Shown here one piece after another: positions 1-64,000 of a stretch of 64,000 nt of DNA. Below the pieces are notes generated by a model. That model did no database searches. It was not told the DNA's origin and worked only from the letters and a program-made list of their open reading frames with translations. The stretch covers positions 4,429,501 to 4,493,500 of the forward strand of contig NC_083510.1 in assembly GCF_032362555.1 (NCBI RefSeq), given 5' to 3'. Position numbers and translations under genes: made by a program. The DNA comes from Amyelois transitella (taxonomy: Eukaryota; Arthropoda; Insecta; Lepidoptera; Pyralidae). The number at the start of each line of letters is the position of its first letter. Within the stretch, counting starts at the first letter, position 1.

Positions 1-535
1 AATGAAGCCAGAACATTGTGGTTAAGAGGTAGGTATTTAGTGCCATAGAGAGCAATATTACAGAGGCAGATGTTAAAAATGTGTTTATAGTAAATATAAG
101 CTCAAAGTATTGAGCTTTAGAATTAACCAATTACCATCCAAAACAAAGAATTTCATTATAAGTATTTTTAGATGAAAATGAAAAGGTAATAGTCGCTGGG
201 GCAAATTTGAATACCAATATGACAGTGGGTTTATAAACATTACGATATGTGTAGTCTATGAACCTCATCTAACCGTGTTTTGGAAAAATTAAGTCAAACT
301 CAAAGTAGAAAGGCGCTTAATTCATTAGTACAAGATTTCGTCTCGAAAGAATGAAGGCAGCATTAAACAAAAGCATGCTTAATTTGAATATTAAGCAACA
401 ATGCAATCGCCATAAATTTGCACCATCAGATAGTACCGTGGTGAATTGTAAAATAGGCGACGTGCTTTGTCTAGATCTAGGCTTGTTTATGTGTAAAATT
501 CCTTTTTGAAACTCAAAAACTTATTCTTGCCACAG

Positions 536-584
536 ATTCAACGCCGTCGTGCACAACACTCCTCCGGTCATCCATCATCATTAG
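536..584 (+). CDS. RR-2 cuticular protein, last exon only (gene truncated by window start)
   Basis: This is the final coding exon of a cuticular protein whose other exons lie before the window. It follows an acceptor (CCACAG) and starts with one base that completes a Gly codon. It then reads [15 protein letters not shown] and stops at TAG 582-584. The FNAVVHN start is the conserved end of the RR-2 chitin-binding domain and matches the last exons of the nine complete genes downstream in both phase and sequence. A poly(A) signal AATAAA lies at 808-813. Bases 1-535 hold no RR-2 exon and are read as the last intron of this gene. Family membership is secure; the rest of the protein cannot be seen. 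Confidence 0.88.
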
Positions 585-3500
585 GAGACACTTTACCCAG
601 TCTGTGATATTAGGCTTATAGTATTAGTTTATACGTAATCGACTTAGGTCCACCGTCTCATTTTCTTCTATTGTATATTGTGTAGTTGCATCAGTTTACC
701 ACTCTGTGTTCTATTAATTTTTAGTCCTCTTCCATCTCACTAGACTTATTCTTGGTGTGGTCTTTGTAGTGAATGAGTGTATAAAACACACGTTGCATTA
801 TATTGTAAATAAAATGAATATACGATTTAAAATGAACCTACTGTTGTTTTATTTCGAAATTACATAAATGATTTAGTAATCACACTGCGAAAATGTTTTA
901 AGTAATAATAACAGTACGCATTTAAACATATGTGTTGCAATTAATTGGAGCATTTTGCAGTAGGCAGTAAATACCATTAGAGAGTCAAAAAATTGCATTG
1001 TGTTAGCCCTGACATGTGTTAATTGCACTCGGTACCCGCTGAACCGTGGGAAGCATTGGATGACTAAGACAATGGGCACAAATTGCATAAACATCATGCC
1101 CAAAATAAGGAGCGAAAGTTATACAAGTAGCCAGCGGCTATCAGGTTGTAGCGAAATCCTTAGGTATTTAATATTCCTACATTTAGCAATCGAGATCACA
1201 TTGATTTTGCGACGGACCTACATTGCTTTCAGTTCCTGGTCACAAAATGAAACGCTCAAGAGCTGAACACTAGTGATATCGTTAAATTGAATTACAGAGA
1301 AAACTTCCCGATCCTCGCAATGAGAACGCCGCGGCTCAATTAAGAAATATTAAAAGTAGCATTAAGAGTATAAGAATTTAAAACATGTCCTCGATTGTTT
1401 AAAGTATTGACAATCGATTACGACTCACAACTGTGTTCGTGAGATTGTAATAATTTTAATTTATCTTATTACTTAAAGTGACGTAACAGAAGTTCTAGAG
1501 AACAATTTATATTTGTACCAGATAGCCTAATCAGGTCACTAATGATAAATATCATTTGAGATGGAAACAGAGGTAAGAAAAGAATTATCATTCTCAGTTA
1601 AAATAATAATCTTCCGTATTGAAAAGATGAACTACGACATTTCTACCTATAAAAGGTCTGTGGAAGGATTTCTTGATTTTTTTTAAGATCAAAGGCATAT
1701 CCTGTTGAATAAAAAAGTTGGCAAAATAAAACATGAGAACTATATAACTATATATCACTTAACATCATCGCACAGTCTTATTAAGAACTTGCTACACTTT
1801 TTTGAGGTCTACAGCTTTTATTAACAACTAACGCAATTTTAGTCGAAGATTATGTTACACGTATGCCTGCTATGAATGGAAGGTCGGTTCTATAAAGTTT
1901 AATTAAGTGGCAAAAAAATATCTCATAACATAATTGATTGACTTTTAATGATATGTAGTATAATTTCTATTAAAATATAATGGTACAGAACCCATAGTCT
2001 ACGAGCGCACCTTGCACTTGACCAGTGTTTTTTTGTCAATGTTCATCGATCGGACTTAAGGCTGAAAAAAATAGAATGAAGTTTTTTAAAGCAACCTTTG
2101 CTTATTCTAATATGCTAAATTATGTTGAAAGTAAATTGTGAACTCCTTACTAAAGTAACTTCTTGCTTAAAATCGGAAGATTAATTTCGCTTACCGTTTT
2201 TATAACCCATTTGTTAACGAATCGCAATTTAACATGATTAAGTTGCGACACAAGGACTTTCTTTGGAGATCCCATATATTACTTACCGGTTGGTTTCGCC
2301 ATGATGTTTTATTAATGCCTTTTGCGTAAATAATAATCACTGAACTTTATCAGATTCGACACGACGAGACGCATCATCGCCTGATGACCAAAGTGAACTT
2401 TCTAATTAATATAATGATACCAGTAATCTATCATCGGTGACATGTCACTGTTAAAGGTTTACCAATCCATCAGGTTAGTAGGGACAAAGGATAAATTTAG
2501 ATTTACATATAAGAATAGTTACTCGTATGACGCTATCGATTTCGCTTTTAAAAATTTTGAATTACTTAGTTAATTTATTCACCCGTTGTGACTAAATCAT
2601 AGAATTCAGCATAATTGTATATTAATAATATAATATATAATATATTTTCTATTTTTAATAATAATAGTTTTCTGCTTAAACCTAAGCTTAACTCCTTACC
2701 CAGAGCTAAATAGATTTTTTTTAAATACTGCTGATACTCGTATCGAAATGTTTGAGATCCAATTGATAATTATGGCTAAGTTTATTTTGACTGCAAAATC
2801 AAAATCAATACTTGAACCAATTTATAAATAGTTTTTATTTGCAAAAACACACATTAAATTGTAAAATGATTCAAAAACGTATGTATAATATGGATCTGCT
2901 GCTTGGATAGCCAGAAAAAAATACGTTGATTTAAAGGTATTTCATTCAGATTTAAATGTAATCAACAACAGTTATTATTTAAATAATTTGACAGTTACGA
3001 GTTTCACACTCTGTTAACTGGCATGGTGTGACACGTATGATTATATAGTCTGTTAAACACTTGTTATATCATGATTATGTTGTTTATCCATGCAAATGTA
3101 TGAGTCAAGATTGGAGGAAACCCGCCGAGTATTTAGCAACACTCTCATAACTATGGTTTATTTCTTTCATCATCATTATCCAGGCACTTTACTCTATACA
3201 CTTTCCCTGGAGTGGAACCACAGTTCTACTGCGTTCCTTTGTGCAAGTTTTGGAAGATTGGATGTCACTAAATGCTCATCTCAAGATCTGGAGGTAAGTG
3301 ACATCAAAGTTCTTCTTTATTATTTAAGAAGTTAAATTCTTTTAAAAATTCGAGGAATCATTCAATACTTTAAAATCTTATTTCTAAAAAGCTTATCGAG
3401 GTTTACGCGAAACTGCATCGAAAAGCTGCACTTCTTTCTCAAGTGATTTTCTATTTCATATCTATAAACAAAACCAATACAACGATAGCATAATATGGTG

Positions 3501-6022
3501 AACTACAAATAAACTTACATATTACAAATAAGTACACATTTATAATATTACAAAAAAATAATAGACACACGTCAAAACAACCTTGATGCAACCGGCGTCT
3601 ATTGTAAAATAACTGACATTGGAATTCTTAAAACGGTCGCGTGACTGGACTGTGTGCGCGGGCGCACGCGTCCATACTTTGATATCGATAAGTTATTGAT
3701 ACAAATCCGTCATGCTGACTGGCAAGGTCGATGCACTCATCGTGATTGAGCTTTTTTTGTTACGTCACATATAATTAGCGGTATCGCTTGCAATTGACCT
3801 TTTCAAATACCTAATTAGATTGTATCGCCATTTGTGTTTTGTAGTGTTTTAATGTGAGACTGCAAACTCCATTCCTCATATGATTTGTTGTCATAATTTA
3901 ATATCATACATTTCAAATTTCATTTGATTTTTACTTTCTTTTCTGCTCAAATTATGCGGTTTATATCGATATAATCCTTGTGAATCTGTTTTATATTTAA
4001 TACTTGCCAGTACATTTTCAAAATATTTATGAATAATATTATTGTTTTGGAAAATGAATAGGACTAGTCCATCTATTCCCCATGCTTATAAACTTGGAAT
4101 CCTTCTTTATGGTGATGGGCTAGCAACCTGTCACTATATGAATCTCAGTTCTACCATTAAGCTAAAAATCTTAACATAGCCAATCAGCCATTTCAATACT
4201 GTTGGCTCTGTCTATCCCGCTTCTTGTCCCGGACATAGACGTGAATATATGTATGTATGTATGTATATATTTTTCCATTATTACTAATAAAAATCATCAA
4301 TACATATATTAGCAATATTATTTTATATAATAAGAAATGTAATTGAATATAGTGCAATAACTTATTTATCATTTAATCAATACAATGAATATATAATGAA
4401 TGTTACAAGTGAACCAATAAGTGATCTCACTAATAAGTAATAAGCACTCATTTAGGTATTTATTGCAAAAGTATACTTACATTACGTCTATCCTAAACTC
4501 GTGACATTGTGATTGAAAATTTACGACTTCACTTACAGCCACGGCGAAGAAGGATGAAAATGGATGTCATTGGGAGGTTTCGTTATAATTGGTGGATGTG
4601 GATTGGGCAAGTCGACCTTCACAGAAAGCGAGATACGCGCTTTTGCCTTTACGCGCGCCGACGCGGGAAGTTATGTGGTTACCAGCTGCTTATTCAGGTC
4701 AGTGGCTACACTGGGTGCAAATTCGATCGTATAAATAAAATATTTTCGTAAGAAATAAAAGATTTTCCCTGAAGGCTGGAGACTCACAAACATATGATAC
4801 CTAAAATTACATGAAAGTACAAAACTATTTTTTAAATTAAATTTAACCTATGATGACTTATAATGCGTATAAATTGAAGTAAATCTGTATTGATTCTTAT
4901 TATTTTATATAAGCAGTCATTGTACACGAAAGAATCTAAATATCATAACTGCTAACGAAAATATTTAAGTACTTCAATCCAATACTACTTATTAGAGTGA
5001 TATGAAATTTATTCTCCACCTTGGACCTAATTATATCACAATCATACATTGTACGCAATGCATTATTATCTTACACACTCGTTAGTATTAGTGTCGAAAA
5101 TGCCTAAGGCGAAAACAATAACGTTTTCTCGGTGTGCCACCGGACTGTTGCGCAAGAGTTTACTGGAGCAGTCGGTGCAAGAGTGCCACTTTCTTGCCGG
5201 ACGACTACACTTCAGACCCGTTTATACTGGATACTCCTGTTATCCTAACTTTTCAATATAATATACCTGTAATTAGATAGCTTTAATTATATCTACTTCA
5301 GAAACATTCGATATGTTTCGATGAAAGCACAATACTATGTCGGGTTAATACAAAAAAATATCATAATTTATTTCAGAAAAATATGAACTATTTTGATAGT
5401 TAATTAATTTTTATTTCATTCGAGTTAGACATAGCGAGTTTCGATGATTGTCTAATAAGTACATGATCTTCTTCACATTAATAAATGAGTGATTAACGAG
5501 ATGAATCCAAACCAGTCTTTACATAACTGACATGTTACATACGTTACAAGCTAATTAAACCAATCGTCAATCACTGGTCTCAGCTTTAGGTGTCGCACCC
5601 TTTCCTCTCTTAATACTAGGTAGATAAAAAATTAAACATACAATGGTTTTTATGATGAAACATACAATGAATTTTCGGACGGATTCTTAAGGCATCCAAC
5701 TGAACATGACATTCGAATCTTATGACTCAACAGTCAACTTAAACTTAAAATTATACCAATTCTTTAGTGTAATTTAAGCATTCTAATACCTACAGGGGTC
5801 GTGGCAAGTAGAAGGATATCTCTGTGTGTACACCTCCAGTAAGGAAGCGTGAATTTATTACGTTTCTATACCAACAGCCACGTTATATAATACTATGATA
5901 AATAAAAAATTGAAATGCTTAATATAAAACTTTGTAATAATTCTGAAAAAGATGTTTATTGTAAAAATCTGGACTTGTCTCCAAATTTTTTTTACTGTAA
6001 ATTAATGTCGGCGGAAATACTA
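585..6022. other. Intergenic DNA, 3' UTR then no recognised gene
   Basis: The first 230 bases are the 3' UTR of the upstream cuticular gene. The rest is AT-rich and holds a (TATG)n-tailed retroposon copy at 4056-4270, a CpG-rich patch at 3630-3680 and three open, GC-richer islands (3090-3297, 4539-4697, 5085-5262) that match no protein I recognise. No RR-2 exon, tRNA or rRNA is visible. Confidence 0.6.
4056..4270 (+). repeat. (TATG)n-tailed short retroposon, copy 1
   Basis: The copy shares the family landmarks in order: GGACTAGTCCATCT near the head, CTTGGAATCCTTCTTT, GGGCTAGCAACCTGTCACTA, TTGGCTCTGTCTA, and a terminal TATG microsatellite. Other copies in this window have target-site duplications, so the family moves by retroposition, with the TATG tail at its 3' end. 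It is diverged and I see no target duplication here. Confidence 0.7.
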
Positions 6023-7308
6023 CTCTGTCAAGAAAGTAGCAGGAAAAGATCAATAATACACAAACTGTTTGTTATTCATCCAAATTTATTTTATCACCTT
6101 CAAAATATGCTCCTTTAGAAACGATACACTTATGCCAACGAATAATCCAATCATCAAAACATTTTTTAAACGCTGTTTCCGGAATTGAGGTCAGTTCTCG
6201 CCGCGAATTCTCTTTTATGTCTTCTACCGATTGAAAACGGGTGCCACGACACGGCTGGAGCCATATCTGGTGAATATGGTGGTTGCTCGATAGTATTTGT
6301 TGAGTGTTTGGTTAAAAATTCGGTCACAATGATGGCCTTGTGCGAAGGTGCATTATCATGGTGCAAAATCCAAGAATTTTCTTTCCACAAATCTGGCCAT
6401 TTTCGTCGGATTTGCTCTCTTAAACGCCGCATAACACTCAAATAATATTCCTTATTTACCGTTTGACCTTCCGGCAAGAATTCCGAGTGCACAACACCGC
6501 GATAGTCAAAGAAAACAGTCAACATGACTTTGACTTTTGAACGACTTTGGCGTGGTTTTTTCGGTTTCGGTTCAGTTGGAAGGCGCCACTCCGAAGCTTG
6601 TTGACTAGTTTGCATGTCAAACTCGTAAACCCACGTCTCGTCACCAGTAACAATGCGTTTCATGAATGTTGGGTCGGAATTGACTCGTTCTAGCATGTCC
6701 TCAGCGACTCTCATGCGATTGAGTTTTTGAAAAAAATTCAGGTCTTTTGGGAATAGCCGAGCGGCAACATGTTTCATACCCAAATTATTAGTTAAAATGG
6801 TACGGATCGACTCGTGAGATACAGAAAGTTCGGTGGCTATCTCTCTCAAAGTTGAATGGGATTTTCAGTCACTATTTCCTTCACTTTTGCGATGTTAACT
6901 TCAGTTGCAGACGTTGATGGCCTACCAGAGCGAGGCAAATCTTCCATCACATCTCGACCGCTTTTGAACGCTTTGTACCACTCATAAGCACGAGTTTTTG
7001 ATAAAGTCGATTCACCGTAAGCCTTCTGTAACATTTTCAGTGACTCCGAACACGATATTCCATTGGCAATGCAAAATTTAAGACAAACTCTTTGTTCGAT
7101 GTTTTTATCCATTATGAAATTAGCAATACACACTAGATATGATATAACTAAAAATAGCACTGTATTTAATGTAAACAACAGATGCAACTCAAACTCCGCG
7201 CCAAAATGGAAAACAGTTGTGCCAATCTAACAACAACAAAAAAAAACAAAAATTTGAATTTGGAACCATAAATAAATAATCCATTCCTGATACTTTTCTG
7301 ACTGAATG
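6023..7308 (-). mobile_element. mariner-like DNA transposon, inactive copy
   Basis: The element is about 1.29 kb, the usual mariner size, and is flanked by TA dinucleotides (6021-6022 and 7309-7310), the mariner target duplication. The two ends are imperfect inverted repeats: the left end reads CTCTGTCAAGAAAGTAGCAG and the right end, read inward, CATTCAGTCAGAAAAGTATC. One transposase-like reading frame fills the inside on the minus strand and is broken in two places. The element lies in the gap between the truncated upstream gene and G1. Confidence 0.88.
6072..7112 (-). pseudogene. mariner transposase, frameshifted and partly deleted
   Basis: Reading starts at a Met at 7112 (MDKNIEQRV) and the ancestral stop is TAA at 6074-6072. 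The N-terminal helix-turn-helix region ends in the mariner landmark RSGRPSTS. The catalytic core shows TGDETWV (first Asp) and HHDNAPSH (second Asp). There are two lesions. Near 6855 the frame shifts, probably by loss of one base after the codons for ENP. Near 6265, just after YSPDMAP, a short stretch has been lost and the frame shifts again. In mariners the third Asp of the D,D34D triad sits a few residues after this motif, so it is missing. The correct frame resumes with RFQSVEDIKENS and runs to the end. The copy cannot encode an active enzyme. Confidence 0.9.
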
Positions 7309-7533
7309 TATAAGAGACGAACTTATTGCAGGGGAGTGGGTGCGACACATATGTGTGGCGTAGGTGAATGAAACCCGTAAGTGTATCATAACATTGATAC
7401 CCGAGTAAAACTGGTACCTACTGAACCAGTTTACTTACTACTTTATTCGGATACTTCCGATTTTCAAGGGTCCACATAATATTTTCATCAAATAAATTGT
7501 TTGAAATTTGAAAAAAATAGATAGTTATAATAA

Positions 7534-7655
7534 TCTATATATCTATATATATAAAAGAAAGTCGTGTTAGTTACACCACTTATAACTCAAGAACGGCAGA
7601 ACAGATTTGGCTGAAAAATGGTAGGGAGGTAGCTCAGAGCCAGGAGTAATATATA
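7534..7655 (+). repeat. Lepidopteran interspersed element head (Lep1/Helitron-like, tentative)
   Basis: The segment begins TCTATATATCTATATATATA, followed by AAAGAAAGTCGTGTTAG, then CTCAAGAACGGC and GGTAGGGAGGTAGCTCAG. This is the head of a short element common in lepidopteran genomes. It stops abruptly where the next element (7663-7870) begins. The Helitron assignment is from memory of the family and is not proven here. Confidence 0.55.
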
Positions 7656-7662
7656 AATAAAT

Positions 7663-7870
7663 CCTACTAATATTATAGATGCGAAAGTTTGTGAGTATGT
7701 CAGTATGGATGTTTGTTACTCTTTCACGCAAAAACTACTGAACTGATTATGATGAAATTTGATATGTAGGTAGCTGAAGACCCAGAATAATATATAAGCT
7801 ACTTTTCATCCCGGATTTCCCGCGGCATTGATAGGGTTTCCATGCGGACGAAGTCGCGGGCGGCCTCTAG
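7663..7870 (+). mobile_element. Short CTAGT-ending element, non-autonomous Helitron-like (tentative)
   Basis: The element runs from CTACTAATATTATAGATGCG through CACGCAAAAACTACTGAACT and GGTAGCTGAAGACCC to the end GACGAAGTCGCGGGCGG-CCTCTAGT. A second, closely similar copy lies at 50243-50467. Both end in CTAG followed by T, as expected for Helitron-type termini, but no hairpin test was possible. It has no coding capacity. Confidence 0.6.
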
Positions 7871-8352
7871 TATAGAATATAAGTCGAACAGAAACATAAA
7901 TACTTATATTAGTAGATTTTTATGGTAGGAAGATGCTTGTACGAGTAGTTTTTGAACTATTTTCAATAAGTAAAAATTACTGTTATTGATGAGCTTGAGA
8001 AGGTTGTTTGCTTATCATCCACTGAAAATGATGTTTACACTTTTCTCTAAAAACGTCATTTTCATTTAGGATCATTTTTATCGTAATTTCTTTTTATTAT
8101 AATAAGAAGAACATCATCACTACATGAACACTTTTCTATTAAGATAACAATTGACATATATCTTTCTAAATTTATCGCCGTCGCGTACTACAGCTTCTCG
8201 ATTATCTATAAGCTGAATTTTCAGACGATACTGATATTACCTTGAAGACAAATAATTATCCTCACATTACGTCACCATAAAGGCGACCGAGTGTGACGGT
8301 GTCGCATGCTGGCCGTAGGGCCGGTTTTCAGTGACATGTGACACATCCCCAG

Positions 8353-8405
8353 TATATAAGCTGCATCCTACCGGGATCGCTACCAAACGAGATCCAGTAG
8401 TCAGT
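8353..8405 (+). promoter_or_regulatory. Core promoter of G1
   Basis: TATATAAG lies at 8353-8360 and an arthropod initiator-like TCAGT at 8401-8405, just before the ATG at 8416. Transcription probably starts about 30 bp after the TATA element, which would give a leader of 15-35 nt. The upstream flank (8280-8350) is GC-richer than its surroundings, as in other genes of the cluster. Confidence 0.7.
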
Positions 8406-8415
8406 AAAGCACATC

Positions 8416-11400
8416 ATGTATACGAAAGTAAGATAATAAAGTTGAATATCAAAGGGTAGTTAAGTTAAGAAGTTGTTTTTTGGGAGAATTTCGAGTTGTT
8501 TTTAATCAAATATTTATATCATTCTTTGTTTGTTTAAAAAACTCTGCTAGAGGAGTGTATTTATCCCAGTTCAAAAGTTTAGCAAAGAAGGACGCAATTG
8601 TACAAAACACAATAATGAAAGAACTGCATAATTAAACTGCCCTTAATGCACTTCGACATTCTCTGCCAGTGCAACCTTAACAAAAATCGTAATAAAAATA
8701 CGAGTGAATAGCTACTTAGACAGTTTCTAAATCTGGATACGAGTAAAAAATATAGTAACATGATTTTTTCCAATATTAATTAAACATGATAATTTTACAG
8801 GTCCTTCTCCTCAGCCTTGTGGCGGCATGCCACGCTAGTCCAGTCCCCGAAGACAGTCACCAAGCCTTCTCCTCACAAAGCATCATACACCACAACGAGC
8901 CCAGCCAATCCACACCTTACATCCAACACCCAGCCCAAATCCAAATAGAACAGCAACAAATTCTTCAACATGGACCATTAGTCCATCATTTTGAGCATAG
9001 CGCACCTCTGATCCATTCACCCGTGGTACATGCCATTCATGCGGCTCCAGTGGTACATGCTGCCCCGGTAGTGCATACTGCCCCTGTGGTGCATGCCTCT
9101 CCGTTGAGTTTGGTGCATCATGTTGCCCCCGTGCATCAAACTCCCGTCGTGCAGCATGTAGCGCCTGCAGTGGTTGGCCGCAGCGAACGGGTGGAGGAAT
9201 ATGTAAGTTTTGTTTTTATTTTTTCGTAAAGAAATTATCGATCGAAAGTAGATATCCACTTTGTCGTTTATCACAAATCCAACGGGAACATTACGAGTAT
9301 ATCCTTCTCAATCAAATTTGCATAATAAATAATTCAATTACAAATTTGCATAATACTATATGTAGTACATGTACTATATGTAGTCCAATTGAATTGATTA
9401 TGATCAAAATATGTTACCATCGTCAAGATGTTTTGATTAATAATAATCAAAACATAATTTTTTTTACAATTATAAAATTGTATTATGAAGTTATTATCAT
9501 TTTAAGTTCTATTATGGTTACCGTAAAATTCCCCAATTACGTTTTTGCTTTTAATATGCAATTGCTACGACTATACTATAAATTATTTTATTTATTTACT
9601 TTTAAACATGATATATACATAATTCATGAAGATATTGCGATAGCAGTTTGCGTTTCGAAAAATTTACGCGTGATATTACACGCACTAAAATTTACTTACA
9701 AAGAAAGAGAAAGGCACATATATTATAACTATGATTAAAAATCTGATCAGTTAATACAACCCTTACTATATATATATATATCTTTGTAGAGTGCGGATAA
9801 TTCTAGTGGGAACAATTTCATAGTACACATACATACATCCTATCCTATATGTCTTGAAAAGTCTGATAGGCCACGTTAAAATGTAACAGGATCATGTTTT
9901 GATCTTTGAGCATTAATATTAATGCAATAATTAGAATTCTTAAACCAAAAAGTTTAAATTTTAAACGAGTTATACTTCAGCTAGCTAATTCTGTAATCTT
10001 AACACAAATTTTAATTTATATCTGTAAAACTATTTAAACTTATAAATGAATAAAACCCCGCATTAAAATTAAGCTATATATAGGAATATATTCAGGTAAA
10101 TAGTTAAGAAGTTTTCTTTTAAATTATTTTTTAAACGAAATTTAAATGAAAATGCAGTTCGGCTCTAATTGCGCGCCCTATTTTATTAAGTTAGAAGTAT
10201 ACTTACTCTATAACACAACCCAATTAAATGTTTATTGTGCAAGCTCCTTGTCATTACAGACTATAGAAAGTTTTGTAACATCATACGGCAATCAATCTAT
10301 CACGCTGTGATTCGGATTACTGTCTATTTATCACAAACATCATTACTTATATAGTTTACCTCTAAAGTTGCCCTATAAAACTCAATTATAAGCTTGAACA
10401 ATTTAATTGTATTCCATCGACCATTTACACATTTTTTGAGTAAAGACGACGGAAGTTAAACCTACCTCTCGCTGTACCGGCGCAATAACACTCGTATCTC
10501 TTTGTCTTTCTTGTGTTAATCCTGGTAACATCCTAACCTTTCTAGAGTGAGATTGGCTAAATCAGTTAAGTCGATGTAATAATCAGTATCTATTTTAAAT
10601 ACAGGCCCCTGCTAGATACGAGTTCTCGTACTCCGTGGAGGACCCCCACACCGGCGACCACAAGTCCCAGCACGAGAGCCGCGACGGTGACGTCGTGAAG
10701 GGAGAGTACTCTCTTCTCCAGCCCGATGGTTCCATCCGCAAAGTGGAGTACACCGCTGATGAACATAACGGGTAAGATAAAATTTTTTGGGCAAGTGGAA
10801 AGATGTAGTCTCTGCCTACCCCTCTGAGAATGAGTTGTGTTTTATATATGTTACCTGGTATATATTTTTATTAATGCCAAGTATAATGTGCAGTCAATAA
10901 CACAAAGAAGTATAAAAAAGCCAAATTTATTTATAAACTATGCTGAAAAATATAATTCTGTAATAACTTGCACTAAAATATCAGAACCCTATTGGTAAAC
11001 TCAATAAATTTAATGTAGGCTCTGTAAAAATTAACAGGACCCCTGTAAATAAAATAAATATTTCATTAAAAATGTAGACGTAACTGTATATACATAATCG
11101 AATATTATTCAATTCGTCTCGACAGCAAGTTCATACGACCGACATTGAGAGATAGATAAATGATTGAATGAAATATTATTAAATAAATCATCAAAGTATA
11201 ACTATCTCTAACTACAACGAAACAAATCGTCTTGTAACTAATACATAATAGGGAAACACTGAAATGATTAAAAGTCGTGCCTGAAGATTGACAAGCCTCA
11301 ATTTGCTTATTCGATTATGCGAAAACATTCGAGTCCATTCATGTGAACTTGTGATCTTTACGTAACCGTATCTCGATGATGTTAAGGCCAAGTAAGATAT

Positions 11401-12122
11401 AAATTACTAAAGAACCTGGCGAGACTAATAGCTTTGTGTGTACCCGCCGTTGTAATTTATAAAAGTTTTATCTTAATACTGGGTGTTGTTTCGGTCGATA
11501 ACCCAGATAATATCGTTACATAGGATACGTTCTGCAATTGTAACGCCGATGTACCCTCGGTTGTTACTTAAACAACCAGTAAATTACATGTTAATTATCT
11601 TGCGAACAAACGCTTCTTAGGTTTTCAATACCAACACTAGATTTGTATATGAGAGATTTGTATAATCAACTTCGTACAATATTTAAACACACCAAATTAA
11701 AGGTACTAGCAATGCCAATAATTGTTCAAATTGGTAAATTGGATTTCACCGTTACTTCATTAGAAAATCTGACAGGAGGATAGGATTGAGTGATCTGGTG
11801 TGTTCGATAAACAAACAGGCTACTTATTAAATAACCATTATTCGAGCTTTTTCCAGTCACCTCGTTAATTTCCCAGAGATCTACGATTACATTGTTTTCA
11901 AATAAAATATGGCAAATTACTTAAATGAGATAAAATTACATTATTCGGTTCAACAATACTCATATCTTTTAACTTTCATTGTTTTCTCAGTTTTTTAACT
12001 ATTTTTTATACAGTTTTAATGCCGTGGTACACAACTCAGCGCCAACTCCAGAGAGCGTAGCTGTGCATTCGGCCTCAGTCCACCCCACCCAGACCAACCC
12101 AGGGCAATACACACATCACTAA
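8416..12122 (+). CDS. G1: RR-2 cuticular protein, 229 aa, four exons
   Basis: Exons are 8416-8427, 8801-9202, 10605-10771 and 12014-12122 (690 nt with stop). The signal peptide [16 protein letters not shown] is split by intron 1. Residues 17-138 are a His/Gln-rich arm with the motif [11 protein letters not shown] and repeats of the [18 protein letters not shown] type. The RR-2 chitin-binding domain spans about residues 140-205: [20 protein letters not shown], then [27 protein letters not shown] and FNAVV. A 25-residue Ser/Pro/His tail ends in QYTHH. The product is expected to be secreted and to bind chitin in hard cuticle. Introns are 373, 1402 and 1242 nt; intron 2 holds a retroposon fragment. 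The poly(A) signal is at 12162-12167. Part of exon 3 is almost identical to that of G6. Family assignment is secure; stage and tissue are unknown. Confidence 0.94.
9825..9877 (-). repeat. (TATG)n-tailed retroposon fragment in G1 intron 2
   Basis: CACATACATACATCC is followed by GTCTTGAAAAGTCTGATAGG and CCACGTT. These are the 3' end landmarks of the family in reverse orientation. The copy is heavily 5'-truncated. Confidence 0.6.
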
Positions 12123-14547
12123 ACTACGCCGCCAAACTGTACTGACTGCAACTGTTATAGAAATAAAATATTTAATTTAAATTTCATTTTGCTTTTTATT
12201 GATTAAATCTCCGACTTGTACAATTGACCTAAGAATCAATAAGTAGATAAGTATCTTTTAAATATTAGACAACTTTCCTATCAGATTTCATTGTCAGTTG
12301 TTAATAATTAAATGTAACTTATGTCAGTAAATTTTTACCTGTTGGACTGTTAGAATGACGATGAAAAATTACGGATCCACATAAACAGGACTTGTTTCGT
12401 ATAAAAATAATCATTAACCCTTAAGTCGGGCATATTTTATTTTTTTTGCATAAATCTACATCGGTATAACTGTATGCAACTGTATGCCAAATATCATTGA
12501 AACCGCTCCAGCAGTTTGGGCTTTTCGGTCTGTGCTTTGATTAATATATCAGTCCCATTTTCTTTTCAAACATGCACAAACATAAATCTAAAGAAAACTA
12601 TCCACGATTTCTGAATATTCAGGAAACAACCAGCAAAAGTGAGTTCATACAGAAAAACTTGTTTCAAACAATTGAGCGCGCCCGCGCGAAATTGGGTAAC
12701 AGTAATTAGCATCCATAACTTCTCGTGTAAAAACACTGAATAATCAACCGGTCCTGCTGTTCAACGGTCCATTGGCACTGACTATTTCGATTTATCTTTA
12801 GAAAGTAGAAATATTTGAAATTATAAAATACTTTGCTTTTAACGCGGATGTGTTCGCGTATGCAAAGGAATTTCATCAGGACAATACTTTGTTTAGTTAC
12901 TCCTCAGTCCCTTAAACTATGTTGCTTTTCGAATAATGTTTACCCTTAAGACAAATATGAGTAAAGAAGTTTATTAATAAAAGTAAGTTTTTAATTTGTT
13001 TTGTATAGCCTACTTGTATGTGGTCTTTTCATTAAAAATAATATATTTATATTTATAATGATTGAAAATGTTGAGTATTTAAAGACGTATTCTTTAAACC
13101 CTTTTTTTTTTCTTTTTAATTGTTTTTAAAGTAAATTTCATTGTTATCCTTAAATTTTATATCATATTGAGTTACATATAGTAAAACATACGTATGTTAA
13201 GGATTGCAACACAGTTTATCAGATCAAGGAAGCTGTTTTAGTGCCAAAAGTAAAACTACCAACAAGATTTAAGTACGATTTAACTACACTATCTTTCTAT
13301 CACCAGACATAAGTCACGAATGCCTTTAGACTGAGAAATGAGTTCTAGATTAAACATTTTACGCTGTCCCATAAAATTACGGAACAATAAGGAATTATCT
13401 AACCAAATTGAAAGTCACCGTTTTACAACTTACGCGTAGAAGTTGTATATATGTAATATTGTGTAGAAATATTATATTAGAAAATGAACTAACAAGAATT
13501 ATATTTTTCCCCATTTTTCATTGTTTATTAAACAGTACCAATACAAAATTATAATGTAATTATGTTCAAATTTTGTTTTCAACAATTCTGTGAGTAAATA
13601 CTAGTAACAAAGATATGCATTTTATTCCCTACTAAAGCAAACTTACCAATACATTTGCCGTTTAACTTAATACGTTATATTGAAGAACCAAGTAGCCATA
13701 TAATTATTAAAATAAGATTAACAATTTGACAGAAAATATACAATCATTCACAATACATGTTTTTCTAGTTTTAACTTTTTTGCTTGCCCACTAGTTTTAC
13801 AACAAAGTACATATAGACGCTCCCATTTTTTTCGTTTTTAAGAAGAACACGGCCTTTGGCAATAGTCCTAATAATTTTAATTATAAATAATTATATAAGT
13901 TTATAATTATAAATAAATAGTTGTATAGAGAAGAATCGTCAGCACAATCCCTACGGCCAATTTCACGAAAAACATTTTGAAATAACGCTATATAGTTCAT
14001 GTGAATCTGAAGTATCAAAAACATGTGTGCAAAAATATCCAAAAGAACCAAAATGTGTATACAGGATTTGAATTTGATAAGAAATGGGGTAAAAATGTAT
14101 TCAATAGAGAGTGTAAGGAATGACGTCAGCTTTTTCTTTTATTCTTGTCGATAGATAAAAATATTTTCCATAATAAATTTTATTAATACATAAATTTCAT
14201 AGAAACGGCCGATGTCCTTACGCCTTAGTTATTGCAAGATACTTATAATCAACCATCACACATGAAAATATGTCTGGTCATGATGTATTTACTGCCTACG
14301 AATCGAATAATTAACTTAAGATTTTCCGGCACGAAAGGTTAAATAATTCAATATGTAGATCGTTACATTTATTATTAATTTAATCTGGACATGCAATAAT
14401 CTTGACTAAAACACAAAATTTATCTTTTGACCGAGTTATAAATAGACAAAAAATAATAATTGGGACCAATTATACAAATTGACCTAGCCACAAAGTAAGT
14501 TTAAGACTTGTGTTATGGTATGATTACTAAACGATACCATTTTTTAT

Positions 14548-14695
14548 CCACATCCACACTAGTAATAAAGAGAAAAGATTTGCATTTTTGATTGTTTGTA
14601 ACACAAAAAGTACTGAATTGATTTTCATAAAATTTTGGTACACAGATAGACTTTTAGGAAGTTCTCTCGGGAGTGAAACCCCGCACAAAAGCTAG
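14548..14695 (+). repeat. Short CTAGT-ending element
   Basis: It begins CCACATCCACACTAGTAATA and contains AAAAGTACTGAATTGATTTT. It ends CCCCGCACAAAAGCTAGT. A related copy with the same head and tail layout is at 30478-30637. Confidence 0.55.
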
Positions 14696-15146
14696 TAATA
14701 AATATTATAAAGAAGAACGGACCCATAGGATAGGTAAAATTCTGAAGGCGGGCCCAGGATGTCAATAGCATTGTAAAGAAAGGTACGGTACGTCACAAAA
14801 CGATTAGATAGAGAAGAGTCAACGTAATAGCTTGGTGTAAGAGTGTATGAAAATCATTTTACAACAACCTTAATTTTCAAAACTCTAGGTTATTGGAACT
14901 AAGCACAGAATTAAGAATATTTTCATCTGCGATTGTAGTTGTTTTTTTAAACTACTTTTTCAAAAATCTAACTTTCACTTTAAGGTGCTCTAAGTAAATT
15001 TTATAATGTAACCTCATCGTAACTTTTAAATATTTCATGTAGAGATCAAATTGTTTAAATCGTAGGTATACTGTAAGAAGCACCAATGAAACAAAAAATA
15101 TAATATGATAATTATTTTATTATTAGCGCCGTGTGATTTCCTTTAG

Positions 15147-15349
15147 AATAGGACCACTCCATCTCTTTCCCATCGATGTCGTAAAAGGCAACAAAGGAAT
15201 AGGCTAATTAACTTGGGATTCTTCTTGTAGGCTATATAGGCTCCTGTCACTCGTTGTATTTGAATCTTATTTCATCATTAAACTTTACTTTTTAGTCTTG
15301 CCAGACTATTGATTTTTTCTACCTCGTGAAGGATGGATACGTAATTATA
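15147..15349 (+). repeat. (TATG)n-tailed retroposon, copy
   Basis: The landmarks are ATAGGACCACTCCATCTCTT, TCCCATCGATGTCGTAAAAG, ACTTGGGATTCTTCTTGTAG and CTCCTGTCACT, with a decayed tail near TTATGTATGA. It is diverged but nearly complete. Confidence 0.65.
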
Positions 15350-15421
15350 ATTATGTATGACATTTTTTTCATCACATAACAGTGCCATTTTATTAGTTGC
15401 TCTTGAGTTGTAAAGATAGAA

Positions 15422-15459
15422 GTGTTTCATAAATTCTTATGAATGAATTTATGAAACAC
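15422..15459. repeat. 15-bp perfect hairpin
   Basis: GTGTTTCATAAATTC (15422-15436) and its exact reverse complement (15445-15459) are separated by 8 bases. No target duplication or role is apparent. Confidence 0.6.
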
Positions 15460-15611
15460 AATTCCGGTCGCATGCTGTTACGAACATTATGAAGTTTGGC
15501 TAACGATCTCACTTGAACCTGAATGAAGGTCACTGTCATACGCTATTTACTATATTATTCGATTAAATTATATTGCTTCGTTTCCCGGGTTAAAATAATC
15601 AATAAAGAAAA

Positions 15612-15712
15612 AAGCTTATAAAGTTGGGATCCTTCTTTTAGGCTATAGGATAGCAACCTGTCACTAATGTTTAAGTAACATGGAACCTGTTGTCTCTGTT
15701 TACCCCGTTTCC
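15612..15712 (+). repeat. (TATG)n-tailed retroposon, partial copy
   Basis: AGCTTATAAAGTTGGGATCC is followed by ATAGCAACCTGTCACTAATG and GTTGTCTCTGTTTACCCCG. The tail is missing. Confidence 0.6.
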
Positions 15713-16349
15713 TAAATATCCTTATTTAAGAAATAAAAAAATATTTATGTTGATCGCTTTGTTAATCAAAATCATTTTCCATCTGAATAATTTATTGAAA
15801 AATCCATTTGGAATTAAAAATTTTCCATACGCACACACATGCTCAAACTTTAAAAGAATCTGCAAACACGTATGAAACCCTGGTTAAAATAGGTAAAAAG
15901 GGTATTTTCTTTTAGTAGGTAGAAATGTGTTAATATTCCAAATTCTTCAACGAATATTTATGAGCGCAAGGAAATATTTTTTTTATATAGAGGTAAAATC
16001 ATTAAGTTCTTCAGTACTTTCTATTTCATGTCTTTACAACATGGATAAGCTGATAACACTGGTAACATTTTCTAAGTAGTGGAGGAGTTTTGAACGAAAA
16101 AGTTGTCTGCCATCATATTAACACCAAAAGGCTCCAACGTGTAAACTTATCCTGCGATCCTGTAAGTTGTCAAGCCGTCTTGAGTTTTCAGACAGTCTCA
16201 TATTTCCATCAAAATGATCAAGAAAATCCGAAATATTTATATTAACCTTGAACCACCCGAAGTGGTTCAAAATTTATGTAATTGCAATATCAAACTACCG
16301 TATTCTTGCGTAGATGGATCGTATGCGCCGCATCTCGCCGCTAAGGTAA

Positions 16350-16384
16350 TATAAAAGTCGGTGGTATCGCTCTTCACCAACAGT
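16350..16384 (+). promoter_or_regulatory. Core promoter of G2
   Basis: TATAAAAG lies at 16350-16357. The region about 30 bp downstream reads TTCACCAACAGTTGTG and probably contains the start site. The ATG follows at 16429. Confidence 0.7.
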
Positions 16385-16428
16385 TGTGTGTGGTCGGTGA
16401 GACGCAGCAAACCTAATTCAAACACAAA

Positions 16429-19400
16429 ATGATCGCTAAAGTAAGTGCCCGTGATATAACCTGTAGTGAAAGGATCGGTCGAAGATTCGTGCGATTTGGA
16501 GCAACACCAAGGATTGCCGGTCTCTTAGCCCGCTGTTGAGAAAATAGATGCAGAAGGAAAACGTCTTTGTGTATTACTTTAAAAATTTTATATTTTCTAA
16601 AAATTTGTTTTTTTTTTTTAAATTGGAAGAATCCATTTTCAGAATATACCTTATAGAGCGTTTAAGTCAAAAATTTTAAAAGATGCCTACGTCAATTTTG
16701 TCTGTGTGAAAAAATCAGTGCTCATTCTATAATCCACAATGATTTAAATTTTATGTTGCTTTACATTCAACATGCATTCAATGTGTAAAGCAACTTTTTA
16801 ATCAATCATTCTATCGACTAGTTTCTATCTTGATTAATGTTTACAACACATTCACTCATATATAAAACTATTATAAACTTAGTTAATTTGCAGATAATAA
16901 TCACTTATCAGTTTGACTTTTAGCACGGGCCTTTACACACGTTTCCTATTTTCACTATTTTTCTACTTTCACAGAACAATGACTATATAATATTATTGTT
17001 ATTACAATGTTCTTTATTGTTCGTCTAAGGCTTGCAATAAACAATAGTAACATAAATTCGTTAACCTGAGAGATATACAATATCTAATAGCGATAACATA
17101 TTGCATATCGCGTTGAAATGCAGCAACCACATAGTTTTGTGGCACCATTAATTATGATCAAATTTTTGTTTAAGCTAAATATTCAAAACTTGTTTTATAT
17201 CATGCAAAATCTAATATTAACGTTACGCTAGCACAGCCATCTCGATATTTACGTAAAAATTAGGCAAACTTCTACATTTTCAAGGCCTATGAAAGTATTA
17301 ATAAATTTAAATTTCTGATTTGCAAATTGATGCCGTACCAGTACAGTAGTTCTTAATCAATCGTTCAAACATCGCTAATATAATCGCATAACACACACCC
17401 ATAGAACGGTATATGCATTACATATCAATGATGTATCATCATGCATCATATTGACTAAAGCATAGTGATTCTTTACGTGGCTGCAAATCTGCACAAATTG
17501 CTACTCTCGCGGGAATTGGGTAAATAGGTCGCTACAATGAGGTCACTACATTTGATAGTATGGATTATTCTACAAGTGACACTATATCACCAAATGATGA
17601 ATCTGCAGCGAATCTAATGGGCATCAGAATATTTTATTTGTGAATACAAAGTCTTTAAACTCAATACGCTACATACCGGTAAGATATATTTGGACAAGCG
17701 GATCCCCAAGTCCTGAAACATAGTAACGGAAGATGCAACTGGGAACCCACAAAGATGTGCGATAGAGCTTTATTTCATGAGAAGCCTCATGACACTATTA
17801 AATAATTTATCTTTAAATTATCGGTCTAATAAAAAATTTAATAGGATAAGTGTTCAAAAATGTAATAATAGCTAAGTTTAATTTCTTTTCCCCAGGCCGC
17901 AGTAATTCTGTCAGTGGTCGCGTTCGCGGCGGCCGGCGTCCTGGAACTCTCAGGATACCAAGGATACGAACAGGAACCAGTTGCGTACGCGCAGGTCCCA
18001 GCCGCCCCAGTACACTACTCCGGCTACGAAGACAGACATGTCGACTATCATGTAAGTTTGCTTTTTCCATGGTTCAAAGAATAAAAAAAGGAATAGAAAT
18101 CCTATATTTACTGTTTATCAATCACGGGATAGACGAGATGTAGAAGATGGTGTTAAAAGATACAATACGCAATATACTCTAAAGACACGATGCGACTCTG
18201 AATCCTTACACCCCTAGAGAAGAAAGTTAAATGATCGAACAAAGACTATTTTTGTTCCTGCGTTTGCTCTCACCTCCTCCTCCTCAAACCTCAACTTAAG
18301 TAGAATTCATATTACTTTAGTAAACAGTTTCGATTTGCCTATGAGAGTGAAGCTCGGCATTAAATTGAATTCGATTTTTGTCGAGCTTAAATTAAACATA
18401 AAGTATAACAGAAACAATTTTTTTTTGTTACACATATTAAATATAACCTAATTTACATGTGTTTATTAACTAAACTAATATTAAAATTAAATTAGTACAG
18501 GGAGAAAACTGAAAATTAAAAACAAAACTAGACAAAGGAAACGTTACAAAAAAATAATTACAATTCCCACTAAATAATTTTGAAACAACAAAATCATTAT
18601 CAAAAATTTTAATGCAACCGACGACCTTGCGCAGGAGTATATGGCCTACATATTTAGACAATAGATTTAAACGACTTAATATCTCGGCCACGTTGCCAAA
18701 TCAAAATAAAACAAACACCGACGCTGAATTATAAACAACCTTCAGCTAATGAACATTGTGGGGAGTTGCAGTAACTGCGTATGCGCACTGTAATCGTCTC
18801 AAATGTTATTGCACCACACAACTGTCGTATAAGCTATAAAATCGTCAAGGATTTAGAAAAGCAATAGAAGCATTTTTTGTGATGATACAATCTGCTAATT
18901 GGTGCGTAATTCTAATTATCAACGACATTGGTTTTAATACAAAAACTAATGTTTTAAAATTATATAAATTAATTCATTTCTTTAAATTTATCCGTTTTTG
19001 TGTATGAATAGTGTATAAATTAGGGTTAATTTGTAATTAAATTTATTTCAAAAGGTTGAAAAACATTTTATGTCACATGTTTTTCAACCGTTTTAAATAA
19101 ATTGCTTCAAAAAATGTGTCTTTCTAAATCAACCGATTTTTATTAATATATTTAATATTTTTTATACATTATCACACATTATATATTTTTTTTGACTTCA
19201 GTAGGAAGAGTTTTTACATTTACGCTATGAATAAGGATTACGCGAACCAAATTTGTTCCCCTAGGCCTGTGTTGCTAGTCTGTGACGTAAAACAATAGTA
19301 ACAAGCTAATTGATGGCTTGCATAAACTGCGCGTGCGCCGCGATCAACACAATCGGCGCTGTTTCCGCGATATCATACTTGTTTCTCTTGTTAGAGTACA

Positions 19401-22229
19401 AAATTCTCATGTCAGTTGCATCATAATATTCTAGGCTATATTTTAATGTGAACGCAGTCAAATAGCTGAGTATTATAATTTATAGATTGAGGTTTTATAA
19501 TTATTGTATAATGCAACTCTTACATGCCACGCCGGTGCGAGGTTTGATGTTTTGTTTGATATTGTTCATAAATGTATATTTACTAAATATTATTAATTAA
19601 ATTCAATATATACACCAAATAAAATTGGATTAGGTGAATTTATACGAGTATATTATAAATTTTTCATAAAAAATATTTGTTGGTACGGTGTGTTAAAGCT
19701 AAAGATGATCTTACATAATATGACGACAACAATAGCTTAACAACAACAATATCTTGCAGTAAAGATTAAGTTGAACGGCACTTACTTCACATTATTAAAT
19801 AACAATCGGCATTATGGAAGGTCTAAGCTCAGAAATGACACGGTTTAGGTACAAAATATGGAAGGTTAACATAAATTTACTTACTTGAAGGAATTTTATT
19901 TTAAGTTTATTATTATACATTATTTTCATTTCATTGATTCGAGTAAGAATTTGAACATGATGTCTAGCAATAACCAGCCTACCTTATTAATTTCAATGCG
20001 GTGGCTAAATAAGCTCTTTATAAAAAGGGCAATAAGCGCTAAACTACTGCTATTTTAGTAACACTTAAATGGGATAGTCCTTATTGTTAATAATAATTTC
20101 TTTACTGTATTTTAAAAATTATTTTACCGTCAGTAATCTTAAAGGGTTAAAGTTAAAAATTACAAATTAGATTCAAAACAAATTGAATTCACTTTAAAAC
20201 CGTAGGAGATCATTCTGTGCTCTACTTAATTTGCTCTAAAGTTCAGAACTTCACAACACTGTCCTCAGTGCTGTTATAAATCGTACGCCGCGGGTATTCG
20301 GCATAATGCTGGCTTGTTGGCATTACATAAGGCATATCCTTGTCGTGACTGAAGGGCCGATATCAGCGAGTTCCCAGGAGCGTTGCGACATGTTCGCCTT
20401 TGAATAGGGACGTAATGACTGTCATGAGGGAAACGGACCGTTGTTTGCATAAACCGTGCTCTCACGCTCGTTTAATGGCAGATCTGGATTCTGACGGCTT
20501 ATGCTGACCCAAATACTGCGTTGCGCAAATCGCCGTTTGACAGTTTTAAATATTTCTCGGTTGACACGCAGATAGATGTTATTAAGTAGTTATTTAATAA
20601 TCGTGCAGGTTCTTAGTCAAAGTGGAAATATAGTAGGTAAGCGGCTTAAGTCCGGCATTGGATTTCATATTCGGGAAATCATAAATAGCGCATTAGTTCA
20701 AGCTTAATAGTTTAGGTTGAATAATTAGCTCCTTCTTGATTTATATGATTTGAACTACATTGGAATTGGAACCCACTGATATCCCACGGACTTTAAAAAA
20801 AATTTATTGAAAGTTTTTGAACAATTTCTTATGTCTACTTTTTCTATATTAACTTCAATTCAATTAACCACTTAGGTTTTAGACAACTTATTATATATAT
20901 TAATAACTTCTAATTATTCGCTTATATAACATTTTTCTCCCGTTCATTGATAACCTTCTCATTAAACTTTATCTTAATATATATCTTATATGATTAAACT
21001 TCTCACACTTCCATTCAATATAAAAATATTGCATTACATAGCAACAGTTATTCACACTTTCCCATTTAACTTTCCAGGCTCACCCCAAATACGACTACTC
21101 CTACTCAGTGTCAGATCCCCACACCGGCGACCACAAGACCCAGCACGAGGTGCGCGACGGCGACGTCGTGAAGGGAGAGTACTCGCTTCTCCAGCCTGAT
21201 GGCACCTTCCGCAAGGTCACCTACACCGCTGACGACCACAACGGGTAAAGATGAATTTATAACCAAGTTTCATTGCTGAAAATAGGACCTCTTTATGCAC
21301 TTTCCGTGGCAGCCGTTAGAGGCGACGAAGACTTCCCAAATCGCAAATTACGGTTAAAGTTTAATTATTTACGAAGAAAATGCATAAAAACAATATTTTA
21401 AACTAATGCTAGTAATTTAATTTGATAAACATATTTACAAAAATAGCAGCCACATTCAGATTTTTAAAGGTTGAGTTTACAGACACTTTATAATCGAATA
21501 TAAAGGTAGCTTTTAAAAATGACGATGTCAACCCTGATCTACTGACGTTAAATATGTGCATAACTAAGACATAACTTGATCGAAATGTCATCAATTTCAT
21601 CACTTATTCACTGATTGTATAATATTTCCTGTTCTTCAGAAGCCAAGGTCGAAACTATATATTTTGTTAAATTATGTATACCATCATCTGCAATACTTGT
21701 TTCACTGTCCTGATGAACTAAATACATACAAAAAGCGGGACATACAAATTAGGCATGTGATAACTATGTTTTTTTATAGCTTCAACTTAAACAGTCACAA
21801 TATATCACAAAACCTCTTATGAAAAGGTTATATGTACAAACCTAATATACAAACCTCTATTTCCTAAATTTGCTTTGAATTGTTTTTATCTTTTCTTAAT
21901 TTTACATCGTCTTTCCCGAATTAGTTCCGAGGAGTTGGAAGTGTGTCTATGGGTAACCATGATCCTGGATTGTGTAAATCAGGTTTTTACACGACGGAAC
22001 TCACATTTGGTCTCCGCAAGCTTTGCAGGATAACCTAACCCATATTTTGTCACGACTACCCTACCCTTCATCCAGTTGCCTGGGTGTGCAGGTTTCACGA
22101 TGTTTTTTTCTCCAGAAGGGGTCCTATCAACCTGTAATGAAAAATGCTTAACCTTGTTATTTTTTTATTTTCAGATTCAACGCAGTAGTAGAAAATAGCG
22201 GGCCGTCTCACCACGCCTCATACCACTAA
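16429..22229 (+). CDS. G2: short RR-2 cuticular protein, 129 aa, four exons
   Basis: Exons are 16429-16440, 17896-18051, 21078-21244 and 22175-22229 (390 nt with stop). [20 protein letters not shown] is the signal peptide region. The N-terminal arm is only about 35 residues, Tyr/Glu/Ala-rich ([20 protein letters not shown]), and lacks the SSQS motif of its neighbours. The RR-2 domain starts at residue 57: [20 protein letters not shown], then [29 protein letters not shown] and FNAVV. The tail [12 protein letters not shown] is short. Introns are large (1455, 3026 and 930 nt), so this is the longest gene for the smallest protein. Intron 3 holds an interspersed repeat. Candidate poly(A) signals are ATTAAA 22266-22271 and AATAAA 22332-22337. 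It is predicted to be a secreted chitin-binding protein. Confidence 0.94.
19040..19103. repeat. 26-bp inverted repeat in G2 intron 2
   Basis: Left arm 19040-19065 and right arm 19078-19103 are reverse complements with two mismatches, around a 12-base centre. The core is GGTTGAAAAACA against TGTTTTTCAACC. It may be a small MITE remnant or an RNA hairpin. Confidence 0.6.
20260..20570. other. GC-richer island inside G2 intron 2
   Basis: This 300-bp stretch is visibly richer in G+C and CpG than the surrounding AT-rich intron. It has no RR-2 similarity and no recognised coding product. A regulatory element or an unrecognised repeat are both possible. Confidence 0.3.
21940..22128 (+). repeat. Interspersed repeat (family D) in G2 intron 3
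   Basis: Landmarks are GATCCTGGATTGTGTAAATC, AGGTTTTTACACGACGGAAC, GGTCTCCGCAAGCTTTGCAG and TGTGCAGGTTTCACGATG. Related pieces lie at 33370-33429 and 51840-52005. This is a family widespread in lepidopteran genomes; its class is not certain. Confidence 0.6.
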
Positions 22230-24908
22230 GCAACTGGGCTCGCTCAGAGCCATAATTTATGTGATATTAAACCTTTAATACTTTTAGATAGTCTTTAGTT
22301 GACATGACTTGTATTTTAAGACTGCGGCGAAAATAAACTGTTCGAAAAAAAATTGTTTTATTTTATTCACATTAAAAATTTTATTTATCTATAGGTCATT
22401 TTGTAGCTCTACTACGTTAGTGTACGACAAGGAACACAAAAGTAATGTAAATACAAAAAATAAAAAATTAAAACGTTCCTTCAAACTTTCAAACTAACCA
22501 GTAAAAAGTTAAGAAAAGGCTTTGAACAGACATACGTATCTAATAGGCATTAGAGGTATAAAACAAATATTAAGAAGGAGATTGGAACTCAGTTGAATTT
22601 TGTTAAGAAGGTAGTTTTTTATGAGGTATTTTATATAATGTTATTTCTGTTTTATCCAACCCCATGAAATACCTTCCATTTAACAAATTGTTGTTAACAA
22701 AAACTTTTTTTGACATTTTTAAGTATGTAATATATTCAAACAGGTTCATCAATTTACCTTTACAAAGGTTTTAAAATTTATTTTAGGCTAATCTCTTTTC
22801 TTACTAATATCAACCACCATTTGTGAAAATACACAAAGAATTAACAAACCCACCACCGAGTAAACAAATTAAACCATAAGTACTTTTTATTTAAACAATA
22901 ATTTATTTAAAAAAAGAATGATTTAAATAAATCAAATTGATTAGATGAATCTAATCTAACCTTTCACCGAAAATTCTTAGCTTTCTCTGAGCAAGTTCTC
23001 CCGTCATTATCTATTTCTCTTATTTTTCTCCTGAACTCTATTACCAACAAAACGCGGCATTGCGTTTAATTCTTGGAAATAAAACTTAATGTTTAAAATA
23101 ATACAACCGTTGATACTGGTAATAGCTTTTCCCCAGGATTTCACTTCCATGGGAATTTTAAACTCGGAAATAGATCAACAGAATAAGATACATAAAAATA
23201 TTGGTTTTCTTATATCCTCCATGGAAACCATACATTCAATAGAGATATTATTATTAACATGTATACGCATAAGGAAATCCATTAAATGCAATTTTCCATT
23301 CACTTCTGGAAGGGAAGAAAAGAATAATGTTTTAATTCAGAAGTAAGATTTAAAAAGACGAAATAAAAATTTTATGGATTTCTATTTATACTTTCCACCT
23401 TGACGATTCTCGTTGGGTTAGTTGTGATGTGGGTTTTTGTGAAGGATTATTTGGTATTAGTAGACATAGCAAATTGTAGATAGAGCATGATGATCTGTTG
23501 ACCGACGAATTACAAAGCTGTTGAAATCCGAGCGTATTAAAATAGAAATAAATAGTTATTAGGTATTATCAAAGTTATGTCAAGAATTTCGTTGCAATTA
23601 GGTACGGACACATACGACATACCTATTAATTTATTTTGCCTTTGGTCGATAAGACGTATAGACAATTAAATGAAATAAGTATTCAAAACATTGTTTTAGA
23701 AAATTACGAAGCTATCTATATATTTTACGGTAACTATAGAACATACAAATCTAAAATTTCTATCTTTTCCATCAAAGAGCCATCGAGCCTTAGGAGTCTT
23801 TGGCGACATCATTAATGTCACACACCATCTGTCAAGCATCGCGAAGAAAATGACGCCCTCAGCCAATAGCAGTGAAGAATCTAAATCGCGCAAACAAAGA
23901 TTTCACGGATTGGATCATAAAAACAACCTTCGACTCAACATCGTCGGAGCCGCGGTTCCCCGGGCATAACACCTAGTATGGCGGAAGATCTTCCCTTTGG
24001 TGGCAGTCGAGCCGAATAATCGCTCGCACTACAAGTCTTTTCGAGATTGATCTGAACTACCCCATAAGGGTTAAAAATTGTGATATATGGGATTATAACT
24101 GTACATATTCTGACTTCAAAACTTTAAATTCCCACACCATATCAGAAATGCATTCGCGTAAAGTTAAGTGTTTGCTAACGTTATAAGAAAGGCGTGATTC
24201 TGTATTATTATTCTGCATACAAATGTTCAAAGCCTCGAGGGAGTAACTTTTTAGAAATAAATACTATTTTTAATCATCAGTTAATAAATTTCGACTAGTT
24301 ACTAGAAGAACAAAAAAATATTGGGCTATATAGCTGAAGTTTTTGCGCGTACATGCCTGTTTGTCATTTATCCATTAACATTACCTACTTATGTAACGAA
24401 AAACAATGGTACGAGGTACTCCACGTATATATTGCAGTGTTAAAACGTAGAAATCATTAAAAATATATTCATTTACACTATTTTCCTTCGTAACGGCTAT
24501 TTTACAACTTTGCACGGACAAGTTGAAGAAATTTACCTACTTAACATGGTGTAAATTGCTCAAGTCATTGCCAAAGGGCCACACAAGTATAATGGAAATT
24601 TGAATAATTGCAAGGGATTCCTAGGAAGCACTTCGACAGAGTCTACCCGTAATGAAATAAAGGAATAGTAAATAGTTCCCTGTAACATTTCATAAGTTAC
24701 GCTTTGTCGAGACAATATATGATGTTACGCTGTATTTACCTAGTTTTTGTGACTGGCGTGCTTTGAATACAGGATAGAAAACTGTGAGCCTGTGTTAAGT
24801 CTTCATTTACATTTTGATTGTTAACTACTATATTCATTTAGTCAACGACATTGATGTTTTGTTTCGGTATTACCGAACAGCATATTTTACGACAAACAAA
24901 GCGGCTTT
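22230..24908. other. Intergenic DNA between G2 and G3
   Basis: The gap holds the G2 3' UTR, AT-rich sequence, and a slightly GC-richer, CpG-containing stretch at about 23880-24060. An 85-codon open frame at 23089-23346 resembles nothing I know and is probably chance. A 15-bp perfect palindrome at 24863-24877 sits just before the G3 TATA element. Confidence 0.55.
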
Positions 24909-24940
24909 TATAAGAGGGGGACATTCTGAAAAATATCAGT
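24863..24940 (+). promoter_or_regulatory. Promoter of G3 with upstream palindrome
   Basis: TATAAG lies at 24909-24914 and an arthropod initiator ATCAGT at 24935-24940, correctly spaced. The ATG is at 24966. The perfect palindrome TTCGGTATTACCGAA (24863-24877) lies 32 bp before the TATA element and could bind a dimeric factor; that is inference. The flank lacks the GC-rich block seen at G4, G6 and G7. Confidence 0.65.
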
Positions 24941-24965
24941 AGTCTTCCACCGAACACCAGACAAG

Positions 24966-26332
24966 ATGATTCCTAAAGTAAGTATTATTACACAGAGATA
25001 CCAATTTTCAATTATTTTTTTTTAATAATGTCAACGTTAAATTTTCAGATTTTTCGATTACTTTTGGGTGTTTTTTGGCTACAAGCAGTCTATGGAGGAT
25101 ATTCACAAGTTTACGTTCAAAGTGGAGCAGAATCAATTCCAGCAGAATACGTCAAGTATGGTGCACCGAGAGCCATTTCCAATGGAAGAATTGCGGCTCT
25201 CACAGCACCGCCAGTCGGATCTGTTTTACCAAATGTGGTACCCTGTGTAGCTCCATGTATCGTGCCACAAACTGTTGAAGCATTGGCACCTGTGCCACAA
25301 AATGCTAGAATCATATCATTTAATACACCGAGTGCTCCAAGTGTAGCAGCACCGCCTAAGGATGTGAGTGAATCTACGATCAAATTAAATATATCAATCA
25401 ATCAAAAGACTAATCAATATCTTTGCTCTTCAGGAAAAAACAAGCTACGAATATTCATATGTGGTTTATGATGAGGATACAGGAGACAGAAAAGCACAAC
25501 GAGAACTAAGCGACGGTTCGGTGGTCCATGGAGAGTACTCTTTTGTACAACCAGATGGTTATATACGCGAGGTGAAATATACCGCTGATGATCTCACAGG
25601 GTAAATGTTAAACATACTTTTAAATTCTTGTATTTTAGTCATTCTTTACTCAAAACATTCTTAATATTTTTGGTTTATAGATTCAACGCTGTTGTAAAAA
25701 GCTTTCTACCGGAATCTGCACTTGGTGTTGCTAGAAAGACACCAGAAGTAAAAATCAAGAACGACCCACTACCTTGCAAGGAAACAAAAAGTGAAGCGTT
25801 AATAGTAGAACCGGAACCCAGCAAAGAGGAGAATTTAGATGATGACGGTAAGACAAGTTCAAAGACGCCTCTTCGTGAAAATTATAGTGAATTGGCAGTA
25901 GTACCAGTTGTTCCTGAAAATAAAGCTAGCAATAAATCTGACCCACAAAACAAAACTCAAACATCTAATTTTGTTCTTTATGTTACGGAATCTCCGGAAG
26001 GATACGGTAAACATGGCAAACATCCAGCCGACGTTTCTTTCCAGGCTAGTGAATATGAGTCTTTAGATATTACAACAAATCCCAACGCTGAACCGACCAC
26101 ATTACCAGCATTAACAGAACTGATTCCGGGTTCCAACAAAGATGATTGTGATGACAAAACACATACGCATGAAGCTGCTCAGGCTACGAACCCTCAAGTT
26201 TCATCTCTGAACGGAGTTTCAGCATTCAATGATATCATCAAATGTGTTCAAGCAGCAATAGCAAATAAGAATGCATCAAATATTTCTCCACTTACATACA
26301 TCATACTGCCTGGTACCAACAAAATATGTTAA
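24966..26332 (+). CDS. G3: divergent RR-2 cuticular protein with long acidic tail, 381 aa
   Basis: Exons are 24966-24977, 25049-25363, 25434-25600 and 25681-26332 (1146 nt with stop). The introns are only 71, 70 and 80 nt. The signal peptide is MIPKIFRLLLGVFWLQAVYG. Residues 21-109 are Ala/Pro/Val-rich, without HYAAP repeats or SSQS, and carry a Cys pair (PCVAPCIVP). The RR-2 domain (about 112-172) is intact but diverged: YEYSYVVYDEDTGDRKAQRE, DGSVVHGEYSFVQPDG, REVKYTADDLTG, FNAVV. A C-terminal extension of about 205 residues is Glu/Asp/Lys/Asn-rich, has possible N-glycosylation sites (NKS, NAS, NIS) and four more Cys, the last as the final residue. Codons end mostly in A or T, unlike G4, G6 and G7. 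The poly(A) signal is at 26434-26439. Chitin binding is expected; the role of the tail is unknown. Confidence 0.93.
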
Positions 26333-28138
26333 AGAAATGTTACCAATTTGTTTAAATTTCTAGTCTTAAATATTATCCAACGTTATTTGGATTTTCTAAA
26401 TGATAAATATTGTTTGTATTGGATAAGTTTCTGAATAAATTAATGCAAATGATTTGTTTTTTTGTATTTGAATACCCCCAGCAATTAAATCCTTTTAGAG
26501 TAAACCAAATATTTGTTATTCAACTAATATATAAACATAAGAAAATCTAAAATTTGAAGTTTTCAATAAACGTAGGAGTAGCGCCTACGTGCATAAAATT
26601 ACAATGTACTGCTATAATGAGTAACCTTGCAACAATTTCAATTGACCAATCGATCAATATCATATCGAACCTTTTAAGTCCGCTTTTAATACACCACGAT
26701 AATCATCTCGTTAAAGTTTTGTAAGCAAATAATTCTAATCGGCTCTATTACGACTAGTCTGACCTTACAAGCAAAGAAAGTTATATTAAGTAGAATTGTA
26801 ACAGTCCATTACGTTAAAAGAATGAAAGTTCTATTTCTAAGAATGAATTCTTTTTGAAATAAACTCTATTTACATGACAGTTTAATTGAAGTTAACATTA
26901 GTTTATGATAGTCATAGACCCTCTGTAACGCATATATATACTCGTAGAAACATGATGAACCTTTAGGATAAACAAATAAAGTGTTTATAATACAGGAGAC
27001 GTTTTTTTCACCAATTATTCACGTATTCTTAATATCGCCTTTAACATTTCTATGACCGATAGTGTTCTAGTCATTTCAGTTCTAGGTCAATTATGTAATA
27101 ATGTTCGCGCGTCATTACAAGTTAGCTGTCCCATACACATACATATGTACGCAAGTTAGTTCAATGAAAGCTTATGTTTTACACATTACTACCAAGCATT
27201 TGGCTTAAGAATTGAGAATATTTATATAGTTTCAAAACTAATGTATTTTCTCAAGTGGTTTAACATTCAAAACAACAATTAGAAGTGTTATAAATCTACT
27301 TAAATTGATGAAATATTTACACTTAGGCGCGTTAAATACGTTTTATTATATTTATGCAACTATTTAGCCAAGAAGCACGTGCTTATCTTTACAAACATTA
27401 TATTAAACAAAATTATATCAAGTTCAAAACTTAATTCCAGTGTTTATAATGAAATTTATTTAAATGGTAGGTATTTAAATTTAATTTAATCTACTTTAAA
27501 ATTTTCCATAGACTGACATGGTCTAGGCATCGGCCTAATTAAGATGTGATGTTAAGTGGTAGCAACTGGAAACAAACAAAGGCGAAGTGTAGTACATAGG
27601 TACACCACAAATATAACCATCTACAAAAAACGTGTAACTTAGCTAGATGAGTTCTATTTTCTATTAATAAACCTAAAAGTTATAGTTATTTCCATAAAAT
27701 ATAAGCATCAAATAAAATAGCTCAGTGATAAGACTATGACACTATTAGATATATTTACAAAGATATCGTTACAAACTAAACTAATTTTAAATATTGCACA
27801 AATTATAATAAAAAAATATAAAGTAGAAACAAAAATTTTAAGTAAAATTAATATATGTATAAAAATATTTCAATCGAGCTTTGTCCTACCTATCTTCGGC
27901 TTTTTCATTTACAGACCAAAATAGGCACAAACGAATTAAAGTCTATAGGTTCAACAATATCCGTCAGCTCAGTATCAATAGCTGTCAGTTTGTGACGTCA
28001 AAAAACCGGATATAATAATCAACGAGTTCACATTAGTATCGAATCAGTAACGTAACCTTGAAAGTGTCAAAGTTACGAGTCAAGGTGCGCGCACGCATTT
28101 CTCTGCCCCACCGCGCACCGCACGCGTTAGCCGTGTTC
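26333..28138. other. Intergenic DNA between G3 and G4
   Basis: The gap is the G3 3' UTR followed by AT-rich sequence in which I see no gene, RNA or clear repeat. The last 60 bp before G4 are strongly GC- and CpG-rich and form its proximal promoter. Confidence 0.55.
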
Positions 28139-28173
28139 TATAAAACCATACACCAGGACCGTTGACATCAATC
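28080..28173 (+). promoter_or_regulatory. Promoter of G4
   Basis: TATAAAA lies at 28139-28145 and an initiator-like ATCAAT at 28168-28173, with the ATG at 28199. The flank contains TCAAGGTGC (28080-28088), close to the nuclear receptor half-site bound by beta-FTZ-F1, followed by a GC-rich block (GTGCGCGCACGC). Beta-FTZ-F1 is known to drive silkworm cuticle genes; the site here is inferred from sequence only. Confidence 0.65.
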
Positions 28174-28198
28174 AACACTTGATAATTAAACAATAAAC

Positions 28199-29803
28199 AT
28201 GTTCAGCAAAGTAAGTTTTACTATATAAATTTTTTTATAATAAAATAAAAAGTTTTAAAGTAGAATTGTAACTGAGGGTCATATTTTGGTTTTAGTTAAG
28301 TGTCTCACATTGTGTATAAAAGCTATTATTAACAAATTGCATAATAAATATAAACGTGCAGAAAGTAAACTTTATTTTATTTAAATTTGAAAGCCGACAG
28401 AAAACATTTTAATTTGCATTATAATATCTAGCTACATCTCGAAATACATTAATTCAATTCTTTCATTTAATTTTCAGATCTTAGCTTTCGGCGCCCTCGT
28501 GGCAGCGGCCAACGCTGGCCTGTACGGCCACGGCCACGCTGTGTCTTCTCAAAGTATCGTCCGTCACGACGAAAGCCACCACTCCGCTCCGCTAGTCCAT
28601 GCTGCCCCTGTGGCCCACTACGCTGCCCCCGTGGCCCACTACGCCGCCCCTGTCGCCCACTACGCCGCTCCTGCCGCCCACTACGCCGCTCCCGTCGCTC
28701 ACTACGCCCCCGTTGAGCACTACGCTGCCCCAGCGCATGAAGAGCATGGTCATGATTACTACGTAAGTTTTATTTTGTGTTTACTGAATTATGGTAAAAA
28801 GTCAATTTTGTTGGTGAGAAATACATACACCCAATGAATCAGTAGTTTGAAAATCTACTTGAATCTAACAATAGCAAGCATATAGATCAAGACTAGATAT
28901 CCGTGCATTCCTTTATGGGAATCAATTGAATTCTAAAAAACAACTAAATGACAAATTGGCAATGGTTTTGTTATGGAGCTTTCGCATCTATACTATCGTC
29001 ATATCCCTAGGTATAATATAAAAATAATATTATATCATATTATATAAATAGTAGGTATAATATATAAATAATATTATATATTATACCCATAAACAGCGGA
29101 CCCCAAGCTCTAAAAGCAAGGCCAGTAAGATATTACTGGAAATTCAGCTAATGATAACTAAACATATTGCAACCTATTTATGCAATGTGGAACAAATATG
29201 ACGAGAAGTTACGGACACTTATCAACTATTTCCAGGCTCACCCCAAATACGACTACGCCTACTCCGTGGCTGACCCCCACACCGGCGACCACAAGAGCCA
29301 GCACGAGTCCCGCGACGGTGACGCCGTGCATGGCTTCTACTCTCTGGTTCAGCCTGATGGCTCCGTGCGTAAGGTTGAATACACCGCTGATGACCACAAT
29401 GGGTAAGAAAAGTGTCCTAAAACTATTACTACTATAGAAAACAAGGAAAGAGAATATTTGCCTAAAGAAAGATGTTGTGGCCAAGTGACAAAAAGTTTTA
29501 GTTTATTTTTTTTTAAATTTCAGTTCAAATTGTTTCAGCACAATATTTCACCGCTAATTCAACTAAACTTCAATTATAAATCTTTCTGATCTTGTGCAAT
29601 CCCAGTTTTTCTATCAGCTGTTAGATTTCGGGGGTCTTGGGATTGTTTTATAAAATTTTCCAATATTTATATAAGGGGTTGATTTAATATTAATGATAAA
29701 ATCTTATATTAATTTAATATTTTTAATTTTCAGATTCAACGCGGTAGTCCACAACACCGCCCCCGCCGTCCACCCTGCGCCTGCGCACGACTACCATTAT
29801 TAA
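28199..29803 (+). CDS. G4: RR-2 cuticular protein with HYAAPVA repeats, 177 aa
   Basis: Exons are 28199-28210, 28478-28762, 29236-29402 and 29734-29803 (534 nt with stop). The signal peptide is [17 protein letters not shown]. After [20 protein letters not shown] come six copies of a 7-residue HYAAPVA-type repeat (about 28611-28730, encoded by 21-bp units), then a short acidic His segment. The RR-2 domain begins at residue 100: [53 protein letters not shown]. The tail is [17 protein letters not shown] 79-nt run of exon 3 is identical to G7. Introns are 267, 473 and 331 nt. The poly(A) signal is at 29908-29913. It is expected to be a secreted structural chitin-binding protein of hard cuticle, with the Ala-Pro arm giving a flexible, cross-linkable chain. 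Confidence 0.95.
29017..29090. repeat. AT-only self-complementary repeat in G4 intron 2
   Basis: Interleaved copies of TATAATATAWAAATAATATTATAT-like units are arranged head to tail. They are partly palindromic, forming a simple AT-rich cruciform-prone tract. Confidence 0.5.
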
Positions 29804-31930
29804 TTTATTTAAAAAAAAAACGTAAAAATTATACGTGATCTAGCCCAATGTGTCGATTGACTGAAAGCAATATTTATATCTTTTGTACATGATGTGTGAT
29901 TGCTGTAAATAAAGTATGAGTGAATTTTATATACTATCTTTTTCCCCTAAACAATTGAAGCACAAAAATTTAATTACAAATAATGACTTCATGGTTTGTA
30001 CAAGTATACCTTCTCATTCAAGAAAATCTTGAAGAAAACCAATAATTAGCCAAGAGACAAAAACAGACAAAACATAGATCTTGTTTTCCCGTGTTCCCGG
30101 TGCACCCGCCACCGCTATACTTTGAGACCCGCTTTTTTAAAAATTTCTTCCTCCACTTTGTCCGGTCTGAAAAAACCTCAGTCTTCAGTCCATTGAATCG
30201 CATACCTCTTACTGATATATTCTTAAAATAGGTATATTTACTGTGGCTCAAGACCAAGACGGCATCCGGCTAGTGATTATGCAGCGATTTGTCACATTCC
30301 ATTAGCTTGCAGCCGAACCGATGCACATTGTCTAAAGTAGAAATATTAGCGAATTTTATGCAAATTGCTATTGTTAATTGAAAAAATACTAACTGTTTTT
30401 AATATTTCACAGTATTTTAGATCGAAAAAAGGGAATTTTCTATTATTTTAAACGGTAATTAATTTTATTGTTGTTAATCCACATCCACACTAATAATAAT
30501 GAGGAAAGATTTGTACTTTTTATGTTTGTCTGTTTGTAACTGTAATTAGTACTCAGATAAAAAAGACCTTTAGGAGTAACATAGACTACTTTCTTTCTAA
30601 AATTTCCACGGGAGCATAGCCCCACACAAATGCTAGCTAATGTGAAACTTAAAACATACTCTATCTTATCTAATCTAATCAAAGAAAACTATTTCTTTTA
30701 ACAATTAGGAACATTATAATAGATCAATAATTCAGTCAAATAAACTTATCGGCATTATTATTTAATACTGTCATAAAATACTTCTGTAAGATCATCAGTA
30801 CTAGAGCGTAACAATCAAAGATTTAGATGCGGGATTCTGTTGTCTCGCGGATATCTTTGACTGAAGACTCAATAATATACTGCTAAACTCTTAATTATCG
30901 TAATAAATCTTTAAAGAGATTTGTTCCAAATAGTACTCTACTCATTCTCTTTTATGATGTCGCAAATGTGTCCTGTATAAATACTTAGCTGCATGGTAAA
31001 TGATTGAATTTAAATTCATGTGGTGACAGGCTGATTTTAACCTTTACCAGAATAGCAGATTAGTGAGTCTGACATATATATATATAAGATTTGCTAAAAT
31101 TGTCTTATCGCCAAATCTCTCTCTCCCTCTCTGTCATCTTCGCGTGTTCCCAGATGCACCCTCCGTCATAATACTTCGTGCTGGGGTGCATCTATCATGA
31201 CCACAAAATATATTATCTATATGTTTAAATAATTTCGTCAAATTCTTTAATTTTCTCATAACTGGAGCACCAAGCACCGCCTTGCCGTTACATGATCTTC
31301 CTTGCTCTGTGGCACTGGTAACAGGTTACTGGTAAAAGCGTAACAATCAAAGATCTGTCGGATGCCATAGCCTCACCGATATCTGCATCCGACTTAGATT
31401 CGATGACTCACTGCCAGGATCTAATAGAGGCATAAAACTGCTACAATGTACGACAGACAAGGTAAATTATACACGCACGTAAGTAGGATTTTGTTTATTA
31501 TACCAATGCAGCTAATTATTTAACGTTTTTATTCAATTATCGTTTTAACATGTACCGCCAAGATAATACTGATTTAAAAGATAAAATTAAAATATCATTT
31601 TGAAAAAAAATAATTACGTACTGAACATAACCGCTACAGTGGCATTAGGTACACCCAAAACCAAACACTAGGATATAGGGGTCAACGAACAGCCCACGCT
31701 GCCAGGTGTGGACATTAGACATGAGGTTTCTTATTTATGCTAGGATGCAGTAAGATAGACTTCCCAACATTCTCGCAAGAATGAAAATTAAGGGGTATTT
31801 ATGACATGCGCGGGCGGAGCCGCAGGCATAATACTAGTAACCAATAAAAAAGTTTATTCCAATACCATGACATATTTTAATTCTATAATATGATGTTTTT
31901 TTCTATAATAACGGTTTTCTATTGTCATTA
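29804..31930. other. Intergenic DNA between G4 and G5
   Basis: The gap holds the G4 3' UTR, a CTAGT-ending element (30478-30637) and two diverged copies of a local repeat sharing GCGTAACAATCAAAGAT (about 30803-30865 and 31338-31400). It also contains a piece of a repeat with CTCTCTCTCTC-type sequence followed by GTGTTCCCAGATGCACC (31105-31195), which recurs at 48210-48262. No gene is recognised. Confidence 0.55.
30478..30637 (+). repeat. Short CTAG-ending element
   Basis: It begins TCCACATCCACACTAATAAT and ends CCCCACACAAATGCTAG. It shares layout and words with the element at 14548-14695. Confidence 0.55.
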
Positions 31931-31931
31931 T

Positions 31932-31985
31932 GAAGGTCCTCACACCGCGGCCCCACTTGTTCTTGTTGAATGATTTATATAAAAA
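31932..31985 (+). promoter_or_regulatory. Promoter of G5
   Basis: TATATAAAAA lies at 31976-31985 and the ATG at 32037. GAAGGTC (31932-31938), a nuclear-receptor-like half-site, and a short GC-rich stretch (CACCGCGGCCCCAC) lie just upstream. Confidence 0.6.
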
Positions 31986-32036
31986 CCGGTGATCAATATC
32001 ATCTGACGACAATCATCGATCGACAACTCTAGCAAA

Positions 32037-34927
32037 ATGGTTCACAGGGTAAGTGTTTCGTGTGTAATGTATTTTAGATAAATGATTTATAACCCAAATG
32101 TTCCCATCAAAAGAATCAAAGCAAACAGCTATTACATTTAATTATTAATTATTTATTAATTATTTAATTATTTAACTGTTTCTCTGATACGTTGATGTGA
32201 ACTTTAAAGTTTAAAACTTGTAATAAAATTAACTGTATATTGTATTCTGTACATTTTATTAATCTTGTTTAAAATTATTGTCAACCATTACAAGAAATAA
32301 ACAAAGAAACAATTGAAATTTCAGAACGATCACTTGCACCCGATTATTTAATAAAACAGAAAGTTTCGTACAGTGATAAATACTATTTACATTTTTATAC
32401 CTTCTTCTATTTCCAGTTAATAACCTTCATCGCAGTAGTAACTGTAGTGACGGCTGAATACGATTACGGCCATGCAGTCTCTTCACAGTCGATCATCCGC
32501 CAGGACGGAGACTACGCCCTCGGTCACCTGGTAGCACCTTCTCACTACGCTGCACCCCTGGTACACGCGTCTCCACTTGCCCACTACGCCGCTCCTTTAC
32601 CTCTTGCTGGATATGGGGGATATGTAGATGATCATGAACATGAAGACCATATAAGTGTAAGAAAATGATTATGTACATACTTATTAGGTTACAGTGGCAG
32701 CACCTTCTCACTCTGCTGCGCGCCTGGTGCTTGCGTCTCCGCACTCCCACTTTACAGCTTCTATCCTCTCGCTAGATATGAAGAGATCATGATCATGAAC
32801 TTGAAGATGATATAAGTGTAAGGTAATGATTATGTACTTGTTTACTAGGTCACTTAGTAGCACCCTTTCACTACGCTGCGTGGTCGTTACTATTTACATA
32901 AAAACATACTTCAAATCAGGCCTCTTTATCAATGGGATGTTTGCGGCTATATTTTTCATACCCTACTAAGGCAAAGATAAAATATGAGGTAATATGATGA
33001 TAACTTACATGACCTACTTTACTAACTACACAAAACCGACTATAATAACTTAAATATATATATATTTTTCTATCACTATACTTATTAAATTAGAAAAACA
33101 TATAAATGTGATATTTAAGATCCGTTTTCAAACTATACATCTCCATTTCAGGACCATGACTATCCAAAGTATGCCTTCGAATACTCAGTATCTGACCCTC
33201 ACACGGGAGATGTGAAGTCTCAGCATGAGAGTCGTGACGGTGACGTGGTCCACGGGTATTATTCCCTGGTGCAACCTGATGGCTCCGTCCGCAAGGTGGA
33301 GTACACAGCTGATGACCACAACGGGTAAGTAATCTCTCCTTATTTATCCTGGGAAGCCTGATATAAAACTAGGACTATCATCCTGGATTGAGTCAATCAG
33401 GTTGTTACACGAAAAGATTCCCTTCTGACAATAATCTGTAATGCAGCAGTTCTACTCATTCGTTCATGCGTTCAATTCAACCTTGCAAGGTTGGGTTGAC
33501 GACCACGGTCAAAAAAGAACGTTTCACGCTTCAATTGAGGAAATTACCTTAGTTCAATGCAATTGTAACGGTAGACATTTGTATTTATGTAAATTATGTC
33601 ATTTATTAATCGGGTTTACAAAGTAAGAATGAATTTGGATAGTGCACGCGGGTTTTTATATATTTTCTGATAAATAACTATTGTTTCCTGTTTCGTATTT
33701 TTTTTTATTACAACAAATCGGGAAATGGTATATTCTTACGCTTTTACAATAATTTGAAAAACTGTTTAACATATTGTAGACCCTTTGAAAAAATGAAATC
33801 TGCCGTAAACATACATACATATCTCCCTTGCGGGGTAGACAGAGCCAACAGTCTTGAAAAGACTTAATGGCCACGTTCAGCTATTTGGCTTAACGATAGA
33901 ATTGAGATTCAACTAGTGACAGGTTGCTAGCCCATCGCTTAAAAAAGAATCCCAAGTTTGTAAGCCTATCCCTTAGTATCTGCCGTAAAAGATTAGATTA
34001 AAACCGAGTCAAACACAAACCAAACAAACCTTACATTAGAAATTCAGTCTTGCACATACAAAATAATAACAAGGAATGTTTCATTTTATTCAGTGAAACT
34101 AAACTTATAGACATAAGATCAATCATCGCTGAAATAATTTTTTGCTCCCCGTCATTTCAAACTGACAATTAGTCACAGTCAACACCGCACCCATAGCTCG
34201 TAATCGTAACTCATATTGGCTATGCCACGAAGTGTATTTTACGACTCTCGTTAAATATGAATGAAATATTATAATCATTGTTTCTTAATTTCTAATTAAC
34301 GCAAATTTGGATCAAGGAAATTTGTTAAATAGTTAAGAAACTAATGTGAATTTAATTATACAAAATAATTGTTTTAGACTGAATATTTTTTATTATGATT
34401 AGGAAGCAAAGATCGATTTTAAATTAGACCAAACTAAACATTGTTCAATTATTTGATTACAAAAGAAGCGCGTTTATGTCTTTTATAAGTCAGTCGGTTA
34501 AGAATGTTCCTATTTTATACGCGCATTTGGCTCGATAAAAATCATATAAAGACAAAAGTTAATTTCAGATCACAAAGATTCATTCTAGCCATTAGTCTTT
34601 CAAAATAAACGCTCCTTTTTCTTTTAAAATTTCAGCAGCATATTATAAAAGAAATATTATTATTTAAAAACTTATAGAGACGCTCCATTTATGTGATAAT
34701 GCTGCTGATCATTGCCTTTAGGTCAAGACTGTCTGCTCTATCTACCTCGTAAGGGTGATAGACGTGATTATATGTATGTATGTAATAATGTGTTTGTAAA
34801 GAATGTATCTATTTTTTAGAAAATACCTATATTATAACGTTTTCAATTAAATTTCAGGTTCAATGCTGTAGTACTGAACTCGGCTCCAACCATTCACCTG
34901 GAGCCTGAACATCATCACGATTATTAA
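32037..34927 (+). CDS. G5: RR-2 cuticular protein, 164 aa, four exons
   Basis: Exons are 32037-32048, 32417-32656, 33152-33324 and 34858-34927 (495 nt with stop). The signal peptide is [17 protein letters not shown]. The arm starts [20 protein letters not shown], continues with [20 protein letters not shown] and ends in an acidic His segment ([10 protein letters not shown]). Exon 3 is 173 nt, two codons longer than in most neighbours, starting [20 protein letters not shown]; then come [28 protein letters not shown] and FNAVV. The tail is [17 protein letters not shown]. Introns are 368, 495 and 1533 nt. Intron 2 carries decayed tandem copies of the end of exon 2, and intron 3 carries a retroposon with a 12-bp target duplication. 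The likely poly(A) signal is ATTAAA 34979-34984. It is a predicted secreted chitin-binding protein. Confidence 0.94.
32522..32882 (+). repeat. Tandem duplication of G5 exon 2 end plus splice donor
   Basis: Unit 1 (32522-32686) contains the last 45 codons of exon 2, the donor and about 30 bp of intron. Unit 2 (32687-32847) repeats it with many substitutions and small indels, including the donor-like ATAAGTGTAAGG. Unit 3 is a stub (32848-32882). Copies 2 and 3 lie inside intron 2. Unit 2 starts in the right frame ([20 protein letters not shown]) but loses it and hits a stop, so it is a dead exon copy. Confidence 0.85.
33370..33429 (+). repeat. Interspersed repeat (family D) fragment in G5 intron 3
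   Basis: ATCCTGGATTGAGTCAATCA and GGTTGTTACACGAAAAGATT match the landmarks of the copy at 21940-22128. Confidence 0.5.
33810..33977 (-). mobile_element. (TATG)n-tailed retroposon with 12-bp target duplication, G5 intron 3
   Basis: The insert is flanked by perfect direct copies of ATCTGCCGTAAA (33798-33809 and 33978-33989). Read on the minus strand it is 5'-truncated and ends in a TATG repeat. Body landmarks are CCCTTGCGGGGTAGACAGAG, CCAACAGTCTTGAAAAGACT and GTGACAGGTTGCTAGCCCAT. The target duplication with a truncated 5' end is the hallmark of target-primed reverse transcription. Confidence 0.85.
34718..34785 (+). repeat. (TATG)n-tailed retroposon, 3' end fragment, G5 intron 3
   Basis: The stretch TCTATCTACCTCGTAAGGGT, then AGACGTGATTATATGTATGT, matches the 3' end of the family. 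Confidence 0.6.
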
Positions 34928-35087
34928 ATTTACATTTTATTACCTCAAAGCAACTACCAAATAATTTAATGTTAATTTATTAAACATGTTTTAAACCATG
35001 CCTTTTTTTGATTTACATTTTACATCAAAATTCAACTTATCGATTTTACCTAAATTGTTAAAAAAAATTGAAATTATTATATAAAAT

Positions 35088-35812
35088 ATAGCGACCCGCC
35101 CCGGCTTCGCACGGATGCACAGCCGATACAAAATATATCTCTATTAGAACTAACTAAAGGACCGCCCGCAAAGCGGCTAACTAAGTCTTGCTCCCGACAA
35201 AAGTGTCACTTCTGCCTGCAGTCCCGGGCCGTGCAGCAGAAATCGTAATATTTTAATTTCACCACAACTTCAAAACCAAACGTCCAATTTTAATCATTCA
35301 AAGACCAAATATTATATACATAAACTGTACTTATTGATGAACTTATTTATTATAATAAGGATTAATAGCATGAGTAAAAAAAAACGCGTTTAAATGTAGA
35401 CCAAAAAAAATTCAAGATTTTTAAATAAAAATGTGGTTGTTATGCCTCTCTTGACATAGATAGGTATAGTGTGTCGCGGACTTTTTTGTAGATATTTATA
35501 AGATCTACAATTAATTAAAACATTTTATGGTTCTATCTTTCGTAGTTTAGGCAGCGTACGCAAAATAAGTACTTGGTTATAACTTATATATAATAACTTT
35601 TTGGTTGATTTTTTTCAGTTTGTGTCCGAAAAATCCAAATATATTACGGAACCCTATTTTTTTCCAAAATAAAATATAGTCTATGTGACTCGTGGATAAT
35701 GTAGCTTTCGAATGGTGAAAGAATTTTTAAAATCGATCCAGTAGTTTTTGAGCCTATTCAGTACAACCAAACAAACAAAGTTTTCCTCTTTATAATATTT
35801 GTGTAGATTAGG
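35088..35812 (-). repeat. Long copy of the ACTAGC/GCCCCGGCTTCG interspersed family
   Basis: The start is CGACCCGCCCCGGCTTCGCA. The end is AATCGATCCAGTAGTTTTTG, then CAAACAAACAAAGTTTTCCT and TTTATAATATTTGTGTAGAT. Shorter relatives with the same ends lie at 54703-54931 and 55938-56148. About 730 bp, with no coding frame visible. Confidence 0.6.
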
Positions 35813-35965
35813 AATCAACAACAATCCAAAAATTCTTAACTATAACAAAAATATATATTTTTTTTTTGTGGTTAAGAGACATTTACATTATAATTTCCTT
35901 TCTTGTCAAGATCATTATTATACGTTCAGAAGCCTTTACAAATCCTCCTCCTCGCGTCGTATACC

Positions 35966-36109
35966 TCATTGCTGAGGGTCGTGACTCCCCCGCCGAATCA
36001 CTTTCTCCTTGATCTCTTCCTTCCACCTGTTGCGATCCTTTGCGTCGTGGAGGGCCTTATGGAGATCGGTGTTTAGTGACGATCGGATTTGATCCGACCA
36101 TCTTGTAGG
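35966..36109 (-). pseudogene. C-terminal fragment of a non-LTR retrotransposon ORF (RTE-like)
   Basis: On the minus strand 47 codons are open to a TGA at 35968-35966. They include RWSDQIRSSLNTDLHKALHD, AKDRNRWKE and the closing RGSHDPQQ. This pattern (RWxDQI, then A.DRxxW, then HDPQQ-stop) is what I recall as the end of lepidopteran endonuclease/reverse transcriptase polyproteins. Nothing upstream of it survives as coding sequence here, so it is a relic rather than a working element. It is short, and the clade assignment is from memory. Confidence 0.65.
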
Positions 36110-36639
36110 CTGGGCTGCTGCCTTTACAAATATTCCATGTTATATGATTATCCAAGGTCAAACATAGGCTACATGTTTTGGTAATTACCATGGTAGCAAA
36201 GCCCAGAGCGAAAACTAGTTACGCACAAGTAAGTTCTAAAATAATATTCCTTTTCAAGATCACCATTTGATTTAATAATTTTATATTTTTATATAAACAT
36301 ATTTATATATTATTCAAAACTTAGAAGTATAAACGATGAAAATGATCGACTGCTTGAATGCAAGCTGTCAAATTAACCAAAATAAATGACCTATTGAAAA
36401 TGAAACATAAGAAAAGAGTGTGTAATAAAAATGGAAATACTTATAATAAGTATGTAGTATTGGTACCATTTTGTTCTATTGTTTGTTAATGCTTTGCAAC
36501 TTATGTTAATGCCTGAGGCAACTATCGATATATTTACTACGGAATGTGTCACTCCTACTTCTTAGATTAAGGTGCAAGTGCACTTTCACAAATTTCAGAA
36601 ATCTGAAATATTTTATGTCATAATAGGCAAGTAACGGAA

Positions 36640-36807
36640 ATACTAAGCTTGGGATTCTTCCTGTAGGCGTTGGGTTAACAACCTGTTACTATTTGAATCT
36701 CAATTCCATCGTTATGCCATACAGCTCAAAGCCCTTTCAGTCTTTTCAAGATGTCGGCTTTGTCAACCCCGCAAGGCATATAGACGTAATTATATGTATG
36801 TATGTAC
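36640..36807 (+). repeat. (TATG)n-tailed retroposon, copy
   Basis: Landmarks are GCTTGGGATTCTTCCTGTAG, ACAACCTGTTACTATTTGAA, CCCTTTCAGTCTTTTCAAGA and TTATATGTATGTATGTA at the 3' end. No target duplication was found by eye. Confidence 0.7.
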
Positions 36808-37369
36808 CAAATGTATGATTTCCAATAATACGACGATATAATGAGACGATAATAATGAAATTATATGTATGTATGTACAACGGCTGATGTAGTCTATGTT
36901 TGAACTCGAGGTTTATATTTTATCAAATTCAATAGAGAAGTTTAGATCTGAAAGCACCTAATCTTAATCATATTTATTTTTGATATATATTTTTTTTAAA
37001 TGGCTTAACATTAATATTAGTCAATCCAATTCGACTCAAAATTGAAGATTTGCATTTAGTAACCAATATGTATACAATAATATAATACAACATACAATCT
37101 CATAGAAATCTAATATTTCATTTGCAAATTAAAGTCAAACTATGTTGTTTGAAAATTTTACAATGCAGATAACTCTTGATAGTATGATTGATGTTCCGTT
37201 CCTAACTCTCAGAAATAGGCATTCGCCTTAAGACACATAGTGTCAAATCAAATGCGAGTACAATTTGTTTGCGTACATACACATCAGAGAAGTATTGATG
37301 TTGAAACAGTTTGTTTCAAACATGTCCACCTAGCTTGTCAAATTGACTAACCTTAGATGCAACATACAA

Positions 37370-37445
37370 TTGTAGATAAAATACACTTAAAATATACTTG
37401 TAGATAAAATATACTTAAAATATACTTGTAGATAAAATATACTTA
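37370..37445 (+). repeat. 29-bp tandem repeat, about 2.5 copies
   Basis: The unit CTTGTAGATAAAATATACTT plus AAAATATA is repeated in direct order with near identity. Confidence 0.7.
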
Positions 37446-37828
37446 TTTACTTATATGACCAAATATTTTCATCCCTTATGGGGTACTACACCTAGCCAAC
37501 AGTCTCACAATGTAAGGCCAACTTTTACTCAGTGATTAAATCATACCTAATAGCACCTTATAATAATATAATAATAAATCATTTATTTCTCACCACAAAA
37601 CCTTAACTTATAATTGTTTCAAAGGCTTGGTACGTCATTATGATGATAATAAAAAATAATGTAATGATAAAAAAAGTATAATTTTTATGTTTTTAAATAG
37701 GTGGCTCCGCGGCAATCCACGACACTAGTAAAAATTTTCCATGTGCAAGATTATTTGAGTCATTGGATTAGTTTTTGTAAGCTTTTTTAATAAACAATAC
37801 ATTTAAATTTATTACTTGGCAGTATACA

Positions 37829-37990
37829 GCTGACTTCGTTCGCGGGTCCACCGCCTGCGTGAAAAGCACTCTTTATCTTCTCCATGCTTCACACTATGTA
37901 TGAGAAATTTTAAGCAAATCAGTTCAGTAGTTTCGCCGTTAAAGACGGACGAACAAATACACTTTCACACATTATAATATTAGTACGGAT
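37829..37990 (-). repeat. Interspersed element, reverse orientation
   Basis: It starts GACTTCGTTCGCGGGTCCAC, contains TCAGTTCAGTAGTTTCGCCG and ends TTATAATATTAGTACGGATT. It is the same general family as the copies at 54703-54931. A CTAGT end of another piece lies at about 37728. Confidence 0.55.
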
Positions 37991-38592
37991 TAAGTATTTA
38001 AAATTATTTTCTATTATTGCTATTTTACTAATAACAGTACGTCGGTAAAGTTACAGGAATAGTTAATAAAATCATCATAATTAAATTTACATCAAATTAG
38101 AGTTCGAATAATAAAGTCTATTAAATTTACATTATAATACTTTGGTGACTATTTTCCATTACCTCAAACGAAATCGTAATCATAAAGGAACAATCGTTAA
38201 TTTCGAGGTAATCTCGACCCTTACTTGAAACAATAATACTAATTTCAAGGACTTTCCAACTTATTTTATCTTGCAAAGCCAATTTTAATCTCATAATACT
38301 TGAATAGCTTTAAACACTATGTTTTCTATATTCATTATTTTCCATTTATGTTTACTACTGCATAGCTAAAGGCAGTGATTTATATACTGTTGCGATATTT
38401 CTACCACTTATGACGCCATTGTCAAACTATTATTGTCACCTACGCAAGTATTCACTATGAAAGACAGCCCACTAATAATCTTATCATAATCCACATTGAC
38501 CTACAATAACAACGTATAATATGGTTCACAGCGTTTTTCATTTAGTAATTTTGCCGATGGTATGTAACGCGAGAATGTGAAGACAAAGCTCG

Positions 38593-38690
38593 CGACCTTG
38601 CGGACGCGGGGACCCCCGTGCTGTGCGCGCCCCACCGGACCAGCGCCATTTCTTATAAAACCCACTGGTGTCTATCAAATGTATGTCAGT
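38593..38690 (+). promoter_or_regulatory. Promoter of G6
   Basis: TATAAAA lies at 38654-38660 and initiator TCAGT at 38686-38690, with the ATG at 38717 (leader about 30 nt). The upstream 60 bp are GC-rich (GCTGTGCGCGCCCCACCGG) and include CGACCTTG (38593-38600), whose reverse, CAAGGTCG, resembles a beta-FTZ-F1 half-site. Confidence 0.7.
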
Positions 38691-38716
38691 CACGCACAAC
38701 TATTACACACAAAAAA

Positions 38717-40221
38717 ATGTTCTCTAAAGTAAGTCCTGGATTACTTAGTCAGGTGTCGAGTGAAATGTTCAGTGTTTGGAATTAATATATTTTTGGTCTG
38801 TGCAGATCGTTGGTCTCGTAGCTATGGTGGCGGCGGCCCAGGCTGGCCTGCTGAGTCACGGGGGATACTCTGTGTCGTCTCAAAGCAATTTGGTCCACCA
38901 TGACACCCACTACGCTGCCCCCTTAGTCCACTACGCTCCCGTGGAACATGCTCCCGTGTACACCGCCGCTCCCGTGTCCCATGCGTACTCTGGTCATGGT
39001 CATGAGGATTACTATGTACGTAGACATTATTTTAAGTCCTTATAGTACTACTTATACTAAAACATAATATTCAAAAATTTATTTTCCAAAAATAAAAATA
39101 CGTGAAGTCGTGCTCTACATTTTAATTTTCTTTTTCTACAGTCTCACCCTAAATACCACTACTCTTACTCCGTGGAGGACCCTCACACCGGCGACCACAA
39201 GTCCCAGCACGAGAGCCGCGACGGTGACGTCGTGAAGGGAGAGTACTCTCTTCTCCAGCCCGATGGCACCTTCCGCAAAGTCTCCTACTCCGCTGACGAC
39301 CACAATGGGTTAGTATACAAAATGATTTTAAGTGTCTCATTACCCAAATAGTCACTTCAAAGTCTATTCTTAAAAAATGTAGGTGTAAGTTTTAGTAATT
39401 CTGAAAAAATATATATTTATGACAATCGGCAAAATACACTCAAAATCAATTACACATTTTAATTTTTTACACATATCTTTTTGATAAGGTTCAATTTTTT
39501 TTTAATATTCCTTATGTTTTGGACTCAATAACCAAGCGTAGCGCTAGATGAGGCACTAGTCTTAGAACCATAACAGTTTAATGAAACAAATAGCTTATTG
39601 GTTTCTTAATTATTTTGTTAGATTTCAGCATTCATCTAAACAAACAGAATTACATAAAAAACAATCTTTAACGTTAACGATGATTTTGCAGCTTTCCCCA
39701 AATTGCGTAAAACAGACCAACTTGTAATGTTTACTGAAGCTTTATTTGCGCGAAACTAGTCGTAACTTAACGTAACATCTCAATGTTTACATTAAATCAT
39801 ATGGCGGTCTAACCGGTATCGGCACATGTGAGAAGTAATGACCTCTCAAGACCTCAGTCTACGAGGTGCTACAATTACGAACCAGTTTCAAACTGGTCCA
39901 TGATACATGCCAATTCTATTCTCAATTGTTTTTGTAGTAAAACGGTGGTATGATATAAGTGCTTTTGGCATTGTAGACACCTATTTTGGCTTTACGTTTC
40001 ATCTGCCTATTTCTATAAATCCTATTCCTCATCATATGCCATTATTGCATTCTAAGTATAACAGACAATTTTGTAAATGATCAATTTTTGTTAACATCAA
40101 TAAAAATCGAAGAGCTCTAGTCTCATTAATTTCTTACACTTTTCATTTCAGATTCAACGCGGTGGTCCACAACTCCGGACCTAGCCATCACGTGTACTCC
40201 TCCCAATACCACCATTACTAG
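38717..40221 (+). CDS. G6: RR-2 cuticular protein, 152 aa, four exons
   Basis: Exons are 38717-38728, 38806-39015, 39142-39308 and 40152-40221 (459 nt with stop). The signal peptide is [17 protein letters not shown]. The arm begins [20 protein letters not shown] and continues with [20 protein letters not shown]. The RR-2 domain starts at residue 75: [54 protein letters not shown]. The tail is [17 protein letters not shown]. Donors are GTACGT after exon 2 and GTTAGT after exon 3, both acceptable. Introns are 77, 126 and 843 nt. The poly(A) signal is ATTAAA 40305-40310. An 83-nt stretch of exon 3 is identical to that of G1, 28.5 kb away. It is predicted to be a secreted hard-cuticle chitin-binding protein. 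Confidence 0.95.
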
Positions 40222-41514
40222 ATATGGAACTAGAATAAGCTATCTCGACTATTTATTCTTGCTGTGATCTTCGTGTATATACTCGTTATTTTAATATGAT
40301 AGTCATTAAAAAGTACAAAACCTAACTTGTGTTTTACGATTATTGCAATACACTTCAAGGAATATTCTATATTTATATCCTAACTCTCGTTCTCTCTCTT
40401 AAGTCAACCGAAGTAAAAAAAGAACAATAATAAATATTCCTTGCTGATATTCGTGAATAAAATTACAAAACCACTGATTATACCTGTGAAAACAAAGTAC
40501 TACCCTGCCCGCACTGAAAATCAAAGCTCTGTGCTTGTGTTCTTTTATATAGATAAAGCGAGGCCTAGAATAAATAAAGTTCAAGTAAAACATACTGGAC
40601 CTTTTAGATAACTATGTAAATAAATCTATTCCTCATACTATCTTGACCATTTAAAAAATATATAACTTGCATGTTGCAAGTCCGATAATCAATTCTGCTC
40701 TACTTAAAGCACTTTATCGAAATTATACTAATAATTTCTATCTTCACTTTAAAATTGTTTGACATAAGAAGGAGTCAGAACAAATTAAAGCGAAATATAT
40801 CTAAACATAAATAGAGTATATAATGTATTGTTTTGGAAATCATTCAATGAAAAAAGGATTTTAGATGTTCTCGGCTTTAAAGATAGTTGACCACTGTCAA
40901 TACCATATGACTGACAGTTTATTTCCACTTTATAAGTATCTTCCAAGAACTACCAAACCTAGTTGAATATTTTTATGCATTAGTTGATTTGCTTATTTAT
41001 TTATTACAACTACAACCGTTCTCTCTCATTTAAGCTTGTCTCGACGGTAATATGTATAAAACTGTGGTATAAAATAATTGCAATCAATGATTCGTAATCA
41101 TATATTTACTTTAACTATATTTCCTACAAGTATGACGAAATGATTGCGAAATTGTATTTTAATTATTTCAAGTATGCATTAGTATGTCGAAAGCATTTCA
41201 AATGTTATACATTTATCACAGCTCTCTATTTCATTTTATATTCACCACCGCAAATGCTAAATTGAATATTTAGATACTGTATTTAGTCATATCCGGCATT
41301 TAGATATCAAAATTGTCCGACACAAGATATTATCTGGAAATATTTGCCATGCCGTAAACGTCCAGAATAATGTTTTATGGTGGAATTCAAAAGACATAAG
41401 CTTTTGTCTGAAATGCTCAGGAATTTAGGTTGATAGCATTATGTGCTTTAATAGAATTACTACATTTCTAATTCCGGCGTGAATAATCATCTCACTTGCA
41501 AGCATGTTTCCATT

Positions 41515-41760
41515 CACATGACGATCGTGGCAGCAGCGGTAGTACGCTTGTCTGTGACACCGGAAGTCGGGTTTGAATCCCGGCCAGGGCATGATGAGAA
41601 AAAAACTTTTTCTGATTGGCCCGTGTCTTGGATGTTTATCTATATAAGTATTTATTATAAAATACAGTATCGTTGAGTTAAAATCTCGTAACACAAGTCT
41701 CGAACTTACTTCGAGGCTAACTCAATCCGTGTAATTTGTCCCGTACATATATATTTATAT
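41515..41760 (+). mobile_element. tRNA-derived SINE
   Basis: A pol III A box-like TGGCAGCAGCGG (41528-41539) and a B box GGTTTGAATCC (41570-41580) sit at normal tRNA spacing. They are followed by a non-tRNA body (GTCTTGGATGTTTATCTATA, CTCGAACTTACTTCGAGGCT, TGTAATTTGTCCCGTACATA) and an AT-rich end. The body recurs at 63668-63755. It is not a functional tRNA: the acceptor stem partner is lost in the SINE body. Confidence 0.8.
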
Positions 41761-42233
41761 ATTTTATCCGAATTTTTTGCATAATTTATGAGGAACTGAT
41801 ATACAACAAAAATCATTATATTTAAAAACTTAAAAAGAAAGTCTAAATTTTAAGTGAAAAAAATAATAATTTACTTTACACTTGAGGAACGAAAAAAAGA
41901 ATACCTATTTGAAATAGTTTTTAAAACATGTCAAAAGTCACGATCATACCTTTTTCTATTAAACTGTAATTACTTCTCTCTTTCATGTTTAAATTACTAT
42001 TGATTACTCTTCAATAAAAATGTATGTTGGTCAATTGAGTGATATATGCATTAAAGCTATATAGACATAATTGTTCAAATCAGGCGATTTCGTACTTATC
42101 GACAAGCAATAAAACTGTAGTTATGGTATGAGTACTCGTATAAATCACAAATCATTCCATCTCGATATGATCGCCCCGCGTTAAACAAGATCATCTTGCG
42201 CAAACGCAGGCAGTTTGCCGCTGCGCAGTATTA

Positions 42234-42610
42234 GGCCGGGACTCCACCAAAGCGGAGACGAGACGAGCGGAGAGGAGATGTTTTTTAAACAACCAATAGA
42301 ATTGAGTTATTGACACGTCTCCTCTCCGCTCAGCTTCAGTGGAGATCGCTGTGCGGAGATGTGTAATATTTGTATGTCGCGATGGAAGCGGAGATGTGAG
42401 CTGTGCGCGGACGACGCGCAGTGGAGACGAGAGATGTGCGTACTGAGCACTCAACGCCCCGCACCCGAGCTGAAAAACATCTCTTCTCGCACAGCACACA
42501 GCACACCGCACACATCTCCGCTTTGGTGGAGTCCCGCGAGCTGAAAAACATCTCTTCTCGCACAGCACACAGCACACCGCACACATCTCTGCTTTGGTGG
42601 AGTCCCGGCC
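42234..42610. mobile_element. Harbinger-like MITE with internal 71-bp duplication
   Basis: The 377-bp element has 25-bp terminal inverted repeats, GGCCGGGACTCCACCAAAGC plus GGAGA, with one mismatch between the ends. It is flanked by TTA target duplications (42231-42233 and 42611-42613), typical of PIF/Harbinger elements. Inside, 42467-42537 is repeated at 42538-42608, so a second copy of the right terminal repeat lies internally. Several open frames cross it but they only reflect its low stop content; it has no coding function. Confidence 0.88.
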
Positions 42611-45600
42611 TTAGTCGAGGAGTGACTTGTATAATTTCCTCGTGTTCTGTTTACGCCCCTGTTAAGATAACTGGTCTCTTTCACCCACATCCACTGGTGT
42701 CATAAGAAACAAGTTTAACAGCACACGTTCCTTGTTTCACTTCCTTTTTATTCTATTTTAATAGGAACTTTATAATATAAAAAGATTAATAGAGGTCTAG
42801 AAGTTAAGATATAGGTGACCATATACTCTTTCCAGAATTACTTATTTACATAAGTTAAAATGCAAAACAGTGCGCACCTATTAGATAAAAATATTGTAGA
42901 CGTCACATGGACGTCACTTCGTTAAAATTACTGACTTTCCCTGTCCACGATCGTGATCAAAGTGAACAGCAAAGCCAGATTCCATCATAGACAGAAATGT
43001 AGGCCCACCCAAATCAGAATCATAATGAAAGGTGCACCCTGGACTCTTCTCTTGAGGAACTTACTAATTAGGGTTTAGTTAGTTCCTTTATAAATATTTT
43101 TTCTCAAATTAAATAAAAATAAAAAACCCTAATCTGAGTAATTACATTAGCTTGCCGTGACCTACATTCATGTTATGTTTTTTACGTATCAGACAGTGAC
43201 AAGATAGACCAATTAAAACAATGTTATTAAAATGTTACATACTGAATTGCTAACAAAAGCTTTGATCTAAATTAATTGTTATGCACCCACGGTCAGATAA
43301 GGTAAGTGACCTCTGAACTATTGATCGAATTACGTACTCCTTTCAATCCTTATTATGTTCCACCTGTGGCCTTGCGGGAACAAAGATAATGTTTTATAAT
43401 CAAAAATAAGCGGAACTGCTTCTACGCTTCAATGATACTACCTCACGAATCCGTTAATACGTATCCAATATCTGCACTCGTGTTCTGAATTTCGAAATTA
43501 GAATTAATAAAAGTGTATTCTCGAAACAGCATGGAACGGAAGCACAAAAAGCTATGACCTCTGTTCATTAATATCAATGTCTAAATACCTAAGTGAAAAG
43601 ATTTAAGGATAGTCACAATGCTGAGAATGAAACTGTCGGAGTGTCAAATGTTGACCATAATGTGAATAAGTTCAGATCCGCAAACATACCCAGGAAGCAA
43701 TGATACTGCAGCTTTTGTGGACTGCGTTTGTACTTTGCTGAACAAATAATATTTACACAAGTCTCAATGTGGGTGACGTTAAATCTAATATCAGAATCAG
43801 ATCTGTGACAATAGAATGGGTATGGGCAATGATCGTGCTTCAGTAATCGGGCCCTTTAGTATGCAACTATGACACAATTACTTGAATCCATTACCGACCG
43901 AATTCGTGATTGAGCAGATATAAAAACGTCGATGTTTGATAGGTTTCTTGCTGAGGGCGCTTTTATTAGGGTTCACTCGAGATATGAAAAGGAAATCAAA
44001 AAATATTTCAGACACATGTTTTTTTTTACTGATAAAACCAGTATTTATTGGATTCGATCTCTTCCAGAGAAACAATACAGACTTCTATATGAAAGAGCTA
44101 ATTGCTGCTGCATTGCGCATGCAAGTAAAAAGCTTAAAACTTTAAAAAAATACTCCTAAATTAATACGATAACTGTCTGTATCATGTCGATATCAAGCAT
44201 GAATACTGTCATAACATGTAGCGCACTTCCTCTTTCCTGTTTATTTAGTGGTAATAAAACATAACCGTATACATTCATATTAACCATACCAAAAGAGTGT
44301 GATTTTTTAATCAATACCTACAGATTTACTTGCGCACCATACGTGCTTTATATTGTTTAATTATTTATTGATGTACACACACAAATTTTACATAAGAACA
44401 TCAAAACAATAATTTTAGTACAACAGCGCTATGTGTCATTTCAATGGAATACTGGAGCAGATTGGCGGGTACTTAAATGAAAAACAAAACGTAAAACTGA
44501 ACAAAAAACCAACTACGTAATAAAATAAATAAACATAATACTTTTCATAAATAAACATGCATAATTAAATTGTTAGCTGTCCGGAACCATCGGAGCGCGA
44601 GTAACACTTAAACTTGTTCAGTTATGATTGCTGATAATTGTTTGTAAACAATGAATTTTCGTTAAAAGGAAGGCTGTTTTTGTTACAACACTTTATTTAT
44701 GATATCAGCTCTCTCTGATCGCGTTACGAATGTTAGGAAATTAAATACTAGCCGATGGTAGGTAGTAGCTCGTAGGTTGTAGGTAAACCACTGTGTGGTT
44801 TGGGCATTGGATGTCGTGATGGTGAAATAACGTATTGATATGAATAGACATAATATTTATTTGTATGTCATGCTTATGGTATCTTATTATGGAATTGTAC
44901 ATTACTATTTCAGTCAGACTACTATTACGTGTATAAGAAATATTTGGACATTAATAAACACGTTTTAAAAATCGGTCCAGCAGTTTTGCTCTGCGCAGAT
45001 GACAAAATATATTTTTAGGCTTGAAAATTGGTTTTAGAAAAAGTAGCTACTATTAAAAGGTTTAAAAGGAGGGACCATATAAACGCAGTAGGTCAAATAG
45101 TCTATAGATTAGGTTTAAAAAATATATTAAATTTAATATTAAGTATTAGTATCTCTTGAATCGGTTAAGATTAAGCTATTGATTCAATAAATATTAATTA
45201 TGTATGCCCTTGAATATGTAGGACGGCCAATGTGTCAAACTTTTAATTGAATTCCGTTTAATTAGCGCATATGACAAACACCTAATGGATTTTTATTTTA
45301 TTTGTTCTTTTATATTGTCACGTCAAATTCAAGGCGTAGAAATGTCCAGCAGCTTCAATACAATATTGCGAAATATAGACTGCTATATACTTTTTGCACA
45401 AGTATTAAAATAATAATTTCACCTAATGTACAGAAAGGATACTTACACTTATAAAGATTTGGGTGATTGTATGAGAAATTATAGTGAATGAAGCGAAAAA
45501 TAAACAATTTAGCGAACTGACTAAAACCGCGATATAGAATCATGTGTATACATATGCTATCACATCATATCTTGGGCACTGTAACTTTGAAAAGGTCGAA

Positions 45601-46124
45601 TCACATTTCTGATTCCTAAAGTGAAAATAAATTCTATACTAAGACAAAAAGCAGTTACACAAGTACCTGTCGGAGTATGACCTGAACGTGTGTGATGTGA
45701 TGGCAATTGAAATAAAGTTAAACATTGTCAAATACCGTATAATAATTAAAGGTTACTTCGTGTAGGTTTATATATTTTGAATATGTTTTGTATTAGCCGT
45801 ATGTTGTATCCACAGATTGGCATACCACACAGTTCAATTTCCTGTCGCAGCTCTACTGGAAGAAAATTCTTTAGACAGTAGTGCTTCGTTTAAAACTTTC
45901 TTTAAACTCTTAAGTTCAAATTTATCCCTATTGAACATATATAAATAAATAACGTTTAAACATTGAGACCTTTGAAATAAACAATCGAATAGTTTACAAC
46001 AATTACTCACGCCACATCGATACCACAAATAATTATTGGAGGCTTGAGGGCTCGAGAGAGGCTAGTGAATTATTGAGCTTTGAAGGTATGTAGTTGTGAC
46101 CTCGCGGTGTCAAACTTGCGGAAC

Positions 46125-46213
46125 TAAGGTGACCGCAGTCCCCACCACTCGCAGGACTCGGTCCGTTTTGCTTTTCATATAAAAGTACACACTGGCCCGA
46201 TAATAATATCAGT
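46125..46213 (+). promoter_or_regulatory. Promoter of G7
   Basis: TATAAAAG lies at 46178-46185 and initiator ATCAGT at 46208-46213. The ATG is at 46240, giving a leader of about 30 nt. TAAGGTGAC (46125-46133), a nuclear-receptor-like half-site, lies in a GC-richer flank. Confidence 0.7.
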
Positions 46214-46239
46214 CACCTGCTCTGATTAACTAGTGCAAA

Positions 46240-48057
46240 ATGTTCACCAAAGTAAGTAGGACAATTTGAAGGATTTTATAATCGAAGTGTTAGAAAATTT
46301 GTTCTGAAATTTTGATCAATCCTATCGATTATAGTTTTAAACTTAGCTTACTTGTGCATGATTTTAACATATTTTCGAATAGTTCCAATTTTGTGTTCTA
46401 AACGGTTAAAGAGTCTGTATTTTTCTAGTGAAAATTGAAAAGTGCTTTTTAATTAACTACCTCGTATTTTTGAAAAATCTGACATATACAAACACGAAAA
46501 CAAATGGTAGAGAAAGCCTGTATAATTACTTTTCACCACGATAAACTTCTATCTAACCTTCTCCAATTAACCGATCTGTTACCGAAAATTTGTTTGTATT
46601 TGCATATTTACAACCCTTAATACTTACTTATAACTGTAAAGATTTAACTACACTAGAAATGATTAATAGTATACAAAAGTTTAAGGTTGTCACCTAGATA
46701 GGTTATTCGTAACAACTTGTTTTACATACCTAGTTTACTATTTAGACACTTTAATTTGGTAGACAGTGAATAATAACAATTGAACTTTGTTGTACGAGTA
46801 AAAAAACAAAACATATTTCCCTGAAGCACAGAACTATGCAAAATTTATCGAAATGATGGTACAAAAGAGAAAGATGTAAAAAATCTAAATGAGATGCATT
46901 TGTAGTTTAAGTTTTTAAATGTTTGTTATGTATGTCTATCTTTATTCACTTAAAATGTGGATTATTGTAGTCTTTTTAATATGTTATAATAACATTGTTA
47001 TGATTTTAAAATAAAGATCATGGTAAGATCATGGTACTCTTGTAGTCAATCTTATTTTAGTCTTTATTGTGTTTTAATAAAAAAAAACATTTCCAGGTAT
47101 TCACCCTCAGCGCCGTGCTGGCCGCAGTCAATGCCGGTCTCCTCCCGGTGCACCACGCCGCCGTCTCCTCACAGAGCATCGTGCGTCACGACGCCCCAGC
47201 CCACTACGCCTCGGCCCACTATGCGCCGGCTCACTACGCTACGGCCCACTACGCCCCAGCTCACTACGCTGCACCAGCCCACTACGCTGCCCCAGCCCAC
47301 TACGCCGCTCCTTTGGTTCATGCTGCTCCCGTAGTCCACGCTGCCCCTATCGCAGTTGCTCATGACGTAAGTACTCGACTAAAATCAATATTTAAGTTAT
47401 AAACTCTAAACGTCTAAAGTAAACTCGTAATTCTAACTTACACAAAGCTTGCTGTTTGCCTTTACGCAAATCATCCATCAATACGTATAATTATTTACAG
47501 TCTCATCCCAAATACGACTACGCCTACTCCGTGGCTGACCCCCACACCGGCGACCACAAGAGCCAGCACGAGTCCCGCGACGGTGGCGCCGTCCATGGCA
47601 GCTACTCCCTGGTGGAACCCGACGGCTCTGTCCGCAAAGTAGAATACACCGCTGATGACCACCATGGGTAAGAATTAAATCTACATTTAATTTATAATAA
47701 ATAATGGGCATATAACAGTCATTATGATTATTCTTACAATAAAGCGTACAATAATCTCATTATGTGAACAAATATGTTAATAACTTTGAGGTGGGACCGT
47801 ATTCTATACTTTAAAGTCAAGACTTTAATTTGAAATTACTTAAGTGATATTTGGGAGCAAAACTACGGCTAATATTTGTGTTAAGAAATTTATGACACAT
47901 GTTGATTCTTTTCAGTTTCAACGCCGTCGTGCACAAGACACCCGGCCACCACCCCGCCCCCGTGGTCCACGCCCCCGTGGTCCACGCCGCCCCTCTGGCT
48001 CACCTCGCCCTCGCCCCGTTGGCCCATGGCCATCATGGTCTCCTCGGACATTACTAA
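46240..48057 (+). CDS. G7: RR-2 cuticular protein with AHYA repeats, 196 aa
   Basis: Exons are 46240-46251, 47097-47366, 47501-47667 and 47916-48057 (591 nt with stop). The signal peptide is [17 protein letters not shown]. The arm begins [20 protein letters not shown], then has eight AHYA(S/P/T/AP) repeats (about 47194-47310) and an [16 protein letters not shown] segment. The RR-2 domain begins at residue 95: [53 protein letters not shown]. The usual DGD is DGG here and the usual HNG is HHG. The 47-codon last exon is longer than most, adding Pro/Val/His repeats ([18 protein letters not shown]) and [10 protein letters not shown]. Introns are 845, 134 and 248 nt. The poly(A) signal is at 48191-48196. 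It shares a 79-nt identical stretch with G4 exon 3. Confidence 0.95.
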
Positions 48058-48811
48058 ACGACTAGCTTTATTGGTGATATGACGGATGACTGATGATTGT
48101 GATATTTATGTGTAAATAATGATGATGATATGATTTATACTCGAATGTAAATATATTCAGCTGACAAAAAGAACTTAGTTATTTTATTTTAATAAATATC
48201 CGATAATATCAAGCTCTCTCTCTCATCTTAGCATGTTCCCAGTTGCACCATTCGCCATGAAAATATCAAGCACTATAGTGTATAAATAGTTTCTAAAGCG
48301 TATGTACCCCGTACGCCTTTATTAAAAGTACTCAAACTAATTTGTGAACATTTATAAGATCATATGATAGGTACGAAATACCATTTTATTTACTTTAAAA
48401 AAAATCAGACTTAAAAATTCCATTAAATAATACAAAATTAATACCGAATACGTATATCAATATTATTTTTCCTGGAAGTGTATAAGAATAGAAATTTTTC
48501 ATATTGTGTAGCCATTGCATGCAACAGCTTTTTCTTAAAAAACAATTAAAGTTCAGGCCCAAAGTTCTTAGTAAAATTCGTTCACCGTACGACAATTTCG
48601 TAAATTATCACAAATTCATTGCAATTAAGCAGTTGTTTTCTAAAAAATACAGTTATACAGTTTGAACTTAAATTCATTAATAAAACCTATTATTATATTT
48701 CACATACATCGGAAAAGCTCAAAACCTACGTCACATATTCAATAAAAGACCATTTAAAGAAATAATGCAAAATAAACTTTAAAAAAATGTATGAGCATAG
48801 CCTATAATTAA

Positions 48812-48874
48812 AATGGTACTAATGAATTCTAAGTCATCGTTACTTACGTTGCCATAGAATTCATTAGTACCATT
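48812..48874. repeat. 20-bp perfect inverted repeat
   Basis: AATGGTACTAATGAATTCTA (48812-48831) and its exact reverse complement (48855-48874) flank a 23-base spacer. Confidence 0.7.
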
Positions 48875-49639
48875 AAAATGTTCTACAATTTTGTGACATG
48901 TGCTAATGATTAGAATACGTACAAAAAGTGAGTTAACTATTAGATATTCATTAACCAATCGGCAAAGACCTGCGACGTAGTAGTTTTGCTATGCATTTAA
49001 AAGTTATTCTTTCTATAATTATATCTCAGTTAGTATCTTATATACCTTAATGAAATAAATCATTCTTGAAAAAATCAACTTGCATTTTTCATCTAAAGTC
49101 CAATAATATGTATAGACATAATACACCTTAGCGTCCTTCTCACCTTGTCCCATTCTATATGGTAATAATTCAAATTAATCATGAAAAATGTCATTATTAG
49201 ACCTGATAACAATTCACACGCCCATAATACCCTTGAAAAGTGAGGTTACACATAATACAGTAGATAATTAATTTGCTTGAAGCCACGCGTGGTTGCGTGC
49301 GAGACGCATACCACAGCCTATGTTTTGGAACTATAATTACAGCATTGTAAGGAGAATTACGAAAATTCGTACTACTCATATTACTACTGCGCGACGACCT
49401 AGAAAAACTCACAATTAGAGATTGCACCTGTGTATTACGGTAAGCTCAATGAATTAGCGGTTTTTTTATGGTGGTTTAACTACGATGCTCGTTTATTTTT
49501 CCTTACTTTGAAATTTCTATACTACAAACGACACCGAGTTTCAATTTCATCATGATTAACGTTGAGAAACGTCTGATATATGTAATCTTCTTCTTTCATA
49601 CCTGGACCCGTTATGTGGGGTCGGGTCTCCTGTTTCCAA

Positions 49640-49795
49640 TTCCAATTCCCACACCAATTCCTTTACCGGGTAGACAAAGCCAACGGGGTAGCCCACGTTC
49701 AGCTGTTTTGCTTTATGATAGAATTGAGATTCAAATAGTGACAGGTTGCTAGACCATCGCCTAAAAGAAAAATCAAAGTTTATAAGTCTATCCTT
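49640..49795 (-). repeat. (TATG)n-tailed retroposon, diverged copy
   Basis: ACCGGGTAGACAAAGCCAAC, CCCACGTTCAGCTGTTTTGC, GTGACAGGTTGCTAGACCAT and GTTTATAAGTCTATCC appear in family order on the reverse orientation. The TATG tail itself is lost. Confidence 0.65.
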
Positions 49796-50214
49796 TGACT
49801 AAAAAACTTGTCAATGCCTTTCATAACATCAATTTACGTGTCTTGTAGTGTTTCAAAGTTCTTTACAAATCAACACGTCGAAAGTGAACAATAAAGTGAA
49901 ACCAAGCTGAAAATGAGCAATTAAACTATGTAAACCTAATTGTTCAACTGACTGTGACTTTTAACACATCGATGTGGCCGCGACATTATCTGATAAGCAA
50001 ATTAATGTTGGCTAATCCACAATTTCACATAGAATATTTAAATTAAGTCCTCGGTTTGTCTTATCTCATGGTGTATTAAGTTTATTTACTGCATTGTAGG
50101 AAAGTTGCTAAATGCCATAAAATAATTAAGATAAGCTTTTGAAATAACCTCATTTCTTAGAACTATTTCTAAGAACCTTCTCTTGATACTGCAAATTCTC
50201 AAAATATTATACAG

Positions 50215-50273
50215 ACTCACAAAATTTCGTATTTATATTCCAACTAATATTATAAATACGAAATTTTGTGAGT
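50215..50273. repeat. 23-bp perfect inverted repeat at the head of an element
   Basis: The left arm (50215-50237) is the exact reverse complement of 50251-50273, with a 13-base spacer. The right arm is the first part of the CTAGT-ending element that begins at 50243, so the left arm is an inverted copy of that element's head. Confidence 0.75.
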
Positions 50274-50467
50274 ATGTCAGGATGTCAGTATGGATGTTTG
50301 CTTCTCTTTCACGCAAAAAAACTACTGAACTGATTACAATGAAATTTGGTATGTGGGTAGCTGAAGACCCAGACTAACACGATATAACACATGGTCTACT
50401 TTTTATCCCAGAGTTCCCGCAGGATTGATAGGGTTTCCATGCGAACGAAGTCGCGGGCGGTCTCTAG
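50243..50467 (+). mobile_element. Short CTAGT-ending element, second copy
   Basis: It matches 7663-7870 along its length: ACTAATATTATAAATACG, TGTGAGTATGTCAGGATG, ACTACTGAACTGATTACAAT, TAGGGTTTCCATGCGAACGA, then GTCGCGGGCGGTCTCTAGT. A nine-base stretch near the head (GGATGTCAG) is locally repeated. Confidence 0.65.
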
Positions 50468-50493
50468 TAGTAAATAATAGTAAAGTGAAAAAA

Positions 50494-50691
50494 GTGCCAT
50501 GTGGTTCCCGGCACATTAGGACCACTGTACCTATCCCATGGATGTCTAATAAACTTGGGATTCTTCTCGGGCTTGAGCTAGCAACCTGTCAGCTCCATGT
50601 AGCCTTTCATAGCGTCGCTTCTTTCGGTTGTTTTTCGAGACAGTTGGCTCTGTCTACCTCGCATGAAATATAAACGTGATTATATGTATGT
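50494..50691 (+). repeat. (TATG)n-tailed retroposon with its 5' head
   Basis: This copy begins GTGCCATGTGGTTCCCGGCA, the same head as the copy in G8 intron 3. It continues with TAGGACCACT, CCCATGGATGTC, ACTTGGGATTCTTCTCGGGC, AGTTGGCTCTGTCTACCTCG and ATTATATGTATGTAG. Confidence 0.7.
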
Positions 50692-51839
50692 AGTAATTAA
50701 AGCTTTTCCAAAAAATATGGTCGATTAAAAAGCATTGAATTTCCCAAAATACGGATATCCAGGTGAAGGAGGGTGCTGGATTGGAGACCATGGGATTAAA
50801 AGCGACCAAGGGAATTTTACTGCCTAAAAAGAACACATTTGAGGGAAGAAGCGTACAAGAAAATGACCCAAAACAAGAATAATGTCTTTAAGTAATGAAA
50901 ATTGTAGTAAATATAGTAATATACAATTCTTAGCGTAATTCCTAGAATAAATAACGTCAATTTAAACGCAATCACAATAACGACGCAGAATTGCCTACCA
51001 ACAAATAGGTCCTGTGGCCTACATTATGCGTAAATCTCGCGAAACATTGCCACAATTGCATCGAAAACCTACAAATATTGACTAGGGCCATGTTTCAAAA
51101 CCGCAACATTACCAATCAATCTGTAATTACTTCCCGAGGCTACGAATATTCACATGCTAATAAATAAATGAGTAGGTAAAGATACCTTAATTTTCCTTTT
51201 AAATTTAACATTGTTTTAAATTTGTAATTCTTTTTTAGTTATAAGTATAATGAATACACCACGTAAATTAACACGTTAAGGACATACGCACTTGCATGCC
51301 TATCTAAGTAAATCTCAGAGTGTAATTACAAAAAACTTGCTAGCAAAAGAAAGAAACGAAATGAACTTAGAAATTGTGATGACCCCACGAAAAAGTGAAT
51401 TATAATAACGAACTACGCCAGTTGCTTTGAATAATGAACAAATAAAAATACGTTACAGCGAACAAAAAATAAAAATATTCACTCAATTATAAACAACATG
51501 ATTGCAAAATAAACAGAACTTGATGTTAATGTCAATATTTTTGTCACATTCAGCACAACTATTTGTCAATAGAAATGCTTGGATCTCAGTCCACAAGCCG
51601 TCACTGGCGAGAATGCGGTACGGAATCTAAGCAAAGTCGGGCAAGCGACCTTGACGTTCGTGAGATAATATCTTCACCTAGTAAAGCGTACACACTGACA
51701 TACTGACCATCGACAACTTCACATGAAAAAAATATGTAAGTAGATGAAGACAAATGTGAATATATGTTTACCAGTAGATACATGAAGAAAATGAAGTACT
51801 TGTTTAAAGAACTTGGTTAAGTGAAAAGATGTAGACTGC

Positions 51840-52005
51840 GCAAGGGATTCGTTCCGGTCATATCCTTACCTCTTTGAAGACGAGCCCTAGATGCGCCTTT
51901 TGACCCTAGATTGGGTATGTCAGGTTTCAACACAAAGCGACTCCTGTCTGACCTCCGAAATCTTAGCAGAGGAATCATACTTGAAATTGATCATGGTTTG
52001 ACTAT
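51840..52005 (+). repeat. Interspersed repeat (family D)
   Basis: GCGCAAGGGATTCGTTCCGG, GACCCTAGATTGGGTATGTC, GCGACTCCTGTCTGACCTCC and GAAATCTTAGCAGAGGAATC follow the same order as the copy at 21940-22128. Confidence 0.55.
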
Positions 52006-54155
52006 ATGATAATTAAACAAACCTTCTTAATGAAAAATGAGTCCCACTACCGTAGGTCAAGTAGATCAAATCATCTCGCGTTACTTACAAATGGGGCTAA
52101 AAAAAGCAAAACTCATGTCATATATTTTTTTATTTGTCACCAAATCACCCACATAAGATAAAATTCCAGACGTGATATAAAACTAACAATATAGAAACCT
52201 GAAGTAGTAAAATATATATTATATATACCGTACGTAAAAATTTTTACAACTGAAAAGTTGCCAAAAGAATAAAGAAGAAAATATCGTACCACTAAAACTT
52301 TGTGCATAAATCTTTAGTGACAATCGTGCTCCGTGCATTGTTCGCAGACACAATCGGTTCGATTTTAGTTCATTCATGTCGTTGCTGTCGCTTGTAAGAT
52401 ATGCAGCTAGTGTCGAAAGAGAAGGTAGAGCTTTGTTACAGTCACTTGAAATATGAGACTCAAATTTAGACTCTTTTGTGCATTAATGGAGAGGGTAAAT
52501 ATCAAATTGGAATCGACTATGTTGGTTATTTATTTGACAATCGATACAACCTTTTCAAGATACTAAACTCGCTAATCTCATACGTGATTACTAAATTAAT
52601 AACGAACTTACTTACCGAATATTGGGAATGACGGAAGAGGAAAAATGCGAGTTTCAAAGTTCGAATTGATGTTATTCTTTTTTACATAAACGATTTACAA
52701 AATTAAAAATAAATACTTAAAATGCTGTAAAATAAAATGCTAGCAGTAAGATTCAAGTGCGATCACGTAAAGCCAGTTCAAAACTAGGTCATTCTTAAAG
52801 AACGAGATGAAATAAAACACAAATAAAACGATCTTTCAATGTCTCGGCCGCTATACAACCTATAACCGACTAGCAACAGTTTACTGAACTTGGAATAAAT
52901 TAAATGTAACACCACTGAACCGGATTCAATTCATATCAATATTTTTACGAAACGAATTATAATCAGGCGTTTATGCTTTTCCTAGTCTTATATTGACGTA
53001 TACGGACGTATATAAAGGTTAATTTCTCATTACGTTGAGCGAGGTTACAAATGGCTTAAAATTTATTACGAATTTGATACATGAAAATGTGATTTTCCTT
53101 CTTACTAGGTACCTCTCTTCACAAAATCTCTTTTAGAGATGACATTCTTATAATTGTCTATGTAAAATGAATTTGATAAACTTTTAATATTTTAAAAGTG
53201 ATAAATAAACGTAATATTCCTTTTTTTTTTCTTATATGAGTTAGCTCTAATATTACTCTAAAAAAGTTAATGAACATAATTATTGTTTTTATGGATTTCT
53301 TGAACTATTATGATTATGATAGTAACTGAAGCCTTGACCATATCCTGGAAAATGCTCGATGTAATTGATCGTTCCAAAACACGCCTGCCAATCAAACCTC
53401 ACGCTTGTTGAGCTAACGATGAAGGAAATGACGGAATATTTGTTGCAAATCTGCCACCACTAAATACTGTTTTGGCAGTATATTCAGCAATCCGATATTT
53501 GTATGACCAAAAATTTAAACAGCCTGCAAAAATAATAGCCGTTTTAACTATGTATAAGAATATGTAGCACTTATTTAAAAAAAAAGAAAAACGTAATTAT
53601 TTTGATATTAGATAAAATTATTTTATCTAGGTAGGTTTTGGACTATTAAAATTATTACATTTATTCAGCTCTTTCTCCTATTAATCCATTTAAATCCAAA
53701 ATTTGACAGGTGACAGTCGTTTTTTTAAAACCTGACCGTCTTCGGAATACTCGTAGTAACAAGCGAACCCTAGGCTTCTCTACTAGGATGATAATGATGT
53801 TTTAACTTTACTTTCTGTGCAATAAACATTCCGGTTTTGAGCTTCTTGTAAGCGATACCAAGTCACTCTTGGTCATTTTTTTCGCTATTTGAGACATTGA
53901 CCTGAAAACAAATAAGTATGTATTACGATAGCGCAGCATTGTGTAATTCATTGTTACTGAGCCTTCGTTATTTAGAGTCAAATCAAGCCCACCAAGGAAT
54001 TAAGTTACCTTTGCGTTTGTGATTAATTAATTTTTGCATGTCGTTATAGTTATTAATGTGGTTTAGTTAACACCTGTTACATACAAATTCCTCTATAAAC
54101 TTTTTTAACAAAAGGTCATGATAACAGTTTTGTTGCTCTTTTTCATAATTCTAGA

Positions 54156-54195
54156 TTGATTCTAGCCACATTACCTTGATTCTAGCCACATTACC
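54156..54195 (+). repeat. Tandem duplication of 20 bp
   Basis: TTGATTCTAGCCACATTACC occurs twice in immediate succession without mismatch. Confidence 0.85.
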
Positions 54196-54702
54196 GTTAA
54201 CGGAAAACAATATAGGATAAACTTAAACAAAAAGAAAATCCGGCTCGTGAAGTAAAATTTGGTTTTGCAGCAACATACAAACAGTAACAGACCAGCTTAA
54301 GGTGACCTTCGAGACTTCCTATGCCTACCCCAAAAGAGATGAAGCTATTAAATGTGTGAGTGTGTGACTAAAAAACGAAACAATGTTTCTACAAACATTA
54401 AAAATTTGCAACATTTTGTTGGTTTAGGAGATTGTTTCTAATTCACATGTAATTTCATGCATATTTGGCCAATAAAGTCATAAAACGTTAGCAAACATGA
54501 GTGCCATTGTACATCAGAGAATGGCGACCCCGTGAGAAACCGCAGTGTGAACCGCTAGTAGGTAAACGCAGGAAACAAAAGGCAAGGTTAGAGCAAGTTG
54601 AAATCTAAATGGATATCGTTTTGGATCGGCAGTGTATATTGAAAATAAAGCTCTATACACAATCGCATCCATATCATTTATAGTACAAATATGTGTAGTT
54701 GT

Positions 54703-54931
54703 ACTAGTTTTTGCCCGCAACTTCGTCCGCGTTGTATTAGCGATGGAAGGTGGGTTTCAAAATAATCATCCCAACTTTAAATGCCTTCTGACCATTTTCC
54801 CCTTTGTTCTTCTTTATGATCAATTCTATCTCTGTACCAAATTTCATCAAAATCGGTTTAGTGTCGGCATGAAAGCGTAACAGACGGCCAGTCAAAGAGC
54901 TTTACTTTCACATTTATAATATTAGTATGGA
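54703..54931 (-). repeat. Interspersed ACTAGTTTTTGCCCGC element
   Basis: It starts ACTAGTTTTTGCCCGCAACT and TCGTCCGCGTTG, contains TCATCAAAATCGGTTTAGTG and ends TTTATAATATTAGTATGGAT. This is a very common lepidopteran repeat pattern, without coding content. Confidence 0.65.
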
Positions 54932-55937
54932 TTGGGGTTCCATATCTCTGTACATTAATCTAATCCTCTAGTATGAAAAGCGTAATGAAAGTATGCCTAA
55001 CGTACCTATTTATGCTAATCTTAAAATTTACGATGAATATTTTCGAAAAAGAATTAATTACCTTAACTCACTGAGCCAGCTACAATTTTGTATATCTCTT
55101 AAATAATAAATTAAAAAATATATATATTGCACTGTGAAAAGTGCACTTTGTTTACACGAAAGATCTAAATATTAATTGTTAGTGTAATCAAATAATAGTG
55201 GAAGTAATCATCAAATGTGTATGATACATGATACTCGATTAATAAGTTTGAAAAAAAAAAATGTACCAACCACCAACACCAGTGTATAAAAGCTTTATTG
55301 GGCAAGGTAATGATAAGGTACACCTAAAGTACTTTTGGTATTAACAATAAAGACAGTCGTTATTTTAATTTGTTGTTATAAAATTGGCCCACTTACAATT
55401 ATAATTTTAATAAGAACGAATCAATTATAAAACGTTTAATTTTCATACGATTGTTGCTAGTTATTATGATCTACGGTAGGTATTGTGTTTGTAAAAATAT
55501 TATTATATGGTATTTATAAAAATATTATTTAATTATGATGTTTAGAGTACTCATAGTTTTTGGATATTTATTGAAGAAGTTTTCCTACAAAAACGTTTTA
55601 TGTAGTTATTCTTTTTTACACGAAATATTAACTAGCCGTGTTGAACATATTTCTCAATAGGTTATCTTATTAACACATGATAAATTCATATAACGACATA
55701 ATCAACGTATTGTCACGCTTTTTCTATGACTCACTGCGAAATTATACACACATTCTCATACATTAAAATGTACTTGAGTAACTGCCGCAGATACTGTTAC
55801 GTATTTAACCATAGAACAGAAAGATTACACATGAAAAAAATACGTTCAAACCATGAACTAAAGCCAAATTAATGTCATTCAAAGTTTCATTCGGATGTTG
55901 TTTTATTTCAAAAGTCAAGCTAATAAATTTATATTTT

Positions 55938-56148
55938 ACTAGCGGCCCGCCCCGGCTTCGCACGGGTGGACATATTTTTGTGTTTTATATTTTGAAATAA
56001 ATTTATTTCAAAACAAATTTATGCCTATGTCACTTTTGAAGGTCTATTCTATATCTGTGCCAAATTTTATCAAAATCGGACCAGTCGTTTTTGAGTTTAT
56101 TCTACACAAACATACAAATCTTTCCTCTTTATTATTAGTGTGGATGTG
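55938..56148 (-). repeat. Interspersed ACTAGCGGCCCGCCCCGG element
   Basis: It starts CTAGCGGCCCGCCCCGGCTT, contains TTTATCAAAATCGGACCAGT and ends CTTTATTATTAGTGTGGATG. It is a short relative of 35088-35812. Confidence 0.65.
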
Positions 56149-56869
56149 AATTTGAAATTTGTTGAGTTTATTTACTGTCTACCAATTTTAAACAAAAAAA
56201 AAATATTTTTTCTGGTTAATTCTCTCACTTAAACGTAATTTAACTTACACATTATCTATACATGATCAAGTCAATGTTCACAAAATTAAAAAATTGTTGT
56301 ATATACCCTATATCTGTTACAGTCTCTATTTTACACTTTTTTTGCAATAGCAATGTTTACATTCCAAGTTTTATTATAATTCCGTGACAAACGTTTTTTT
56401 TTTAAATTGCTCGGTTCGACCATTTTCTGTTACAGATTTTGACAGATAAACTACTTGAAAAAGACATTGGGAAGTTTGCCCTGAACAATATTTTTAAATG
56501 AAAGCTTCATACAAATAATTACTATTTATATAAACAACTGCTAGAGAACACTTTAATTGGTTATATTTGGTTGGCATATTGTCTAAAAATGTAATATTTT
56601 CAACAATGCCAATGAGATTTTTCATCATACAAGTAACTTTATTTTATGGGTCAAAATAATAATAATAAGGTCAATATTATTTTTATCTGATCTATTATTT
56701 GATGATTTTTATTACATTAATTATACCAATACATACTTTTCCAATAAAACAATTAATTAACCCCCACACACGAATACTAATATTGTACGCAACATACATA
56801 TTACGATAGGTCTGTTGGCAATCCCTGAGAAATTGATCAATGAATTTTTGCTCTAATAATTCCCACAAT

Positions 56870-56885
56870 TATAAACTCTATATAA
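56870..56885 (+). promoter_or_regulatory. Core promoter of G8, two candidate TATA elements
   Basis: TATAAACT (56870-56877) and TATATAA (56879-56885) almost overlap; the ATG is at 56962. The second would place the start near 56910 and give a leader of about 50 nt. The GC-rich block of other promoters is absent. Confidence 0.55.
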
Positions 56886-56961
56886 CCTAATGAAGCAGAG
56901 TAAACTTCGCACTATTTTCTTGGGTCACATCAAGTTAACTGTTTGCTTGGAAACCACGACA

Positions 56962-59768
56962 ATGTTGACAAGAGTAAGTGTACTAGTACATTGTAATAAC
57001 TTTTAGGCTGTGATCGCCCCGTAAAATCGAAGAAGTGGTTATATCTACTTCCTCCTATCGCATCAATGGCAAATTTTGAAAGGAGATTGATGATCTCATC
57101 AGGAGATCAAAAATTTAAGAAGAAATTAAGTTAAATTTTGATGCATGTTTGCTTCGATAATGCTGTGATGCTATCGGCTTCAATAGAATTTAGTCCTAAC
57201 ACGATCGTTTCTCGTGTTATTTTGGAGGTGCATATACTTTACTTCCTAACTTTTCTATACAACATATTGAAAGGCTTTCGGAATAATGTAATAAAATACA
57301 TGATGTGTGTGTAAAAAGGAGGCGAAAGAGATCATCACTAAGCGAGAGGGAAATAGTCTAAGCAATTGAAAATGGTGTGATGAAATATATGTGTATTATT
57401 TACAGGTGCTGTCCGTCTGCCTGCTGATGTCAGCCTGCCAGGCGATCTTCCCGTTCCACCACCACCACCATCACCACCACCCCGCGATCTCCCACCAGGA
57501 CTTCCAGAAGCACGATGGCCACCACCACCCAGTTCATCACCATATCCCCATTCACCACCACATCCCGATTCATCACCCAATCCCCATTCATCACCCGATC
57601 GAGCCTATTCATCATCACGTGCCTATCCACCATGCGCCTATTCATCATGATCACTATGTGAGTACCAACTTATTTTAATAATAAAGCAAAATCAATTTTC
57701 CATGAAAGTTTTCCATAGAAATATTGGATTATTTTTGTCTTTTATTTCTCCAAGTTTTTGGGTTTAAATATTGTTTTTTTGAAAACGCTGTCTTGTCTCC
57801 AAACCAAAGCTCAATCACAAATGTTTTCGCCGTCTTGCAACCTCGTAATTGAATTAAGAAATATTTTACATGAAGTAAGGGAATTTTACTAGTAAATGTA
57901 AAATGCAGAAATTAAGTGAACGGCTTATAATTACTTAGTAAACTTCCTGCAGTTAAGCCCTAATTAAATAGGCAGAAATCCTAGATAAGTTATATTTGAT
58001 AACATTTTTTCAGAACCTATTCTTAATGCCTTTATATTACTTTTTGATACTCTTCGGGCACATTAAAATCAATCTAAAATTCCCACGAAACTTTATTGGC
58101 CGCCTATGCCACGTAGATAATAGATATTATAGGTGATAAAACCACAGAAGGTCAAAATATAATTACTGCTTTATCTAGATTCTGATATTAATTAAAATAC
58201 TAAACTTAATCTCTGGCAAATAATAGTGAATTCTAAAGTATAGTTCTTAGGTCTCATAGAAAACCTTATTGTGTTATTTACTTAAATGGCAAGGTTCTTC
58301 GATTCTATTAGTGAAACTAGAGCAATATCAATGTATTGGGAAGGTGTTGACCCCAGATTAAAAAGGTCCCTGTGGAAGGAGACCTTTTAGATTCCAAATG
58401 AGTTCACTATTACACGTTCCTCAAACTTAAAAAGGCGTGAATTCTTGATAACAATTAGAAACTTTCCTTATTGCACATTTGCATATAGTCAAATGTGCAA
58501 AAAGGAAAGTTTCTAATGCTGGGCATATTTTTAATTATTGCACTTGTTAGAGTTGTAATCGAGTCTACCACCTTTTTCTACTTTTCCAATATTTCATATC
58601 GTGTACATAAATAACATGACATGGGAATATGGAGAATAATACTTTATCTAAGAAGTAATCAAATCCCAATTTAGCTACCTGCCAGCGAGGCAATTTTAAT
58701 TAAGTAAAAAGTAATAATTAAATAAAAGCCGACGCTTCTGTAGTGTAGAGTAAAATATAGTATATAATATCCCAATTTTTTTATTATCATATATGAAATG
58801 GAAAGTACGAGTAGTAAATGACGCTATCGTGGAATTTCCACAGGGCCATGTTCAGATATAATTTATTTTAACATATATTTTACAGGCCTTCCCAGAATAC
58901 AAGTTCTCGTACTCCGTGCACGACCACCACACCGGGGACGTGAAGTCGCAACACGAGCTCCGGCACGGGGACGTGGTGAAGGGCGGCTACGAGCTGGTGG
59001 AACCCGACGGCAGGTTCAGGAAGGTGGAGTACAAGGCGGACGATCACACCGGGTAAGACATACATACATACATACGTATAATCACGTCTACATCCCTTGC
59101 GGGGTAGACAGAGCCAACAGTCATGAAAAGACTGATAGGCCACGTTCAGCTATGATGGAATTGAGATTCAAATAGTGACAGGTTGCTAGCCCATCGCCTA
59201 AAAGAAGAAACCCATGTTTATAAGCCTATCCCTTAGTCGCCTTTTACGACATCCATGGGAACGAGATGGAGTGTCCTATTCTTTTTTTTTATTGGTGCCG
59301 GGAACCACACGGCACACGACACCGGGTAAGACTTTTGTTTTAAATTTTAAAAGGTGAATATGCATCACGCCTCTTTTCCGGAGGGTTCCCGCAGTCTTTA
59401 TCTTTCCACTTGCCACAATCTCTGCATACTTCTTTTGCTTTACCCTCATTATTTAATACTTTTATGCAAGTTTTTCGAGAGGGTACTCATGACTTTACTT
59501 TTCACTTTGTATATATTTAAGTTATCAGATTTTTGTGGTCGTCGTTCTGGTATCAGGCCTCTGCTATTAAAACCTATGTCTACTTTTTTTTCCTTATAAT
59601 AACATCTATATTTTTATTGTTATCTGTGTCTCAATTTCATCAAGAACCATCGAGTTTCTTTAAAAGATAATTCTTATTTTTATTTTCCTTAAATTTATCT
59701 TCTTTTTTAGATTCAACGCCATCGTCCATCATTCCTCGCCTCATCATCATGTTCATCATCAAATATAA
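56962..59768 (+). CDS. G8: His-rich RR-2 cuticular protein, 162 aa, four exons
   Basis: Exons are 56962-56973, 57406-57657, 58886-59052 and 59711-59768 (489 nt with stop). The signal peptide is [17 protein letters not shown]. The arm opens [20 protein letters not shown] and continues as repeats of (H)[15 protein letters not shown], with no SSQS and no HYAAP. The RR-2 domain starts near residue 91: [55 protein letters not shown]. The usual DPHTG is DHHTG. The tail [13 protein letters not shown] is short and His-rich. Exon 3 is unusually GC-rich. A retroposon sits exactly on the exon 3 donor, which is duplicated; the first donor must be used because the second would read into TAA at once. The poly(A) signal is at 59896-59901. 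It is a predicted cuticle protein whose His residues suit catechol cross-linking or metal binding (inference). Confidence 0.93.
58454..58517. repeat. 28-bp hairpin with 8-nt loop in G8 intron 2
   Basis: The left arm 58454-58481 and right arm 58490-58517 are reverse complements with one mismatch. The arm reads ATTAGAAACTTTCCTTATTG plus CACATTTG. It may be a short MITE remnant or a small-RNA precursor; nothing here decides between them. Confidence 0.65.
59060..59318 (-). mobile_element. (TATG)n-tailed retroposon, full-length, inserted at G8 splice donor
   Basis: The 259-bp insert is flanked by perfect 14-bp direct repeats ACACCGGGTAAGAC (59046-59059 and 59319-59332). Each repeat contains the end of exon 3 and the GTAAG donor. 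On the minus strand the element starts with the head GTGCCGTGTGGTTCCCGGCA and ends in a TATG repeat. This copy defines the ends of the family best in this window. Confidence 0.92.
59362..59480 (+). repeat. Interspersed repeat (family E) in G8 intron 3
   Basis: CATCACGCCTCTTTTCCGGA and CCACTTGCCACAATCTCTGC, then ATACTTCTTTTGCTTTACCC. Related pieces lie at 61655-61725 and 63140-63260. Confidence 0.55.
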
Positions 59769-60725
59769 TCACCTGATTGTACTACTAGCGACATCTATCG
59801 CCGACGTCCACTTCTCCTATAAGACTGACTTGTGTCTGCTCCAAAGCAAATTTGTAAAATATTTCATACGAATAATTAAAATTATTAGCGCTAATAATAA
59901 AGTGTCTTATTTTTATTTAAACCTGACACATTTAAAGATAGTAATAAAAAGTAAAACAAACAATATTTTTTCAAACATTATCCTTAGAAAAATTAACAAT
60001 TGTTACTAAGCAAAAATATACCTTTTTATTTTTTTTACACTTGCTCCAAAACACCATAGGAATAGAGGCAATAAGTTATTTATTACAACCCATAGTCATG
60101 ACCATATTGATAAGAAATGCTCCGGGCCTTCTTATGTTTAAAAGCAATGATGATTTTAAGTGAAACCTTGCTGACACTAAATACTTTCAACATAAACTTT
60201 TTGACAGCCTGATGTGTTACTCGTATGTAGTGGCTCACACTAGACCGCTATACCGGTAGTCAATTCTCAGTACATCGAGTATTTGTTCCATATATTATTA
60301 TTATACTATCTAAGACTGTGGTATTTGAGTTCGGTAAAGTGATTGCGACTATTGGACTCAAAATATAAAAAATCGGAATACTGGTGTGTAAGCTAGCGAT
60401 CATAGATCATAATGGATCATGCTTAGAAGTAAATTTGGTATTTTTATATCAGGCGGGCTAGCAACCTATCACTACATCTCATTACAATTTCGTTCTTTAA
60501 GCATCTAGTTGTATACCTATGGCCTTCGACCAGACTGATTCTATATAACCTGTAAGGGATGTAATGAATACAACATATATGTATTTGTTTTGAAATGACC
60601 ATCAGAAAAGTTTTCTCTTCACACTTGGAATATACGCCTTTATAAATTACATTACAGATTTAAATTGTTTGCAATTACAGACGTATTTATTACAGGATAT
60701 TAATCATTTGAATATAATCACATAG
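59769..60725. other. Intergenic DNA between G8 and G9
   Basis: The gap holds the G8 3' UTR and AT-rich DNA with one degenerate TATG-tailed retroposon (60425-60590). An open frame at 59749-60009 overlaps the end of G8 in another frame and is judged spurious. Confidence 0.55.
60425..60590 (+). repeat. (TATG)n-tailed retroposon, degenerate copy
   Basis: GGCGGGCTAGCAACCTATCA and CGACCAGACTGATTCTATAT, then CCTGTAAGGGATGTAATG and ATATATGTATTTG, follow family order with many substitutions. Confidence 0.5.
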
Positions 60726-60757
60726 TATATAAGAAGGGGAATACTGAACAGATTCAT
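60726..60757 (+). promoter_or_regulatory. Core promoter of G9
   Basis: TATATAAG lies at 60726-60733. The probable start is about 30 bp downstream, near GATTCATCATTC, and the ATG is at 60792. Confidence 0.65.
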
Positions 60758-60791
60758 CATTCATCATTTTTAGGGTATCCATATCTGAAAC

Positions 60792-62732
60792 ATGATTTGG
60801 AAGGTAAATTAATGTTTGTAATAATCAGTGAACAAAAATTTACACAAGTAAAATAGTTGAAACAAAAAAATAATTTAAACAGCACACTAATGCATAATGC
60901 ATTAGTGTGCTGTTTTAATTCATGCAGAATATGAAATTATAATATTAAACTTATTTAACGTGTGATAGCAAAAAAATAAGTAATAAAAATTTAAGGAGTT
61001 CAAAAATAAATATGGGTGTTTAATAATAAAAAAATTAAACTCAAATCATATTTCTTATGTTCTTTCGATTTCTTCAATTCCTATTTGACAAAAATCGAGC
61101 TAATAGCATCGGCTATACGGACGGTTTTTTACCGAGTTCAAACACAATAATATTTCCTGAAATCCACTTTCCAAATTTCATTATTTTCCGACATATCAAT
61201 TTGCTTTGACAGATAATCTTTTCGTTGTTATTAAAAAGACATAGTTAATACTTTAAAAGCATGATAAAGCTAACTAGTGTGTTATTTTAGACCGCAAGTG
61301 TAATTTGTCTGGCGTTGTGTGTGCTGGGAGATGGGCCAGCGATCTCAGAGCAGCGCGTGAAGATTTCCAATGTTAAGGAGCACAGCGGCCATCATGGAGA
61401 TCTCTCGCACATTGGACCACATGAGCCGGAACATCATGAGGAATACGTATGTATTTGGTCATTGTCCCGGGCCATTTTCATGAATCTTGATTGATTTAAA
61501 TCGACCTGCCTCCAACGTGTTTAAATGTATTTCATCATCATCTTGATCTGTTCTCGGTTGTATCCTTAGCCGTTGCTTAGGATCTTAGATGATAAGACCA
61601 AGCTATTCATTTTCATGCAGAGCATCTTATATTAATTTTCAGAAGATTTGTAGGCAAAGAATATATCTTTCCAATTGCCACGCTCTCTGCATACGTTTTT
61701 TAATTCATCTACATTAGTGAAGAAAATATTAAATTGAACTTAATCTTTTAACAGGCATGGGCGTATCCCTCATACGAATTCTCGTACCATGTGAATGACC
61801 CCCACACCCATGACCAGAAGGGCCAGCAGGAGTCGAGACACGGCGATGAAGTTAAAGGAGAGTACTGGCTGATCGAGCCTGATGGTCGCAAACGAACTGT
61901 GAAGTACCACGCCGACAAGCACAGCGGGTAAGATCTTTATTTATGATATAAAGAGAGAAGTAAAGAAAAGAGCTATAGAATCGCAAATGAACTATATATC
62001 TGCCGATAAAGAAAGAAAACAGGTGAAGTCCTAGTTCTAATAAAGATAATTTAGAGACGCAATTTGATTCTAATTTGGACTTACTAGTAGAACCAGAAAG
62101 ATGACAAAGGCAGACAAAGTTAAATAAAACGTTTTATCGCATAATCTTGAATGTTACCTTAATTAAAATTTTTCTCTTACTCTATCAACCCAATATTTAA
62201 ATACTTTTAAACCATTTTCAGATTCAAAGCCCACGTAGAATACTCAGCGCCGCACCACCACGTCCATATCAAGGCACACAAGCATGAGGACCACAAACCA
62301 GTGATTGAGCATCATCGTGAGGATCATAAGCCAGTGATCGAACATCACGAGGAACACAAACCAATCATCCAACTTCACAAAGTTGAACACAAACTGCCCG
62401 TGATCCAACATCACAAAATTGAACAACATTATATTGAACCAAAACCGGTGATTGAACATCACCATCTCGAACATAAACCGATGATTAAACCTCATCATAT
62501 TGAACATAAACCGGTGATTGAACATCATCATATTGAACATAAACCGGTGATTGAACATCATCATATTGAACAGCAAGTGATTGAGCATCATGATGACCAT
62601 AAGCCATGGATTCATCATCGACATCAGGAATACCGTCATGAACCACATCACCGTCCGCTTAATAGGCCTATCCTAAGACGTCTGGAAGAGAACTACCACC
62701 ACCCTCGTTACTACAGGACTCCTAGGCAATAA
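60792..62732 (+). CDS. G9: divergent RR-2 cuticular protein with repetitive His tail, 283 aa
   Basis: Exons are 60792-60803, 61291-61446, 61755-61927 and 62222-62732 (852 nt with stop). The start MIWKTASVICLALCVLG begins a signal peptide. A short arm of about 35 residues is rich in His, Glu and Gly, without SSQS. Exon 3 is 173 nt. The RR-2 domain is the most diverged of the cluster: YEFSYHVNDPHTHDQKGQQE, RHGDEVKGEYWLIEPDG, KRTVKYHADKHSG, FKAHVEYS, so the usual FNAVV is FKAHV and the TG after DPH is TH. The 170-residue C-terminal exon is built of HKPVIEHHHIE-like 11-residue repeats, three of them encoded by near-perfect 33-bp units (62472-62570). It ends in a basic, Tyr/Pro-rich segment (RRLEENYHHPRYYRTPRQ). 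Introns are 487, 308 and 294 nt. The poly(A) signal is at 62793-62798. A cuticle role is very likely; the tail function is inferred only. Confidence 0.93.
60872..60920. repeat. 24-bp hairpin with 1-nt centre in G9 intron 1
   Basis: The left arm 60872-60895 and right arm 60897-60920 are reverse complements with one mismatch; the inner 19 bp (AACAGCACACTAATGCAT and flank) are perfect. Confidence 0.7.
61655..61725 (+). repeat. Interspersed repeat (family E) fragment in G9 intron 2
   Basis: ATATCTTTCCAATTGCCACG and CTCTCTGCATACGTTTTTTA match the landmarks of the copy at 59362-59480. Confidence 0.5.
62472..62570 (+). repeat. Three 33-bp coding repeats in G9 exon 4
   Basis: Units 62472-62504, 62505-62537 and 62538-62570 each encode HKPVIEHHHIE or a close variant. 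The second and third are identical and the first differs by a few bases. Recent slippage or unequal exchange is the likely source. Confidence 0.9.
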
Positions 62733-63139
62733 GAATTTAATTAAAACTTCCTGTTCTGCTATCGAAATTCGAGAAAACACGTATAAAGGCATAATAAAGA
62801 GGAATTTTAATGAAAAAGCAATTAAAGTTTTTTGAACGTATAAAATCGTTTAATTTCATAATCGTAATCTTCGAATCAAATACATATTTTCGTTATTTAA
62901 AAAAAAGATGCGAAATACCTTTTTCAGTCTACCTTCAAACTACTTCAAATATAAGTCTTTTAATATTTCAATATGTTCTATGCTACGTTCTCTCTACGTT
63001 ATGATATGTGTGAGGCCGCAGTAAGCTTTGGTATACTAGTGGCAGGCCCAGTTCTTCTTGGAGACCACCATTCCATAACGAGCAATTTTATAATACAGAC
63101 TTAACACCGGAGCTTAAAAGCGTGGTCCCGGTACGAACG

Positions 63140-63260
63140 TTAGTGGCTCTGACACCGATATATTTTAGTAGGCTTTCAATCTTTCCCGGAGGGGCAGACA
63201 TCAACTTTTCACTTGCCACGATCTCTGCATCCTTCTGTCTTTCTCTTCACCATTTTAGCT
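63140..63260 (+). repeat. Interspersed repeat (family E)
   Basis: GGCTCTGACACCGATATATT, CTTTCCCGGAGGGGCAGAC, CACTTGCCACGATCTCTGCA and TCCTTCTGTCTTTCTCTTCA are its landmarks. This is the best preserved of the three pieces. Confidence 0.6.
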
Positions 63261-63667
63261 CACAATTGTTATTATTTCCTGGATTACGTGGATGTACGAG
63301 TAAATTAACAATCGAGTGTCACAAGCGAAAAATGTGTATGACTTTATGACCAATTTATGTGATATTTCGTAACTAGAATTAATACTGCGTTGTGTTATAA
63401 AAAATCATGAAACAAAACTTATAAAATGAAAATTCTATTCGTACGGAATAATGGAACAGTGAATAATAGATATACCTATATAGATGCGTTCACGTATCTA
63501 TTTAAAGACGCGTGTAAAGTACGGATTGGTTCACGTAATATCAGACGAAATCGTTTCAGCCTTAAGATACTCATGCAAATAATTATATAATTACAATAAG
63601 TATTAAATCATTTGCCTTCATAAATCAAATATAATTTTAAATGATGGAATATATTACTCTCTTAATA

Positions 63668-63755
63668 GTTTCGTTGAGTTAAAATCTTATAATACACAAA
63701 CTTACGATGAAGCTAGCTCAGCTCGTGTTATTTGTCCCATTCATATTATCTATAT
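63668..63755 (+). repeat. SINE body, second copy (tRNA head lost)
   Basis: CGTTGAGTTAAAATCTTATA, ACAAACTTACGATGAAGCTA, GCTCAGCTCGTGTTATTTGT and CCCATTCATATT align in order with the body of the SINE at 41515-41760. The A and B boxes are absent. Confidence 0.65.
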
Positions 63756-63764
63756 ACATATAAT

Positions 63765-64000
63765 AAATCTGTAAAAGGGTCAATTCTGTACATTGAAAAT
63801 ATTGAAAAAATAAATAGCAGTCTGTTTGTTCAGGAATCACGTGAAAACTAACGGTTCGATTTCGATGAAATATTGGTATAATTGTATGTAATAGGTAAAT
63901 GGGATACTTTTTATCCTGGAAAAATACGAAGAAAAAAAATAAATCTTAATTTTTCAGTTGTATCCATAGACGTTCTGCAGAACCGCGAACACGCGTTGCG
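63765..64000 (+). repeat. Interspersed repeat, open at window end
   Basis: GCAGTCTGTTTGTTCAGGAA, CACGTGAAAACTAACGGTTC, GATTTCGATGAAATATTGGT and ACTTTTTATCCTGGAAAAAT read like a lepidopteran repeat head. It has no second copy in this window, so the assignment rests on recall of the sequence style. Confidence 0.4.

Follow-up and report, generated by a model that had tools for sequence, protein, structure and literature searches.

A close counterpart of the insertion considered here is the canine merle allele, which a review presents as a SINE-Cf element in PMEL17, lying in reverse orientation at an exon-intron border and bounded by a 15-bp target-site duplication that extends over the acceptor of exon 11; alleles with short tails are reported there to be spliced normally, and those with long tails to use a cryptic acceptor within the element and to have a phenotype (PMC7349775). 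That a SINE can duplicate a splice site is thus already known from canine merle. Introners, too, are described as drawing a splice site from the target sequence that their insertion duplicates (PMC9860276), and a survey from 2025 reports that every one of the 213 introns it examined has direct repeats at its borders or close to them (PMC11782384). In Culex, LTR elements at exon-intron junctions have been tabulated in a paper in which the word 'splice' does not occur (PMC3286476). Among the open-access titles and abstracts that our literature searches listed, none describes the present insertion or a SINE that has duplicated a splice donor in Lepidoptera.

The locus is intron 3 of a gene for an RR-2 cuticle protein in Amyelois transitella, and it was studied in a window of 64,000 nucleotides, meaning the whole stretch of DNA that was analysed. 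As in merle, a short retroposon lies reversed at an exon-intron border and the duplication holds the splice site. The two cases differ in the kind of site, which is an acceptor in merle and at the present locus the donor of an insect cuticle gene, a case known from its sequence. As with introners, a target-site duplication has supplied a copy of a splice site; however, an introner creates a new intron (PMC9860276), while the present intron existed beforehand, at a position common to nine RR-2 exons.

The window contains a cluster of RR-2 cuticle-protein genes, of which the gene of interest is the eighth (G8). A tblastn search of the window with the G8 domain as query returned nine RR-2 exons, all with E values no higher than 4.2e-16, together with a match resembling a last exon at the left window edge (537-581, E 0.025). 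RR-2 is the label of the first-pass annotation, the Pfam name being Chitin_bind_4. All four coding exons of G8 are on the plus strand. The coding part of exon 1 (56962-56973, MLTR) was chosen by eye, gives an open frame when joined to the others and is followed by a GTAAGT donor. Exon 2 (57406-57657) encodes a start that by eye is signal-peptide-like, and a His-rich region; exon 3 (58886-59052) carries most of the RR-2 domain, as judged by tblastn and Pfam PF00379; and exon 4 (59711-59768) contributes 18 residues and then a stop. Joined across GT...AG introns, the four exons form an open frame of 162 aa whose product matches Chitin_bind_4 (PF00379) at E 9.3e-15, and a search of NCBIfam with this protein returned no family. 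Counted from the exon-side donor, intron 3 is 658 bp long (59053-59710, plus strand), runs from GTAAGA to TTTTTTAG and is in phase 2. Intron 2 contains, at 58454-58517, a MITE-like and hairpin-forming inverted repeat with two 28-nt arms that are 96% complementary and lie 8 nt apart.

The word ACACCGGGTAAGAC occurs exactly twice in the window, at a spacing of 273 nt. The left copy (59046-59059, plus strand) is made up of 7 bases from the end of exon 3 and 7 from the start of intron 3, with the exon-side donor at 59053, and the right copy (59319-59332, plus strand) is an exact match that holds a spare donor at 59326. Between the two lies a SINE-like short non-LTR retroposon of 259 bp (59060-59318), which is on the minus strand, antisense to G8, and has its (GTAT)n tail at the 59060 side and its 5' end at the 59318 side. 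The exact 14-bp repeats adjoin this repeated element and are its target-site duplication, as the first-pass annotation had proposed; its description of the duplicated stretch as the end of exon 3 plus the donor agrees with the 7 exonic and 7 intronic bases. The duplication measures 12 to 14 bp, because the AC with which the left copy ends may instead be part of an ATAC repeat of the tail. The right copy is preceded by ACG and the left copy by ACGATC, so that the duplication may be longer and interrupted by a 3-nt gap. That the two 14-mers are identical gives no date for the insertion, as zero differences over 14 sites fit a divergence of up to about 19% (95% bound, by arithmetic).

In target-primed reverse transcription the 3' end of the element joins the first nick. 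The tail of the G8 copy, the reverse complement of (GTAT)n, adjoins GTAAGAC at 59060, which would place the nick of the sense strand after GTAAGAC (intron +7) or, should the AC be part of the tail, after GTAAG; it is from this position of the tail that we infer the order of the nicks. We suggest that a short non-autonomous retroposon, multicopy in the window, entered intron 3 of G8 by this mechanism and that its target-site duplication happened to span the border of exon 3 and intron 3. Exon 3 and its donor would have stayed joined after the first nick, and second-strand repair would have put a copy of the same stretch on the far side of the element (59319-59332).

In its geometry, the allele does not differ from an ordinary insertion of an element within an intron, here at position +5 to +7. 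The first-pass annotation had placed the insertion exactly at a splice donor, which is true of the duplicated stretch and not of the allele. It had also stated that a complete donor was left on the exon side, and this donor is indeed found at 59053, but its further claim that target duplication restored the donor is not supported: with a nick inside the intron the exon-side donor would never have been broken, and what the duplication did was to add a copy downstream. Without any duplication the exon and its donor would have survived, and the real product of the duplication is the spare donor. Any donor-spanning duplication with the element after its left copy is formally an intronic insertion, and the proposed protection of the gene by the duplication can be kept only as a restatement of that equivalence, not as a rescue of the donor. 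Similarly, the gene can be said to have been left intact as far as its open reading frame is concerned, and the claim is limited to the frame.

The paralogues were used as a proxy for the site before the insertion. A donor of the form GG|GT is present at the same codon in all eight other RR-2 exons of the window, and for this reason the donor position must be older than the insert. When 1.6 kb was examined in each of these paralogues, with up to 2 mismatches allowed, the 14-mer at each exon's own border turned up once in every one of the eight, and G8 is alone in having two. A single-donor ancestor is well supported by this comparison among paralogues, and the empty ancestral site would have consisted of one ACACCGGGTAAGAC followed by TTTTGTTTT. 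Because the donor is found without the insert in 8/8 paralogues, the event was not the creation of a new spliceosomal intron, by which an introner is recognised.

The first-pass annotation had predicted a second, identical donor 273 bp downstream, the use of which would lead immediately to an in-frame TAA, and the exact match and the translation, respectively, bear out both statements. Use of the spare donor would add 273 nt to the message and stop at the TAA of GGG TAA, giving a product of 144 aa in which the last 18 residues are lost; the Pfam score of this product drops from 55.1 to 43.3 bits, the cut-off being 25, and its match to the profile ends at position 55 rather than 65 of 66. Any use of the spare donor would therefore yield a prematurely stopped transcript. 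The TAA is in frame as had been said, but it is not caused by the insert, as eight of the nine RR-2 exons read GG|GTAA in the same phase. Both donors have a U1 duplex energy of -10.3 kcal/mol, and those of the paralogues range from -6.2 to -13.0. The 33 positions from +8 to +40 include 9 T at the exon-side donor and 16 at the spare donor; an asymmetry of U-rich context between the two was considered on this basis and given no weight, since the eight paralogues span 9 to 17. The fold of 59270-59345 was unremarkable (z -1.57, with 17 of 200 shuffles folding as well) and gave no sign of a hairpin that would hide the spare donor.

The explanation that we prefer, with a probability of roughly 80%, is ordinary intronic retroposition with a duplication that spans the border, the spare donor being for the most part a weak or silent decoy. 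Most likely the exon-side donor would make most of the mRNA. It is unlikely, although less so than the other alternatives, that the donors are in real competition, with a sizeable share of transcripts using the spare donor at 59326, stopping after ...DDHTG and either undergoing nonsense-mediated decay or encoding a truncated protein, so that the allele would be hypomorphic. The two sites do not differ anywhere from -7 to +7 and by U1 pairing share first rank among 45 GT sites in 58887-59760, as this alternative would have it, and transcript decay is plausible because the stop lies 269 nt ahead of the last junction. On the other hand, the spare donor is preceded by retroposon sequence in place of the native exon, and the frame of G8 has not decayed. 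Work on human genes points both ways: where two donors compete, SRSF1 is cited as promoting use of the intron-proximal site and hnRNP A1 as promoting that of the intron-distal one (PMC5585400). The spare donor is the intron-proximal one, which SRSF1 would favour, and a mostly silent decoy is therefore not secure. The stronger proposition, that a constitutive donor has been turned into a true competition of two 14-nt-identical donors, one on the native exon side and the other on the native intron side, with a balance set by their context alone, appears slightly more doubtful again. If it were true, full-length RR-2 protein would be set against a premature-stop transcript, and the allele would be a natural experiment in donor choice and possibly a hypomorphic or regulated form of a cuticle gene.

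Much less probable is a new cassette exon of 89 nt at about 59237-59325, which would take its acceptor from the insert and its donor from the duplicated target in the manner of antisense SINE exonisation. The best of the 19 AG sites in 59055-59332, at 59235-59236, scores 1.6 and so falls within the range of the seven last-intron acceptors of the window, that of G8 included (1.15-6.45). This site is, however, weaker than six of those seven, and the acceptor score is an ad hoc one with untrained weights. On translation, a transcript that included the cassette would be shifted in frame and encode 192 aa, the native end being lost.

When up to 2 mismatches were allowed, ACACCGGGTAAGAC had three matches in the window, whereas 100 shuffles gave 0.15 on average and never more than 1; the third match (61921-61934) corresponds to the donor of the RR-2 gene that follows. 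In pairs of random 60-mers taken 250 bp apart in the same window, the shared word reached 14 nt in 2 of 3000, these draws carrying no condition that the word adjoin an element on both sides. The least probable alternative, and one that we regard as negligible, is that the repeat arose by chance or is an older direct repeat of the intron, for although words of this length are occasionally shared in so AT-rich a window, the 14-mer has 8 of 14 G or C where the window has 34% G+C, adjoins the repeated element on both sides, takes in the coding end of exon 3 and has a second copy in none of the eight paralogues.

By BLAST, the insert matches 10 further places in the window. A tail of the TATG type is present in the G8 copy and in six of the nine other aligned copies. 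Among the ten copies compared that of G8 is the least diverged, departing from the leave-one-out majority at 8 of 177 sites (4.5%); the other nine differ by 8.6-36.4%, two of them offering only 56 and 60 sites. Two copies (15145-15359 and 50540-50692) have in their flanks the same GYGCCRTGTGR start as the G8 copy, as judged by eye, and because this start is common to both flanks the family probably has its 5' end some 3 nt within the right repeat. A further copy at 33824-33977 (minus strand; about 33798-33989 with tail and duplication) is 5'-truncated and has a TATG-repeat tail and a perfect 12-bp duplication, TTTACGGCAGAT. It is located downstream of the RR-2 exon at 33161-33325, seemingly in the last intron of that gene, and a further fragment (34723-34784) seemingly shares the same intron. 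Duplications of variable length adjoining both ends (14 bp in G8, 12 bp in the second copy), a simple-repeat tail, a common 3' end and the 5' truncation of 33824-33977 are the marks of a non-LTR retroposon. As a clear duplication is seen in only two of ten copies, the other eight sharing words of 5-9 nt at most, the mechanism of mobilisation rests on few copies.

Within 58800-59800, Rfam gave no match at E up to 1 (a degenerate head could escape such a search, and the copy may be 5'-truncated), ARAGORN predicted no tRNA, and no tRNA, 5S or other RNA-family head was found. It is because of this want of an RNA-family match that the element is termed SINE-like rather than a SINE in the strict sense. 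Three exact patterns of the element had 0 matches in viral contigs, one exact pattern had 0 in prokaryote genomes, and phage records held no match to it at E 1e-5; a 14-nt word of the element that occurs in a bird-feather study was taken as chance. Persaeus and Zenon were set aside as the family on account of the poly(A) end described for them (PMC6740152). HaSE1-3 were likewise put aside, the partner LINE of HaSE1 being described as ending in TGA repeats, HaSE3 as having the tail of HaSE1 and HaSE2 as having no simple-repeat tail (PMC3272025). The nearest class, likened by description, is that of the lepidopteran SINEs SfSE1 and PxSE5, which have (ATGT)n tails, and of PxLINE1.1, which has ATGT repeats and 13-bp duplications (PMC8010984). 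The likeness extends to the size class (SfSE1), the tetranucleotide tail, the 13-bp duplication (PxLINE1.1) and an abundance in introns, where 44-51% of P. xylostella SINEs are reported to sit (PMC8010984). When set beside these elements, that of G8 differs in that neither a tRNA nor a 5S head was detected.

The expected frequency of such an event can be gauged only by rough arithmetic. For one window, about 11 copies x 6 registers x about 30 donors / 64,000 gives 0.03, a coincidence of a few per cent, where the registers are placements of the whole 9-nt donor within the 14-bp duplication and the donors are those of 10 genes with 3 introns each, a number assumed from G8, the other genes being partly annotated. 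A genome contains some 1e5 donors. Taking the 11,117 copies reported for SfSE1 and the S. frugiperda genome of about 400 Mb (PMC8010984), the calculation 11,117 x 6 x ~1e5 / 4e8 returns about 17 events per family, with no special mechanism or selection, and since such events act like insertions into introns, they would tend to be retained. The event is thus ordinary retroposition with a neat landing place, and it sets a donor duplicated in an insect next to the acceptor known from the dog. Should both donors be in use, G8 offers a clean natural test of the choice between identical donors at equal strength; with the exon-side donor alone in use, it would be a tidy example of how a donor-spanning duplication amounts to an ordinary intronic insertion.

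Several other repeats were observed in the window. Intron 3 of G8 contains a second, more diverged repeat fragment (59358-59456), which begins about 25-40 nt past the right 14-mer and to which pieces at 63180-63255, 61664-61721 and 5793-5852 are related, as, weakly, is one at 10790-10847 (E 0.009) that begins about 18 nt past the RR-2 exon end at 10771. At 42466-42607 a 71-bp unit is present as two tandem copies that match at 98%. Upstream of G8, a stretch at 55942-56145, its limits set by eye, reads CGGCCCGCCCCGGCTTCGCACGGGTGG... and resembles the end of a common lepidopteran repeat.
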